A stretch of DNA of 54,833 nt from Lachnospiraceae bacterium. Lineage in GTDB: Bacteria > Bacillota > Clostridia > Lachnospirales > Lachnospiraceae. The translations under genes were made by a program, and so were the position numbers. The notes beneath the pieces were generated by a model that made no database searches, was not told where the DNA came from, and was given only the letters and a program-made list of their open reading frames with translations. Below, in pieces: positions 1 to 54,833 of the stretch; position 1 is the stretch's first letter, and each line of letters starts with the position of its first letter. Location of the stretch: the NCBI GenBank assembly GCA_029068555.1, contig JAIECJ010000067.1, forward strand, positions 1 through 54,833. Direction: 5' to 3'.

Positions 1-95
1 GCTTGCCTTTTAGCATTTTGTGTGCAAAATCTGTTATAATTCACACCTCAATAACTTATAAGCTGATGAAAACTGGAGTTGGTGTGAATTGTAAC
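1..95. repeat. Interspersed inverted-repeat element, copy 1 (cut by window edge)
   Basis: These 95 bases match 30793-30887 with a single substitution (position 76). The element ends in GGTGTGAATTGTAAC, which is the inverted partner of an internal ATAATTCACACC. In the complete copy at 30748-30887 the left end adds a further matching arm; here that arm lies beyond the window. It encodes no convincing protein. A MITE-like element is the best reading. Confidence 0.75.
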
Positions 96-123
96 CAATA
101 TATAAAAAAACTATTAAAAAAAT

Positions 124-141
124 TGTCAACATATGTTGACA
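124..141. promoter_or_regulatory. Perfect 18-bp palindrome, candidate operator
   Basis: The sequence TGTCAACATATGTTGACA is a perfect inverted repeat without a spacer. Its right half contains the TTGACA -35 box of the promoter at 136-164, so a dimeric protein bound here would block RNA polymerase. No regulator gene is adjacent, so the binding protein is unknown. Confidence 0.5.
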
Positions 142-164
142 TTACGCGAAAAATGGTATATCAT
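136..164 (+). promoter_or_regulatory. Sigma-A-type promoter for the membrane protein gene at 322
   Basis: TTGACA (136-141) and TATCAT (159-164) are separated by exactly 17 bases. The inferred transcript would have a leader of about 150 nt before the ATG at 322. Apart from a small GTTG/CAAC hairpin near 270-280, nothing recognisable was seen in that leader. Confidence 0.6.
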
Positions 165-321
165 AGCAAATGTGCACTGATTGTGTGCCGTTCTGCATGT
201 TACAGTGCTGATGTTTTGCAAAATGGCAGTTGTGTTGTTTTTTGTGTCATGCAGGCGGACAGAATTTGTTGTACGCAACATTTGTTTAATAAAATACTGT
301 TCATTATGAGGAGGTAAAAAA

Positions 322-816
322 ATGGATCAAGTAGCACTTTTGGCAGCTCTTGGCGCTTATCTGATTTTTGTGTTAATTATCTTGGTTGTGTGTTATGTTG
401 TATCATCTCTGGCACACATGAAGGCGCTTAAGGCGATGGGGTATGACAAGGCATGGATGGCGTGGATACCGTTTGCACAGTGGTATGCATGTGCGGATGC
501 AGCAACAGCAGGAAAGCAGGATGATGTTCAGCTTTTCGGTTCTATATCTGTTCCGGTATCGCTTTATAAGTTCTGGTGGGTATTGTGGATCGTTCTTCAG
601 GTTGTCAGCCAGTTTTTCCTTGGCAGCATTCTTGGTCTTTTGTCCACAGTGGTACAGATTATTTTCCTTGGAAACAGCTATGTTAAGATGTATGCGGCGC
701 TTGAAGGAACAGATGAGAAGGATCAGCAGGTTATCGGTTATGTTTCAGGTTTTCTGGTAATCATTGCAGTGTTTAAGTTCCTTTTCGGAAACTATAATAC
801 AAAGGTAAGAAAATAA
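322..816 (+). CDS. Small multi-pass membrane protein of unknown function
   Basis: A 164-residue protein that I do not recognise as a named family. It begins with a long hydrophobic segment (about residues 5-30), continues with a cytoplasmic-looking stretch (KALKAMGYDKAWMAWIPF), and has two or three further hydrophobic segments at about 80-112 and 138-156, ending in a basic tail (NTKVRK). It is therefore an integral membrane protein with three or four helices. The start is supported by GAGGAGG seven bases before the ATG. It is a single-gene unit with its own promoter at 136-164 and terminator at 834-867. The palindrome over the -35 box suggests repression by an unidentified factor. Confidence 0.8.
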   Translation: MDQVALLAALGAYLIFVLIILVVCYVVSSLAHMKALKAMGYDKAWMAWIPFAQWYACADAATAGKQDDVQLFGSISVPVSLYKFWWVLWIVLQVVSQFFLGSILGLLSTVVQIIFLGNSYVKMYAALEGTDEKDQQVIGYVSGFLVIIAVFKFLFGNYNTKVRK

Positions 817-833
817 TACAGTGTGGAATAATG

Positions 834-867
834 CGGGGCAGTCATCAAAGGGCTGTTCCGTTTTTTT
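834..867 (+). terminator. Rho-independent terminator of the membrane protein gene
   Basis: CGGGGCAG (834-841) pairs with CTGTTCCG (853-860), including two G-U pairs, and seven T follow directly. Confidence 0.75.
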
Positions 868-981
868 CAATTACAGGGAGTAGTTGGTTGGGCTGTTCTA
901 TTTGTAAAATAAATTTTCGCAGGGTAAATTTGTGCTTACTTACGCCCAAATTCGCAGACTGTGTAAGAATGGGGGATTTAT

Positions 982-2151
982 ATGGGAAAATTGGACATGG
1001 CGGATAAAAAGCCGCAAAAGTGCCCTTACGTGGTGAAATGTGGCGCCTGCCATATTGGGGAAAAAAGCTATGAAGATGAGCTGGCGGAAAAGAAAGAACA
1101 GGTTGCTGTGCATATTGGAAAATATTGCGGCAAAATCAATGATGTGGCGGGGATGTATTATCCATATCACTACCGTAATAAAGTGCATGCGGTATTTGGA
1201 AGGATAAAGGATGAGGTAGCTTCCGGAACATATGCGGAGGGGACGCACACAATTATACCAGTCAGTGACTGCCTGATAGAGGACGCCCAGGCATCGGCAA
1301 TTGTCAGGACGGTGACGGAGCTAATCAGCTCATTTAGGCTGTGGGTATATAATGAAGATACTGGAAGGGGGCTGATGCGCCATATCCTTGTGCGCAAGGG
1401 TGCATCCACAAAGCAGATTATGGTAGTGTTGGTTACGGCCTCGCCGGAGTTTCCGCACAAAAATAATTTTGTGGCGGAGTTACGCAGGATTCATCCTGAG
1501 ATTACTACGATTGTGCAGAATATTAACGACAAACAGACAACAATGGTACTTGGCGACCGCGAAAAGACACTGTTTGGGCAGGGATACATTGAAGATGTGC
1601 TGATGGGACTGCGGTTCCGCATATCGCCGTCGTCGTTTTATCAGGTCAATTCGGCCCAGACACAGGTATTGTATAAAAAAGTGATACAGGCGGCAGGTCT
1701 GACAGGAAAGGAACGTGTGATTGATGCGTACTGCGGAATCGGTACAATCGGAATGTGCATGAGCGCAAAGGCAGGTCATGTGACAGGGATTGAACTGAAC
1801 GCACAGGCGGTAAAGGATGCAAAGGCAAATGCCAGAAGAAACAACATAAATAATATTCATTTTATTACAGCAGATGCTGCAGAATATATGACACAAATGT
1901 CACAAAACGGGGAAAGGGCGGATGTAATCGTTATGGACCCGCCCAGAAGCGGGAGTACTGAGGCATTTGTCAAGGCGGCGGTGTCGCTAAAACCGCTGAG
2001 AATCGTATATGTATCATGTAATCCCGAGACACTCGGCAGGGATCTGACGTGGTTCCGCACAGAAGGATATCTTGCGGAGGAGGCGTGGCCGGTTGATATG
2101 TTCAGTTTTACTGAACATTGCGAATGTGTCTGCCTTCTGAAACAAATATAA
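982..2151 (+). CDS. rlmD: 23S rRNA (uracil-5-)-methyltransferase, RlmD/RumA family
   Basis: A 389-residue S-adenosylmethionine-dependent m5U methyltransferase of the RumA/TrmA class. The iron-sulfur ligand cysteines of the family are visible at Cys14, Cys20, Cys23 and Cys97. The SAM-binding motif is DAYCGIGTIG, followed by DPPRSG and by YVSCNPETLGRDL, which holds the catalytic nucleophile Cys346. The protein starts almost directly at the first iron-sulfur cysteine, so the N-terminal TRAM domain of E. coli RumA is missing; such short forms are known in Firmicutes. The start at 982 has GGGGGA just upstream. The exact target uracil cannot be told from sequence; the gene symbol is a family assignment. 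It converges with the minus-strand gene ending at 2183. Confidence 0.88.
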   Translation: MGKLDMADKKPQKCPYVVKCGACHIGEKSYEDELAEKKEQVAVHIGKYCGKINDVAGMYYPYHYRNKVHAVFGRIKDEVASGTYAEGTHTIIPVSDCLIEDAQASAIVRTVTELISSFRLWVYNEDTGRGLMRHILVRKGASTKQIMVVLVTASPEFPHKNNFVAELRRIHPEITTIVQNINDKQTTMVLGDREKTLFGQGYIEDVLMGLRFRISPSSFYQVNSAQTQVLYKKVIQAAGLTGKERVIDAYCGIGTIGMCMSAKAGHVTGIELNAQAVKDAKANARRNNINNIHFITADAAEYMTQMSQNGERADVIVMDPPRSGSTEAFVKAAVSLKPLRIVYVSCNPETLGRDLTWFRTEGYLAEEAWPVDMFSFTEHCECVCLLKQI

Positions 2152-2182
2152 AAAATAACCCTTGTTCTTATGTGTTTTCCGC

Positions 2183-4033
2183 TTATCTGTTTTTCTCGGA
2201 ATAAGTATTATATAGCTGATGATATGCCTCAAGATGGGCAGAAATACCAGCCTGCCTGATTTTCTCCGTTACTTCCCTGTCGCGCAGCCATGCAGTCAGA
2301 AGCGGAGAGAAACGCTTGCCTTCAAGCGCAATGGCAGCTTCGATAACCTCGTCAAAGCTTTTCCGGGTGTGTCCATACAGCCATGAAGAATGCAGCATGT
2401 TATCAATCCAGTCAATCAGACCGATGACATCTACCATTTGCCGGTAAGGGCATTCTAAGCGCTTGTAGGATTCAGGGTAACCGTGGGAGCCGTCATACCA
2501 GCTGTGATGTCCCAGCGCTATGGCTGCATAATGCTGTGTGGATGGACAGGCATTTAGGCGGCTTGCGCCGACTACGGTATGCAGATGTACAATCTCATAT
2601 TCTTCCTCAAACCACTGTCGGGATGTGCGCAAATAGAGATTGATGAAATTGATTTTTCCTATGTCGTGAAATGCACCACAGTTCATGGCATATTGCAGCA
2701 CTTCCTGTTTTTTCTTAACAGGGTCGCTGATTAGACGGATATGCTCGATATCATCAAAAAATGTCGGATCCTCGTCCATAATGATATCACAGAACACAGA
2801 AGCTACTTTGCCTGTAACCTGGGAGTGTATGTAAATATGGGGAGCAAAGTATAGCAGCAGTTTTTGCTGAAATTTTCCGTAAGATATACTGCGTTTGGTC
2901 TCTATAAATGTAGTAGAAAGTTGTCTGAGAAAATAGAATATTTGTTCATTTGTATCTTTTTTGGGAAAAGTTTCAACATATGCAATTATTTTGTGGTAGC
3001 GCTCAGCCAGATAATCCTCCCGCCCAGGCAGTTGTTCCGGATATTCGCGTAGATACTGACAGTAAATTGCGGGAAGTGAGATGACTGCATACATGCTGTC
3101 CGGTGTGAAGGAGGAAGTGTCCGCTGAATCCATCAAGACTTCCATTTTGCCGAGCAGCTGCTCGATGGTGCTAAGGCCACAGTAATACTCAATGGCATAA
3201 CAAGAAAAAGCCGATTTCACAGGCGACTTTTCATTTCTGCTGACTGCCTCCTGAATCCGCCGCTGGTGGACGATATGAGCGGATTCCATTATTGCCGTTA
3301 CGTCTAAAGCGGTCATATCATTATCACGGCAATATGATATTGAGGAGGTCATCTGCTGGTGTGTCATATAGACAAATCTGTCCCAGGGGAGTTCAGGAGC
3401 TTTCTCGCGGTAGCCTTCGTCCTGCAATATTTGTAGAGTCTGCCTTGTCAGGCGGATTTTGGCGCTTGCGGACTGAAATTGGCCCAGCGCCATATTGGCG
3501 CGTGAACGCAGGATGAATCCTCTTGTCTCTGTGTCCTCTATCTCATCGTAATATTTCAGATATGCTGCCGCCTCTGCAAAGCAAAGACGCATCTGGGACA
3601 TATACTTCTGCGAATCTGACAGTTCGAGACCAACCATTTTATTGCAGGTGCTGTGCAGACCGATACCTAGCCAGTACAGATGGCGGATTATCGCGTTCCT
3701 GTTTTTGGTGCATCTTGCGCGGGCGAGCAGCGCGCGGTGGATTTGGCAGAACAGGCCGCTGTCTAGTTCGTTTTTCCCATCTAAAAGCGCTCTGGAGAAC
3801 TTCTCAAGGTCTTCTAGCTGCGTTTCGCTGGCGGCAAAGATATTGTCCAGCAGAGGGAAAAGCTTGTCGCGAAGCAATTCCATGTTGCGCTCAATTTTTT
3901 CTGTTGTCAGTTTCCTGCATTTGTGCAGTTCTTCCCGATAAACTTCGTAGGAACGCCCTTCGGGTTTTTTATGTGCCGTAAGTACAGCAATATCTTTTAA
4001 GTTCGAGATATATTCTTCCTGATATGGCTGCAT
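2183..4033 (-). CDS. Large regulatory protein with C-terminal HD-GYP-like domain
   Basis: A 616-residue soluble protein. Residues 1-440 are helix-rich with no recognised motif. Residues about 453-616 form an HD-type phosphohydrolase domain: GAFHDIGKI supplies the His-Asp pair (456-457), and HHSWYDGSHGYP is a version of the HH...DGSGYP signature of HD-GYP cyclic-di-GMP phosphodiesterases with one extra residue. A metal-dependent phosphodiesterase role is plausible, but the altered GYP motif makes the substrate uncertain. GGAG lies before the ATG. The gene follows the hybrid kinase gene with only 30 bases between, so the two are probably co-transcribed and may act in one signalling pathway. Confidence 0.75.
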   Translation of the reverse strand: MQPYQEEYISNLKDIAVLTAHKKPEGRSYEVYREELHKCRKLTTEKIERNMELLRDKLFPLLDNIFAASETQLEDLEKFSRALLDGKNELDSGLFCQIHRALLARARCTKNRNAIIRHLYWLGIGLHSTCNKMVGLELSDSQKYMSQMRLCFAEAAAYLKYYDEIEDTETRGFILRSRANMALGQFQSASAKIRLTRQTLQILQDEGYREKAPELPWDRFVYMTHQQMTSSISYCRDNDMTALDVTAIMESAHIVHQRRIQEAVSRNEKSPVKSAFSCYAIEYYCGLSTIEQLLGKMEVLMDSADTSSFTPDSMYAVISLPAIYCQYLREYPEQLPGREDYLAERYHKIIAYVETFPKKDTNEQIFYFLRQLSTTFIETKRSISYGKFQQKLLLYFAPHIYIHSQVTGKVASVFCDIIMDEDPTFFDDIEHIRLISDPVKKKQEVLQYAMNCGAFHDIGKINFINLYLRTSRQWFEEEYEIVHLHTVVGASRLNACPSTQHYAAIALGHHSWYDGSHGYPESYKRLECPYRQMVDVIGLIDWIDNMLHSSWLYGHTRKSFDEVIEAAIALEGKRFSPLLTAWLRDREVTEKIRQAGISAHLEAYHQLYNTYSEKNR

Positions 4034-4063
4034 AGTTCACTCCTCCAATGTAACTGATGGATT

Positions 4064-5740
4064 TTATTTTTTTAACTGCTTACGCAGAATTTCATGTAGT
4101 CGATCTGCGTCGACAGGTTTTGAACAGTGTTCATTCATACCGGCCTCCCTTGACAGTCGAATGTCCTCGACAAAAGCGTTGGCTGTCATGGCGACAATCC
4201 AGACCGTCTCCGCGTCATTCTTTGGAAGCTGGCGGATTCTTCGTGCGGCGTCATATCCGTTCATCACAGGCATCTGAATATCCATGAAAATCAAATCAAA
4301 ATAGCCTTCAGGGGCTTTTGCAAAGGTCTCCACTGCCTGAAGTCCATTCTCAGCTGTTTCAATCTGCACACCAGTCATGGATAACATTTCGGTTGCAATT
4401 TCGCGGTTCAGCTCGTTGTCCTCGACCAGAAGAACGCGGTATTGACTGTAGTCTGCCTCTTTTCCGGCAAAATCATCCTGCTTGCTCTGCCCATCGCACG
4501 TCAGGTCAGATAAGGTCGAGAGAAGTCGGCTTTTAAAGAGCGGACATGGGACAAAGGCATTGACGCCGGCACGTGATGCGCGATATTCAAGCTGTGACCA
4601 GTCTGCCTCCGCAACATATATGATTGGAAAATCTTTTCCGGCAAGATGGCGCACGTGGGATGCCATTTCCAGAACCGGCATGTCGGCAAGTTCTTGCCCG
4701 AGCAGCAGGGCACAGGGCATGTGATTTTCATACTGTGCTTCTGTCAGCCAAGTAACGGCATCTATACCGCTTTTGATATGGATGGTTTTCATGCCGCTTT
4801 CCTCGAGACAGTCAATGATTTGCTCTGCGCGAGCCTGTGTTTTTTCTGCAAGCAGTATGGTCTTTGCTGTCGGCAGGCTGCGCGCACCTTGCTGCTGTGC
4901 GAGTGAAAAGGGAATTGATACATGAAAACGGCTGCCTTTTCCCTCCTCGCTTTCTACAGTAATTTCGCCATTCATGCGGTCGAGCAGGTTTTTTACAATA
5001 GACATTCCCAGTCCTGTGCCTTCGATTTTGCTGATAGTGGTATTGTTAACCCGCTCAAACGGGATAAAAATCCGATTTAGAAATTCTGTGCTCATGCCGA
5101 TACCGTTGTCTTCACACAGAAAATCGAGCCATACTTTGTCAGGAGCAGTACCATTTGTGTCTATATGCTGGGAAAACGTTACATGGACGCTTCCGTTTTC
5201 CGGTGTATATTTTACTGCATTTCCAATAATGTTCACTAAAATCTGCCGTAGGCGTAGTGTGTCTCCAGTCAGGTTTTCCTCATATATCTCGCCGATCTCC
5301 ATTTGAAATTCCTGCTGTTTCTGCGCTGCCTGTGGACGGACAATGATCGTAATGTCGTGTACAAGGTCGGCGAGTGAAAATGCTTCTTCGTTCAGTGCCA
5401 TACGCCCGCTTGCGATTCTTGACATATCCAGAACATCATTTACCAGACTCATCAGATGCGCTGATGCTGAGTGAATTTTCTGAAGGCAGTCAAGTACACG
5501 GGGCTTTTCGTCGATGTGGGAGAGAGCAATGGAGGTCATTCCCAGAATGGCGTTCATTGGTGTGCGGATGTCGTGTGACATATTGGACAAGAAGCTGCTT
5601 TTTGCCTGATTTTCCTCCTGCACGTCATGCAGTGCACGCTCTAGCTCCGCAATTTTATTATTTAGTTGATTAATCTGTTCGTCTAAATTATTTTTTTTAA
5701 TAATATGCTCGCAGGCAGACTCCGTATTCGTTTCTTTCAT
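4064..5740 (-). CDS. Soluble hybrid histidine kinase with pseudo-receiver and receiver
   Basis: A 558-residue protein without membrane segments. Residues 17-50 form a coiled coil; the HisKA box with phosphoacceptor His56 lies in SNMSHDIRTPMNAILG; the HATPase module shows DNGIGM and GTGLGMSIVKNLL. A second module (about 290-410) resembles a receiver, but the phosphorylatable aspartate position reads LLLGQELAD, so it is probably a pseudo-receiver. A true receiver follows (about 430-552) with VEDNELN, FMDIQMPVMNG, MTANA and CSKPVD. The sensor input is unknown and must come from a partner protein or the N-terminal helix. It is read from the promoter at 5790-5818 and leads the HD-GYP-like gene. 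Confidence 0.88.
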   Translation of the reverse strand: MKETNTESACEHIIKKNNLDEQINQLNNKIAELERALHDVQEENQAKSSFLSNMSHDIRTPMNAILGMTSIALSHIDEKPRVLDCLQKIHSASAHLMSLVNDVLDMSRIASGRMALNEEAFSLADLVHDITIIVRPQAAQKQQEFQMEIGEIYEENLTGDTLRLRQILVNIIGNAVKYTPENGSVHVTFSQHIDTNGTAPDKVWLDFLCEDNGIGMSTEFLNRIFIPFERVNNTTISKIEGTGLGMSIVKNLLDRMNGEITVESEEGKGSRFHVSIPFSLAQQQGARSLPTAKTILLAEKTQARAEQIIDCLEESGMKTIHIKSGIDAVTWLTEAQYENHMPCALLLGQELADMPVLEMASHVRHLAGKDFPIIYVAEADWSQLEYRASRAGVNAFVPCPLFKSRLLSTLSDLTCDGQSKQDDFAGKEADYSQYRVLLVEDNELNREIATEMLSMTGVQIETAENGLQAVETFAKAPEGYFDLIFMDIQMPVMNGYDAARRIRQLPKNDAETVWIVAMTANAFVEDIRLSREAGMNEHCSKPVDADRLHEILRKQLKK

Positions 5741-5789
5741 AGTACTGCGTTATCCTTTTTCATTTGCCAGGTTTGCTGATTCTTTTTAT

Positions 5790-5818
5790 ATTATAAAATT
5801 AACATACCCGAATTGCAA
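5790..5818 (-). promoter_or_regulatory. Sigma-A-type promoter for the hybrid kinase operon
   Basis: Reading the minus strand, TTGCAA (5818-5813) and a consensus TATAAT (5795-5790) are separated by 17 bases, and the kinase ATG follows about 50 bases downstream. Confidence 0.7.
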
Positions 5819-5893
5819 CAAAAAACGCAATGATTCGACGATTGACAATTCTTGAGGATTACTAACATTGGCGTGAACAGCAGCGAGTCGGAC

Positions 5894-6099
5894 TAGAGCG
5901 TGTTTGAAAAATCATTCTTACCACCTGCATAACGACGCCAAGGCGTCGTATTCACCACTTTGCGTGATATTTGCACCAAATTCAGTCAGCATAAGGCATT
6001 GCCCTTTATGCCTTTGACCCCTATGCCTCCTTCATTTGGCACAAATCTCCCACAAACTGTGACGCATATCTGGCAGAAAGCATTTTTCAAACACGCGCT
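5894..6099. repeat. Terminal-inverted-repeat element, family A, complete copy
   Basis: AGAGCGTGTTTGAAAAAT (5894-5911) is matched by its reverse complement at 6082-6099 with one mismatch. The interior contains the hairpin ACGACGCCAAGGCGTCGT and a body that recurs at 16224-16366 and 36275-36360. It has no coding capacity. This copy is 206 bp and lies between divergently transcribed kinase and flagellin regions. Confidence 0.75.
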
Positions 6100-6128
6100 G
6101 GGAAAAGCTTTTCGCTGCCTGCGTGCAC

Positions 6129-6159
6129 AAAAAAACAGGACTGCTGACTGCAGCCCTGT
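6129..6159 (-). terminator. Rho-independent terminator of the flagellin gene
   Basis: On the minus strand ACAGGGCTGC and GCAGTCCTGT form a hairpin around a five-base loop (6135-6159), followed by a run of seven T. It starts 10 bases after the flagellin stop codon. Confidence 0.85.
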
Positions 6160-6168
6160 TCGAGATGT

Positions 6169-7311
6169 TTAGTTAAAAAACTGTTTTACACGTCCGCTCT
6201 GGTTGTTCATATACTTACGCTGCATCATAATGCTGTAAGTATTCAGCAGCTGATTCTTTTTCAGTTCTGTCACGCCTTTTGCATAATCCAGATCCTCAAT
6301 GCGGCTCTGTGATGCTGTCAGGTTATAAACAGCATTGTTTCCATACGCAATGGAGTGATCCAGTCTGTTTGACGCGGCGCCAAGCGATGAGCGCTGTGAG
6401 GAAACCTTTGCCAGTGCGTCGGCGATGGCATCAATGGCATATGTGCCAGCCGTTCCGGTTTTGTCAGCTACATTCAATCCCTTTATGCCGATTCCCGCGG
6501 CGTTAAGCGCATCTATATTGACAGAAATTTTATTCGCCATATCTGATTCAGCGCCTACATGGAGTGAAGTAGAGTAGCCCTGCTGCTGGTCGACTTTGCC
6601 TTTCGAAATGGTGAACTGCCACTTTGAGGCATCATTAGGGTCTGCTGCACCGGCTGAAACGGTTGCAGGTGTTGTTGAACCAATGCTGCTTGCGGCGGTT
6701 AATTCTTTCTGAATCATAGAATAGGCGTCGTCAGCTGTAATGGTGTTTGAGTTATCGCTTCCATCCCCGATTGTATACTCGTTTCCGGCAATTTTAATGG
6801 TATCGCCGATCTTTAGGGCATCCATCGTAAAAGTAGCTGTTGAGGCATCCTGTGTCAGTGTTCCCTTGATGCCTGCATCGCGGGCGCTGACGGAAACAGA
6901 CCTTCTGCCGGAGTCACCCTTTAACAGATAGTTTTCGTTAAATTTGGTTGTCTCTGATACACGGTCAACCTCTGATTTCAGCTGGTCAATCTCTGCCTGT
7001 ATCGCGCTCCTGTCTGAAGCAGATAAGGTACCGTTTGCCGCCTGAATGCTCAGTTCATTCATTCTCTGAAGAGAGTCGGTTACAGAGCCCATTGCACCTT
7101 CTGCTACGTTTAACATATTCTGAGAGTTTCTGGCATTATAGACTCCTGCAGTTAAGCCGTTTGACTGTTTCAGAAGTTTTTGTGCGATTGCAAGCCCTGC
7201 CGCATCGTCAGCAGCAGAATTAATACGTTTTCCGCTCGAAAGCTTCTGGAAAGAGCGGCTTAAGTTGCGATTATTCTGTCTGGATAAGTAAGACATAGAA
7301 GAAATTCGCAT
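6169..7311 (-). CDS. fliC: Flagellin
   Basis: A filament subunit of the bacterial flagellum, about 380 residues. The conserved N-terminal D0/D1 region (SSGKRINSAADDAAGLAIAQ, then QNMLNVAEGAMG and RMNELSIQAANGT) and the C-terminal region (IEDLDYAKGVTELKKNQLL ... MMQRKYMNN) are both intact, while the middle 150-250 is variable, as usual for the surface-exposed domain. I prefer the ATG at 7311 to the one at 7317 because GGGGGA (7318-7323) is then six bases away instead of touching the start codon. No other flagellar gene is in the window, so filament assembly must rely on genes elsewhere. A repeat element (family A) lies directly downstream of its terminator. Being a single gene with its own terminator suggests independent control; no sigma-28 promoter could be recognised upstream. 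Confidence 0.93.
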   Translation of the reverse strand: MRISSMSYLSRQNNRNLSRSFQKLSSGKRINSAADDAAGLAIAQKLLKQSNGLTAGVYNARNSQNMLNVAEGAMGSVTDSLQRMNELSIQAANGTLSASDRSAIQAEIDQLKSEVDRVSETTKFNENYLLKGDSGRRSVSVSARDAGIKGTLTQDASTATFTMDALKIGDTIKIAGNEYTIGDGSDNSNTITADDAYSMIQKELTAASSIGSTTPATVSAGAADPNDASKWQFTISKGKVDQQQGYSTSLHVGAESDMANKISVNIDALNAAGIGIKGLNVADKTGTAGTYAIDAIADALAKVSSQRSSLGAASNRLDHSIAYGNNAVYNLTASQSRIEDLDYAKGVTELKKNQLLNTYSIMMQRKYMNNQSGRVKQFFN

Positions 7312-7455
7312 ATACATTCCCCCTTTTTTAAATAATATATTTAAAAATATATCTATTTTTACAGTTTTAGCATATCACATCCAATTTTTGGGTGCAATAG
7401 TAAAGATGACAAAAAGATAAGAAAAATAATGACAAAAAATGTGACAGATTCCGTT

Positions 7456-7484
7456 TTGTAAAAGCCTGGCAAAAGGAATATAAT
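7456..7484 (+). promoter_or_regulatory. Sigma-A-type promoter for the lrgA-like gene
   Basis: TTGTAA (7456-7461), a 17-base spacer and a consensus TATAAT (7479-7484) precede GGGAGGATTG and the ATG at 7506. Confidence 0.7.
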
Positions 7485-7505
7485 AAATCAGGGAGGATTG
7501 AGTAT

Positions 7506-7859
7506 ATGAAATATTTGAAACAATTTCTGATTATTCTTGTTATTTCATTTATCGGGGAAATATTGAAAGCGGTGCTGCCGCTTCCGGTACCAGCAAGCAT
7601 TTATGGCATGGTAATATTGTTTGTCTGTCTGGTAACAGGCGCTGTAAAGCTTGATGCAGTAAAGGAGACAGGCAGATTTTTAATAGAGATTATGCCCGTG
7701 ATGTTTATTCCGGCAGGTGTGGGTCTGATGTCATCGTGGGGTGTATTAAGGCCGATGCTTCTGTCTGTGAGTGTCGTGACGGTGGTGGTGCTGGTGGCAG
7801 TTATGGCAGTGACTGGCAGGGTGTCGCAGGCAGTAATCAGAAGAAAGAACAGAAAATGA
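7506..7859 (+). CDS. lrgA: LrgA/CidA family membrane protein
   Basis: A 117-residue protein with four hydrophobic helices and the family stretch LPLPVPASIYGMVILF, typical of holin-like CidA/LrgA proteins. In other Firmicutes these act with LrgB/CidB in murein hydrolase control, and related pairs move small metabolites such as pyruvate or glycolate; which applies here cannot be told. The start has GGGAGG upstream. The lrgB-type partner begins 92 bases downstream. LrgA versus CidA cannot be separated with confidence from sequence alone. Confidence 0.87.
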   Translation: MKYLKQFLIILVISFIGEILKAVLPLPVPASIYGMVILFVCLVTGAVKLDAVKETGRFLIEIMPVMFIPAGVGLMSSWGVLRPMLLSVSVVTVVVLVAVMAVTGRVSQAVIRRKNRK

Positions 7860-7951
7860 TATAAAACTGTAAAAACGGAAAATGAAACGACAAGAAAACG
7901 AAAGAAAATTATTATTTTGTGATATATAATAGAAAAAGATAGGGGATTCAT

Positions 7952-8644
7952 ATGAACGAATTTGTGTTGGACTCTGCTTTTGCGGGAGTGACGATAAGCC
8001 TGCTGACTTATATGCTCGGCGTATATTTAAAGAAAAAATTCAGGAGCGGACTGTTAAATCCGCTGCTGCTGTCAATCGCGGTCAGCATTGTGGTACTTCT
8101 GGCAGCGCAGGTGGATTACGATGCTTACAATGCCGGCGCGAAATATTTAAGCTGGTTTCTGACACCTGCAACAGTCTGTCTTGCCATTCCGCTGTATGAG
8201 CAGCTTGAGCTTTTGAAGAAGAACTGGGCAGCAGTGGCAGCGGGGATTGTATCAGGCGTCCTGACCAATATGGTTACGGTATTTGCACTTTCCCTGCTTT
8301 TTGGACTGAACCATCAGGAGTATGTCACGTTGCTGCCCAAGTCAATCACGACAGCAATCGGCATGGGGGTGTCACAGGAGCTTGGCGGTTATGTCACAAT
8401 CACAGTGGCGGTTATCGTTATAACCGGTGTGCTTGGAAATATTATAGGAGATCTTGTGTGCAAGGTGTTCGGCATCAGAGAACCGATTGCCAAGGGCCTT
8501 GCGCTGGGAACATCAGCCCATGCCATCGGGACGGCAAAGGCTATGGAGATGGGCGAAGTAGAGGGGGCGATGAGCAGTCTTTCCATAGCAGTTTCCGGTG
8601 TGCTTACCGTTGCGGGAGCTTCGTTCTTTGCCGGATTAATTTGA
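7952..8644 (+). CDS. lrgB: LrgB/CidB family membrane protein
   Basis: A 230-residue polytopic membrane protein. It shows the family features LLPKSITTAIGMGVSQELGG and GTSAHAIGTAKAMEMGEVEGAMSSL near the C-terminus. Length matches the family (about 230). AGGGG lies before the ATG. It forms the usual pair with the gene at 7506, and the ABC exporter gene follows 55 bases later on the same strand, so the four genes from 7506 to 11413 may be one transcription unit. Confidence 0.9.
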   Translation: MNEFVLDSAFAGVTISLLTYMLGVYLKKKFRSGLLNPLLLSIAVSIVVLLAAQVDYDAYNAGAKYLSWFLTPATVCLAIPLYEQLELLKKNWAAVAAGIVSGVLTNMVTVFALSLLFGLNHQEYVTLLPKSITTAIGMGVSQELGGYVTITVAVIVITGVLGNIIGDLVCKVFGIREPIAKGLALGTSAHAIGTAKAMEMGEVEGAMSSLSIAVSGVLTVAGASFFAGLI

Positions 8645-8699
8645 TGAAAAGGAAACACTTGAGCCCAGACTGTACACCCTGATAAGAATGGAGATAATT

Positions 8700-10505
8700 A
8701 TGAAAAATTTTGAGAAAAAAATAGCGCCGCGAAATAATATTGATACAGAGAGTTGGTTTATTGAATGCTATCGCAGATATCAGGGGCATCCGATGAAAAT
8801 ATTAATTTCCTTATATAAAGGGAATTACTACAAGTTTGTGCTTGCGGTGGTGAGCTTTTTTATCAAGCATTCCTGTGTGTGGGTGCTGCCGATCCTTACG
8901 GCGGCAATTATCAATGATGTGACAACGGGCAATCCTGACACGGTGAGAAACATTGTGTTTTATACGGTATTTGAGGGTGTGCTGATTGTGATTAATGTAC
9001 CCATGAACTATCTGTACACCTCATACAAAAGCCTTGCCACGCGCTATGTGGAGACCGGGCTGCGCAAAGCGCTGGTGCGAAAATTACAGCAGCTTTCCAT
9101 ATCGTACCATGTGGAGACACAGTCCGGCAGACTTCAGTCAAAAATTATGCGTGATGTCGAGGCGGTTGAGACGCTTTCGACGCAGATGTTTCTGAACATT
9201 TTAAACATTGTTTTAAACATTGGCGTTGCACTGATTGTCACGGGCTCTAAGAGTAAGACGGTTTTGGTTTTCTTTATATTTGCAGCGCCTGTTGCGGCGG
9301 TTACAATGGTATCATTCCGAAATGTAATGAAAAACAGAAACAAGGAGTTTCGAAAAGAAATGGAGGAGACATCAGCGCGTGTCATGGAGATGGTAGAGCT
9401 TGTGCCTGTGACAAGGGCGCATGCGCTAGAGGACGAGGAAGTAAGGAAAATAAGCGGACAGCTTTTTGCGGTGGCAGAGAAGGGATATCAGCTTGATGTG
9501 GTGCAGGCGCTTTTTGGTTCGGTAGGCTGGGCGATATTCCAGATTTTTCAGGTGATATGTCTTGCATTTACAGGGTACCTTGCGATAAGGGGAAGTATTC
9601 AGGTTGGTGATATCACGCTTTACCAGAGTTATTTTTCTACGGTAGTGAACCAAGTGTCGGCGATTGTCACACTGCTTCCGATTATCACAAAGGGAATTGA
9701 GTCGGTCAACTCGATAGGGGAGGTTTTGCTCTCGGAGGATGTAGAGAATAATGAAGGCAAGGAAAAGCTGGCGGATGTCGATGGTGTGTTCGATTTTAAG
9801 GAAGTAAGCTTTCATTACAACAACAATGAAAATAAGGTTTTGAACCATCTGAATCTGCATGTGGAGCAGGGGCAGACAATCGCATTTGTCGGTGAGTCAG
9901 GAGCTGGAAAATCTACGATATTGAATATGGTTATCGGATTTCACATGGCGAGCGGAGGCGAAGTACTGCTTGATGGTCATGATATGAGCCAGATCGACCT
10001 TCGCACATACAGAAAGCATCTTGCGGTGGTGCCGCAGACGTCTATTTTATTTTCAGGTACCATCAGGGAAAATATTACATATGGCTGTGAGCATGTGACA
10101 GATGAAGAACTGGCGGAAGTTGTGCGCGCTGCGAACCTGACAGATTTGGTGGAAGGTCTTCCGAAAGGACTTGACACGACAGTTGGGGAGCATGGCGGCA
10201 AGCTTTCCGGCGGCCAGCGTCAGCGCATTGCCATAGCCAGGGCATTGATCCGCAATCCCAAAATTATTGTTTTGGATGAGGCTACATCTGCACTTGACAG
10301 CATTTCCGAAAAGATGATTCAGGAGGCAATAAACAACTTGGTAAAAGGCCGGACGACATTTGTCGTGGCACACCGCCTGTCAACGATTAAGGATGCGGAC
10401 AAAATCGCAGTGATAGCTGACGGACAGTGTGTGGAGTACGGCACATTTGAAGAGTTAATGGAGCTCAAGGGTGAGTTTTACCGCATGAAAGTGATACAGA
10501 GCTGA
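8700..10505 (+). CDS. ABC exporter, fused permease and ATPase
   Basis: A type IV (MsbA/multidrug-like) half-transporter of about 601 residues. Six membrane helices fill the first 330 residues; the nucleotide-binding domain then shows Walker A GESGAGKST, Q-loop VVPQTSILF, signature LSGGQRQRIAIARAL, Walker B KIIVLDEATSALD and the H-loop VAHRLSTI. I chose the ATG at 8700 because GGAGA sits eight bases before it, whereas the in-frame ATG at 8688 has none. It probably works as a homodimer, since no second half-transporter is next to it. The substrate is unknown. An M15 peptidase gene begins 14 bases downstream. Confidence 0.9.
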   Translation: MKNFEKKIAPRNNIDTESWFIECYRRYQGHPMKILISLYKGNYYKFVLAVVSFFIKHSCVWVLPILTAAIINDVTTGNPDTVRNIVFYTVFEGVLIVINVPMNYLYTSYKSLATRYVETGLRKALVRKLQQLSISYHVETQSGRLQSKIMRDVEAVETLSTQMFLNILNIVLNIGVALIVTGSKSKTVLVFFIFAAPVAAVTMVSFRNVMKNRNKEFRKEMEETSARVMEMVELVPVTRAHALEDEEVRKISGQLFAVAEKGYQLDVVQALFGSVGWAIFQIFQVICLAFTGYLAIRGSIQVGDITLYQSYFSTVVNQVSAIVTLLPIITKGIESVNSIGEVLLSEDVENNEGKEKLADVDGVFDFKEVSFHYNNNENKVLNHLNLHVEQGQTIAFVGESGAGKSTILNMVIGFHMASGGEVLLDGHDMSQIDLRTYRKHLAVVPQTSILFSGTIRENITYGCEHVTDEELAEVVRAANLTDLVEGLPKGLDTTVGEHGGKLSGGQRQRIAIARALIRNPKIIVLDEATSALDSISEKMIQEAINNLVKGRTTFVVAHRLSTIKDADKIAVIADGQCVEYGTFEELMELKGEFYRMKVIQS

Positions 10506-10519
10506 CAGGGAAAAAGAAA

Positions 10520-11413
10520 ATGAAGTCAATACGTTTTTGGTTATTACTATTATCGTGTACAATACTTATAATAATGCTGTTTCTGTCTGGGACAGACAGT
10601 CACAGGCAGACAGCTGCGGACAATGGGACAATGACAGAGCGGCGTGTGGAGATTCAGGGGACGGAGGCTCTGGCTGCAGAGATTCAGGGAACGGAGGCTC
10701 TGGCTGCAGAGATTTTGGGTACGGAAGGTGGAATGATGGAGACTGCCGGCATGGAAAGTGAATCGGAAAATATGCAGAGCTGTGAAACGCAGGACACAGA
10801 GACAGAAGGCGTCTGGAAATCAGAAGATATGTTTTATTACACGGCGCTGACAGAAGATATCAGACGGCGCATTACTGGAAAGTCTTATCCTGACACGGAG
10901 GAGCCAATACAGATTTCCTATGATGAGCTGGCGTATGTCCATGTCCTTTATTATGATTTTGACGCACAGGTTCAGGAGGGAGAGCTGATATGCAGTCAGG
11001 CAATTGCACAGGATCTTGTGGAAATATTCAGCGATTTATATGACAGCCGGTATCCGATTGAAAAGATACGTCTTATCGACGAATATGATGCGGATGATGA
11101 GGCGTCAATGGCAGACAATAACACCTCCTGCTTTAATTACCGCACTGTTTCCGGAAAAACCAAGCTGTCCAATCATTCTTACGGGCGCGCTATAGATATT
11201 AATCCGCTTTATAACCCATATGTCCGGACAGAAAACGGTGAAACCCGTATCTCGCCTGACAACGCGGAACCTTATGCCGACCGCGGCGTGGAATTTCCGC
11301 ATAAAATAGATAAGAATGATTTGTGTTATAAACTGTTTATACAGCATGGTTTTCGCTGGGGAGGAAGCTGGAACAGCAGCAAGGATTATCAGCATTTTGA
11401 AAAAACAGAGTGA
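10520..11413 (+). CDS. Membrane-anchored M15-family peptidoglycan peptidase
   Basis: A 297-residue exported protein. Residues 1-24 are an N-terminal anchor or signal peptide (SIRFWLLLLSCTILIIMLF). Residues about 40-100 are an acidic, Thr/Glu-rich linker with a ten-residue repeat. The C-terminal domain carries zinc-peptidase signatures of the VanY/M15 group: SNHSYGRAIDI (His and Asp ligands) and WGGSW...DYQHFE (general base region and last His ligand). M15C enzymes cleave peptidoglycan stem peptides, either as D,D-carboxypeptidases or L-Ala-D-Glu endopeptidases. AGGG lies before the ATG, 14 bases after the ABC exporter stop, which implies co-transcription. Confidence 0.83.
   Translation: MKSIRFWLLLLSCTILIIMLFLSGTDSHRQTAADNGTMTERRVEIQGTEALAAEIQGTEALAAEILGTEGGMMETAGMESESENMQSCETQDTETEGVWKSEDMFYYTALTEDIRRRITGKSYPDTEEPIQISYDELAYVHVLYYDFDAQVQEGELICSQAIAQDLVEIFSDLYDSRYPIEKIRLIDEYDADDEASMADNNTSCFNYRTVSGKTKLSNHSYGRAIDINPLYNPYVRTENGETRISPDNAEPYADRGVEFPHKIDKNDLCYKLFIQHGFRWGGSWNSSKDYQHFEKTE
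10651..10710 (+). repeat. Two tandem 30-bp units in the M15 peptidase linker
   Basis: Units 10651-10680 and 10681-10710 differ at one base and encode a ten-residue unit ending in GTEALAAE; a third, decayed unit starts at 10711. The repeat lengthens the linker between membrane and catalytic domain and could vary in copy number by slippage. Confidence 0.8.
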
Positions 11414-11438
11414 ACATTTGTGTAGCACATTCTTTTTG

Positions 11439-11467
11439 TTGAGTTTAAGGACAAATTAGGGTATAAT
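11439..11467 (+). promoter_or_regulatory. Sigma-A-type promoter for the GGDEF-EAL gene
   Basis: TTGAGT (11439-11444) is followed after 17 bases by a consensus TATAAT (11462-11467). The start codon at 11517 lies 50 bases downstream. Confidence 0.7.
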
Positions 11468-11516
11468 AGAAATGTATTTATAAATTTTTTGTTTATCTAC
11501 AATGAGGATGAGGGCT

Positions 11517-13199
11517 ATGAATTTAGATAGCATAATGAGAGGGTATGATTCAAGGCTGTTTGACGTTTTGTCACAGTCATCAAACAGAACCTTTTTCTTT
11601 GCCAGCAATATGAAAGAAAATACTTCAAGATGGTCAAAAGGAGCAGTGGAGTACTTCGGATTGGAAAATGAGATACTGTTTCCTGCCGATATCAAATGGA
11701 TGGAGCGTATTCACCCGGATGACAAGCCGACATACCTCAAGGATTTTGAGGATATGGCAAACCATGTCAGTGCATATCATGACGTGGAGTACCGGATACG
11801 CAACGCCGAGCAGGAATATGTATGGGTAAACTGTAAAGGATATATGACCTATGATGATGATGGGAAGATGGACTTTTTTGCCGGATTTGTCACCAATATG
11901 GGAGTCAAAAACAAGATAGACCCTGTCACGGGCATGTGGACTATTCAGGAGTTCCGTAGTGATACGGAGGATTTGCTGTATAAGAATAAGGGCGGTGCAG
12001 CAGTAATTATTGGTCTTAGCAATTTTAAGCGGGTAAATGACGAATTTGGATATTCCTATGGAGATAAGACGCTCTATGCGATTGCACACAGAATGCTCGC
12101 AGTGCGGACATCCGGGACTCGTGTATACCGCATGGACGGTTCAGATTTTGCGCTTCTCCTGGAAGACGGAACGCGTGCGGACGTTGAGCGGGAAGTCGAG
12201 AAGATGCAGCAGGCATTTTCCACACTTGATATTGAAAGAAAACAGATCCATCTTGATTTTAGGGCAGGCGCAGTTTTGTTTCCACAGGATGGAAAGTATA
12301 TTGACCAGATTATGAGCAATATGCTGATTGCGCTGGAAAATGCGAAAAGTGCGGGCAGGGTTGGCGTCGTTTTTTATACAGAAGAGATGCACCTGAAAAA
12401 GACGAGAGTGCTTCGTCTGCGGGATGCCATGCGGGAGTGCGTCAATGACAATTACAGGGGCTTTTCGATAGTGATGCAGCCGATTATTGATTCAAAGACA
12501 GGAAAGGGGACGAGCTGTGAGACGCTTTTGCGTTGGAGTGACGAGCGTTTTCCGGGAGTCGGTCCGATGGAGTTTATTCCGATACTTGAAGATACTGCCT
12601 ATATTATATCTGTCGGGAAATGGATTATTGAACAGGTGCTGCGCTATCTTCGCGAGTGGGATGACAGGGGGGACAGCCCGATTGAGAAAGTTCATGTGAA
12701 TGTCTCTTATGTGCAGCTGCATGATGATGACCTTGTCGATTTCACGGTGAGCAAGCTTAAGGAGTACAACATTGAACCGGAACGCCTTGTGCTGGAACTG
12801 ACAGAGAGCTGTCGAATCGGGCGTGTGGATGAGCTGTCATCACGCCTGCAGAAATTTAAAGACCATGGTATTAGTATTGCACTCGATGATTTTGGCACCG
12901 GATATGCGTCGCTTGCCGTTTTGAAGGATATTCCGACAGATATCGTAAAGCTTGATCATACAATGATTAAATCGGTCGTCGGCACTGAGAAGGAAAGAAA
13001 GCTGATAGAGTTCATCATCTCGTTCTGCAACAATGTCGGAATTGTTGTCTGTGCAGAGGGTGTTGAGAATCCCGCCATCCTTGGGATTGTAAACAGGGCG
13101 GGAGCAGAGCTGCTGCAGGGATATTATTTTGACAAACCTTTGCGTGTTGAAGAATTTTATGATAAATATGTAAAAAAAGCTGGTGAGACAGTGCTCTAG
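11517..13199 (+). CDS. PAS-GGDEF-EAL protein, probable cyclic-di-GMP phosphodiesterase
   Basis: A soluble protein of about 560 residues. The N-terminus is a PAS-like sensor ending in YVWVNCKGYMTYDDDGKMDFFAGF. The GGDEF module is degenerate: the signature reads MDGSDF, so cyclase activity is unlikely, though it may bind GTP. The EAL module keeps the catalytic set: Glu of CETLLRW, Asn of HVNVSYVQL, Glu of LELTES, the Asp pair of LDDFGTGYAS, Lys of VKLD, Glu of AEGVE and Gln of LLQGYYF. It should therefore hydrolyse c-di-GMP. ATG 11517 has GAGGA eight bases upstream; the in-frame ATG at 11502 does not. The importer operon starts only 31 bases after its stop. Confidence 0.88.
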   Translation: MNLDSIMRGYDSRLFDVLSQSSNRTFFFASNMKENTSRWSKGAVEYFGLENEILFPADIKWMERIHPDDKPTYLKDFEDMANHVSAYHDVEYRIRNAEQEYVWVNCKGYMTYDDDGKMDFFAGFVTNMGVKNKIDPVTGMWTIQEFRSDTEDLLYKNKGGAAVIIGLSNFKRVNDEFGYSYGDKTLYAIAHRMLAVRTSGTRVYRMDGSDFALLLEDGTRADVEREVEKMQQAFSTLDIERKQIHLDFRAGAVLFPQDGKYIDQIMSNMLIALENAKSAGRVGVVFYTEEMHLKKTRVLRLRDAMRECVNDNYRGFSIVMQPIIDSKTGKGTSCETLLRWSDERFPGVGPMEFIPILEDTAYIISVGKWIIEQVLRYLREWDDRGDSPIEKVHVNVSYVQLHDDDLVDFTVSKLKEYNIEPERLVLELTESCRIGRVDELSSRLQKFKDHGISIALDDFGTGYASLAVLKDIPTDIVKLDHTMIKSVVGTEKERKLIEFIISFCNNVGIVVCAEGVENPAILGIVNRAGAELLQGYYFDKPLRVEEFYDKYVKKAGETVL

Positions 13200-13230
13200 A
13201 GACAACACTGCCGCCGGAATGGAGATTATT

Positions 13231-14229
13231 ATGAAAAAATTATCTATATTATTGATGACACTGATGCTTGGAACAGTATTGATGTCAGGGTGCGGTGCGG
13301 CAAAAAATGCGTCGGATGCATCTAAACCGTCAGATCCGGCGGATGTGCGCGTGATCGCCTTAAAGGGACCTACCGCGATGGGAATGGTAGCATTTATGGA
13401 TCAGTCAGATGCAGGTGAAATAGTTGACAACAACTATCATTTTGAGATTGCGGCGGCGGTTGACGAGGTGACGCCGAAGCTGGTTCAGGGACAGGTTGAT
13501 ATCGCGGCGGTTCCTGCAAATCTTGCTTCGGTACTCTACAACAATACTGACGGCGGCGTGAACGTACTTGCAATCAATACGCTTGGCGTAATTTATATTG
13601 TGGAAAGTGGAGACACGGTATCTGATATTCGTGATTTAAAAGGAAAGACAGTCTATGCCAGCGGTAAGGGTGCAACGCCCGAATATGCATTAAATTATAT
13701 TCTCACACAAAATGGAATCAATCCGGAGACCGATGTGAATATTGAGTGGAAAAGTGAGCATACGGAGTGCCTTGCGGCGCTGATGGCGGAGGAGAATGCA
13801 ATTGCGATGCTTCCACAGCCTTTTGTGACGACAGCACAGACAAAAAGCGGGCATATCAGAGTAGCGCTGGACTTAAATGAAGAATGGGACAGGCTGGGAA
13901 CGGATTCGTCATTCCTTACAGGTGTGGTTGTTGCCCGGAAAGAGTTTGTTGATACGAATCCCACGGCAGTCGAAGCGTTTATGAAGCATTATGAGGAGTC
14001 GGTGTCATATGTAAATGATAATGTTGAAGACGCAGCAGCACTGATAGAGAAGTATGATATTGTGCCGGCGGCAGTGGCGGTTAAGGCAGTTCCGCACTGC
14101 AACATTACGTTTATCACGGGAGATGAGATGAAGCAGAAACTATCCGGCTACCTTACGGTACTGCTTGAACAGAATCCGAAGTCCGTGGGTGGATCGCTTC
14201 CGGCGGATGATTTTTATTACAACGAATAA
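13231..14229 (+). CDS. ABC importer substrate-binding lipoprotein, SsuA/ThiY-like
   Basis: A 332-residue periplasmic-type binding protein anchored as a lipoprotein: signal peptide 1-20 and lipobox LMSGC with Cys21. The fold features fit the NMT1/SsuA-like group: KGPTAMGM near the N-terminus, LVQGQVDIAAVPANLAS, DLKGKTVYASGKGATPEYALNYIL, and a C-terminal helix region. Known ligands of this group are sulfonates, nitrate, or thiamine precursors; none can be assigned here. The start at 13231 has GGAGA upstream. The permease gene follows four bases after the stop codon, so translation is probably coupled. Confidence 0.87.
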   Translation: MKKLSILLMTLMLGTVLMSGCGAAKNASDASKPSDPADVRVIALKGPTAMGMVAFMDQSDAGEIVDNNYHFEIAAAVDEVTPKLVQGQVDIAAVPANLASVLYNNTDGGVNVLAINTLGVIYIVESGDTVSDIRDLKGKTVYASGKGATPEYALNYILTQNGINPETDVNIEWKSEHTECLAALMAEENAIAMLPQPFVTTAQTKSGHIRVALDLNEEWDRLGTDSSFLTGVVVARKEFVDTNPTAVEAFMKHYEESVSYVNDNVEDAAALIEKYDIVPAAVAVKAVPHCNITFITGDEMKQKLSGYLTVLLEQNPKSVGGSLPADDFYYNE

Positions 14230-14233
14230 ACAG

Positions 14234-14989
14234 ATGAAAAAGGAAAAGCATGAAATCAGGATCTGGGCAGTCCTCATCTGGCTGCTGGTGTGGCAGCTTG
14301 TCAGTATGCGCCTGGGTAGTGATATTTTGCTGGTGTCTCCCGTCAGGGTTATACGCAGGCTGGGATACCTTATGGGAACAGCGGCATTTTGGAAAACGAT
14401 ATTATTTACGCTGTCCCGCATTGCGACAGGCTTTTTTGCGGCGGCAGCGACAGGCTGTGTGCTTGCAGCAGCGGCTTCATATTTTCAAAAGATGCAGGAG
14501 CTTCTGGCTCCTGTTATATTGGTTATGAAGTCTGTGCCGGTTGCTTCATTTATTGTATTGGCGCTGATATGGTTTTCGTCCAGGAATCTTTCCGTGTTAA
14601 TATCGTTTCTGATGGTGCTGCCTGTTGTTTACACAAATGTGCTTGCTGGTATAGGGAGCGTGGACAGGGAGCTTTTGGAAATGGCGCAGGTATTCCGCAT
14701 GCCAAAGATGCGTGTCACTAGGTATATTTATCTGCCGCAGATATTGCCCTTTTTTTATGCTGCGTGCAGGGTTTCACTGGGATTGTGCTGGAAAGCAGGT
14801 GTGGCAGCAGAGGTGATCGGTATACCGCGGGGGTCTGTCGGAGAGCGCCTGCAGCAGGCAAAGGTATATCTTGATACACCGGATTTATTTGCGTGGACAA
14901 TTGTTATTGTAGTACTTAGCCTGACATTTGAAAAGCTGGTACTGCATCTGATAAAAAGGCTGGCATGTGTATTGGAACATGTAAAGTAA
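14234..14989 (+). CDS. ABC importer permease, SsuC/ThiX-like
   Basis: A 251-residue membrane protein with about six helices. The EAA-type loop that contacts the ATPase is visible in ELLEMAQVFRMPKMRVTRYIYLPQILP, followed by LGLCWKAGVAAEVIGIPRGSVG, typical of BPD-transport permeases of the nitrate/sulfonate/thiamine-precursor class. The start at 14234 lies directly after the binding-protein stop; an upstream reading-frame extension to 14165 overlaps the previous gene and has no ribosome site, so I reject it. Confidence 0.87.
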   Translation: MKKEKHEIRIWAVLIWLLVWQLVSMRLGSDILLVSPVRVIRRLGYLMGTAAFWKTILFTLSRIATGFFAAAATGCVLAAAASYFQKMQELLAPVILVMKSVPVASFIVLALIWFSSRNLSVLISFLMVLPVVYTNVLAGIGSVDRELLEMAQVFRMPKMRVTRYIYLPQILPFFYAACRVSLGLCWKAGVAAEVIGIPRGSVGERLQQAKVYLDTPDLFAWTIVIVVLSLTFEKLVLHLIKRLACVLEHVK

Positions 14990-15061
14990 GGTGGCTGTGT
15001 GGTCTGCAATGGTGCGGGCAACGCATAAGGATAATTTCAAAAATCATTAAGGATGAAAGGT

Positions 15062-15652
15062 ATGCGGTTAAGAGAGCTTTCGGCAGGCGAGCTGTCAGAT
15101 ATTTACAATAATTATATGGTAAAAGATTTTCCGGCGGATGAGCTCAAACCGCTTGAGCGCATTCTATACACGATGAAGACAGGATTATGCAGCGCATACG
15201 GAATATTTGAACAGAATGATTTGCGGGGGTATGCTGTGTTTATCGTGCCGGAAGGGGTGCAGTACGGGCTACTCGATTACCTTGCGGTAATGCAGGAATA
15301 TCGGGGAACGGGAGTCGGACATGCGTTTTTTCGTCTGGTAGGTGAGACGCTTGCAGTAAAATATCCGCAGCTTTTGGGGCTGTTCATTGAGTCTGAAGAT
15401 ACAGCATTTGCAGCAGATGGGCGGGAGCGCACAGTAAGGGAAAAAAGGATTTCATTTTACAGACAGAATGGCTGTATAGTGACATCACTTGGTTCGCGGC
15501 TGTTTGGGGTGACATATTGTATTCTGGCATATAATTTTGCCGGCAGTCCGGACAGAATGCCGACATTACAGGAGCTGGACGATATTTACACTGCAATGTT
15601 TAAGCAGCATCACTATAAAAACAACGTCAGGCTGTGGCAGTATGAAGATTGA
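15062..15652 (+). CDS. GNAT-family N-acetyltransferase
   Basis: A protein of about 196 residues. The acetyl-CoA-binding motif is seen in LDYLAVMQEYRGTGVGHAFF (Q/R-x-x-G-x-G/A type). The C-terminal third (about 150-196) is not part of the core GNAT fold. The substrate is unknown. AAGG at 15050-15053 favours ATG 15062 over the in-frame ATG at 15053. It lies between the permease and ATPase genes of an importer, and its last 11 bases overlap the ATPase gene, so it is translated as part of that operon. This placement suggests it acts on the imported compound or is at least co-regulated with import. Confidence 0.82.
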   Translation: MRLRELSAGELSDIYNNYMVKDFPADELKPLERILYTMKTGLCSAYGIFEQNDLRGYAVFIVPEGVQYGLLDYLAVMQEYRGTGVGHAFFRLVGETLAVKYPQLLGLFIESEDTAFAADGRERTVREKRISFYRQNGCIVTSLGSRLFGVTYCILAYNFAGSPDRMPTLQELDDIYTAMFKQHHYKNNVRLWQYED

Positions 15653-16214
15653 AAACATTACAAAGACATTTGACGGCAAAGTGGTTTTGAAAAATCTGAA
15701 TATGGAGATACCTGAGGGATGCATAACCTGTATTATGGCACCATCGGGTGCAGGGAAAACAACACTTCTAAGAATACTGATGGGACTTGAGGATGCAGAC
15801 AGCGGGATTGTCACAGGGCTCGCAGGAAAACGCATTAGCGCTGTTTTTCAGGAGGAACGGCTGTGTGAGCAGATGACGGCGGTAGAGAACATTCTTCTGG
15901 TTACACCCAGTCTGGCGGTACAGACGATCAGACAGGAACTGGGGAAGCTGGGACTTGGAGCGGACGACGGGCAGCCTGTATCTGAGCTTTCTGGCGGGAT
16001 GCGCAGGCGTGTCAGTATTTTGAGGGCACTGCTTGCTCCATATGATGTAGTGTTTCTTGATGAGCCATTCAAGGGATTTGATTATGAACTGAAGGTACAG
16101 GTTATGGCGTATGTCAGGGAAAGAACCACAGGTAAGACTGTTATTGTTGTGACACATGACATACAGGAGGCATTTGCACTGGACGCAGGAATAATTGAAC
16201 TTAGATGTGAATAA
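15642..16214 (+). CDS. ABC importer ATPase, SsuB/ThiZ-like
   Basis: A 190-residue ATPase, short for the family (usually 240-260). Visible motifs: Walker A APSGAGKTT, Q-loop VFQEERL, signature LSGGMRRRVSILRALL, Walker B VVFLDEPFKGFD and H-loop VVTHDIQEA. The C-terminal part after the H-loop is minimal. It overlaps the acetyltransferase gene by 11 bases and completes the binding protein-permease-ATPase set. The start at 15642 gives MKIENITKTF, a normal ABC start; upstream in-frame sequence belongs to the acetyltransferase gene in another frame. Confidence 0.88.
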   Translation: MKIENITKTFDGKVVLKNLNMEIPEGCITCIMAPSGAGKTTLLRILMGLEDADSGIVTGLAGKRISAVFQEERLCEQMTAVENILLVTPSLAVQTIRQELGKLGLGADDGQPVSELSGGMRRRVSILRALLAPYDVVFLDEPFKGFDYELKVQVMAYVRERTTGKTVIVVTHDIQEAFALDAGIIELRCE

Positions 16215-16366
16215 CACTACTCCCCAAGTCTCGCCAAAGCGTCGTATTCACCACTTCGCGTGATATTTGCGCCAAATTCAGTCAACGTAAGGCATTGTCC
16301 TTTATGACTTTGCCCCCTACGCCTCCTTCATTTGGCACAAATCTTCCACAAACTGTGAAAATTTTG
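16215..16366. repeat. Mosaic repeat: family B fragment joined to family A body
   Basis: 16215-16230 (CACTACTCCCCAAG core) is the reverse complement of a piece of family B (about 23250-23265 and 49270-49285). From 16232 the sequence matches the body of the family A element at 5939-6060, with about 85-90 percent identity by eye, but both terminal inverted repeats of family A are missing. The whole interval between the ATPase gene and the convergent membrane-protein gene is made of this material. Confidence 0.65.
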
Positions 16367-16371
16367 CAATC

Positions 16372-16875
16372 CTATACCAGCATTGCGATGAAATAAATAA
16401 AACACATAAACAGTGACAGCAGAATCCCGATAATAGAAGTAATTAAACCGCCTACCGCCATTCCGTTTGTCTGTTCCCTGTGGCTTAATCCGATTGCAGA
16501 ACATATAATCCCGGCTATGGATAACACAAGATTCCAAAATGGAATCCAGCAGCCCAGAATAGAAAAGATGCCCAGCACAAGTCCTGCAATCGCCACGTTA
16601 TTGTTTTTCATGGGCATTGTATCATATACGACTGCCCTTGCCGGCTGTGTGTAATTTTGTTGTGGATATGATTGTGGTGACTGGCCATATGGCTGATTCT
16701 GATTCAATGGTGCACGCTGTCCGGCATCCGGATAGGGCTGGCCTGAACCAGCCGGTGCACGCTGTCCGGCACCCGGATAGGGTTGGTTCTGGTCAAACGA
16801 TGTACTTGAGTCACTGTATGCCTGACTCTGGTTGTATGTCTGCTTGTCTAAGCTGTAAGATTTATTTTCGTCCAT
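16372..16875 (-). CDS. DUF4190-like membrane protein with Pro/Gln-rich N-terminus
   Basis: A 167-residue protein. Residues 1-85 are polar, rich in Gln, Pro, Tyr and Ser, with a repeated unit around QPYP(G/D)AGQRAP. Residues about 98-165 hold two hydrophobic hairpins (VAIAGLVLGIFSILGCWIPF and GGLITSIIGILLSLFMCFIYF), the arrangement of DUF4190 proteins. Function unknown; these proteins are membrane-bound with a cytoplasmic low-complexity tail. The start at 16875 has GGAGG upstream; the reading frame continues to 16920 but that extension overlaps the preceding gene and lacks a ribosome site. Probably co-transcribed with the gene at 16914-17411. Confidence 0.78.
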   Translation of the reverse strand: MDENKSYSLDKQTYNQSQAYSDSSTSFDQNQPYPGAGQRAPAGSGQPYPDAGQRAPLNQNQPYGQSPQSYPQQNYTQPARAVVYDTMPMKNNNVAIAGLVLGIFSILGCWIPFWNLVLSIAGIICSAIGLSHREQTNGMAVGGLITSIIGILLSLFMCFIYFIAMLV

Positions 16876-16913
16876 AATTATAACCTCCAAAGATACGATA
16901 AGAGCAGGAACAA

Positions 16914-17411
16914 TTACCATGTGGAAGTGGGGATAAAGGATATGGTGCTGAATACGAGATACATCAGTGCGAGGTCAATTGCCATTGCGATTATAAAAAA
17001 CAAGATAGCGAGCGCCGTCTTTTTTTCTATGGCATATTTTATTGTGAATACGCTCATGAAAATTCCGATACACATACCGGCAATTCCGGCAAGAAACCAA
17101 CCGCCAAGGCAGCTGACGGCTACCAGAATCCATACCCAGACAGGCGTATTGCTCACTGGCTCATATGGTTTTCCATCCTCCAGAAATACACCGTTTACAG
17201 CAAGTCTGATATTGTTTCCGATGACAACAAGGTTGCACACTGCGCCTGGGAGATTAATCTGGTAATCGACGACTACGATAAACCAGTTGCTTGACTTGAG
17301 TTTATAGCTGTCGGTGTCCACAATCACTTTACTTCCACCCAGTCCGCCTATTCTGCATTCGATTTTATGCGAATTACCCATGCTGTCTGTCACGTTCCAT
17401 TCTTTCTTCAT
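16914..17411 (-). CDS. Membrane protein with N-terminal beta-rich domain, unknown function
   Basis: A 165-residue protein that I cannot assign. Residues 1-85 are hydrophilic, with alternating patterns that suggest beta strands (KVIVDTDSYKLKSSNWFIVVVDYQINL). Residues about 92-160 contain three hydrophobic helices (VWVWILVAVSCLGGWFLAGI, IGIFMSVFTI, LAILFFIIAMAIDLALMYLVF). AAAGGAGG lies before the ATG at 17411. The DUF4190-like gene begins 38 bases after its stop, so the two may form one unit of small membrane proteins. Confidence 0.75.
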   Translation of the reverse strand: MKKEWNVTDSMGNSHKIECRIGGLGGSKVIVDTDSYKLKSSNWFIVVVDYQINLPGAVCNLVVIGNNIRLAVNGVFLEDGKPYEPVSNTPVWVWILVAVSCLGGWFLAGIAGMCIGIFMSVFTIKYAIEKKTALAILFFIIAMAIDLALMYLVFSTISFIPTSTW

Positions 17412-17744
17412 CTGTTTTCCTCCTTTTGTATTCGCCTGCGTGTGCAGCCGGCTACAAATACCTCATAAAAAATATTTGTCATGTACAATACGATTTGTAA
17501 ATAGTATTGACAATGATTATGATATAGTATCCCGCTGTTTTTTGCAAGCAATTGTTGCTTTTAGCTTTTTGAATGTATGAATGTATGAATGTACCAATAA
17601 CCGGTCAGCAACTCTTTTCAATGTATTTGACAATTTGTTATTGCATTGATATAGAAAGGTATAGTATATTTAATTACGGAGTAGATAATAAAGACTTGGA
17701 TGGAGTTTGATAGAGGCTCTTGACAGAAAGGGTTGGTGTACAAA
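17412..17744. other. Intergenic region between divergent genes
   Basis: This 333-base gap holds the hydratase promoter (17627-17655), three tandem GAATGTAT units (about 17570-17594), and an A/T-rich stretch at 17509-17527 (GACAATGATTATGATATAG) that matches the classical Fur box at 13 of 19 positions. No small gene was recognised. Confidence 0.5.
17627..17655 (+). promoter_or_regulatory. Sigma-A-type promoter for the aconitase-family gene
   Basis: A consensus TTGACA (17627-17632) and TATAGA (17650-17655) are separated by exactly 17 bases. The start codon lies 90 bases downstream. Confidence 0.75.
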
Positions 17745-20033
17745 ATGATTCAGTTAATGGAAACAGGAGTTTACCTTGTAAATGGTACAGAGCTGGTTGC
17801 CGATAACACAGAGGCGGCTGCAGCCATCAAGGCAAGGACAGGCAGGGATGTGAATAAGGAGGAGGCAGCGCGGGAAACGATTGCCTACGGGATTTTGAAA
17901 AATCACAACACCTCTGACAATATGGATAAACTCAAGATTAAATTTGATAAATTGACATCACATGATATTACATTTGTGGGAATAATCCAGACAGCGCGTG
18001 CATCAGGGCTGACAAAATTTCCAGTGCCCTATGTGCTCACAAACTGTCACAATTCGCTCTGCGCGGTGGGCGGTACGATTAATGAGGATGATCATATGTT
18101 TGGACTTACCTGCGCCAAGAAATATGGCGGGGTGTACGTGCCGCCTCATCAGGCAGTTATTCACCAGTTCGCGCGCGAAATGCTTGCGGGCGGAGGCAGG
18201 ATGATACTCGGTTCGGACTCGCATACGCGTTATGGAGCGCTTGGAACGATGGCTATGGGCGAGGGCGGACCAGAACTTGTAAAGCAGCTTTTGAACCAGA
18301 CATATGACATCAATATGCCCGGAGTGGTCGCGGTATATCTTGAGGGAGAGCCGGTAAAGGGTGTGGGACCGCAGGATGTTGCGCTTGCGATTATCGGTGC
18401 AGTATTTAAGAATGGCTATGTCAAGAATAAAGTAATGGAATTTGTAGGACCTGGTGTGTCATCACTTTCTGCTGACTTCAGGATTGGCGTCGATGTCATG
18501 ACAACAGAGACAACCTGTCTGTCGTCTATCTGGAGGACGGATGCTGAAATCAGGGAATTTTATGATATTCATGGAAGGAGTGCGGATTATGCCGAGCTCA
18601 ATCCGGGGGATGTAGCGTACTACGACGGATGCATCAAGATTGATTTGGGCAAGGTGAGACCTATGATAGCCATGCCGTTCCACCCGAGCAATACCTACAC
18701 GATTGACGAGCTGAATGCAAACCTGATGGATATCCTTGATGACTGCGAGAAGAAAGCACTTGTCAGTCTCGACGGTGCGGTTGACTTTACGCTCAAGGAC
18801 AAGGTGAGAGACGGAAAACTATATGTGGAACAGGGAATCATTGCCGGGTGTGCAGGCGGCGGTTTCGAGAATATCTGTGCGGCTGCCGATATCCTTGACA
18901 ATGCAAGCATCGGTCCGGACGAGTTTACATTGAGTGTATATCCTGCGTCTATGCCGGTTTACATGGAGATTGTGAAAAACGGCTGTGCCGCGAAGCTGAT
19001 GCAGACAGGCGCTGTGTTGAAGACCGCTTTCTGTGGTCCCTGCTTTGGTGCGGGAGACACGCCTGCGAACAATGCGTTTTCTATCCGTCATTCCACAAGA
19101 AACTTCCCGAATCGTGAAGGCTCTAAGCTTCAGAGCGGGCAGATTGCATCTGTTGCGCTGATGGATGCGCGCTCGATTGCGGCAACAGCAGCAAACAAAG
19201 GATATCTGACACCAGCTACCGCGTTTGACGGTGACTTTACGAAGTATAAATATTTCTTTGACAGGAAAATTTATGAGAACCGTGTGTTTGACTCCAAGGG
19301 TGTTGCCGACGAGTCTGTTGAGATTAAGTTTGGTCCAAATATCAAGGATTGGCCCGCGATGGTCGAATTGACAGACAACCTCATGTTAAAGGTTGTTTCT
19401 GAGATACACGATCCGGTGACAACGACAGACGAGCTGATTCCGTCCGGGGAGACATCTTCTTACCGGTCAAATCCTCTGGGACTTGCAGAGTTCACATTGT
19501 CCCGCAAGGATCCAAACTATGTAAGACTTGCAAAAGAAATCCAGGCTGCGGAGAAAGCGAGAGAGGAGAGGGCGTGTCCGGTACAGAAATTCGCAGAGCT
19601 TGAGGACGCATGGAGAATGATGAAGACCATCACACCAGATGCAGACCGCAGCAATACAGGTATTGGAAGTACAATCTTTGCCGTAAAGCCAGGTGACGGC
19701 TCTGCAAGAGAACAGGCAGCAAGCTGCCAGAAGGTGCTCGGCGGATGGGCAAATATTGCGAACGAGTATGCGACTAAGAGATACCGTTCAAACCTGATTA
19801 ACTGGGGAATGCTGCCATTTATAATTAAGGAAGGCGAGCTTCCGTTTAAAAATCTTGATTACATCTACATACCAGGTATCAGAAAGGCGGTTGCGGATAA
19901 GGCTGATACCATCAAGGCTTATGTTGTTGGGAAAGATCGGAAAACGGAGTTTGAGCTGATGCTTGGCGAACTGACTGACGAGGAAAGACAGATTATATTA
20001 AAAGGATGTCTTATTAATTATAATCGGGTTTAG
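17745..20033 (+). CDS. Aconitase-family hydratase
   Basis: A protein of about 762 residues in the aconitase superfamily, which isomerises or hydrates carboxylic acids using a [4Fe-4S] cluster. The cluster ligands are apparent as the Cys of [12 protein letters not shown] and the Cys pair of [22 protein letters not shown] corresponds to the substrate-binding SNRNFEGR motif of aconitase, and [22 protein letters not shown] to the conserved DSHT region. The sequence is of the shorter, YbhJ-like type and not of AcnA or AcnB, so citrate/isocitrate activity is likely but unproven. ATG 17745 has GAAAGGG at 17726-17732; TTG 17733 and GTG 17736 in frame are less likely starts. It is a single-gene unit with its own promoter and terminator. 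Confidence 0.85.
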
Positions 20034-20052
20034 GTGAATTTTTAGTAATGAA

Positions 20053-20094
20053 AACCGTATGATTGATGGAAATTTGCAATCATGCGGTTTTTTT
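20053..20094 (+). terminator. Rho-independent terminator after the hydratase gene
   Basis: AACCGTATGATTG (20053-20065) pairs with CAATCATGCGGTT (20077-20089) with one mismatch, followed by a run of T to 20094. Confidence 0.88.
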
Positions 20095-20288
20095 GCACCT
20101 TAATGCTTTTTATAAAGGGAAAAAATGAGCATATTTAAATTGCAATTGAATAATATATAATATAAATTATTTGATAAATTTATTAAATAAAATACACAAA
20201 ACACTATCATTTTTTTGCTTTTTATAGTATAATTTCAATAAAAATTATGAGTTTTATTAAATCATAAAAGTAGGATTGGAGGTATTTT

Positions 20289-21494
20289 ATGGCTAAAGAA
20301 ATGATTGCAATGCTGCTTGCCGGCGGTCAGGGGTCACGTCTTTATACATTGACGCAGAAACTGGCAAAACCTGCGGTTCCGTTTGGGGGAAAATATAGAA
20401 TTATTGATTTTCCGCTGTCGAACTGCGTGAATTCAGGGATTGATACAGTAGGTATTCTTACCCAGTATCAGCCGCTTGTATTGAACGAGTACATAGGAAA
20501 CGGACAACCGTGGGATTTGGACAGGCTGCATGGCGGGGTACATGTGCTTCCGCCGTATCAGAAAGCGACAGGTTCCGATTGGTACAAAGGAACTGCCAAC
20601 GCGATTTACCAGAACATCAATTTCATAGAGCGGTATGATCCCAAGTATGTCATTATCCTTTCCGGTGACCAGATTTGCAAACAGGATTACAGCGATTTTC
20701 TCAGATTCCATAAGGAGAAAGGTGCGGAGTTCAGCGTGGCGGTTATGGAGGTGCCATGGGATGAGGCAAGTCGTTTCGGACTGATGGTTACTGATGAAAA
20801 TGATAAGATTACCGAGTTCCAGGAGAAACCAAAGGAGCCAAAGTCGAATCTGGCATCTATGGGCATTTATATTTTTAACTGGGATATATTAAAGAAGTAT
20901 CTTGTTGACGACGAGAATGATCCGAATTCCGCAAATGATTTTGGCAATAACATTATTCCGAATCTGTTAAAGGACAAGAGGGATATGTATGCATACCGGT
21001 TTGACGGCTACTGGAAAGATGTAGGAACCATATCATCTCTCTGGGAGGCAAATATGGAGGTTCTTGACCCGGAGAACAGCGGTATTAATCTGTTTGATGA
21101 TGACTGGCGCATTTACAGCAGAAACAGTGGTATGACGGGGCATCGTATCGGAGCAGATGCTGTACTTGAGAACTGTATGATCACAGATGGATGCAGCATT
21201 GACGGCGAAGTGAAGCACTCTGTACTTTTTGCAGGCGTAAAGGTTGAGAAGGGCGCTGTTGTGGAGGATGCCGTTATTATGGGCGGCAGTACCATTAAGG
21301 CGGGTGCACAGATAAAACATTGTATTATAGCAGAGAATGTAGTGATAGAAAAGGATGCTGTTGTAGGCGCGATGCCTGAGGGAGATGCAAAAGGCGTTGC
21401 TACAGTAGGATCGAATGTGACGATTGGCGAAGGCGCAGTAGTGGGACCGGATGCCATGGTTTCAGATGATGTAAAGGGAGGTGACAGAGTATGA
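20289..21494 (+). CDS. glgC: Glucose-1-phosphate adenylyltransferase, catalytic subunit
   Basis: Makes ADP-glucose from glucose-1-phosphate and ATP, the committed step of bacterial glycogen synthesis. The 401-residue protein has the nucleotide-binding loop [14 protein letters not shown], the substrate region [26 protein letters not shown], a glucose-1-phosphate site region ([14 protein letters not shown]), and C-terminal left-handed beta-helix repeats (about 290-401). Start: TTGGAGG upstream of ATG 20289. Its stop overlaps the start of glgD by four bases (ATGA), so both subunits are made together. A TATAAT-like -10 box lies at 20227-20232 but no clear -35 box. Confidence 0.95.
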
Positions 21495-22639
21495 TAAATT
21501 CAAATGCAGATTCAGCAATGGGCATATTGTTTCCCAATAGCTATGATTCGTTAGTGCCAGAGCTTGTTTCCGAAAGACTGATGGCATCAATACCGTTTGC
21601 AAGCCGTTACAGACTGGTAGACTTTATGCTTTCCAGTATGGTAAATTGCGGTATTGACAATATATCATTGATTGTAAAGAGAAATTATCATTCACTCATG
21701 GATCACTTAGGTTCTGGAAGAGAGTGGGATTTGACACGCAAAAAGGGCGGACTGAATATTATTCCTCCTTTTGCACAGAAGACGGTTAATATCTATAACG
21801 GAAGAGTTGAGGCAATTGCGAGTATCATAGATTACCTGAAGCGTCAGAAAGAAAAGTATGTTATTATGGCAGATACGAATATTGCAGTCAACTTTGACTT
21901 TAAGGATCTGCTTCAGCAGCATATTGACAGCGGGGCAGATGTGACAATCGCATACACAAGGGAGGATATACCAAAGGCTTTACGTGACATTGATGTCACG
22001 AAGAAAGACTTGTATTATACACTTGATATCGCAGAAGATGGCAGAGTGCAGAAAATTGCAGTAAATGACAAAGAGTCTGGAGAGAAAAATGTTTCCATGA
22101 ACATCTATGTCATAGACAGAGAGCTTTTGATCGATCAGATCAGGCAGGCATATGTTAACGGACTTACATACTTTGAGCGCGATATTATTTCACCGCAGCT
22201 GGATAAGCTGGTCGTAAAAGCATATCGGCATGATGGCTATTTTGCGCGCATTCTTGACCTTAATACCTATTTTGCAGAGAATATGAAGATGCTGAAGGAA
22301 GAAAACGTAAATGCGCTTTTTACGCCGAGTCCGATTTATACAAAGATTCGTGATGACAATCCGACAAGATATGCGGTGGGTTCCCATGTTAAGAATGTGA
22401 TGGCTGCGGATGGCTGTGTCATTGAGGGTGAGGTAGAGAACAGCATCCTCTTTAGGGGTGTCAAGGTTGGCAAAGGTGCAAAAGTCAGAAACTGTGTACT
22501 GATGCAGGATACCGTGATTGAGACCGGTGCGACAGTAGAGCATGCAATCACTGACAAGAATGTAAGAATATCTTCTTACAAGGAATTAAAAGGGACCGAG
22601 TCTTTCCCGGTTTTTGTTGAAAAGCGTAAGCTGGTATAA
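21491..22639 (+). CDS. glgD: GlgD, regulatory subunit of ADP-glucose pyrophosphorylase
   Basis: A 382-residue paralogue of GlgC. The region that should hold the GGQGSRL nucleotide loop reads [20 protein letters not shown], so the catalytic loop is lost, while the downstream [24 protein letters not shown] and the C-terminal beta-helix ([15 protein letters not shown] onward) are kept. In Firmicutes GlgD partners GlgC and raises or modulates its activity. It overlaps glgC by four bases and is followed by a terminator at 22657. No glycogen synthase or branching enzyme gene is in the window. Confidence 0.93.
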
Positions 22640-22656
22640 TTGTTGAAACAGATAGG

Positions 22657-22691
22657 ATCGGCTGTTCTGGTAACCGGAGCAGCCGATTTTG
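22657..22691 (+). terminator. Rho-independent terminator of glgCD
   Basis: ATCGGCTG (22657-22664) pairs perfectly with CAGCCGAT (22680-22687), followed by TTT. Confidence 0.8.
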
Positions 22692-23329
22692 TGTATACCT
22701 TTTATTTGTGACAAAAGGTTAATGTTTTGCATTTTTTCTCCGATAATATTATTAAAGAGAAGGAGATTCAACCGGCAGCGGAAATTGGTTCGGCCGTTAT
22801 CGAGCAAGCGGAACATATTCTCTGCTGGCAGGCTGGTTTGGCGTACAGTCGGCTGGTATGAAAGGGAAGTAACTCTGGTGGCGTCGGACAGGAAAGGATA
22901 AACAGAGGGTAATGAAACTTCATATTGTAAAATAAGATAGTGCCACTTCTGACAGAGGAGGGCGCTATTTTATATTATCGTTTTATTTTTGGAGAAATAT
23001 ATGAAAGTATCTGCTATATGGAAAATTAAATAGGTCAAATTTACTAAAAATGAAATAGTTGTTTGAGTTTTTACATTTCGAGTAGACAGCAAAAAAAATA
23101 TTTGATAGAGTTACAATAAGTAGTTTAGAACATTTTTCAAACACGCTCTACTACAGTGAAAATTAAGTTTTGGATAGTTTGACGCAGAATATTTTTCTGA
23201 GAGTGCTGCTTCACAAACGCAGGCGTAGCGGTGGCTGCGTCGAGGCTTGGGGAGTAGTGCTATCAGGAAAATAGGCAAGTCAAACTGCCAATTACTTAAT
23301 TTTTACTGTACTAGAATGACAAGGGAGGT
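22692..23329. other. Long intergenic region without a recognised gene
   Basis: Between glgD and the coiled-coil gene. It holds a second terminator-like hairpin (ATAGTGCC 22937-22944 with GGCGCTAT 22961-22968, then a T-rich stretch), and the family B repeat from about 23132 to 23315. A 70-codon reading frame at 22689-22901 has no ribosome site and no recognisable features, so I do not call it. Confidence 0.5.
23148..23315. repeat. Inverted-repeat element, family B, copy 1
   Basis: The left arm (23148-23168, containing CAGTGAAAATTAAGT) and right arm (23295-23315, containing ACTTAATTTTTACTG) are inverted repeats of 21 bases with two mismatches. The 168-bp element is more than 90 percent identical by eye to 49171-49337. 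Just before it, 23132-23150 (ATTTTTCAAACACGCTCTA) is a lone copy of the terminal repeat of family A. Coordinates may be off by one. Confidence 0.75.
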
Positions 23330-23338
23330 GTGAAGGAT

Positions 23339-23749
23339 ATGCTGGATGAAAAAGACCTACAGGCAATCGCACAACTGATGGATCAGAAGTTACAACCGAT
23401 TGGCAGCAGACTGGATCGGATTGAAAGCAGACTGGATGGAATAGAAGAACGTCTTGACAGAGTAGAAGAACGTCTTGACAGAGTAGAAGAACGTCTTGAC
23501 AGAGTAGAAGAACGTCTTGACAGAGTGGAAGAACGTCTTGACAGGGTGGAAAGTGACATCAACGAATTAAAGCGGGATGTGAATGAGCTCAAAAAGAGTC
23601 AAACGCAAATGGAGAAGCAGATTAGTGCGCGATTTGATTATCTGACGGAAGCGATAGCAAAAGTAGACCGGCGCCTGGCTTACAATGTACAGCTGCTAAG
23701 CCAGACAGACAAGGAAATTATGCGCGATATGGATGCCCTGCGGGCATAA
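23339..23749 (+). CDS. Coiled-coil protein with five tandem heptad repeats
   Basis: A protein of about 136 residues predicted to be almost wholly alpha-helical coiled coil. The centre consists of tandem copies of the heptad LDRVEER (about residues 38-72), encoded by near-identical 21-base DNA repeats, flanked by related but diverged heptads (LDRIESR, INELKRDVNELKKS). There is no signal peptide or membrane segment. Function unknown; such proteins act as oligomerising or scaffold proteins. GGGAGG lies 10 bases before the ATG; a GTG at 23330 in the same frame is an alternative. The CarD-like gene follows 31 bases later on the same strand. A family B repeat ends immediately upstream and may carry part of its leader. 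Confidence 0.75.
   Translation: MLDEKDLQAIAQLMDQKLQPIGSRLDRIESRLDGIEERLDRVEERLDRVEERLDRVEERLDRVEERLDRVESDINELKRDVNELKKSQTQMEKQISARFDYLTEAIAKVDRRLAYNVQLLSQTDKEIMRDMDALRA
23440..23550 (+). repeat. Tandem 21-bp repeats inside the coiled-coil gene
   Basis: About five copies of GAACGTCTTGACAGAGTAGA(A), differing by at most two bases each. Each copy encodes one heptad. The identity at DNA level points to recent expansion, and copy number could change by slippage without a frameshift. Confidence 0.85.
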
Positions 23750-23780
23750 ATGACAGGAATAGAAATCTGGAGGGATAAGC

Positions 23781-24080
23781 TTGTTTGAGAAAAAGGAAAT
23801 CATATACAGCGAAACGATTGGCGTATGCGTGGTTGATGATATTGTAAAACTTGCTGATAGCAGGAAAGATACATATAATTATTATCTCTTGCGCTCGATT
23901 TTCGATAAAACGAAAAGGGCGTATATTCCTGTTGAAAATCATACGGTACAGCTTCGAAATCTCATTACGTTCGAGGAAGCGCTTGCAATTCAACATGATG
24001 CCCACTTCAATAAGGAGTCTGAACAGGTAAAAGGTGAAGTCAGGTATGTGATTGATAAAAACGCATATGACCGCAAATAA
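23781..24080 (+). CDS. Small CarD/TRCF-interaction-domain-like protein
   Basis: A 99-residue protein starting at TTG, supported by GGAGGG six bases before it. The pattern GVCVVDDIVKL ... NYYLLRSIFDKTKRAYIPVENH ... LRNLIT resembles the N-terminal RNA-polymerase-binding domain of CarD/CdnL and of the Mfd protein (CarD_CdnL_TRCF). The C-terminal helical DNA-binding domain of full-length CarD (about 160 residues) is missing. It may bind the RNA polymerase beta subunit, but a short form like this could act differently. Neighbours: coiled-coil gene upstream and GH127 gene 24 bases downstream, all on one strand. Confidence 0.6.
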   Translation: MFEKKEIIYSETIGVCVVDDIVKLADSRKDTYNYYLLRSIFDKTKRAYIPVENHTVQLRNLITFEEALAIQHDAHFNKESEQVKGEVRYVIDKNAYDRK

Positions 24081-24104
24081 GTATGACAAGAATGGAGGTA
24101 TGTT

Positions 24105-26138
24105 ATGGACAGAGAACAATTTAGCACACCACTGCCCCTTGGAAGGATGCAGGTAACGGATGCATTCTGGAAAAAAGAAATGGAACTTGTCCGCAAAGAG
24201 GTGATTCCCTACCAGTGGGCAGCACTCAACGATAATGTTGAGGGGGCGCCGCCGAGTTACTGTATGCGGAATTTCAGGATAGCAGGAAAGATGAACAGGC
24301 AAAAGAGACAGCTTGGTACGTCATACGTAGAACCGAAATACACATTTAGAGGATTCGAGGCGCTGCCTGAGGATTTAGGGCATCTAGAGGACAAGTTTTA
24401 TGGATTTGTATTTCAGGACACTGATTTTTCCAAGTGGATTGAGGCGGTAGGTTATTCTCTGTCTCAGCACCCGGACGCAGCGCTTGAAAAACTGGCGGAT
24501 GGAGCGATAGACATAGTATGTGCGGCACAACAGGAAGATGGTTATCTGGATTCCTATTATATCATAAATGGCAAGGATATGATTTTTTCAAATCTGCGGG
24601 ATCATCATGAGCTTTATTGCTTCGGTCACCTTGTGGAGGGGGCAGTGTCCTACTATGAGGCAACAGGAAAGGATAAGCTTTTGAAGGCCGCAGAGCGTTT
24701 TGCGGATTATATTCATAATTATTTTGGACCTGAGGAGGGAAAGTGTAAGGGCTACCCTGGACACGAGATTGCGGAGATGGCGCTTATCAGACTTTATGAG
24801 GTAACAAGGAATCCAAAGTATTTGAATCTCAGTGTGTTTTTTGTCGAGCAAAGGGGGCAGAAGCCTTACTATTTTGACAAAGAGGAGCATCCTGATATCA
24901 GGGATAAGTCTCCTGATGGAATCCGGTATGTCTATAATCAGGCGCATCGGCCTGTAAGGGATCAGTCTGAGGCAGTAGGTCATGCTGTACGGGCTGTTTA
25001 TTTGTATTCCGGCATGGCAGATATCGCACGCCTGAATCAGGACGAGAGTATGTACGAGGCATGTGAGCGGTTGTGGAATGATATTGTGGGAAAGAAAATG
25101 TACATCACGGGCGGCATTGGCAGTACGCATCTTGGTGAGGCATTTTCTTTTGCATATGATTTGCCGAATGATACAGCTTATGCGGAGACCTGTGCTTCGA
25201 TAGGGCTTGTGTTTTTTGCGCGCAGAATGTTGCAGATGAAGCCGGACACGAAGTATGCCGATGTCATGGAGAGAGCGCTCTATAATGGAATATTAAGTGG
25301 TATGGCACTGGATGGAAAGAGCTTTTTTTATGTGAATCCTTTAGAAGTAAATCCGGAAGCGTGCCGCCGGGATGAAAGAAAGTTCCATGTGAAGCCGGTG
25401 AGGCAGAAGTGGTTTGGCTGTGCATGCTGTCCGCCTAATATTGCAAGACTGGTAAGCTCCATCGGTTCCTATGCTTATACAGAAAATGACAATACGCTTT
25501 TTGTACATCTGTACATAGGAGGCTTGCTTATAAAGAATATGGGTGACAAGGAGGCAGATGTCGCCATAGCTTCTAACCTTCCGTGGGATGGGGCAGTATG
25601 TATCAGGGTGCGTGCAAAGGGTACAGATTTCCGGCTGGCGCTTCGCATTCCGGACTGGTGCAGCAGATACTATCTTGAAAATGCGGATCGCTATGAAACT
25701 ATGCAGAAGGATGGTTACCTTTATCTGTCCAAAGTATGGGAGGACGAGGAGGTAATAAATCTTACTTTTACCATGGAAGTGCGGTTGATGGAAGCATCGC
25801 CTATGGTGAAAGAAAACATTGGGAAGGCAGCGCTGATGCGGGGACCTGTAGTATATTGTCTGGAAGAGGCGGATAACGGAAAGGATTTGCATATGCTGTC
25901 AATAAGGAAAGATACTGACTTTACCGTACTGGATAAAGAGATACAGGGAACAGTGGTGAAAGCAGTACAGCTTAACGGGTGCAGGAGAGTGGTGGAAAAT
26001 TCTGACAGGAGTGAACTTTACAGTCCGATAGGTAAAGAATTTATGGAAGATATCCTGCTGACATATATACCATATTATTCATGGGCAAACCGCGGGGAGA
26101 ATGAGATGCAGGTGTGGACTGCAATAGAAAAGAAATAA
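24105..26138 (+). CDS. Glycoside hydrolase family 127, probable beta-L-arabinofuranosidase
   Basis: A 677-residue cytoplasmic enzyme (no signal peptide) of the DUF1680/GH127 family. Members release beta-L-arabinofuranose from plant glycans and use a zinc-bound cysteine as nucleophile. The zinc and catalytic residues can be seen: the Glu and Cys of YAETCASIGL and the Cys pair of GCACCPPNIARL. An (alpha/alpha)6 barrel is expected in the first two-thirds, then beta domains. AATGGAGG precedes the ATG. As it is cytoplasmic it would act on imported oligosaccharides; no sugar transporter lies in the window. It may be co-transcribed with the CarD-like gene. Confidence 0.9.
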   Translation: MDREQFSTPLPLGRMQVTDAFWKKEMELVRKEVIPYQWAALNDNVEGAPPSYCMRNFRIAGKMNRQKRQLGTSYVEPKYTFRGFEALPEDLGHLEDKFYGFVFQDTDFSKWIEAVGYSLSQHPDAALEKLADGAIDIVCAAQQEDGYLDSYYIINGKDMIFSNLRDHHELYCFGHLVEGAVSYYEATGKDKLLKAAERFADYIHNYFGPEEGKCKGYPGHEIAEMALIRLYEVTRNPKYLNLSVFFVEQRGQKPYYFDKEEHPDIRDKSPDGIRYVYNQAHRPVRDQSEAVGHAVRAVYLYSGMADIARLNQDESMYEACERLWNDIVGKKMYITGGIGSTHLGEAFSFAYDLPNDTAYAETCASIGLVFFARRMLQMKPDTKYADVMERALYNGILSGMALDGKSFFYVNPLEVNPEACRRDERKFHVKPVRQKWFGCACCPPNIARLVSSIGSYAYTENDNTLFVHLYIGGLLIKNMGDKEADVAIASNLPWDGAVCIRVRAKGTDFRLALRIPDWCSRYYLENADRYETMQKDGYLYLSKVWEDEEVINLTFTMEVRLMEASPMVKENIGKAALMRGPVVYCLEEADNGKDLHMLSIRKDTDFTVLDKEIQGTVVKAVQLNGCRRVVENSDRSELYSPIGKEFMEDILLTYIPYYSWANRGENEMQVWTAIEKK

Positions 26139-26296
26139 TATGTAATAAAATCGCGAAAAAGGTCATTTATGCCAAATTGAAATTGTATTATAGGTAAAAC
26201 TGCCGATTAGTTGTCAGATAATACAAGAAATACTATGCATAATAACTGATAAGTCATAGGCAAATTGCCAGTATTGAAAAAAATCAGAATAAACTA
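26139..26296. other. Spacer upstream of the candidate ncRNA
   Basis: No terminator with a T-run was found after the GH127 gene. Small imperfect hairpins (CTATG ... CATAG around 26232-26262) are present but nothing recognisable. Confidence 0.4.
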
Positions 26297-26325
26297 TTGC
26301 AAATAGAAAAAAGAAGTGTTATTAT
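26297..26325 (+). promoter_or_regulatory. Sigma-A-type promoter of the candidate ncRNA
   Basis: TTGCAA (26297-26302), a 17-base spacer and TATTAT (26320-26325). The first downstream protein start is at 26854, more than 500 bases away, so the promoter must drive a long untranslated transcript. Confidence 0.7.
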
Positions 26326-26332
26326 ACAATTA

Positions 26333-26800
26333 CACCAAAGAAAGAGAGAATAAATACAAAAGGCGAAGTAATAAGGTACAAAAGAGCTTTTGTAAAGCAT
26401 TTGATAAAGTACCATCAGGAAGCAAATGCAATGTTCGGTAACTGACAACCAATCAGTATAAAGGGTATACTTAAGAAAGGAGATGAGTCCCTTGGCAACA
26501 TTAGAAACCTGAAATCTAACAAGGCAAATTCCCTTAATAATATGAAAAGAAGAAATGCAGCTATGAAGATAGCGGAGTAGAAACATTAAGCAGAGAATTT
26601 TGAGATAGAAAGTTAGAAAACAGGAAAATAGAAAGAGTACCATAAGGTCATAGAGAGACCGAAGTACAAAAAGAGAAAAAAGTAATAAAAAATAAGTACG
26701 GATAGAGGAATCCGGAGAAAGAGGAAAAAATTGAATACTGCATCTAATTAGAGCGGTCGTTGTATCATTCAAATAGGAAGGTATGACGACCGCTCGGTTT
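26333..26800 (+). ncRNA. Candidate large structured non-coding RNA
   Basis: About 470 bases, very purine-rich on this strand, with no plausible protein and many short helices separated by A-rich linkers. Helices seen: GCATTTG 26397-26403 with CAAATGC 26423-26429; GGTAC 26375-26379 with GTACC 26409-26413 inside that loop, which makes a pseudoknot; ACTGA/TCAGT 26441-26457; AAGGG/CCCTT 26461-26493; TTAGA/TCTAA 26501-26519; GCTAT-GAAG-ATAGC 26560-26573; nested GTAC/GTAC and GGTC/GACC 26637-26667; CGGAT/ATCCG 26699-26714; and a 3'-terminal 10-bp stem GAGCGGTCGT 26751-26760 with ACGACCGCTC 26786-26795. The size and texture resemble the large ornate RNA classes of Firmicutes (ROOL, OLE, GOLLD), but I cannot match it to one. 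A long leader of the phosphatase gene at 26854 is the main alternative. Confidence 0.6.
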
Positions 26801-26853
26801 ATGTGCATATGGACTCTTTCACCGGCATCGGTGCGGACAGGAGGTTAAAGGAG

Positions 26854-27393
26854 ATGGCACAAGTTTATTTTACAAGACATGGGCAGACAATATGGAATGT
26901 GGAGAACAAGATATGCGGTGCGACAGATATTGCACTGACGGAGTGGGGACGTGAGCAGGCGCGGGAGCTTGGCAGAAAAATATTGGATGAACGGCTCTGC
27001 ATTGACGAGATACTGTATTCACCACTGATGCGGGCAAGGGATACCGCTTTTGAAGTCGCAGAGATTACAGGCATTCCGGCGAGGGAGGATATCCGGTTAA
27101 AGGAACAGAACTTTGGGAAATATGAGGCAACACCAAGGAATGGCGAGACGTTTCAGGAGGCAAAGAAAAGTTTTGTTAATCACTTTGACGGCGGAGAGAC
27201 AATGCTTCATCTTGCGCAGCGCATTTACAATCTGCTTGATGAAATCAGGGCGGAGGCAGAAACAAAAACATATCTTCTGGTGGCACACAACGGCATTGCA
27301 AGAGTGGTGCATTCGTATTTCTATGATATGACTAATGAAGAATATTCCGCATTTGGTATCAGAAATTGCGAGATACGGCGGTATGAATTTTAG
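26854..27393 (+). CDS. Histidine phosphatase superfamily protein
   Basis: A 179-residue phosphoglycerate-mutase-like phosphatase. Catalytic histidine in YFTRHGQTIWN near the N-terminus, second conserved His in LLVAHNGIARVV, and the proton donor region YSPLMRARDTAFEVA. It is too short for a glycolytic dPGM, so a phosphatase acting on small phosphoesters is more likely; the substrate is unknown. AGGAGG and a second GGAG precede ATG 26854; upstream in-frame codons to 26803 lack this support. It sits directly after the candidate ncRNA and before a bidirectional terminator. Confidence 0.85.
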   Translation: MAQVYFTRHGQTIWNVENKICGATDIALTEWGREQARELGRKILDERLCIDEILYSPLMRARDTAFEVAEITGIPAREDIRLKEQNFGKYEATPRNGETFQEAKKSFVNHFDGGETMLHLAQRIYNLLDEIRAEAETKTYLLVAHNGIARVVHSYFYDMTNEEYSAFGIRNCEIRRYEF

Positions 27394-27412
27394 ATGGAGA
27401 TTAGATGGAAAT

Positions 27413-27439
27413 AAAAAAGCTGCCTTGCGGCAGTTTTTT
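27413..27439. terminator. Bidirectional terminator
   Basis: CTGCC-TTGC-GGCAG is flanked by six A on the left and six T on the right, so it ends both the phosphatase gene (plus strand) and the convergent gene that stops at 27438. Confidence 0.88.
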
Positions 27440-27908
27440 ATTTTAAGGGTTTTGCGCCAGCTTTTTCCTGCATTTTCTCGACCCATGCCTTGAATTTTCC
27501 TTTTTTCTTGGCAGGAGCGGTATTGAGCTTTCCGCGGATACCTTTCACGTCTGTGATATAAATACCGCTGATAGTGGCTTTTACTTCTTTCTTGACAGGA
27601 ATAACATCAAAGATAGCGGCATCGCAGATTAAAGACATGATTTGCGGACCGACTTTGGCTTTTACAATGGGGAATTTGGCACGGCGCATGTACTTGGGCG
27701 TCTGTTCCAGAACAATGGCAGGTAGACCAGATTCCTTTAGTTTTAGTTTTTTCTTGTCAATGATAAGCATTGTGACGGTCTGTTTGGCAGCTTCTATCTG
27801 GGCTTCCTGTTCTGCCTGCTTCTTTTGCATTTTTTTTCCGATAAAATAAAGCGCGACCATTGCCACTGCAAAAATAATTAAAATAACGATTAAAACTTTT
27901 GCTAACAT
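27438..27908 (-). CDS. Membrane-anchored protein of unknown function
   Basis: A 156-residue protein with one N-terminal membrane helix (KVLIVILIIFAVAMVALYFIG, residues 4-24), a short charged helix (KKMQKKQAEQEAQIEAAKQ), then a soluble, basic domain of about 110 residues with a positively charged C-terminus. I do not recognise the family. The basic surface (PKYMRRAKFPIVKAKVG, PAKKKGKFKAW) would suit contact with membrane lipids or nucleic acid, but that is inference. It is a single gene, convergent with the phosphatase gene, and AAAGG lies 11 bases before the ATG. Confidence 0.75.
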   Translation of the reverse strand: MLAKVLIVILIIFAVAMVALYFIGKKMQKKQAEQEAQIEAAKQTVTMLIIDKKKLKLKESGLPAIVLEQTPKYMRRAKFPIVKAKVGPQIMSLICDAAIFDVIPVKKEVKATISGIYITDVKGIRGKLNTAPAKKKGKFKAWVEKMQEKAGAKPLK

Positions 27909-28045
27909 CTGAAATCATTACCTTTCTAAATTAAGATTATCTTTTCATATCGTTTATTATAAATCTACACATAATGATAAGTTATTGTCATATTATGGAT
28001 TGTATCATTAATTTCTGGAAAGTGCAACAAAGTCTGATGATTTCG

Positions 28046-28074
28046 TTGTATTTTTATAGTGTTAATGTTATGAT
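28046..28074 (+). promoter_or_regulatory. Sigma-A-type promoter for the PPIase lipoprotein operon
   Basis: TTGTAT (28046-28051), 17 bases, TATGAT (28069-28074). The leader to the ATG at 28226 is about 145 nt and contains a small hairpin (GTAA/TTAC around 28167-28187); no known riboswitch pattern was recognised. Confidence 0.6.
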
Positions 28075-28225
28075 ATATCTTAGTTACTGTTTATTTCTGT
28101 GATAAGGCAGCATGAATGATGCGCCAGTGTGACAGCCTGAAAAGGGGGCAGTTACTTGAAGATGTAAGCGGAAGCATATTTACGGGGGGAAAGAAAATTA
28201 ATAAAGACAGGGAAGGATTAATATT

Positions 28226-29422
28226 ATGAAAAAGAAGTTCGTGTTAATGTGTATGACTGGAATGATGGTGTTTGGCATGTGTGCTTGCGGAGACAAAAAG
28301 GCGGATCAGGAACCATTAGGGACAGAAACAGAAGCAGAGACAACAAGTACAGCTCTGGGTGAGGAAAATGCGGACGGTGAATCATCAACAGAGGCAGAGA
28401 GAGTAAGTGACAGACCTGGTTATGTGGGGTTTCAGGATCTTGAAATCGAGGAATATATCACGCTTGCCGATTATAAAAATATGAAAGTAAGTGCGGTAAA
28501 GCCTGCGGCGGATGATGCGGCCATTGAAAGCTATATTAACAGTGCGCTTCTTGTGGGAAACATAACAAACAGGGCTGTCAAGGAAGGCGATGTTGCAGAT
28601 ATTGACTTTGTTGGTAAGAAGGACGGAGAGGCCTTTCAAGGAGGAAGTGGTTCGGGCTATAAGCTTGGGATAGGAACGGGTTCCTTTATTCCCGGTTTTG
28701 AAGATGGTCTGGTTGGCGTCATGCCTGGTGAGACGGTTGACTTGAATCTTACATTTCCGGAAAATTATACTCCGAATCCTGATCTCGCAGGGCAAGATGT
28801 TGTGTTTACTGTTACTGTCAACAGCATTCAGGGCTCGGCAGAGTACGCGACTGTGACAGAAGAGGAAATGAAAGATATGGGACTTGCGTACCAGACAAAG
28901 GAGGAAGTCTGGGAGGCGGGGAAAAAAGCAGTGGAAGAGAATGCGGAGGAGACTTTTACGGCAAATTCCAGGAATGCCATTGTACAAAAGCTTGTGGAGG
29001 AAAGCGAGGTGCAGTCGGTACCGGATTATCTTGTGGAGGAGGAAGCCCAAAATTACAATAATTATATGAAATCACTGTCACAGTCTATGTATGGTATGGA
29101 ATTTGAGGATTTTGTGGCAGGTGCATACGGCATGACAATGGAGCAGTATAATGAACAGCTTAATGAGATGTGCACAGATGTGGTAAAGCAGTATATGGTG
29201 ATGGAAGCAGTTGCAAGGGCTGAGGGCATAGAGATTACGGACGAACTGATTCAGGAAAAGGCAGACGGGGAAGCGGCAGAATATGGCTATGCATCGGGAG
29301 ATGAATTGATTGATGAGGTAGGCTATGCCACATACAGAATGTCGATTGTACAGGAGAAGGCGATAGAGAGACTAATGGAAATAATTGATATCGAAGAGGA
29401 GAATGCACAGGCAGCAGAATAA
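28226..29422 (+). CDS. Trigger-factor-like lipoprotein with FKBP-type PPIase domain
   Basis: A 398-residue exported lipoprotein: signal peptide 1-20, lipobox with Cys21 (GMCACG), then an acidic Thr/Glu-rich linker. Residues about 115-215 form an FKBP-type prolyl isomerase domain (VKEGDVADIDFVGKKDG, then GSFIPGFEDGLVGVMPGE). Residues 220-390 resemble the helical C-terminal chaperone domain of trigger factor. The ribosome-binding N-terminal domain of cytoplasmic trigger factor is absent. It probably helps fold secreted proteins outside the membrane, like PrsA. The NlpC/P60 hydrolase gene follows after 38 bases and is a plausible client or operon partner. Confidence 0.87.
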   Translation: MKKKFVLMCMTGMMVFGMCACGDKKADQEPLGTETEAETTSTALGEENADGESSTEAERVSDRPGYVGFQDLEIEEYITLADYKNMKVSAVKPAADDAAIESYINSALLVGNITNRAVKEGDVADIDFVGKKDGEAFQGGSGSGYKLGIGTGSFIPGFEDGLVGVMPGETVDLNLTFPENYTPNPDLAGQDVVFTVTVNSIQGSAEYATVTEEEMKDMGLAYQTKEEVWEAGKKAVEENAEETFTANSRNAIVQKLVEESEVQSVPDYLVEEEAQNYNNYMKSLSQSMYGMEFEDFVAGAYGMTMEQYNEQLNEMCTDVVKQYMVMEAVARAEGIEITDELIQEKADGEAAEYGYASGDELIDEVGYATYRMSIVQEKAIERLMEIIDIEEENAQAAE

Positions 29423-29460
29423 ATTTCCAACAGTGTTTGTGAAAAAAGGGGAAGATACGC

Positions 29461-30744
29461 ATGAAAAAAGGATATAGACGTCTGGCAGCAGCCTGTCTTT
29501 GTGCGACAGTACTTTTTACCACATATGATATCGGCAATACCAGTTGGGGTTATCAGGTACAGGCTGCAAAAAAGGATGACTTAAAACAACAGAATAAAGA
29601 TGACCAGGATAAGCTGGATGATGTGAATGACCGTGTGAATGAGCTTGCAGAGGAGCAGGAGGGTATTGATGCGGAAATAACAGCGTTGAGTAACGAGATC
29701 GCGGAAATTATGGCAAGCATCAGCCTTCTGGAAGAAGAGATTGAGGCAAAGAAGGCTCAGATTGAGCAGGCAAAGCTTGACCTGGCAGAGGCGCAGCGGG
29801 TAGAGCGCGAACAGTATGAGTCCATGAAGGTCAGAGTAAAAGCAATGTATGAAAGCGGGCAGACCTCATTTCTTGATATTATTTTCAATGCGTCCTCCAT
29901 GGAGGAGATGCTGAACAAGGCGGATTATGTGGAGAAGATGCAGGAGTATGACCGCCGGATGTTTGCCAACTACCAGATTGCAAGGCAGAATGTTGAGGAT
30001 TTAAAAGAAAATCTGGAGGTAGAGCAATCGGAGCTGGAAGCGGCCCAGGAAGGACTGCAGGAGGAAATGGACAGCGTGGAAGAGGCAAGGGCTGAGCTGG
30101 AAACAATCAGCGCCGATTATGCTGTGCAGATCAGCAAGGCAAAACAGCAGGCGGAGGTCTACAAATCTCAGATAAAGCAGAGAAATGCCCAGATAAAGCA
30201 GATTGAGGAGGCAGAGAGGAAGGCGGCAGAGGAGGCTGCGAGAAAGAAAGCAGAGGAGGAACGAAAACGCAAGGAAGAGGAGGCGAAAAAAAACAACAGT
30301 AATGCGAATAATAACAGCACCAGCAGCAACAGCACTGCAGCATCTTCTCCTGCCGCAACAGCAGCTGTCAATAAGGATGCCATCATGGCGGCAAAGGGAG
30401 GTGCAAAGGGGAAAGAAGTTGCAGTGTTTGCCTGTGGATTTGTAGGTAATCCATATGTGGCGGGCGGTACAAGCCTGACAAATGGTGCCGACTGTTCTGG
30501 GTTTACGCAGTCGGTATACAAGTCGTTTGGCTACAGCATTCCCCGCAGTTCAACTTCACAGAGAAGTGCCGGCAGGGAGGTAAGCTATGCAGATGCGGAA
30601 CCGGGCGACATTATATGTTATCCTGGACATGTGGCGATCTACATAGGCAATGGAAAAATTGTCCATGCCAGCTCGGCAAAAACCGGAATAAAAATCAGCA
30701 ATGCGCTCTACAGGGAAATTTTGTGTGTGCGCAGAGTGGTATAG
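29461..30744 (+). CDS. Secreted coiled-coil NlpC/P60 peptidoglycan hydrolase
   Basis: A 427-residue exported protein. Signal peptide about 1-35 (cleavage near VQAA-KK). Residues 40-270 are a long coiled coil as in PcsB/CwlO, followed by a charged, then Asn/Ser/Ala-rich linker (about 270-305). The C-terminal NlpC/P60 domain has the catalytic Cys in ADCSGFTQSVY, the His in PGHVAIYIGNG and a third polar residue in the KIVHASS region. Enzymes of this type cut peptidoglycan cross-bridge peptides during division, and the coiled coil commonly contacts FtsEX. The stop codon lies immediately before the repeat element at 30748. Confidence 0.9.
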   Translation: MKKGYRRLAAACLCATVLFTTYDIGNTSWGYQVQAAKKDDLKQQNKDDQDKLDDVNDRVNELAEEQEGIDAEITALSNEIAEIMASISLLEEEIEAKKAQIEQAKLDLAEAQRVEREQYESMKVRVKAMYESGQTSFLDIIFNASSMEEMLNKADYVEKMQEYDRRMFANYQIARQNVEDLKENLEVEQSELEAAQEGLQEEMDSVEEARAELETISADYAVQISKAKQQAEVYKSQIKQRNAQIKQIEEAERKAAEEAARKKAEEERKRKEEEAKKNNSNANNNSTSSNSTAASSPAATAAVNKDAIMAAKGGAKGKEVAVFACGFVGNPYVAGGTSLTNGADCSGFTQSVYKSFGYSIPRSSTSQRSAGREVSYADAEPGDIICYPGHVAIYIGNGKIVHASSAKTGIKISNALYREILCVRRVV

Positions 30745-30747
30745 GTT

Positions 30748-30887
30748 ACTGTTCACACCTACGCCAAAGTAGTGGGAATCATGCGCCAAAATGCTTGCCT
30801 TTTAGCATTTTGTGTGCAAAATCTGTTATAATTCACACCTCAATAACTTATAAGCTGATGAAAACTGGCGTTGGTGTGAATTGTAAC
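30748..30887. repeat. Interspersed inverted-repeat element, copy 2 (complete)
   Basis: The left arm at 30748-30769 (GTTACTGTTCACACC plus ACGCCA) and the right arm at 30866-30887 (TGGCGTTGGTGTG plus AATTGTAAC) are inverted repeats of 22 bases with a few mismatches. An internal hairpin AAAATGC/GCATTTT lies at 30789-30814. The last 95 bases match 1-95 of the window with one difference. It begins three bases after the NlpC/P60 stop, so it could also act as that gene's 3' end. Confidence 0.78.
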
Positions 30888-31005
30888 TGGTATAGAAGTA
30901 AGTACTGATGAAATTCGTGCTTTTTTGTTTCCTTATAAGAGGCAAGTGGTGTACAATTATTATGATATAAAGTCTGTGATTTAGAAGATAATAGGAAAAT
31001 GTGAT

Positions 31006-32802
31006 ATGGATAAAAGAAGTGTTACAGAGTATAAAACAGTACCAGGAAAATATGTTGCATACTTCGGCAGGGCATCGTTGAAGAACGGGTATGCGTTTGT
31101 TAACGGTGACGAGGCATTTTACCATTTTATTGGAAAAAATTCATGCTATACGATGCTGGAACTTTTGCATCCCGATGATGTGGAGGGTTTTATAGAAGCT
31201 ATGGACACATTATCGCAGAAGCGCGAGTGTATGATTCTACGCATGAAAGATGCAGAGAATGAATATAAACTGCTATATGTGGAAATGTGGCAGAACGGAA
31301 GTTTTTATGAGGGTTTTCCGTCTATTGATTTGGAATTCTGCAGCTTTATGGAGCTGAAGGATAAGTATATTACATATACCAACATTATAAAAAAATATCG
31401 GGAATTTATGGGATTGTCAGAAAATATGTTTTTTGAGTATACATATAGGACAGATATATTGAAAATATATAAATATGAGAATCTTGTGAGCATCCCCGTG
31501 CTGACATGCAGGCTTGACGAGAAATATCATGAAATTATTGCGTCGGATGAATTTAGCGGAAAGAATAAGGGGGAATTTCAGGTACTATATGATTTCCTGA
31601 AAAAGGGAATGGACAGATTTAGCGCAGCCTTTGACGCAGAGCTTCTTCTTGACGGCGCAAGGGGGTGCCTGACATTTCGCGGGAGTTCCCTTTATGATAA
31701 CAGTGTGAGGGTTATGTCAATAGGCGTTATCAATCACACTGGCAATAAACGGGAGCATAAAAGCTACTACCTTACGGACAATGCTTTTGACCCGGGAACG
31801 GGGATTTGGAATAAGCGGGCGATACATGAGTATGCAGTCGAGAAAACGCTTGAGGGAAAAAATCTGTATCTTGCCATTATGGATGTGGATGATTTTAAGA
31901 AAGTAAATGATACGTATGGGCATCTTTTTGGTGACGAGGTGCTTTCAAGATTATCGGAAACCATAAAGAGTGTAATTGACTCGCGCGGTGCGGTTGGGCG
32001 TTTTGGCGGTGATGAATTTATGATTGTGCTTGACGGTGTGGCAGATGAGGAGATGCTCCGGCGCATTTTAAAGACAGCCTCCAAAAATTTGCAGTGGACT
32101 TACAAGGATTATGCCGATAGTGTGCCGATCACGACTTCCTGCGGTGTTGCAAAATTTCCGGATGACGGCATGAACTTTGAGGAGATTTTCAAAAAAGCGG
32201 ACAAGGCGCTCTATATTGCCAAGGCAAAGGGAAAGAACCGGTTTATCATATATGATGAGGCAAAGCATGGAAATGTAGTGACAGAGCGGGAGTCTGACAA
32301 TATTGTAGGTATGAAAGCGATTGCAAGTGACGGCAAAAAAGCGGATGCAATGTCTGAGGTTGTGATAGATCTTCACAAAAACGGTTCCTTGGCGCTGCAG
32401 GATGCAATGGAGAAAATTAGAACATACTTTGATGTGGATGGAGTCACAGTTTATCAGGGAGAGGATTTGCACAGGGTTCTCACAGCAGGAAAATATATCA
32501 ATCCGATTCAGGCACTTGACTTTATTTTAAACGAAACCTATCTTGGTCTGTTTGACCAGCAGGGCGTATGTAAGGTTGGAAATATTGAAAAGCTGAAAAA
32601 CAGCCAGAAGGATGCACATAAGCTGTATGAGCTTCAGGAGTGTAAGGAGTTTGTACAGTTTATGGCATACAGAAATGGAAAACCCATGGCAGTTGTGGAA
32701 TTTGACTATTTCAACAGGACACCTAAAATAGGCGCTACAGACAAAGGACTTATGACCATTGCTGGAAGAATGATGGCGGAAGCGGCATGTGACTTTGTTT
32801 AG
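31006..32802 (+). CDS. Diguanylate cyclase with PAS-like N-terminus and GAF-like C-terminus
   Basis: A 598-residue soluble protein. The N-terminal 250 residues contain PAS-like sensory segments (HPDDVEGFIEAMDTL). The GGDEF domain (about 262-420) is intact: LAIMDVDDFKKVNDTYGHLFGDEVL and VGRFGGDEFMIVL, so it should make c-di-GMP from two GTP. The inhibitory RxxD site usually five residues before GGDEF is not present (SRGAVGRF). The last 165 residues resemble a GAF domain (MSEVVIDLHKNG ... VVEFDYFNR), an unusual position after GGDEF. It is a single-gene unit ended by the terminator at 32809. Confidence 0.88.
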   Translation: MDKRSVTEYKTVPGKYVAYFGRASLKNGYAFVNGDEAFYHFIGKNSCYTMLELLHPDDVEGFIEAMDTLSQKRECMILRMKDAENEYKLLYVEMWQNGSFYEGFPSIDLEFCSFMELKDKYITYTNIIKKYREFMGLSENMFFEYTYRTDILKIYKYENLVSIPVLTCRLDEKYHEIIASDEFSGKNKGEFQVLYDFLKKGMDRFSAAFDAELLLDGARGCLTFRGSSLYDNSVRVMSIGVINHTGNKREHKSYYLTDNAFDPGTGIWNKRAIHEYAVEKTLEGKNLYLAIMDVDDFKKVNDTYGHLFGDEVLSRLSETIKSVIDSRGAVGRFGGDEFMIVLDGVADEEMLRRILKTASKNLQWTYKDYADSVPITTSCGVAKFPDDGMNFEEIFKKADKALYIAKAKGKNRFIIYDEAKHGNVVTERESDNIVGMKAIASDGKKADAMSEVVIDLHKNGSLALQDAMEKIRTYFDVDGVTVYQGEDLHRVLTAGKYINPIQALDFILNETYLGLFDQQGVCKVGNIEKLKNSQKDAHKLYELQECKEFVQFMAYRNGKPMAVVEFDYFNRTPKIGATDKGLMTIAGRMMAEAACDFV

Positions 32803-32808
32803 GAGGGA

Positions 32809-32841
32809 AGCGGCAGCTAAGAGCAATAGCTGCCGCTTTTC
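32809..32841 (+). terminator. Rho-independent terminator of the GGDEF gene
   Basis: AGCGGCAGCTA (32809-32819) pairs perfectly with TAGCTGCCGCT (32827-32837), followed by TTTCTT. Confidence 0.88.
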
Positions 32842-32891
32842 TTATTTCTGTTAATACGAAATTTCGACAGCTAAAGCTGTATGTGCCCTGT

Positions 32892-33152
32892 TTAAGCTTC
32901 TGTGTGCTGGTGTGCATATTTTTCGCGGGTGGCAAGTCCTCCACGGATATGCCGCTCAGATTTGTTCACGTCCAGCACGGTTCGTGCCTGCCTTGCAAGG
33001 GTAGGATTTACCTGCATAAGTCTTGAGGTAACATCCTTATGTACTGTGGATTTGCTCACTCCGAATGCCTTGGCAGTCTGCCGCACAGTGGCATTATTGT
33101 CGATAATATAGACAGCAATATTGATCGCTCTTTCTTCAATATAATCCTTCAT
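32892..33152 (-). CDS. spoIIID: Sporulation transcriptional regulator SpoIIID
   Basis: An 86-residue DNA-binding protein that in Firmicutes switches mother-cell gene expression from sigma-E to sigma-K. The helix-turn-helix is NATVRQTAKAFGVSKSTVHKDVTSRL, followed by a basic C-terminal helix (NKSERHIRGGLATREKY) that also contacts DNA. The length matches the family. Its presence suggests the organism belongs to a spore-forming lineage, though not that it sporulates. It stands alone on the minus strand between the GGDEF gene and the ABC-2 operon. Confidence 0.93.
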   Translation of the reverse strand: MKDYIEERAINIAVYIIDNNATVRQTAKAFGVSKSTVHKDVTSRLMQVNPTLARQARTVLDVNKSERHIRGGLATREKYAHQHTEA

Positions 33153-33285
33153 AATCTTGAAAAGGGTTCTCCTTCTGAATCATTTGTACATTCTATGAGG
33201 AGATGGCAGAGAATATGAATGCCATGATAGAATGAATCAATGGGGAATTTTGTCCGAAAAAAAAGTAAATATACATTGCATAAAC

Positions 33286-33314
33286 TTGACATTTTTATTA
33301 AGATGTTTTAAAAT
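33286..33314 (+). promoter_or_regulatory. Sigma-A-type promoter for the ABC-2 exporter operon
   Basis: A consensus TTGACA (33286-33291), a 17-base spacer and TAAAAT (33309-33314). The GTG start at 33351 lies 37 bases downstream. Confidence 0.78.
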
Positions 33315-33350
33315 GTAGAACACAGGTTTGGTAAGGAAGGAGCGATTTTA

Positions 33351-34370
33351 GTGATAGAAGTTGAGCATATTTCAAAGGATTTTGTCGCACCGAAGAAATA
33401 TCCAGGACTACGCGGGGCAGTGAAAGGGCTGTTTTCTACAGAGAAAGTTGTAAAGACTGCCGTGGATGATATCTCGTTTTCGATAGACACCGGTGAAATT
33501 GTAGGTTATATTGGAAGCAACGGCGCAGGAAAATCCACAACGATAAAAATGATGACAGGGATTCTGGTGCCGACAAAGGGAACCTGTTCTGTGGCAGGCA
33601 CCAATCCGAGCCGGAACCGCAAGGAGAATGCGCAAAATATTGGCGTTGTTTTTGGACAGAGAACACAATTATGGTGGGATTTGCCGCTTAGTGAATCTTT
33701 CACGATACTAAAGGAAATTTATAATGTGTCAGACACGGATTACGCGGAGCAGATGGAATTTTTAAACAGGGTATTGGAGCTGCAGGACTTTTTTGACAGA
33801 CCAGTACGGACGCTTTCATTGGGACAGCGCATGCGTGCAGATTTGGGTGCCGCGCTCTTGCATAATCCCAAGGTGCTCTACCTGGACGAGCCAACAATCG
33901 GTCTGGATCTGGTTGTGAAGGACAATATCAGAAAGGCAATCAAGGAGATTAATGAAAAATATCAGACAACCGTAATCCTGACGACACATGATATCGGTGA
34001 TATTGAGGAGCTGTGCAGCCGTATTATCATTATTGATGAGGGCAGGAAAATTTATGACGGTTCTCTCTGCGACCTCAAGGATACCTACGGAACCAAGAGG
34101 AAGGTTTCAATGGAAGTGAAGCAGCCTGAAAAAATAAAAGGGCTGCGTCTGCATACGGTTCTAGGCATGCAGGAGAACGAATGTAGTGTAGAACTGAATC
34201 AGGAGAGCAGCACGCTCTGCGTGACATTTGACAAGCACAGGCTGCAGGTACCGCAAATTCTTTCGGCAGTCATGGAGATGGTAGAGGTTAAGGATGTCCA
34301 GATTCAGGAGACGGAACTTGCCGAGATTGTGAAGGAAATTTATAATCACGGTGTGGGAGGGGAAACATGA
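33351..34370 (+). CDS. ABC-2 exporter ATPase
   Basis: A 339-residue ATPase of the uncharacterised COG4586-like group. Motifs: Walker A GSNGAGKST, Q-loop VVFGQRTQL, signature TLSLGQRMRADLGAALL (SLGQ in place of SGGQ), Walker B VLYLDEPTIGLD and H-loop LTTHDIGDIEEL. About 100 residues follow the ATPase core. The start is GTG with AAGGAGCG upstream. The following permease gene overlaps by four bases. The transported compound is unknown; relatives are exporters of the daunorubicin-resistance type. Confidence 0.9.
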   Translation: MIEVEHISKDFVAPKKYPGLRGAVKGLFSTEKVVKTAVDDISFSIDTGEIVGYIGSNGAGKSTTIKMMTGILVPTKGTCSVAGTNPSRNRKENAQNIGVVFGQRTQLWWDLPLSESFTILKEIYNVSDTDYAEQMEFLNRVLELQDFFDRPVRTLSLGQRMRADLGAALLHNPKVLYLDEPTIGLDLVVKDNIRKAIKEINEKYQTTVILTTHDIGDIEELCSRIIIIDEGRKIYDGSLCDLKDTYGTKRKVSMEVKQPEKIKGLRLHTVLGMQENECSVELNQESSTLCVTFDKHRLQVPQILSAVMEMVEVKDVQIQETELAEIVKEIYNHGVGGET

Positions 34371-35185
34371 GAAAGCGTTTGCGGATTTATCTGCCATTTG
34401 CGGCAAATGAGCTGAAACGGCAGCTGGCCTATAAGGGGGCATTTTATCTGTTCATACTGGTGAACCTGTTCGGGTCGTTTATCAGTTATTATCTTTGGAT
34501 GGCAATCTATGGAAGCTCGGAAAGTGCAGTGATTGGCGGGCTGACGCAGAAGGAAATGGTGGTTTATGTCTTTATGGTCTATGTTACGGCTTCGGTTGTC
34601 ACAGCTTCGATTTCAACCATAGTCAGTGATGATGTGGTGAAAGGTACGGTTGCGATGAATTTGATTAAACCGATTGACTACCGCCTGAGTCTGATTGCCA
34701 TGGCTTCGGGAAATATGGTTTACCGTTTTCTGGTTCCGTCTGTATTTATCTGGATTGGTCTCGAAATCTATAAAATAAATGCGCTGGGGCTTGCGCCTGT
34801 GACAATTCCAGGCATTTTCCTGTATTTGTTCAGCTGCATTATGAGTTTTTTGATTTGTGTATTATTTGATTTCTGCTTTGGGATGCTTGCCTTTTTTACG
34901 ACCTATATTTTTGGAATGCGGATGGCAAAAGAAGCCCTTTTGAGTTTCCTGACAGGACAGTTGATTCCGATTAGCTTTTTTCCAGCTGCGATGCAGAAGG
35001 TGTTTGATTTTCTGCCGTTTTCATCCATGGTCTACACGCCGGTCATGATCTATCTGGGGAAATACACTGGGGAGACGCTTGTGTTCATGATGCTGCGGCA
35101 GGCGTTGTGGGTTGTCATATTGTATGCGGCAGGAAGCCTGATCTGGCGTCAGGTGACAAAACGGTTAATCGTACTTGGAGGTTAG
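34367..35185 (+). CDS. ABC-2 exporter permease, first subunit
   Basis: A 272-residue membrane protein with six hydrophobic segments, of the ABC2_membrane_6 type (COG4587/COG3694-like). Features include the N-terminal amphipathic start PFAANELKRQLAYKGAFYLF and a conserved central region MNLIKPIDYRLSLIA. It overlaps the ATPase gene by four bases (ATGA), so both are translated together. A 154-base hairpin-rich spacer separates it from the second permease gene. Confidence 0.85.
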   Translation: MRKRLRIYLPFAANELKRQLAYKGAFYLFILVNLFGSFISYYLWMAIYGSSESAVIGGLTQKEMVVYVFMVYVTASVVTASISTIVSDDVVKGTVAMNLIKPIDYRLSLIAMASGNMVYRFLVPSVFIWIGLEIYKINALGLAPVTIPGIFLYLFSCIMSFLICVLFDFCFGMLAFFTTYIFGMRMAKEALLSFLTGQLIPISFFPAAMQKVFDFLPFSSMVYTPVMIYLGKYTGETLVFMMLRQALWVVILYAAGSLIWRQVTKRLIVLGG

Positions 35186-35297
35186 TGCGGGAAGAACTTC
35201 TAACCTCACGGCAAAGGCTGTTTCGCGAAGAAGTTCTGATTTGAGTATCCGCCGAGGCGGGCAGCTGGGAGTTGGTGTGGAATCAGGGATTTCACAC
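35178..35297 (+). other. Series of hairpins between two permease genes
   Basis: Overlapping inverted repeats: GAGGTTAG 35178-35185 with CTAACCTC 35200-35207; AGAACTTC 35193-35200 with GAAGTTCT 35230-35237 (mutually exclusive with the first); CCGC/GCGG near 35250-35260; and GTGTGGAATC 35275-35284 with GATTTCACAC 35288-35297. The first hairpin includes the stop codon of the upstream permease. It may be a small repeat insertion or an RNA processing or attenuation element that sets the ratio of the two permeases. Confidence 0.5.
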
Positions 35298-35339
35298 GGC
35301 AAATTGGTATTGCATGTACTTGATAGAACAGGGGGATGT

Positions 35340-36140
35340 ATGAATACAGTAAAACGATATCTGCGGCTGTACAGGGTGCTGGTGACGCAGTTTTTAAAGA
35401 CAATTATGCAGTCGAGGGTTGATTTCCTGATTGGACTGCTCGGTTTCTTCTTTACACAGGTTATGGGAATTGCCTTTCTATATCTGGTGTTTCAACAGAT
35501 TCCAAACTTGCAGGGATGGACGCTGGATCAGCTGATTTTTATCTATGGTTTTGCACAGATTCCGCGGGGAATTGACCATCTGTTTACGGACAATATATGG
35601 CTTGTGGCATACCGGCTTGTCATCAACGGGGATTTTGACCGTTATATGCTGCGTCCGATGAACATCTTTTTTCAGGTTATTGCGGAAAAGCTTCAGCCGG
35701 ATGCGCTGGGAGAGCTGCTGATTGGCACGATTCTTGTAGTCCGTTCGCTGTCAAAAGGAATTGTGATTGTGGACGGACTGCATATTGGGTTGTTTTTTGT
35801 GTCCATCTTTGCGGGGGCGTTGATTTATACGTCCATTAAATTGTTCTTTGCATCTCTGGCATTCTGGGTGAAGGTGAGTGGTCCGTTTCTACAGATTGCC
35901 TACGATATGGCGAATTTTGCAAAATATCCTACAGAGATATATTCGAAAGGTGTCCGGTTCCTGATTACGTGGGTGATTCCGTTTGCGTTTGTGGCATATC
36001 TGCCTGCCAGCTTTTTTATGAAAGCTGAAACATCGGCAGGTGTGGTTGGGATCGAGTGCGGCATTGCATTTGTGTTATGGTGGATTGCGTATGCGCTGTT
36101 TCACCGTGGGACGCAAGTATATGAGAGTGCAGGCAATTAG
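35340..36140 (+). CDS. ABC-2 exporter permease, second subunit
   Basis: A 266-residue membrane protein with about six helices, the partner of the permease at 34367, with which it shares the ABC2_membrane_6 pattern (FFFTQVMGIAFLYLVFQQ, LDQLIFIYGFAQIPRGIDHLF, NGDFDRYMLRPMN). ATG 35340 follows GGGGG and gives a normal start for the family. The frame is open upstream to 35175, but those 55 residues are polar, overlap the hairpin region and lack a ribosome site, so I exclude them. It ends the three-gene exporter operon. Confidence 0.86.
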   Translation: MNTVKRYLRLYRVLVTQFLKTIMQSRVDFLIGLLGFFFTQVMGIAFLYLVFQQIPNLQGWTLDQLIFIYGFAQIPRGIDHLFTDNIWLVAYRLVINGDFDRYMLRPMNIFFQVIAEKLQPDALGELLIGTILVVRSLSKGIVIVDGLHIGLFFVSIFAGALIYTSIKLFFASLAFWVKVSGPFLQIAYDMANFAKYPTEIYSKGVRFLITWVIPFAFVAYLPASFFMKAETSAGVVGIECGIAFVLWWIAYALFHRGTQVYESAGN

Positions 36141-36214
36141 AAAGCAACGGCATTATTAGGGTACTTATTCCTACAAGTTTACCATATCCGATCGTCTTTA
36201 CAAATTATCGAAAA

Positions 36215-36257
36215 CACTCTGAGGGACACTTCCTTATGTGAAGCGTCCCTCAGAGTG
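36215..36257. terminator. Long stable hairpin after the exporter operon
   Basis: An 18-base left arm (CACTCTGAGGGACACTTC, 36215-36232) pairs with 36240-36257 with one mismatch around a seven-base loop. There is no T-run on the plus strand; on the minus strand TTTT follows. It overlaps the left end of the family A repeat copy, so it may be part of that element. Confidence 0.55.
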
Positions 36258-36375
36258 CGTTTGAAAAATCATTTCTGTCATCTGTATAACGACGCCAAAG
36301 CGTCGTATTCACCACTTTGCATGACATTTGCACCAAAATAAGTTAACATAAGGCATTGTCTCTTATGCTTTTTAT
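36253..36375. repeat. Family A element, right-truncated copy
   Basis: Starts with GAGTGCGTTTGAAAAATCAT, close to the terminal repeat at 5894, and continues with the ACGACGC-CAAA-GCGTCGT hairpin and the body as far as CATAAGGCATTGTC. The right half and right terminal repeat are missing. It lies directly upstream of the heat-shock promoter. Confidence 0.7.
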
Positions 36376-36406
36376 AATTTATTAATAAATAAAATGAAAA
36401 AGATTG

Positions 36407-36435
36407 TTGACAATAAAAACTGAAAGTAGTAAGTT
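36407..36435 (+). promoter_or_regulatory. Promoter of the hrcA-grpE-dnaK-dnaJ operon
   Basis: Consensus TTGACA (36407-36412) with a weak -10 (TAAGTT 36430-36435) 17 bases later, preceded by an A/T-rich tract. The CIRCE operator starts 15 bases downstream, as expected for HrcA control. Confidence 0.6.
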
Positions 36436-36449
36436 AATATATGTAAATA

Positions 36450-36476
36450 TTAGCACTCCATTATTATGAGTGCTAA
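36450..36476. promoter_or_regulatory. CIRCE operator
   Basis: TTAGCACTC (36450-36458), nine bases, GAGTGCTAA (36468-36476): a perfect match to the CIRCE consensus. HrcA, encoded directly downstream, binds this element and represses the chaperone operon until heat shock. Confidence 0.97.
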
Positions 36477-36523
36477 CAAAACAAAAAATTCGGCATAGTA
36501 TAATAGGAAAGGAGCGTGGCAGG

Positions 36524-37585
36524 TTGGATTTAGACGAGCGAAAGCGAAAGATTTTGCAGGCAATTATCCGCAATTATCTTGAGACGGGAGAGCCGGTAGG
36601 AAGCAGGACCATTTCCAAGTACACGGACTTAAATCTTAGCTCTGCTACAATCCGAAATGAGATGTCGGACCTTGAGGAACTGGGATATATCATACAGCCG
36701 CACACGTCAGCAGGACGCATTCCTTCGGATAAGGGCTACCGTCTGTATGTGGACCAGATGATGATTGAGAAGGAGGAGCAGCTCAGTCAGGCGACGCAGG
36801 AAGTAAAAGAAATGCAGAAAATGCTCCTTGACCGCGAGGATAAGATGGAGGCTGTGCTCAAGCAGATGGCAAGAATGCTTGCCGCCAACACGAACTATGC
36901 CACGATGATATCGGCTCCGCAGGTCAGGGGAAATAAGTTGAAATTCATACAGCTTTCCAGAGTGGACGCAAGGCAGCTTCTGACAACAATTGTCGTAGAG
37001 GGGAATGTCATTAAAAATGAAATGATTTCTGTGGAACAGATGCTCGATAATGAGGCAATTCTGAAGCTTAATATTTTGTTAAACACAAATTTAAACGGGC
37101 TTCCAATCGAAGAAATCAATTTGGCAATGATATCAAACCTCAAGCAGCAGGCAGGCATTCATGCAGGGATCATCTCGGAAGTGATGGATGCGGTGGCAGC
37201 AGTGATCAAGGACGGCGAGCATGTAGAGATTTATACAAGCGGTGCGAACAATATCTTCAAATATCCGGAGCTTGCTGACAACCAGAGGGCGAGTGAGTTG
37301 ATTACGACCTTTGAGGAAAAACAGATGCTGAGCGAGCTTGTGCAGGACACTCTCACAGACGAAACCGGAACAGGCATACAGGTTTACATCGGCAATGAGA
37401 CGCCGGTAAAGACCATGAAGGACTGCAGTGTTGTAACGGCGACATATGAGCTTGAGGAGGGAATGAAAGGCACCATAGGAATTATCGGTCCGAGGCGTAT
37501 GGATTACGACAAGGTAATCAGTACTTTGAAAACATTGAAAAGTCAGCTTGATACCATTTATAAAAAAGACGGCGGGCAGACTTGA
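36524..37585 (+). CDS. hrcA: Heat-inducible transcription repressor HrcA
   Basis: A 353-residue DNA-binding repressor of class I heat-shock genes. The N-terminal winged helix shows LDERKRKILQAIIRNYLETGEPVGSR and the next segment SSATIRNEMSDLEELGYI; the C-terminal GAF-like domain ends with GPRRMDYDKVISTLKTL. I place the start at TTG 36524, with AAAGGAG nine bases upstream. A GTG at 36470 in frame lies inside the CIRCE operator and is not credible. First gene of the operon, so it is autoregulated. Confidence 0.95.
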   Translation: MDLDERKRKILQAIIRNYLETGEPVGSRTISKYTDLNLSSATIRNEMSDLEELGYIIQPHTSAGRIPSDKGYRLYVDQMMIEKEEQLSQATQEVKEMQKMLLDREDKMEAVLKQMARMLAANTNYATMISAPQVRGNKLKFIQLSRVDARQLLTTIVVEGNVIKNEMISVEQMLDNEAILKLNILLNTNLNGLPIEEINLAMISNLKQQAGIHAGIISEVMDAVAAVIKDGEHVEIYTSGANNIFKYPELADNQRASELITTFEEKQMLSELVQDTLTDETGTGIQVYIGNETPVKTMKDCSVVTATYELEEGMKGTIGIIGPRRMDYDKVISTLKTLKSQLDTIYKKDGGQT

Positions 37586-37627
37586 TCCAATATAGTATGA
37601 AAAATATATTATTTAGAAAGGAAACGA

Positions 37628-38251
37628 GTGGTAGTGGAAGAAAAGGAATTGGATGAACAAATTGTAGAGGATGCAAATCCGGAAGATACCAACCCAGAAG
37701 CAGATGCAGCAGCTGAAACCGACAAGTCAGAAAAGGCACAGGACAACACAGAGACCGATGACAAGAAAGAGAAAAAGAAATCTTTTCTTGGAAAAGAAAA
37801 AAAGGATAAGCCGAATAAGCTTCAGGAGAAAGTTGATGAGCTTGAGGACAAAGTAAAGCGGCAGATGGCTGAATTTGATAATTTCAGAAAACGTTCTGAG
37901 AAAGAGAAGTCAGCAATGTTTGAGACTGGGGCAAAAAGTGTTGTGGAAAAGATATTACCTGTTGTGGACAATTTCGAGAGGGGTCTGGCAGGTCTTTCCG
38001 AGGAGGAATTAAAACAGCCCTTTGCAGAAGGAATGAATATGGTCTATAAGCAGTTAATTGCGGAGCTTGAGAAGCTCGAGGTAAAGCCGATTGAGGCAGT
38101 AGGATGTGAGTTCAATCCGGAACTTCACAATGCGGTGATGCAGGTGGAGAGCGAGGAGTATGCAACCGGAGTTATTGCACAGGAGCTTCAGAAGGGATAT
38201 ACGTATCGTGACAGTGTAGTCAGACATAGTATGGTAGCAGTCGTTCAGTAG
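37628..38251 (+). CDS. grpE: Nucleotide exchange factor GrpE
   Basis: A 207-residue cochaperone that releases ADP from DnaK. Residues 1-55 are an acidic and then lysine-rich tail, 60-110 a coiled coil (LQEKVDELEDKVKRQMAEFDNFRKRSEKEK), and the C-terminal beta domain shows the GrpE signature around VGCEFNPELHNAVMQVESEEYATGVIAQELQKGY. Start GTG with AAAGGA five bases upstream. It lies between hrcA and dnaK, in the standard order, under CIRCE control. Confidence 0.95.
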   Translation: MVVEEKELDEQIVEDANPEDTNPEADAAAETDKSEKAQDNTETDDKKEKKKSFLGKEKKDKPNKLQEKVDELEDKVKRQMAEFDNFRKRSEKEKSAMFETGAKSVVEKILPVVDNFERGLAGLSEEELKQPFAEGMNMVYKQLIAELEKLEVKPIEAVGCEFNPELHNAVMQVESEEYATGVIAQELQKGYTYRDSVVRHSMVAVVQ

Positions 38252-38295
38252 GGTATTTGTTCGGATTAATAATATATGATTCTATAGATGATTAG

Positions 38296-40185
<1,890 letters not shown>

Positions 40186-40238
40186 ACGTTCTTTGCGTGA
40201 AATAGTTCAAATTACGGTATAGTATAAGAAAGGCATGG

Positions 40239-41420
40239 ATGATCATGGCAGAGCAAAAGAGAGATTATTATGAGGTATTAGGTGTTGAGCGGGGCGCGGA
40301 TGATGCCAGTATAAAGAAAGCATACAGACAGCTTGCCAAAAAATATCACCCGGATATGAATCCGGGGGATGCTGAGGCTGAGAAGAAATTCAAGGAAGCA
40401 TCAGAGGCCTATGCCGTATTAAGTGATCCTGACAAGAGACGCCAGTATGACCAGTTTGGACACGCAGCATTTGAGGGCGGCGGAGCAGGCGGATTTGGCG
40501 GTTTTGACTTCGGCGGGGCTGATTTCTCTGATATATTTGGCGATATTTTTGGTGATTTCTTCGGCGGCGGCAGAAGCAGCGCTAGAAACAATGGTCCCAT
40601 GAAAGGTGCGAATATTCGTACTAGTGTACGCATCACATTTGAGGAGGCTGTCTTTGGCATTGATAAGGAGCTGGAACTGAACCTGAAAGATACTTGTAAG
40701 ACCTGTAACGGCAACGGTGCGAAGCCCGGAACATCACCGGAAACTTGTCATCGCTGCGGTGGGCGTGGTCAGGTTGTGACGCAGAGTAAGACACCGTTTG
40801 GCATTATCAGAAATTCACAGATATGTCCTGAGTGTGGTGGTTCTGGGAAGACAATCAAGGATAAGTGTCCAGACTGTCATGGAAGCGGCTATATTTCCAG
40901 CAGGAAAAAGATACAGGTATCCATTCCGGCGGGTATTGACAACGGACAAAGCGTGCGCATCAGGGATAAAGGGGAGCCTGGCGTAAATGGAGGGCCGCGT
41001 GGTGACTTACTGGTAGAAGTTGTCGTAGACAGACATCCCATTTTCCAGAGGCAGGATATGAATATCTTTTCCACTGTTCCAGTATCGTTTGCGGTTGCTG
41101 CTCTTGGTGGTGAGGTATTGATAGACACGGTGGACGGCAGAGTCGTCTATGACGTAAAGGCAGGCACACAGACAGATACGCGCGTACGGCTTCGTGGGAA
41201 GGGTGTTCCTTCCCTCAGGAATAAGGATATCCGCGGCGACCATTATGTAACACTTGTGGTGCAGGTGCCTGATAAGCTTTCCGGCGAGGCGAAGGAATTG
41301 CTTCGTCAGTTTGACAAAGAGACTGGAAACAGTCTGGAAGCAGTGAAGAATATGGAAAAGAATGAACTGAATGAGGATAAGGATAAAAAAGAAAAAAAGC
41401 GTAAAGGATTTTTTAAATAA
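40239..41420 (+). CDS. dnaJ: Chaperone protein DnaJ (Hsp40)
   Basis: A 393-residue cochaperone that stimulates DnaK ATPase. J domain with the HPD motif ([11 protein letters not shown]), Gly/Phe-rich segment (about 80-120), four zinc-binding CxxCxGxG repeats ([32 protein letters not shown]), then the C-terminal substrate domains and a lysine-rich tail. Starts at 40239 and 40245 are both possible: AAAGG is five bases from the first, while most relatives begin at [10 protein letters not shown] (40245). Ends at a terminator, so it closes the CIRCE operon. Confidence 0.97.
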
Positions 41421-41441
41421 TATTTTAGGATAGCAACAGAG

Positions 41442-41480
41442 ACTTCTGTATGATAAGATATATTCATACAGAAGTTTTTT
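41442..41480 (+). terminator. Rho-independent terminator of the heat-shock operon
   Basis: ACTTCTGTATGA (41442-41453) pairs perfectly with TCATACAGAAGT (41464-41475), followed by a run of six T. Confidence 0.92.
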
Positions 41481-41484
41481 ATGC

Positions 41485-41613
41485 GCAGCCCCATGCAAAG
41501 GAGGTATGCCGCATAAGCGGCGCAAGGGGCGCGCAACGAGTAGGAAAAGCCTTTCCTACTCGATCTGAACATGGCAGCCCCATGCAAAGGAGGTATGCCG
41601 CATAAGGGGCGCA
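41485..41613 (+). repeat. 33-bp direct repeats flanking a perfect hairpin
   Basis: The 33-base unit beginning GCAGCCCCATGCAAAGGAGG occurs at 41485-41517 and 41574-41606 without a mismatch, and each is followed by a GGGGCGC motif. Between them lies a perfect 11-bp hairpin, CGAGTAGGAAA/TTTCCTACTCG (41537-41562). Each unit contains GCCGCATAAG, which in copy 1 forms a GCCGC/GCGGC hairpin, and an AAAGGAGG that looks like a ribosome site but has no gene after it. Confidence 0.8.
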
Positions 41614-41632
41614 TTACAAATGGGGGTTTTTT

Positions 41633-42619
41633 ATGAAGTGGAAAAAATTTACGATAAAGACAATAACGGACGCGGAGGATATTATTATCAGTACGCTTTA
41701 TGATATCGGGCTGGAGGGTGCACAGATAGAGGACAAGATACCACTGACACCGCTTGAAAAAGAGCAGATGTTTGTTGATATCCTGCCCGATGGGCCAGAG
41801 GATGACGGGATTGCATACCTGAGCTTTTTTGTGGAGGAAAGCGACGAGAATCCGGTTGATACAGATGAGATGGTAGTAAGTATCAACAGGGAGCTGGATG
41901 ATCTGCGTAACTTTATGGATGTAGGTGAGGGAACGGTTATGGTTTCTGAGACAGAGGATATTGATTGGATAAATAACTGGAAACAGTTTTTTCACCAGTT
42001 TTATATAGATGATTTGCTTGTAATTCCCTCGTGGGAGGAAGTGAAGCCAGAGGATAAGGGCAGGAAAATTCTGCACATAGACCCAGGAACAGCATTTGGC
42101 ACTGGTATGCATGAGACGACGCAGCTGTGCATCAGACAGCTGAAAAAGTATATTACGCCACAGACAGAGCTGCTTGATGTGGGAACGGGCAGCGGCATTC
42201 TTGCCATTATTTCCCTGATGTATGGGATTAAGCATGCGGTAGGAACAGACCTTGATCCTTGTGCAGTGGAGGCAGTGCGGGATAATATGGAAGTGAACAA
42301 TATCGCACCAGAAAGCTTTGATATGATGATTGGAAATATTATCACGGACAAGGAAGTGCAGGATAAGGCTGGCTATGAAAAATACGATATCGTGACTGCC
42401 AATATTCTTGCAGATGTGCTTGTTCCGCTGACACCAGTGATTGTCAAACATTTGAAACCAGGCGGCGTGTATATAACATCTGGAATCATTGACAACAAGG
42501 AACAGACAGTGCGGGATGCCATGGAAGCGGCGGGACTTACAATCATTGAGGTAACCTATCAGGGCGAGTGGGTCAGCATAACAGGTGAATTAGCCGTCAG
42601 CATGCCGCAAAGCAGCTAA
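41633..42619 (+). CDS. prmA: Ribosomal protein L11 methyltransferase PrmA
   Basis: A 328-residue SAM-dependent enzyme that trimethylates ribosomal protein L11. The SAM motif is LLDVGTGSGILAIISLMYG preceded by the family hallmark DPGTAFGTGMHETTQLC; a TANILADVLVPL motif follows. The N-terminal L11-binding part (1-130) contains a 15-20 residue acidic section. ATG 41633 is preceded by TGGGGG. Adjacent to dnaJ in the usual Firmicute order, but separated from it by a terminator and repeats. Confidence 0.95.
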   Translation: MKWKKFTIKTITDAEDIIISTLYDIGLEGAQIEDKIPLTPLEKEQMFVDILPDGPEDDGIAYLSFFVEESDENPVDTDEMVVSINRELDDLRNFMDVGEGTVMVSETEDIDWINNWKQFFHQFYIDDLLVIPSWEEVKPEDKGRKILHIDPGTAFGTGMHETTQLCIRQLKKYITPQTELLDVGTGSGILAIISLMYGIKHAVGTDLDPCAVEAVRDNMEVNNIAPESFDMMIGNIITDKEVQDKAGYEKYDIVTANILADVLVPLTPVIVKHLKPGGVYITSGIIDNKEQTVRDAMEAAGLTIIEVTYQGEWVSITGELAVSMPQSS

Positions 42620-42645
42620 ACTCTTTATGTGGTCGTTTGTAATGA

Positions 42646-42683
42646 TTATAGTATGCGGTAAATACTATTGTCATTTACTATAA
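42646..42683. repeat. 38-bp palindromic repeat, copy 1
   Basis: The reverse complement of this 38-base segment matches 52424-52461 at about 31 of 38 positions, including both ends (TTATAGTAAATGAC and ACTATAA). Each copy folds on itself through TTATAGTA/TACTATAA. It lies between prmA and rsmE. Confidence 0.6.
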
Positions 42684-42699
42684 TATAAAGGAGAAATGT

Positions 42700-43458
42700 A
42701 TGTACCATTTTTTTGTGGAGCCTTCGCAGATTTCTGACAGGACTGTCATAATTACGGGGGACGACGTAAATCATATCAAAAATGTAATTCGGCTGAAAGC
42801 AGGTGATGAGATAAGCGTCAGCAATGGTGTTGACGGAAAGGACTATCGGTGCGGCATAACTGTGATAAATGACACGGAGATTCTTTGTGAGCTGCGGTTT
42901 ATTAAGGAGGACGGTGTGGAGCTGTCCTCCAAAGTATACCTTTTCCAGGGACTTCCCAAAGGAGACAAGATGGAGCTTATCATTCAGAAAATGGTGGAAC
43001 TCGGCGTATATGAGATTATTCCTGTTGCCATGAAACGCTGCGTTGTAAGGCTTGACGCCAAAAAAGTGAAATCCAAAACAGCGCGCTGGCAGGGAATATC
43101 CGAAGCAGCCGCGAAACAGAGCAAGCGTAGTGTCGTGCCGAAGATACAAGATGTTATGAACTATCAGGATGCCCTGAAATACGCGGGGGATATGGATGTG
43201 AAGCTTATCCCGTATGAGATGGAGGATATTCTGGAAGGCTCGACAGGTATGGAAGGCACGAAAAAGCTGATAGACAGTCTGGCGAACGGACAGCGGATTG
43301 CCATATTTATCGGACCAGAGGGCGGATTTGAGGCAAGTGAGATACAGGCGGCAATGGATCTGGGAATGAAGCCAATAACGCTCGGAAGACGGATCTTGCG
43401 TACTGAGACTGCAGGAATGACGGTGATGGCGTGGATTATGTACCAGTTGGAAAAATAG
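42700..43458 (+). CDS. rsmE: 16S rRNA (uracil-1498-N3)-methyltransferase RsmE
   Basis: A 252-residue SPOUT-family methyltransferase acting on 16S rRNA in the small subunit. It has the N-terminal PUA-like domain (MYHFFVEPSQI, DDVNHIKNVIRLKAGDEI) and the C-terminal trefoil-knot SAM site (IFIGPEGGFEASEI, LGRRILRTETAGMTVMAWI). AAAGGAG precedes the ATG. It follows prmA, in the common order prmA-rsmE. Confidence 0.95.
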   Translation: MYHFFVEPSQISDRTVIITGDDVNHIKNVIRLKAGDEISVSNGVDGKDYRCGITVINDTEILCELRFIKEDGVELSSKVYLFQGLPKGDKMELIIQKMVELGVYEIIPVAMKRCVVRLDAKKVKSKTARWQGISEAAAKQSKRSVVPKIQDVMNYQDALKYAGDMDVKLIPYEMEDILEGSTGMEGTKKLIDSLANGQRIAIFIGPEGGFEASEIQAAMDLGMKPITLGRRILRTETAGMTVMAWIMYQLEK

Positions 43459-43502
43459 CGCTGCCCGATACAGAACATGTGGAGGGCAGACAGTGATGCA
43501 AC

Positions 43503-43543
43503 TTTGATGCAAAAATTATGCCTGTTTGATACAAATAATATGC
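43503..43543. promoter_or_regulatory. Two 19-base direct repeats upstream of the VIT/VWA gene
   Basis: TTTGATGCAAAAATTATGC (43503-43521) and TTTGATACAAATAATATGC (43525-43543) match at 16 of 19 positions and are 22 bases apart, two turns of the helix. This is a typical layout for cooperative binding of a regulator on one face of the DNA. No known regulator consensus was recognised. Confidence 0.4.
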
Positions 43544-43663
43544 AACTATGATGTTTTCACGTTGTACCATAACCATAAGAACAGTTCAGCTGCAGAGATG
43601 CCTGAATGGTTAAAAAATTTTACAACACAACAGAAAATGTTGAGAAAGGTATGGTACAGTGAG

Positions 43664-45706
43664 ATGAAGAGATATAAAAGACTGTTATGTTTTTTGGGTG
43701 TACTGCTTATGTTTATGATTTTTCCGACACCATCTGCTCACGCAGAGGAAGAAAGCGACGGGGAGGGCGATAAAACGGGTGCACCATATTTTTATGTTGA
43801 AACAGACGATACTTCTGTGGACAGCTTTCCCTTGAAGAAAACGAGTGTTACGGCGGATATCAATGGTATGATAGCGGATATTCATGTTGTGCAGTCATAC
43901 GCAAATGAGGGGAAAAAGCCGATCAATGCCTGCTATGTGTTTCCTGCATCCACAAAGGTAACGGTACATGGTATGCAGATGCAGATTGGAAACCAGCTGA
44001 TTACTGCAAAAATTAAGGAGAAGGAAGAAGCCGAGGAAGAGTTTGAGGAGGCGAAGGAGGAAGGAAAAAGCGCTTCTCTGTTATCCGAAGAAAGACCGAA
44101 TGTTTTTACCATGAATGTCGCTAATATTATGCCGGGCGACAAGGTTTCTATTGACCTTCACTATACGGAGTTGATAACGCCGACAGATGGGACATATCAG
44201 TTTGTCTATCCCACGGTGGTAGGACCCAGATATATCGGAGCCATCATTGACGACTCCGGAACGCGCGAAGAGTGGGCTTCGACACCTTATCTGCCGGAGG
44301 GCAAAAAGTCAAAGGATGTATATGATGTCCGTGTAAATCTTTCTGCTGCTGTTCCGATTACAGAGCTGACAAGCAGCTCTCATGAGATTGCGGTACAGTG
44401 GGAGGAAAATACGAAGGCCATGGTATCGCTTGCTGATTCGTCTGACTATGCGGGAAACAGAGATTTCATTCTCGACTATAAAATGACAGGGCAGGATATT
44501 TCCACAGGATTGATGCTTAACAAGGGAGAAAATGAGAACTTCTTTATGCTCATGGTGCAGCCGCCGGAGCGTTGTAATATTGAGGAGATTCCGCCAAGGG
44601 AATATATTTTTGTTCTTGATATATCTGGCTCCATGTGCGGATATCCGCTGGACACTGCCAAAGAGCTGATTAAGAACCTTGTTTCTGACCTCAGGGAGAC
44701 AGATACATTTAATCTGATTTTGTTTTCTGGCGCATCAGAGCAAATGTCAGAGAAGTCTGTCCCTGCAAATGCGCAGAATATTAAAAAAGCAATCCGGATG
44801 ATTGACAATCAGGAGGGCTCTGGAGGAACAGAGCTTGCACCTGCGCTGCGGGATGCCCTTGCAATACCGGGTGAGAAAAATGTGTCGCGCAGTGTCGTTA
44901 TCATCACCGACGGATATATCTATGGGGAGAAAGAAATTTTTGAAATTATAAACAGCAATATCGGTGAAGCGGATTTCTTCCCGTTTGGTATCGGCAGGGG
45001 CGTAAACCGGTATCTAATAGAGGGAATCGCCAAAACTGGACAAGGTGAGCCTTTTGTGGTGACGGAAAAGGAGGATGCATCGGAGACGGCCGAGCGCTTT
45101 AAAACGTATATACAATCCCCTGTGCTGACAGATATTAAGGTTGATTTTGCGGGCTTCGATGTCTATGATGTGGAGCCGTCTGTCATGCCGACGCTTTTTG
45201 CGCAGCGTCCAATCATTCTTATGGGAAAATGGCGCGGTGAGCCAACAGGAACAGTCCAGATTACAGGAAAGACTGGAAACAGTGATTACAAGCAGACAAT
45301 TTCCCTTGCGGATATGTCATCCTCCGGGGAAGTGGTTACTTTGGATAGTAATGTGCTCAGTTACCTGTGGGCGCAGAAGAGAATGGAACGATTGACGGAT
45401 TATGGCTTAAATGATGAAGAACCGGATGTAAAAGAGGAAGTGACGCAGCTGGGACTGACATACAGCATGCTGACACCATATACTTCATTTATCGCAGTGA
45501 CAGAGACTGTGCGGAATCCGGACAAGGACAGTACGGATGTCGACCAGCCGCTTCCACTGCCGCTGGAAGTCTCAAATTTTGCAGTTGGTGGTTACCTGTT
45601 TGGTTCCGAGCCGACAGAACTGCTTCTGGCAGCAATTGTGCTGCTGATGATTCTCACACAGCTTCCATGTGTAAAAAAGCGTTTACGAAAATGTTTGGGA
45701 AACTGA
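43664..45706 (+). CDS. Secreted VIT and VWA domain protein, probable exosortase substrate
   Basis: A protein of about 680 residues. Signal peptide 1-27 (RYKRLLCFLGVLLMFMIF, cleavage after AHA). A VIT domain follows (about 45-190; ADINGMIADIHVVQSYANEG, RPNVFTMNVANIMPGDKV), then a von Willebrand A domain (about 290-480) with an intact MIDAS: DISGSM, GGTEL and ITDGY. The last 35 residues form a tripartite sorting-like signal: FGSEP, a hydrophobic helix (LLLAAIVLLMILTQL) and a basic tail (KKRLRK). This matches the logic of PEP-CTERM-type signals and the known MSEP-CTERM VIT proteins. The start is chosen because it gives a clean signal peptide; the frame is open back to 43526. The exosortase gene begins 19 bases after its stop. 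Confidence 0.85.
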   Translation: MKRYKRLLCFLGVLLMFMIFPTPSAHAEEESDGEGDKTGAPYFYVETDDTSVDSFPLKKTSVTADINGMIADIHVVQSYANEGKKPINACYVFPASTKVTVHGMQMQIGNQLITAKIKEKEEAEEEFEEAKEEGKSASLLSEERPNVFTMNVANIMPGDKVSIDLHYTELITPTDGTYQFVYPTVVGPRYIGAIIDDSGTREEWASTPYLPEGKKSKDVYDVRVNLSAAVPITELTSSSHEIAVQWEENTKAMVSLADSSDYAGNRDFILDYKMTGQDISTGLMLNKGENENFFMLMVQPPERCNIEEIPPREYIFVLDISGSMCGYPLDTAKELIKNLVSDLRETDTFNLILFSGASEQMSEKSVPANAQNIKKAIRMIDNQEGSGGTELAPALRDALAIPGEKNVSRSVVIITDGYIYGEKEIFEIINSNIGEADFFPFGIGRGVNRYLIEGIAKTGQGEPFVVTEKEDASETAERFKTYIQSPVLTDIKVDFAGFDVYDVEPSVMPTLFAQRPIILMGKWRGEPTGTVQITGKTGNSDYKQTISLADMSSSGEVVTLDSNVLSYLWAQKRMERLTDYGLNDEEPDVKEEVTQLGLTYSMLTPYTSFIAVTETVRNPDKDSTDVDQPLPLPLEVSNFAVGGYLFGSEPTELLLAAIVLLMILTQLPCVKKRLRKCLGN

Positions 45707-45725
45707 CTTAAAATAGGTGATGTTG

Positions 45726-46493
45726 ATGAAAAAGAACTTATATATATATATTCCGGCAGTTTTGCTGGTGCTTGCAGTTAAAGTATTTTATCGCACAGCA
45801 GACAGTGATATGCTGTTATGGATTCTGGCACCCACCACAGGGTGGGTCAGAATCTTGAGCGGTATACCATTCGAATACAGTGCACAAGTGGGCTATGTGA
45901 GTCATGAATATCGCTTCATTATTGCCCCGTCCTGTTCTGGTGTACGTTTTTTGCTGCTTGTGTTCGTCATGATGGTATTTTCTTATACGCATCTGGCTGC
46001 ATCCAAAAGAAAAAAGTTTTGCTGGCTGGGATTTAGCGCAGTATTATCTTACGTATCTACTATTTTTGTCAATGGCATAAGGATTACAGTCTCGATCTAC
46101 CTGCCGCTAATCCTAATGGACAAAAAACTGATGTCAGACTGGCTAACTGCCGAACGGCTTCATACGATAATTGGCACTTCAGTCTATTTTTCCATGCTGT
46201 TTGTCATTTATTATGCAGCAGGGAAGGTTTGTAACGGTTTGTTTATGTGCACAGATGCACATGCTTCGATTCAATGCCCTGTAGATTACGGGAATGAACA
46301 GGGAAAAAGCAGATACCTTGCAGTGCCCGTGTTTTGGTATTTTGTGATGGTTCTGGGCATTCCATTTGCCGGCAGGCTGTATCGAAACGATTGGACAGGT
46401 TTTTTACAATATGCGCTTCTTGTGACAGGGGTGTGTACTTTCATTGTACTGGTATATTTCATGTTAGATAAGATCTGGAGGTTGAAAAGTTAG
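45726..46493 (+). CDS. Exosortase/archaeosortase family protein
   Basis: A polytopic membrane protein of 255 residues with about seven helices. The three catalytic residues of exosortases are visible in order: Cys in IAPSCSGVRFLLL, Arg in VNGIRITVSIYLP, and His in ERLHTIIGTSVYFSM. Exosortases cut or transfer substrates at a C-terminal signal, as sortases do, but are unrelated to them. The tandem arrangement with a VIT/VWA protein suggests a one-substrate (dedicated) system; an XrtK- or XrtN-like subfamily is possible but not provable here. AGGTGA lies five bases before ATG 45726. No exopolysaccharide genes, the usual companions of exosortases, are nearby. Confidence 0.85.
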   Translation: MKKNLYIYIPAVLLVLAVKVFYRTADSDMLLWILAPTTGWVRILSGIPFEYSAQVGYVSHEYRFIIAPSCSGVRFLLLVFVMMVFSYTHLAASKRKKFCWLGFSAVLSYVSTIFVNGIRITVSIYLPLILMDKKLMSDWLTAERLHTIIGTSVYFSMLFVIYYAAGKVCNGLFMCTDAHASIQCPVDYGNEQGKSRYLAVPVFWYFVMVLGIPFAGRLYRNDWTGFLQYALLVTGVCTFIVLVYFMLDKIWRLKS

Positions 46494-46506
46494 TTTTTCA
46501 ACCTCC
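46477..46506 (+). terminator. Hairpin overlapping the exosortase stop codon
   Basis: GGAGGTTGAAAA (46477-46488) pairs perfectly with TTTTCAACCTCC (46495-46506); the stop codon lies in the loop. Downstream T are weak (AAAATTTTT), so termination is likely but not certain. Confidence 0.65.
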
Positions 46507-46618
46507 AAAATTTTTATTGCAGTAACGGCATCATTCTGCTATGATGGAATATGTCGTAAAAGGAATGATATCCGCGCACAAAACTGTGAAAAAGCGCATA
46601 TTTATATATATGATTGCT

Positions 46619-46654
46619 ATTCCGCGGGCCGGCGTTTCAAGGCTCGCTTGGAAT
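46619..46654 (+). promoter_or_regulatory. Hairpin in the leader of the cysteine desulfurase gene
   Basis: ATTCC/GGAAT (46619-46623 and 46650-46654) encloses CGGGCC/GGCTCG (46625-46630 and 46641-46646, one G-U). It ends 30 bases before the start codon and might affect expression. No known regulatory RNA class was recognised. Confidence 0.35.
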
Positions 46655-46683
46655 GGCTGTAAAATACATTTGAAGGTGTGAAT

Positions 46684-47841
46684 ATGATGGAAGTTTATCT
46701 TGACAATTCGGCGACCACCAGATGCCTGCCGGAAGTTGCCGCTCTTATGACACATATTATGTGTGAGGAGTATGGAAACCCCTCAAGCCTGCACAAAAAA
46801 GGTGTAGAGAGTGAGAAGTACGTGCGTCATGCAAAAGAAGTTATTGCGAAATGCTTGAAAGTACAGGAGAAGGAAATATTTTTTACGTCAGGCGGAACGG
46901 AGTCGGACAATATTGCCCTGATAGGCGGTGCATATGCGAACTACAGATCAGGGAGACACATTATAACTACTCGAATTGAACATCCGGCGGTATTACAGAC
47001 TTGCGCATATCTTGAGGAGCAAGGATTTGAAGTAACCTATCTGCCTGTAAACGCGAAGGGCGTCATCAACCTTGCAGACCTCGAGAAAGCGATGACCAGA
47101 AATACCATACTTGTGTCAATCATGCATACAAACAATGAAGTGGGTGCAGTACAGCCTGTTGAACAGGCAGGGGAACTCATCAGGCACATGAATCCTAACA
47201 CGCTGTTTCATGTAGATGCAGTTCAGGGCTTTGGAAAATTTAAAATACTTCCAAAACGCATGAACATTGATCTTTTATCAGTAAGCGCCCATAAAATACA
47301 CGGACCGAAAGGTGTGGGATTTTTATATATCAATGAGAAGGCAAAGGTAAGACCGATTATTTTCGGCGGCGGGCAGCAGAAGGGCATGCGTTCCGGAACC
47401 GAGAATGTACCAGGAATTGCCGGCATGGCTCGGGCAGTTGAAGAAATTTTTGTTGATTTTGATGCAAAGATTAACTATCTGTATGGACTAAAGGATCATT
47501 TTGTAAAGGGCATCCGAACGATTGATGGTATCCGGATAAATGGTCCGGAGGGAAGAGATGGTGCGCCGCATGTGGTAAGCGTCTCTATTCAGGGCGTCAG
47601 AAGTGAGGTAATGCTTCATGCACTGGGGGATAAAGGAATTTATGTGTCGGCGGGAAGTGCCTGTTCATCCAACAAACCGTCAGTGTCCGCTACGCTCAAA
47701 GCAATCGGTGTCGAGAAGCAGTTTCTTGACTCAACACTGCGGTTTAGCTTCAGCCTGTACACGACAGAGGCGGAGATTGACTACACAGTAAAATGCATGA
47801 GCGAACTTGTGCCGATGCTTAGACGCTACACAAGGAAATAA
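46684..47841 (+). CDS. Cysteine desulfurase, NifS/IscS family
   Basis: A PLP enzyme of about 385 residues that takes sulfur from cysteine and passes it on as persulfide. Motifs: YLDNSATTRCLPEV, TSGGTESDNIAL, the PLP lysine in SVSAHKIHGPKG, and the sulfur-carrying cysteine loop SAGSACSSNK. ATG 46684 has AAGG eight bases upstream. thiI follows immediately, so this is most likely the NifZ-type desulfurase dedicated to tRNA 4-thiouridine, as in Bacillus subtilis nifZ-thiI, instead of the main iron-sulfur cluster enzyme. Confidence 0.92.
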   Translation: MMEVYLDNSATTRCLPEVAALMTHIMCEEYGNPSSLHKKGVESEKYVRHAKEVIAKCLKVQEKEIFFTSGGTESDNIALIGGAYANYRSGRHIITTRIEHPAVLQTCAYLEEQGFEVTYLPVNAKGVINLADLEKAMTRNTILVSIMHTNNEVGAVQPVEQAGELIRHMNPNTLFHVDAVQGFGKFKILPKRMNIDLLSVSAHKIHGPKGVGFLYINEKAKVRPIIFGGGQQKGMRSGTENVPGIAGMARAVEEIFVDFDAKINYLYGLKDHFVKGIRTIDGIRINGPEGRDGAPHVVSVSIQGVRSEVMLHALGDKGIYVSAGSACSSNKPSVSATLKAIGVEKQFLDSTLRFSFSLYTTEAEIDYTVKCMSELVPMLRRYTRK

Positions 47842-47868
47842 ATGGAAAAGCAAATCTAAAGGTAACAG

Positions 47869-47943
47869 AAATCCGGAGACCGAGCTGTTGCTCTTTGATT
47901 TGCCGGATTTTCGTTTGACAAGCCTGCATTACAGCAGGCTTGT
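47869..47943 (+). other. Two hairpins between the desulfurase gene and thiI
   Basis: AAATCCGG (47869-47876) pairs with CCGGATTT (47903-47910) and is followed by TTCGTTT, a possible weak terminator. A second, perfect 10-bp hairpin, ACAAGCCTGC/GCAGGCTTGT (47918-47943), ends directly before the thiI ribosome site GAAAGGAAG. Confidence 0.55.
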
Positions 47944-47961
47944 AGAAAGGAAGAAGACGAT

Positions 47962-49146
47962 ATGTACAAATCTTTTTTGATAAAATACGCAGAGATAGGT
48001 GTGAAGGGTAAGAACCGGTACCTTTTTGAAGATAGGCTTTGCGAGCAGATACGCTATGCATTGAAGCGGTGTGAAGGCACATTTGAGGTGACAAAGTCCC
48101 AAGGGAGAATCTATGTCAATTCACTGTCAGAATTTGATTATGAGGAGACTGTGGAAAATTTAAAGACCGTATTTGGTGTGACAGGCATCTGTCCTGTTGT
48201 CCATGTGGAGGACGAGGGATTTGATAAGCTTTGCGCGGATGTTATCTGTTATATGGATAAGGTTTATCCTGACAAAAATATCACATTTAAGGTAGAGGCA
48301 CGCAGGGCAAGAAAAAACTATCCCAAAAATTCCATGGAAATTAACTGTGATATTGGTGAGGCACTGCTCAAGGCATTCCCTGATATCAGGGTTGATGTGC
48401 ACAAGCCGGATGTCATGCTGCGCATCGAGATACGTGAGAAAATATATATTTATTCGACAGTTATCCCCGGACCTGGCGGACTACCCATCGGGACGAACGG
48501 AAAGGGTATGTTGCTTTTGTCGGGTGGGATTGATTCGCCGGTAGCAGGCTATATGATATCAAAACGCGGTGTAAAAATAGATGCAGTGTATTTCAGTGCA
48601 CCGCCTTATACCAGTGAGCGCGCCACACAGAAAGTCATTGATTTGGCGAGAATCATCTCTAAATACAGCGGACCCATTAACCTGCACATTATTAATTTCA
48701 CCGAGATACAGCTCTATATTTATGAAAAGTGCCCGCATGATGAGCTTACGATTATCATGCGGCGCTATATGATGCGTATTGCGGAGGAGATTGCAAAGCA
48801 GAACGGATGTCTGGGATTAATCACGGGAGAGAGTATCGGACAGGTGGCATCACAGACCATGCAGTCCCTGATGGCAACAAATGATGTGTGCACTATGCCG
48901 GTGTATAGACCGCTGATTGGTTTTGACAAACAAGAGATTGTTGAAGTTTCCGAAAGGATTGACACGTATGAGACTTCGATTCTCCCATATGAGGACTGTT
49001 GTACGATTTTTGTGGCAAAGCATCCAGTGACAAAACCGAATCTCAATGTGATAAAAATTCATGAGAGAAACCTTGACGAGAAGATAGAGACGCTTGTCAG
49101 GACAGCTTTGGATACGGATGAGATTGTTGAAATTGTATATGAATAA
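47962..49146 (+). CDS. thiI: tRNA 4-thiouridine synthase ThiI
   Basis: A 394-residue ATP-dependent enzyme that thiolates uridine 8 of tRNA, with a possible role in thiazole synthesis. N-terminal ferredoxin-like and THUMP region (KGKNRYLFEDRL, about 1-165), then the PP-loop adenylation site LLLSGGIDSPVAGYMISKRG, and a C-terminal adenylation domain ending at residue 394. The rhodanese domain of E. coli ThiI is absent, as in other Firmicutes, so sulfur must come directly from the neighbouring desulfurase. Confidence 0.95.
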   Translation: MYKSFLIKYAEIGVKGKNRYLFEDRLCEQIRYALKRCEGTFEVTKSQGRIYVNSLSEFDYEETVENLKTVFGVTGICPVVHVEDEGFDKLCADVICYMDKVYPDKNITFKVEARRARKNYPKNSMEINCDIGEALLKAFPDIRVDVHKPDVMLRIEIREKIYIYSTVIPGPGGLPIGTNGKGMLLLSGGIDSPVAGYMISKRGVKIDAVYFSAPPYTSERATQKVIDLARIISKYSGPINLHIINFTEIQLYIYEKCPHDELTIIMRRYMMRIAEEIAKQNGCLGLITGESIGQVASQTMQSLMATNDVCTMPVYRPLIGFDKQEIVEVSERIDTYETSILPYEDCCTIFVAKHPVTKPNLNVIKIHERNLDEKIETLVRTALDTDEIVEIVYE

Positions 49147-49170
49147 ACTAGAGTATTTTTCAAACACGCT

Positions 49171-49337
49171 CTAGTGCAGTGAAAATTAAGTTTTGGATAG
49201 TTTGGCGCAGAATATTTTTCTGAGAGTGCTGCTTCACAAACGCAGGCGTAGCGGTGGCTACGTCGAGGCTTGGGGAGTAGTGCTATCAGGAAAATAGGCA
49301 AGTCAAACTGCCAATTACTTAATATTCACTGTACTAG
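49171..49337. repeat. Inverted-repeat element, family B, copy 2
   Basis: Left arm CTAGTGCAGTGAAAATTAAG(T) at 49171-49191 and its inverted partner at 49317-49337 differ at two positions. The interior is nearly identical to 23148-23315. As at copy 1, it is preceded by the family A terminal sequence (ATTTTTCAAACACGCTCTAG, 49155-49174). Confidence 0.78.
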
Positions 49338-49465
49338 AATGGCAAAACAAAACCAGGTACATTATGATAATAGTGTACCTGGCAAGTTTTTGGTTCGTCT
49401 CAATATTAAGGACTGAGATTTAAGCGCAAATGCTTTCGCGGATGAGATACAGCTATGTATCGTCA
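49338..49465. other. Intergenic hairpins downstream of the HPr-like gene
   Basis: CCAGGTACA (49353-49361) pairs perfectly with TGTACCTGG (49374-49382), then GCAAGTTTTTGG on the plus strand: a possible terminator for thiI. No gene seen. Confidence 0.55.
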
Positions 49466-49696
49466 TTAAACAAGATAAGGCTTGAGTACTTCCATAACCT
49501 CGTCTGTGCCGCCCTCAGCATGAATATTCAGATCGATAGGCTTAGATAAATCCAAGCTGAAGATACCCATGATTGATTTTGCATCAATAACGTATCTGCC
49601 TGAAACAAGGTCAAAATCATAATCGAACTTAGTGATGTCGTTAACGAAAGATTTTACCTTATCAATTGAGTTTAAAGAAATCTGAACTGTTTTCAT
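49466..49696 (-). CDS. HPr-like protein lacking the phosphoacceptor histidine
   Basis: A 76-residue protein with the length and pattern of HPr of the sugar phosphotransferase system. The region that should read GLHARPA is replaced by SIDKVKSFVND, so the His-15 phosphorylation site is missing. The regulatory serine region is preserved as DAKSIMGIFSLDL (Ser41, equal to HPr Ser-46). It therefore resembles Crh of Bacillus, which also lacks His-15 and acts only in catabolite control. AAAGGAGG precedes the ATG. It is divergent from mtaB and stands alone. Confidence 0.78.
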   Translation of the reverse strand: MKTVQISLNSIDKVKSFVNDITKFDYDFDLVSGRYVIDAKSIMGIFSLDLSKPIDLNIHAEGGTDEVMEVLKPYLV

Positions 49697-49905
49697 TCTG
49701 ACTACCTCCTTTTATTATACCTTCCTTTTTAATAATAAAGGGAAACAGTGGAAAAGTCAACCAAAGATAAAAAACAGTTGTCATGAAAATTGCCGAAAAT
49801 ATACTAAAAATATGTACAAATTGACATTGCTGTCTAAAGCATGCCTGAAAAACTTCACAGGATATGGATGTGTCAGGCATGATGCACAACGAAAGGATGA
49901 TCAAA

Positions 49906-51237
49906 ATGAGAACAGTAGCATACCATAATCTGGGCTGTAAGGTAAATTCATATGAAATGGACGCCATGCTGCAGGCACTGCGTCAGAAAGGGTATCAGAT
50001 TGTGCCGTTTGAAGAAAAGGCGGATATCTATATAGTAAACACCTGCACGGTGACAAATATAGCGGACAGGAAGAGCAGACAGATGCTCCACAAAGCTAAA
50101 AAAGCAAATCCAGAGGGAATTGTCGTGGCAGTTGGATGTTATGTACAGTCGGACACACAGGCAGTCGAGGCGGACAGCGCGGTTGACCTGATGGTGGGGA
50201 ATAACAGGAAAAAGGATTTGATCACAATTCTTGAGAATTATTTGGAGGGCATAAGGCAGGAGAGTGTGATTGATATCAATCACACGTCGGAATATGAGGA
50301 AATGCGTCTGACCACGACAGAGGAACACACGCGGGCGTATATCAAAGTACAGGATGGCTGCAACCAGTTCTGCACATACTGCATGATACCATATGCCAGA
50401 GGGCGTGTCAGAAGTCGCAGGAAATCGGATGTCATTGAGGAAATCAAGGGACTTGTCAGGGCGGGGTATAAGGAGTTTGTCCTGACAGGCATCCATATCA
50501 GCTCATATGGCATGGATTTTAAGGGGGGACAGGAAAATCTGCTTACACTGGTACAGGCAATTGACGAGACAGACGGCGTGGAGAGGCTTCGGCTGGGGTC
50601 GCTCGAACCGCGCATTGTCACGAAAGAATTTGCGGAGAGCCTGGCAAAGCTGCGTCACATCTGTCCGCATTTCCACCTGTCACTGCAAAGTGGATGCGAG
50701 ACGGTTCTAAAGCGTATGAACCGTCACTATACGCCAGAGGAATATTTGCGCGTGGTAGGATTCCTGCGTCGCGTGTTTGACCATCCGGCAATTACAACAG
50801 ACATAATTGTGGGGTTTCCTGGAGAAACGGCGGAGGAATTTGAGCAGACCAGGCAGTTTGTCGAGTCGGTGCGCTTCTACGAGATGCATATTTTTAAGTA
50901 TTCCAAAAGAAAAGGCACAAAGGCGGCGGTGATGCCCGATCAGGTTCCAGAGGGAGTAAAGACAGAACGAAGCGGTGTATTACAGCGCATAGAATCGCTG
51001 GATTCAAGGGACTTCAGGGCGTTTTATATCGGCAGTGATGCAGAGGTACTGTGCGAGGAAAAAAGAGAAATCAACGGGAAGAAATATTGGATAGGGCATA
51101 CAAGGGAGTACGTGAAAGTGGCGTTTTTATGCCGTGATAGCAGCTATGAGGAGGCAGAAAATTTTCAAAACAGGCTGATAACCGGAAAAATCACAGGATT
51201 TTTACAAAATGATGTATTATTTATGGAATGTAAATAA
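49906..51237 (+). CDS. mtaB: tRNA t6A37 methylthiotransferase MtaB
   Basis: A radical-SAM enzyme of about 443 residues that converts t6A to ms2t6A at position 37 of tRNA. Order of domains: N-terminal UPF0004 with cluster cysteines (HNLGCKVNSYE, NTCTVT, VAVGCYVQ), radical-SAM motif with the CxxxCxxC cysteines (GCNQFCTYCMIPYARG), and a C-terminal TRAM domain. ATG 49906 gives the family start MRTVAYHNLGCKVN and has AAAGGA ten bases upstream; the in-frame ATG at 49864 is unsupported. It belongs to the heat-shock neighbourhood (prmA-rsmE-mtaB) in many Firmicutes. Confidence 0.93.
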   Translation: MRTVAYHNLGCKVNSYEMDAMLQALRQKGYQIVPFEEKADIYIVNTCTVTNIADRKSRQMLHKAKKANPEGIVVAVGCYVQSDTQAVEADSAVDLMVGNNRKKDLITILENYLEGIRQESVIDINHTSEYEEMRLTTTEEHTRAYIKVQDGCNQFCTYCMIPYARGRVRSRRKSDVIEEIKGLVRAGYKEFVLTGIHISSYGMDFKGGQENLLTLVQAIDETDGVERLRLGSLEPRIVTKEFAESLAKLRHICPHFHLSLQSGCETVLKRMNRHYTPEEYLRVVGFLRRVFDHPAITTDIIVGFPGETAEEFEQTRQFVESVRFYEMHIFKYSKRKGTKAAVMPDQVPEGVKTERSGVLQRIESLDSRDFRAFYIGSDAEVLCEEKREINGKKYWIGHTREYVKVAFLCRDSSYEEAENFQNRLITGKITGFLQNDVLFMECK

Positions 51238-51246
51238 ATGTAGCTA

Positions 51247-51275
51247 TTGAATTTTGTGTAAGATTAAGTTATTAT
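51247..51275 (+). promoter_or_regulatory. Sigma-A-type promoter of the ireB-ruvX operon
   Basis: TTGAAT (51247-51252), 17 bases, TATTAT (51270-51275). The ATG of ireB lies 50 bases downstream. Confidence 0.68.
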
Positions 51276-51324
51276 AGTTATAACAGTGCAAAACGGAACC
51301 TGCCAATTGGAAGGAGCATAGGAA

Positions 51325-51612
51325 ATGGAAGATTTGACACGCACACAATTTATACAGTTGACACCGGAGGATTTGGGAGAAGTAACCTCGGTGAAAGATG
51401 TGATAGCTTCTGTGTATGCTGCTCTGACAGAGAAGGGGTACAATCCGGTCAATCAGATTGTCGGCTATATTATGTCAGGAGATCCGACATATATTACAAG
51501 TCATAAAGGTGCAAGGGCCATGATTATGAAAGTGGAGAGGGACGAGCTTGTGGAGGAGATGCTCAAGGCATACATCAAAAATGCAGGCTGGCAGCTACAG
51601 TTCAAACCCTGA
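51325..51612 (+). CDS. ireB: IreB-family regulatory protein (UPF0297)
   Basis: A 95-residue protein. The family core is clear: [29 protein letters not shown] and [27 protein letters not shown]. In Enterococcus, IreB is phosphorylated on N-terminal threonines by the PASTA kinase IreK and is a negative regulator of cephalosporin resistance; Thr5 and Thr7 here could play that role. GGAAGGAGC is upstream. It is followed by ruvX and a DUF1292 gene, the standard Firmicute trio. Confidence 0.92.
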
Positions 51613-51692
51613 CATATGGACAGCTGGTAAAAGGAACCAAAGAAAAACAGTTTGTCAGAAGCAGAAAGAATGGTTACATTTAGGAGAAGTAC

Positions 51693-52139
51693 ATGAGAAA
51701 GATGGGACTTGATTTTGGGTCGAAGACAGTGGGTGTCGCGATTAGCGACCCGCTTCTGGTTACAGCCCAGGGAGTTGAGATTGTACGCAGGAAATCTGAG
51801 AGCAAGCTTCGCCAGACGCTGGCAAGAATTGAAGAATTAATCACAGAGTACGAGGTGGATGAGATAGTGCTTGGCTACCCTAAGAATATGAACGATACAG
51901 AGGGAGAGCGGGCGGAAAAGACCCTTGTCTTCAAGGAAAAGCTCGAGAGAAGGACGGGGCTTGATGTACAGCTGTGGGATGAACGTTTGACGACAGTAGC
52001 AGCAGATAAAGCGATGATGGAGGCCGGTATAAGACGTGAGGACAGAAAAGCTCACGTTGACAGGATAGCGGCGGTTTTTATTTTACAGGGTTATCTGGAC
52101 TTTTTAAAAAATAAGGAAAACGGAAGCATTGCGTTTTAG
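51693..52139 (+). CDS. ruvX: Putative pre-16S rRNA nuclease / RuvX (YqgF)
   Basis: A 148-residue RNase H-fold nuclease of the YqgF family. Conserved acidic residues are seen in [17 protein letters not shown], in [18 protein letters not shown], and in [16 protein letters not shown] with [19 protein letters not shown]. In E. coli the protein processes the 16S rRNA 5' end; it was earlier named a Holliday junction resolvase. AGGAGA lies before the ATG. Second gene of the ireB-ruvX-DUF1292 unit. Confidence 0.93.
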
Positions 52140-52158
52140 AAAGGTATAGGTTGCGATA

Positions 52159-52419
52159 ATGGAAAAAATTACCTTTAAGCCAGATGGGGAAGACACGGAA
52201 GTTGATTTTTATGTGTTGGATCAGACGACCATCGGCGGGGTGAATTATATTTTGGTAACAGATGCGGAAGAAGAGGAGGATGGCGAAGCATATATTTTGA
52301 AAGCTGACCATAGGGCAGACGAAAACGAGCAGGTTTATAGCGTGGTAGAGGATGATGATGAACTTGCTGCTGTAGCGGGCGTCTTTAAAAATATGCTGGA
52401 TGACATTGACCTTATCTAA
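52159..52419 (+). CDS. DUF1292 protein (YrzB-like)
   Basis: An 86-residue, very acidic protein of unknown function. It matches the DUF1292 pattern: ITFKPDGEDTEVDFYVLDQTTIGGVNYILVTD, then EEEDGEAYILKADH and DDDELAAVAGVFKNML. It always travels with ireB and ruvX in Firmicutes and is 19 bases after ruvX here. AAAGG precedes the ATG with a long spacing. A palindromic repeat starts four bases after its stop. Confidence 0.9.
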   Translation: MEKITFKPDGEDTEVDFYVLDQTTIGGVNYILVTDAEEEEDGEAYILKADHRADENEQVYSVVEDDDELAAVAGVFKNMLDDIDLI

Positions 52420-52423
52420 ATAT

Positions 52424-52461
52424 TTATAGTAAATGACGAAAGCATTTGCCGTTTACTATAA
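52424..52461. repeat. 38-bp palindromic repeat, copy 2
   Basis: TTATAGTAAATG and CGTTTACTATAA form an imperfect inverted repeat around GCATTTGC. It is the inverted counterpart of 42646-42683. It may serve as the 3' end of the DUF1292 transcript. The remaining bases to 52619 hold no recognised feature. Confidence 0.6.
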
Positions 52462-52619
52462 TCGGTGCACACGACCATATAAGAAATTTAACCGCTTGAC
52501 GGCATACGGTCGGCGCGGGTGAACGCAAACATAATCTGCGTTTATTATATTATAAGGAAACGGGACGGTAACCGGTTATAAGGAGGTTACGCGGAGAAAA
52601 ACGTTGCAGGAGGTAAATT

Positions 52620-54293
52620 TTGAAACAGAACAAAAAACAAAATACGTCAAAGCTTAAGATTATTCCTTTAGGAGGTCTTGAGCAGATCGGAATGAACATT
52701 ACTGCCTTTGAGTATGAAGACAGTATTGTTGTGGTGGACTGCGGTCTGAGTTTCCCGGCAGATGACATGCTGGGTGTGGATCTTGTGATTCCGGATGTGA
52801 CATACCTGAAAAACAATCAGGATAAAGTGAAAGGATTTGTAATTACGCACGGGCATGAGGATCACATCGGTGCACTGCCATACGTGCTCAAAGAACTTAA
52901 TGTGCCGGTGTACGCCACAAAACTTACGATGGGAATTATCGAGAATAAACTTACAGAGCACAATCTGATACACAATGTGCGCAGAAAAGTAGTCAAGTTC
53001 GGGCAGAATATTAATCTTGGATGTTTCCGGATTGAGTTTATCAAGACAAACCATAGTATTGTAGATGCGGCGGCGCTTGCCATCTACTCACCGGCAGGAG
53101 TCGTTGTGCACACAGGGGACTTTAAGGTGGATTATACCCCAGTGTATGGTGATGCAATTGATTTACAGCGCTTTGCGGAGCTTGGTAAAAAAGGAGTCCT
53201 GGCATTGATGTGTGACAGCACAAATGCTGAGAGACCAGGATTTACCCCGTCCGAGAAGAAGCTGGGACCGGTATTTGATACATTGTTTGAGGAGCATAAG
53301 AAGACACGAATCATCATCGCTACCTTTGCTTCCAATGTTGACAGGGTGCAGCAGATTATCAATACGGCAGATAAGTTTGGCAGGAAAGTGGTTGTCGAGG
53401 GACGAAGCATGGTGAACATTATAGAGACAGCTTCCAATCTGAACCGCATCAGCATACCAGACAACACACTGATTGATATTGAGCGGCTGAAAAATTATCC
53501 GAAAGACAAGACAGTTATCATCACAACAGGAAGCCAGGGAGAAAGTATGGCAGCACTTAGCCGCATGGCGAGTGGAATGCACAAAAAAATATCCATCGGG
53601 AAGGGAGATACGGTTATTTTTTCGTCGAGTCCGATTCCCGGAAATGAAAAGGCGGTTACCAAGGTAATCAATGAACTTTTCAAAAAAGGTGCGGACGTGA
53701 TTTTTCAGGATACACATGTGTCAGGACATGCCTGCCAGGAGGAAATCAAGCTGATTTATACGCTCACGAAACCCAAATATGCGGTGCCGGTGCATGGTGA
53801 ATACAAGCATTTAAAGGCACAGGCGAAGATTGCCATGGACTTGGGCATTGACAAGGATGATGTATTCATCCTGCAGTCGGGCGATGTGCTCTCGATGGAT
53901 GCAGACAGCGCATGTGTCACGGGAAAGGTGCCGGTGGGGGCTGTGCTTGTGGACGGTCTTGGTGTTGGGGATGTCGGGAATGTCGTACTGCGAGACAGGC
54001 AGCATCTTGCCGAGGACGGCATACTGATTGTGGTAATGTCGCTCGACGCTGCGTCAGGAGAACTGCTTGCGGGGCCGGACATTGTATCGCGGGGCTTTGT
54101 GTACGTAAAAGAATCGGACGAGCTTCTTGAGGAGGCGAGAAAGTTGATTGAGAAGGCGGTGCTTGGCTGTCTCAAGAAAAATATTACCGACTGGGGTAAA
54201 ATCAAGGGAACCATAAAAGATACACTAAGCGAATATGTATGGAGAAAGACAAAGAGACGCCCAATGATACTCCCGATTATTATGGAGGTTTAG
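52620..54293 (+). CDS. rnjA: Ribonuclease J
   Basis: A 557-residue metallo-beta-lactamase-fold RNase with 5'-3' exonuclease and endonuclease activity. The metal-binding motif ITHGHEDHIGALPYV, then HTGDFKVDYTP, CDSTNAERPGFTPSEK, the beta-CASP region (TTGSQGESMAALSRMASG), and VPVHGEYKHLKAQA are all seen. The start is TTG with GGAGG eight bases upstream. RNase J1 and J2 cannot be separated; the gene symbol is the most likely one. The short MltG-like gene starts three bases after its stop. Confidence 0.93.
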   Translation: MKQNKKQNTSKLKIIPLGGLEQIGMNITAFEYEDSIVVVDCGLSFPADDMLGVDLVIPDVTYLKNNQDKVKGFVITHGHEDHIGALPYVLKELNVPVYATKLTMGIIENKLTEHNLIHNVRRKVVKFGQNINLGCFRIEFIKTNHSIVDAAALAIYSPAGVVVHTGDFKVDYTPVYGDAIDLQRFAELGKKGVLALMCDSTNAERPGFTPSEKKLGPVFDTLFEEHKKTRIIIATFASNVDRVQQIINTADKFGRKVVVEGRSMVNIIETASNLNRISIPDNTLIDIERLKNYPKDKTVIITTGSQGESMAALSRMASGMHKKISIGKGDTVIFSSSPIPGNEKAVTKVINELFKKGADVIFQDTHVSGHACQEEIKLIYTLTKPKYAVPVHGEYKHLKAQAKIAMDLGIDKDDVFILQSGDVLSMDADSACVTGKVPVGAVLVDGLGVGDVGNVVLRDRQHLAEDGILIVVMSLDAASGELLAGPDIVSRGFVYVKESDELLEEARKLIEKAVLGCLKKNITDWGKIKGTIKDTLSEYVWRKTKRRPMILPIIMEV

Positions 54294-54296
54294 GCT

Positions 54297-54680
54297 ATGA
54301 ATATAAAACAGTTATTGGGAGCCATTTCGGCGATGATAATAAAGATTGCGGTTGCAGCGTTGGTTATTTCCGTGGTGTTTCGGCTTGCAGTGTACGCATA
54401 CGATTTTGGATATAAGGTGTTTGCGGATGTGCCTATGAGTGAGGGTGAAGGCAGGATTGTGAACGTGGTGGTATCTGCGGGGCAGTCCAGCAGGGAGCTT
54501 GCAAAGATACTTGAGGAAAAAGGGTTGATTGAGGATGCGAATGTGTTTTATATTCAGGAGCGGCTTTCTGATTATAAGGATAAACTGAAACCGGGTGCAT
54601 ATGAACTTAGCACAGCGATGAATTCCCAACAGATGCTCGAAATAATGTGTGATATAGAGGAAGAAACAGAAGAAAACTGA
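54297..54680 (+). CDS. Short MltG-like membrane protein without catalytic domain
   Basis: A 127-residue protein: one N-terminal membrane helix (about 12-35), then an extracellular domain with the LysM-like start of the endolytic transglycosylase MltG: RIVNVVVSAGQSSRELAKILEEKGLIEDANVFYIQERL and KPGAYELSTAMNSQQMLEIM. Full MltG has about 330 residues and a catalytic YceG domain with an essential glutamate; that domain is absent and the gene ends in a proper stop and terminator, so this is not a broken reading frame at the window edge. It may bind peptidoglycan or regulate a full-length MltG. Translationally adjacent to RNase J. Confidence 0.8.
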   Translation: MNIKQLLGAISAMIIKIAVAALVISVVFRLAVYAYDFGYKVFADVPMSEGEGRIVNVVVSAGQSSRELAKILEEKGLIEDANVFYIQERLSDYKDKLKPGAYELSTAMNSQQMLEIMCDIEEETEEN

Positions 54681-54695
54681 TAAATGGGTAATATA

Positions 54696-54743
54696 AAATC
54701 CGATGTCGGTTGTGGGTTAACCACAATTGGCATCGGATTTTTT
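54696..54743 (+). terminator. Rho-independent terminator of the RNase J operon
   Basis: A 20-base stem (54696-54715 with 54721-54740, two mismatches) with loop GTTAA, core AAATCCGATG/CATCGGATTT, followed by TTT. Confidence 0.93.
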
Positions 54744-54833
54744 GCTGACTGTAAAAAATAGAAAATTTCGCAGATTTTCTTGTTCTGCGAAAAGCACTAG
54801 AAAGCTTGTTTTATAAAGGATATCAATTGGGTC
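54744..54833. other. Window end, no gene recognised
   Basis: It contains a perfect hairpin TTTCGCAGA/TCTGCGAAA around 54774-54800. No start codon with a ribosome site was seen before the end of the window. Confidence 0.4.

Follow-up and report, generated by a model that had tools for sequence, protein, structure and literature searches.

The window analysed here, a stretch of 54,833 nt of a Lachnospiraceae contig, contains a gap of 715 bases between the stop codon of a GH127 gene (24105–26138) and the likely ATG (26854) of a histidine phosphatase gene assigned by Pfam. In agreement with the original prediction, which had seen no credible gene in these 715 bases, Pfam returned no supported gene inside the gap. 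A minus-strand ORF of 174 amino acids (26284–26808) was rejected as a gene, since it has no Pfam match and is not conserved; across the 27 aligned regions described below, window included, the longest stop-free stretch of the minus strand varies from 54 to 176 amino acids. The top strand is as purine-rich as had been noted: purines make up 68.7% of positions 26326–26750, a value reached by 160 of 54408 stretches of equal length on either strand. A tRNA scan of the whole window was empty. The neighbours of the gap are metabolic and housekeeping genes, and the earlier impression that no phage genes surround it was borne out by Pfam on 16 window proteins, which revealed no phage module, and by PHROGs on 10 window proteins, which gave only broad or coiled-coil matches, one of them XhlA-like. 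The coiled-coil protein encoded at 23330–23749 has XhlA as its top Pfam match (E = 2.5e-15) among 85 families and matches 43 PHROGs.

On the plus strand, which carries all promoter, RNA and mini-ORF elements described for the gap, a promoter consisting of the -35 element TTGCAA, a 17-nt spacer and the extended -10 element TGTTATTAT is located at 26297–26325. It had been predicted at this position, and the comparison of homologues upholds it: the TTG of the -35 element is found in 27 of 27 aligned regions and the strict match in 17 of them, while the pattern itself (TTGCAA-17-TATTAT with TG extension) occurs at chance level, with 3 found and 2.9 expected. The genus homologues already align from position 26240, and the conserved upstream region (26240–26296) contains the half-sites AACTGA ... 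CAGTATT, a possible activator site or UP element. The transcript is expected to start near 26333 and to end near 26800, resulting in a predicted length of about 465 nt for the RNA in the window.

In order to collect homologues, a DNA search was performed in 60 genomes, comprising the genome of the window, 35 more of the genus and 24 of the order. Within its own genome the query matched a single place, the window itself. Matches in the genus extend down to E = 3e-46, and none outside the genus was better than 8e-4 among these 60 genomes. From the DNA matches 27 regions were aligned, window included.

The predicted RNA terminates in a 16-bp hairpin (26751–26795), in which 26751–26766 pair with 26780–26795. 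The 10-bp stem originally proposed at the 3' end is thus real, yet longer. In alignment A4 (42 sequences), 98.0% of the 661 hairpin cells are paired, 14 of the 16 pairs have changed on both sides, and 0 of 500 shuffles reach the observed covariation score. The hairpin is likely a terminator, with a weak U-tract in the window. The folding energy z is -5.5 with the terminal stem and only -2.2 without it.

Four further helices were followed in alignment A6, which has 26 rows; the genus locus L024 was left out of A1 and A6, and L025, L101, L106 and other extra genus loci are not in A6. One of the four is a long-range helix (26515–26617; 26515–26520 with 26612–26617), which was not part of the original prediction and displays changes on both sides in five of seven pairs, with 90.7% of cells paired. 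The hairpin GCATTTG/CAAATGC (26397–26429; arms 26397–26403 and 26423–26429) had been predicted, and its pairing stands, with 87.2% of cells paired and 7 of 26 rows gapped there; its covariation is weak, the three pairs changed on both sides each doing so in one row only. The pseudoknot GGTAC/GTACC (26375–26379/26409–26413) proposed to involve the loop of this hairpin found no support, since the window alone among the 26 rows has the GTACC insert. An inner helix between CTTAAT (26533–26538) and ATTAAG (26585–26590), spanning 26533–26590, is possible; 83.1% of its cells are paired and no covariation was detected in A6. Ahead of the tail, the small hairpin CGGAT/ATCCG (26699–26714) shows three of five pairs changed on both sides and 69.2% of cells paired, and is absent from a large part of the genus. 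Considered jointly, the four genus helices beat all 500 shuffles in four of five covariation measures, the fifth (further pair types) being no better than shuffles (218 of 500). Covariation, the check suggested with the original prediction, is hence present in the terminal hairpin and the long-range helix, and the locus almost certainly represents a conserved structured RNA class with its own promoter.

Embedded in this RNA are two putative mini-ORFs preceded by Shine-Dalgarno (SD) words, which had not been recognized before. The first, identified by sequence comparison, reads TTG GCA ACA TTA GAA ACC TGA (M-A-T-L-E-T; 26492–26512) and follows the SD AGGAG (26478–26482); an SD-like word is located upstream in 26 of 26 start-bearing rows (of 27). 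The long-range helix begins 23 nt after its start codon. Mini-ORF2 reads TTG AAT ACT GCA TCT AAT TAG (26731–26751) and follows the SD-like GAGG (26721–26724), with an SD-like word at this column in 26 of 27 rows. Its start codon lies 20 nt upstream of the terminal hairpin in the window, and its stop codon overlaps the first base of that hairpin. A scan of the genus alignment yielded six columns in which most rows carry a start codon; an SD precedes it in most rows at two of them only, namely those of mini-ORF1 and mini-ORF2. The same result, again six columns with only these two led by an SD in most rows, was obtained for the longer relatives introduced below, which are other sequences, with rows cut at mini-ORF1 anchors of our choosing.

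Among 56 distinct starts of mini-ORF1, TTG occurs 40 times, ATG 12 times, GTG three times and AAG once, a count inflated by the anchoring of the core loci on NTG and leaving out L071 and L089, where no mini-ORF1 is seen. In the genus the frame comprises 2–8 codons, with the stop after two codons in L019. For mini-ORF2, 65 distinct tails start with TTG (62), ATG (1), GTG (1) or CTG (1), and here the count is inflated by tail models trained on TTG tails, which find no tail in L083 and L219. The frame has six codons in 58 of the 65 tails, seven in four and five in one, the exceptions being L086 with three codons and L071 without a stop.

Outside the genus, the relatives are longer (stretches of 490–1039 nt) and their core is an H-type pseudoknot formed by CAATATGAG/CTCATATTG and GTGGTAA/TTACCAC. 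This pseudoknot, likewise beyond the original prediction, was found in 28 of 40 loci, near-duplicates counted. Alignment A5 is composed of 27 long-form loci picked because the pseudoknot had already been found in them (L085 added, L138 and L202 omitted), a choice of rows that inflates the 98.9% of paired cells; changes on both sides are seen in 10 of the 17 pairs, and the score exceeds that of every shuffle. A loose pseudoknot search matched 38 of 40 loci, yet 176 of 400 shuffles as well, and only the covariation count was therefore used. The pseudoknot is absent from the window. However, the genus member L024 combines the long-form letters CAATATG, GTGGTAA and TACCAC with the genus tail and thereby ties the short and long forms together. 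The window holds, at 26297–26800, the short form of this class of large RNAs. In the long form, the distance from start codon to helix is 22–25 nt (29 in L083).

A third clade, found through the core-model loci and including L083 and L086 from the tail search, carries a longer first frame. In 33 of 33 loci counted (33 of 35; the pattern missed L083 and L258), ORF1 comprises 23–35 codons and is in frame with the pseudoknot, at a start-to-pseudoknot spacing of 24 or 27 nt only, while in the other two frames the first stops come mostly early. A QYVSGMA-like peptide core recurs in most of the clade (L258, L260–L267, L269–L275, L277–L289). Such a frame would be expected if the RNA were the mRNA of a small protein, with the ORF1 peptide as product, the rest as a long 3' untranslated region and the ORF of the window as a shrunken remnant. 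The frame is, however, no longer than seven codons in 18 of 33 non-genus rows and as short as noted above in the genus, where the structure persists, and six of the third-clade peptides have no match in NCBIfam or Pfam at E up to 10, so that we regard a small-protein mRNA as very unlikely. The peptide core strings are also absent from the literature searched.

The tails of the third clade differ from those described above. Most show TTA, TTT or similar at the place of mini-ORF2, not TTG; TTGAAT occurs in 8 of 35 tails, of which L285 and L288 alone continue for five codons up to a stop. No constant mini-ORF was found in this tail. A looser tail search found 19 of 46 loci and, for comparison, 30 of 460 shuffles, some of its matches looking like chance, and the hairpin finder chose unlikely hairpins in some rows (e.g. 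L274, L279, L285, L251). Many third-clade ends consist of a hairpin followed by T-runs. Judged by eye, TCGGAG downstream of the pseudoknot seems complementary to CTCCGA upstream of the terminator, and L278 and L288 seem to carry compensatory changes there.

Most of these tails retain an AAATTxAATA-like element but lack a start codon there, which raises the question whether the start modules are translated at all. In a purely structural RNA, the GGAG/GAGG words and NTG triplets would be protein or 16S binding motifs and never be read. In favour of this reading, the peptides of both mini-ORFs are hardly conserved, and the long-form pseudoknot constrains the same letters as ORF1. Against it, an in-frame stop follows after 5–7 codons in 63 of 65 tails, despite codon gains or losses in some. 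The stops of mini-ORF2 interchange between TAG (47), TAA (10) and TGA (7) in the 64 tails with a stop, and TGG occurs in 0 of 63 (P = 2e-5 under independent columns, shared descent ignored). Moreover, the first letter of the mini-ORF1 start is A, T or G and not C, and ORF1 keeps its frame with the pseudoknot throughout the counted third-clade loci. We therefore consider a purely structural RNA improbable and translation of the mini-ORFs likely. The original description as a large structured non-coding RNA accordingly holds for structure and class; its purely non-coding nature is not supported, given the two conserved SD-led frames.

Whether the RNA serves a neighbouring gene was assessed by comparing flanking ORFs at 53 loci (55 in a wider set). 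From clade to clade the neighbours, downstream genes among them, are not the same. At 36 of the 53 loci the closest ORF downstream lies on the strand of the RNA, at 14 it lies on the opposite strand and at three there is none; seven of the 14 belong to one cluster and may be antisense frames. Convergent genes lie 25–84 nt away on the downstream side in L154 (GHKL kinase), L079 (NYN protein) and L116 (conserved, without Pfam match). Since the neighbours differ and are convergent in these three loci, the RNA appears to need no downstream gene. This bears on the possibility of a long leader with ribosome-mediated attenuation of the next gene, in which mini-ORF2 would be the leader peptide, as in the attenuators trpL, tnaC and ermC, where a short frame is set against a hairpin. 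The stop of mini-ORF2 on the hairpin, the weak U-tract in the window and the predominance of co-oriented downstream ORFs all suit a leader; unlike trpL, tnaC and ermC, the RNA described here has no constant downstream gene and faces convergent neighbours in some loci, and the T-runs behind many third-clade hairpins likewise argue against attenuation, which we judge quite unlikely.

The distribution of the RNA was determined with three models. The tail model R1 scores at least 67 bits in 30 of 38 genus genomes, the genome of the window included, with two weak matches and six genomes without one; in the genome of the window it scores 91 bits at the locus itself and matches the opposite strand of the same hairpin weakly. 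At least two strong copies are present in five genomes (G006, G012, G019, G031, G032). Across the family, 44 of 250 genomes are matched by R1 at E up to 0.01, 63 of 397 by the broader tail model R2 and 80 of 397 by R3, a sequence-only model of the long-form core, with R2 and R3 taken at E up to 0.001 and including weak, unconfirmed matches. R2 and R3, which cover different parts, lie on the same strand 288–814 nt apart in 31 genomes. In class-wide samples R2 matched 7 of 291 genomes; two of these belong to the family and score strongly, the other five score about 42 bits at most. R3 matched 3 of 391, of which two are family genomes and the third scores 20 bits. Named genomes were scanned with a pattern, which gave 89 stretches; when the 80 loci listed were rescored with R1, 38 rows in 36 loci exceeded 40 bits. 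Their records are labelled Lachnospiraceae (among others the isolates A4 and COE1, UBA7110 and IMSAGC_011), Acetatifactor (two), Blautia (two), Roseburia, Eubacterium and, in one case, Bacteroides. The remaining loci scored below 30 bits and include clear chance matches in other phyla. The Bacteroides locus (L121, 61 bits) is probably a mis-binned contig, since near-identical core letters occur in locus L202 of G451, a family genome that consists of one contig. As far as these searches reach, the RNA class is found in Lachnospiraceae, a family among the commonest gut bacteria, and outside it only as weak matches and L121. Phage, plasmid and viral collections yielded only short, weak or chance matches, among them one 61-base stretch in two copies of one phage (E = 0.04) and three viral-contig pattern matches judged by eye to be chance.

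Comparison with known RNA classes revealed no counterpart. Rfam 15 at gathering gave no match to the window, yet R3 reaches about a fifth of the family genomes; a search of 26100–26900 at E up to 10 gave no match to ROOL, GOLLD, OLE or raiA, and in 40 homologous loci no family passed the gathering threshold. Below the threshold, most rows belonged to miRNA, snoRNA and sRNA families. With this Rfam search, also suggested with the original prediction, its alternative of a ROOL/GOLLD/OLE member or a new class is settled in favour of the new class. The literature searched, mostly without subscription papers, contained no description of this RNA. Resemblance to tmRNA is limited to a similar size and a few codons read by the ribosome; tmRNA identity was rejected, as ARAGORN found none in the window and the RF00023 match of the genome lies elsewhere (G000:C173, 148.5 bits), and so was RNase P, whose sub-cutoff RF00011 match also lies elsewhere. 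RNAIII of Staphylococcus aureus, a large RNA with a regulatory role, codes for a small peptide as well; it stems from an unrelated taxon, whereas the frames of the window have six codons each, and the sequences were compared through Rfam only. Closest in general character are the large ornate RNAs GOLLD, ROOL and OLE, which resemble the RNA described here in size class, in helices with pseudoknots and in a function that is unknown or partly known, and share its A-rich linkers. Unlike these, it is chromosomal, lacks a nearby phage module or tRNA and has SD-led mini-ORFs. PMC12286853 treats ROOL and GOLLD as linked to phages and as lacking a described function, and mentions that ribosomes were reported to bind GOLLD in pull-downs; the term 'Shine-Dalgarno' is absent from its main text. 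Another conserved structured RNA of Clostridia is the raiA motif or ModT RNA, reported to be among the most abundant and stable RNAs of C. difficile (PMC11706538, which does not contain the term 'open reading frame'). The raiA motif RNA that has been studied has 205 nt, compared with about 465 nt in the window and 490–1039 nt in the long-form stretches, and its model gave no match in the Rfam search.

Both start modules share one geometry: an SD is followed by ATG, GTG or TTG and then by a very short frame, with a base-paired helix close behind it. An initiating ribosome covers about 15 nt downstream of the start, and with the start codon about 20–25 nt upstream of the helix it would fit without touching the helix. 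Ribosomes probably initiate at both modules, and the RNA would then act as a dual-function, ribosome-engaged regulator. A ribosome reaching the stop of mini-ORF2 would push into the terminal hairpin and open it. A second element could act on the same start: a conserved UUCGG (26434–26438) can pair, with its flanks, with the start region of mini-ORF2 and might mask its start codon. The pairing test gives weak evidence for this, with own combinations at 12.8 and swapped ones at 12.2, and 2.6% of permutations reaching the observed mean. Mini-ORF translation could then switch the RNA between folds, by which it would sense the translation state. Drawn from the geometry and this pairing test, such a translation-driven fold switch is a tentative proposal that we hold to be doubtful. 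The reading we prefer, with a probability of roughly 0.55, is that of an autonomous gene for a ribosome-engaged RNA, with mini-ORF translation as its proposed switch. A variant, which we think unlikely, is a family-wide ribosome-docking RNA, whose two start sites would hold or count ribosomes, e.g. idle initiation complexes or a ribosome pair, in order to sense or buffer translation capacity, with mini-ORF2 reading opening the hairpin. If ribosomes do engage the RNA, a single molecule would unite micro-ORF translation with a large RNA structure, and the role of large bacterial RNAs could be put to the test with it.

Some features of the surroundings recur between loci. Locus L003 has two tandem copies of the RNA (652–1360 and 1451–2036), about 800 nt apart, and in four other genomes of the genus the strong copies number two or three. 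Upstream of the RNA, the window encodes a small protein (23781–24080) whose match to the CarD/TRCF RID domain stays below the cutoff, and the cluster of this protein is found upstream in 11 of 53 loci, in both orientations (15 of 55 in the wider comparison). An aconitase gene, at 17733–20033 in the window, lies upstream of the RNA in short-form and long-form loci alike (L068, L071, L072, L110, L129, L138 and L168, plus the window), which hints at a common ancestral site of the RNA; the aconitase proteins of the window and L129 are 91% identical over 191 amino acids.
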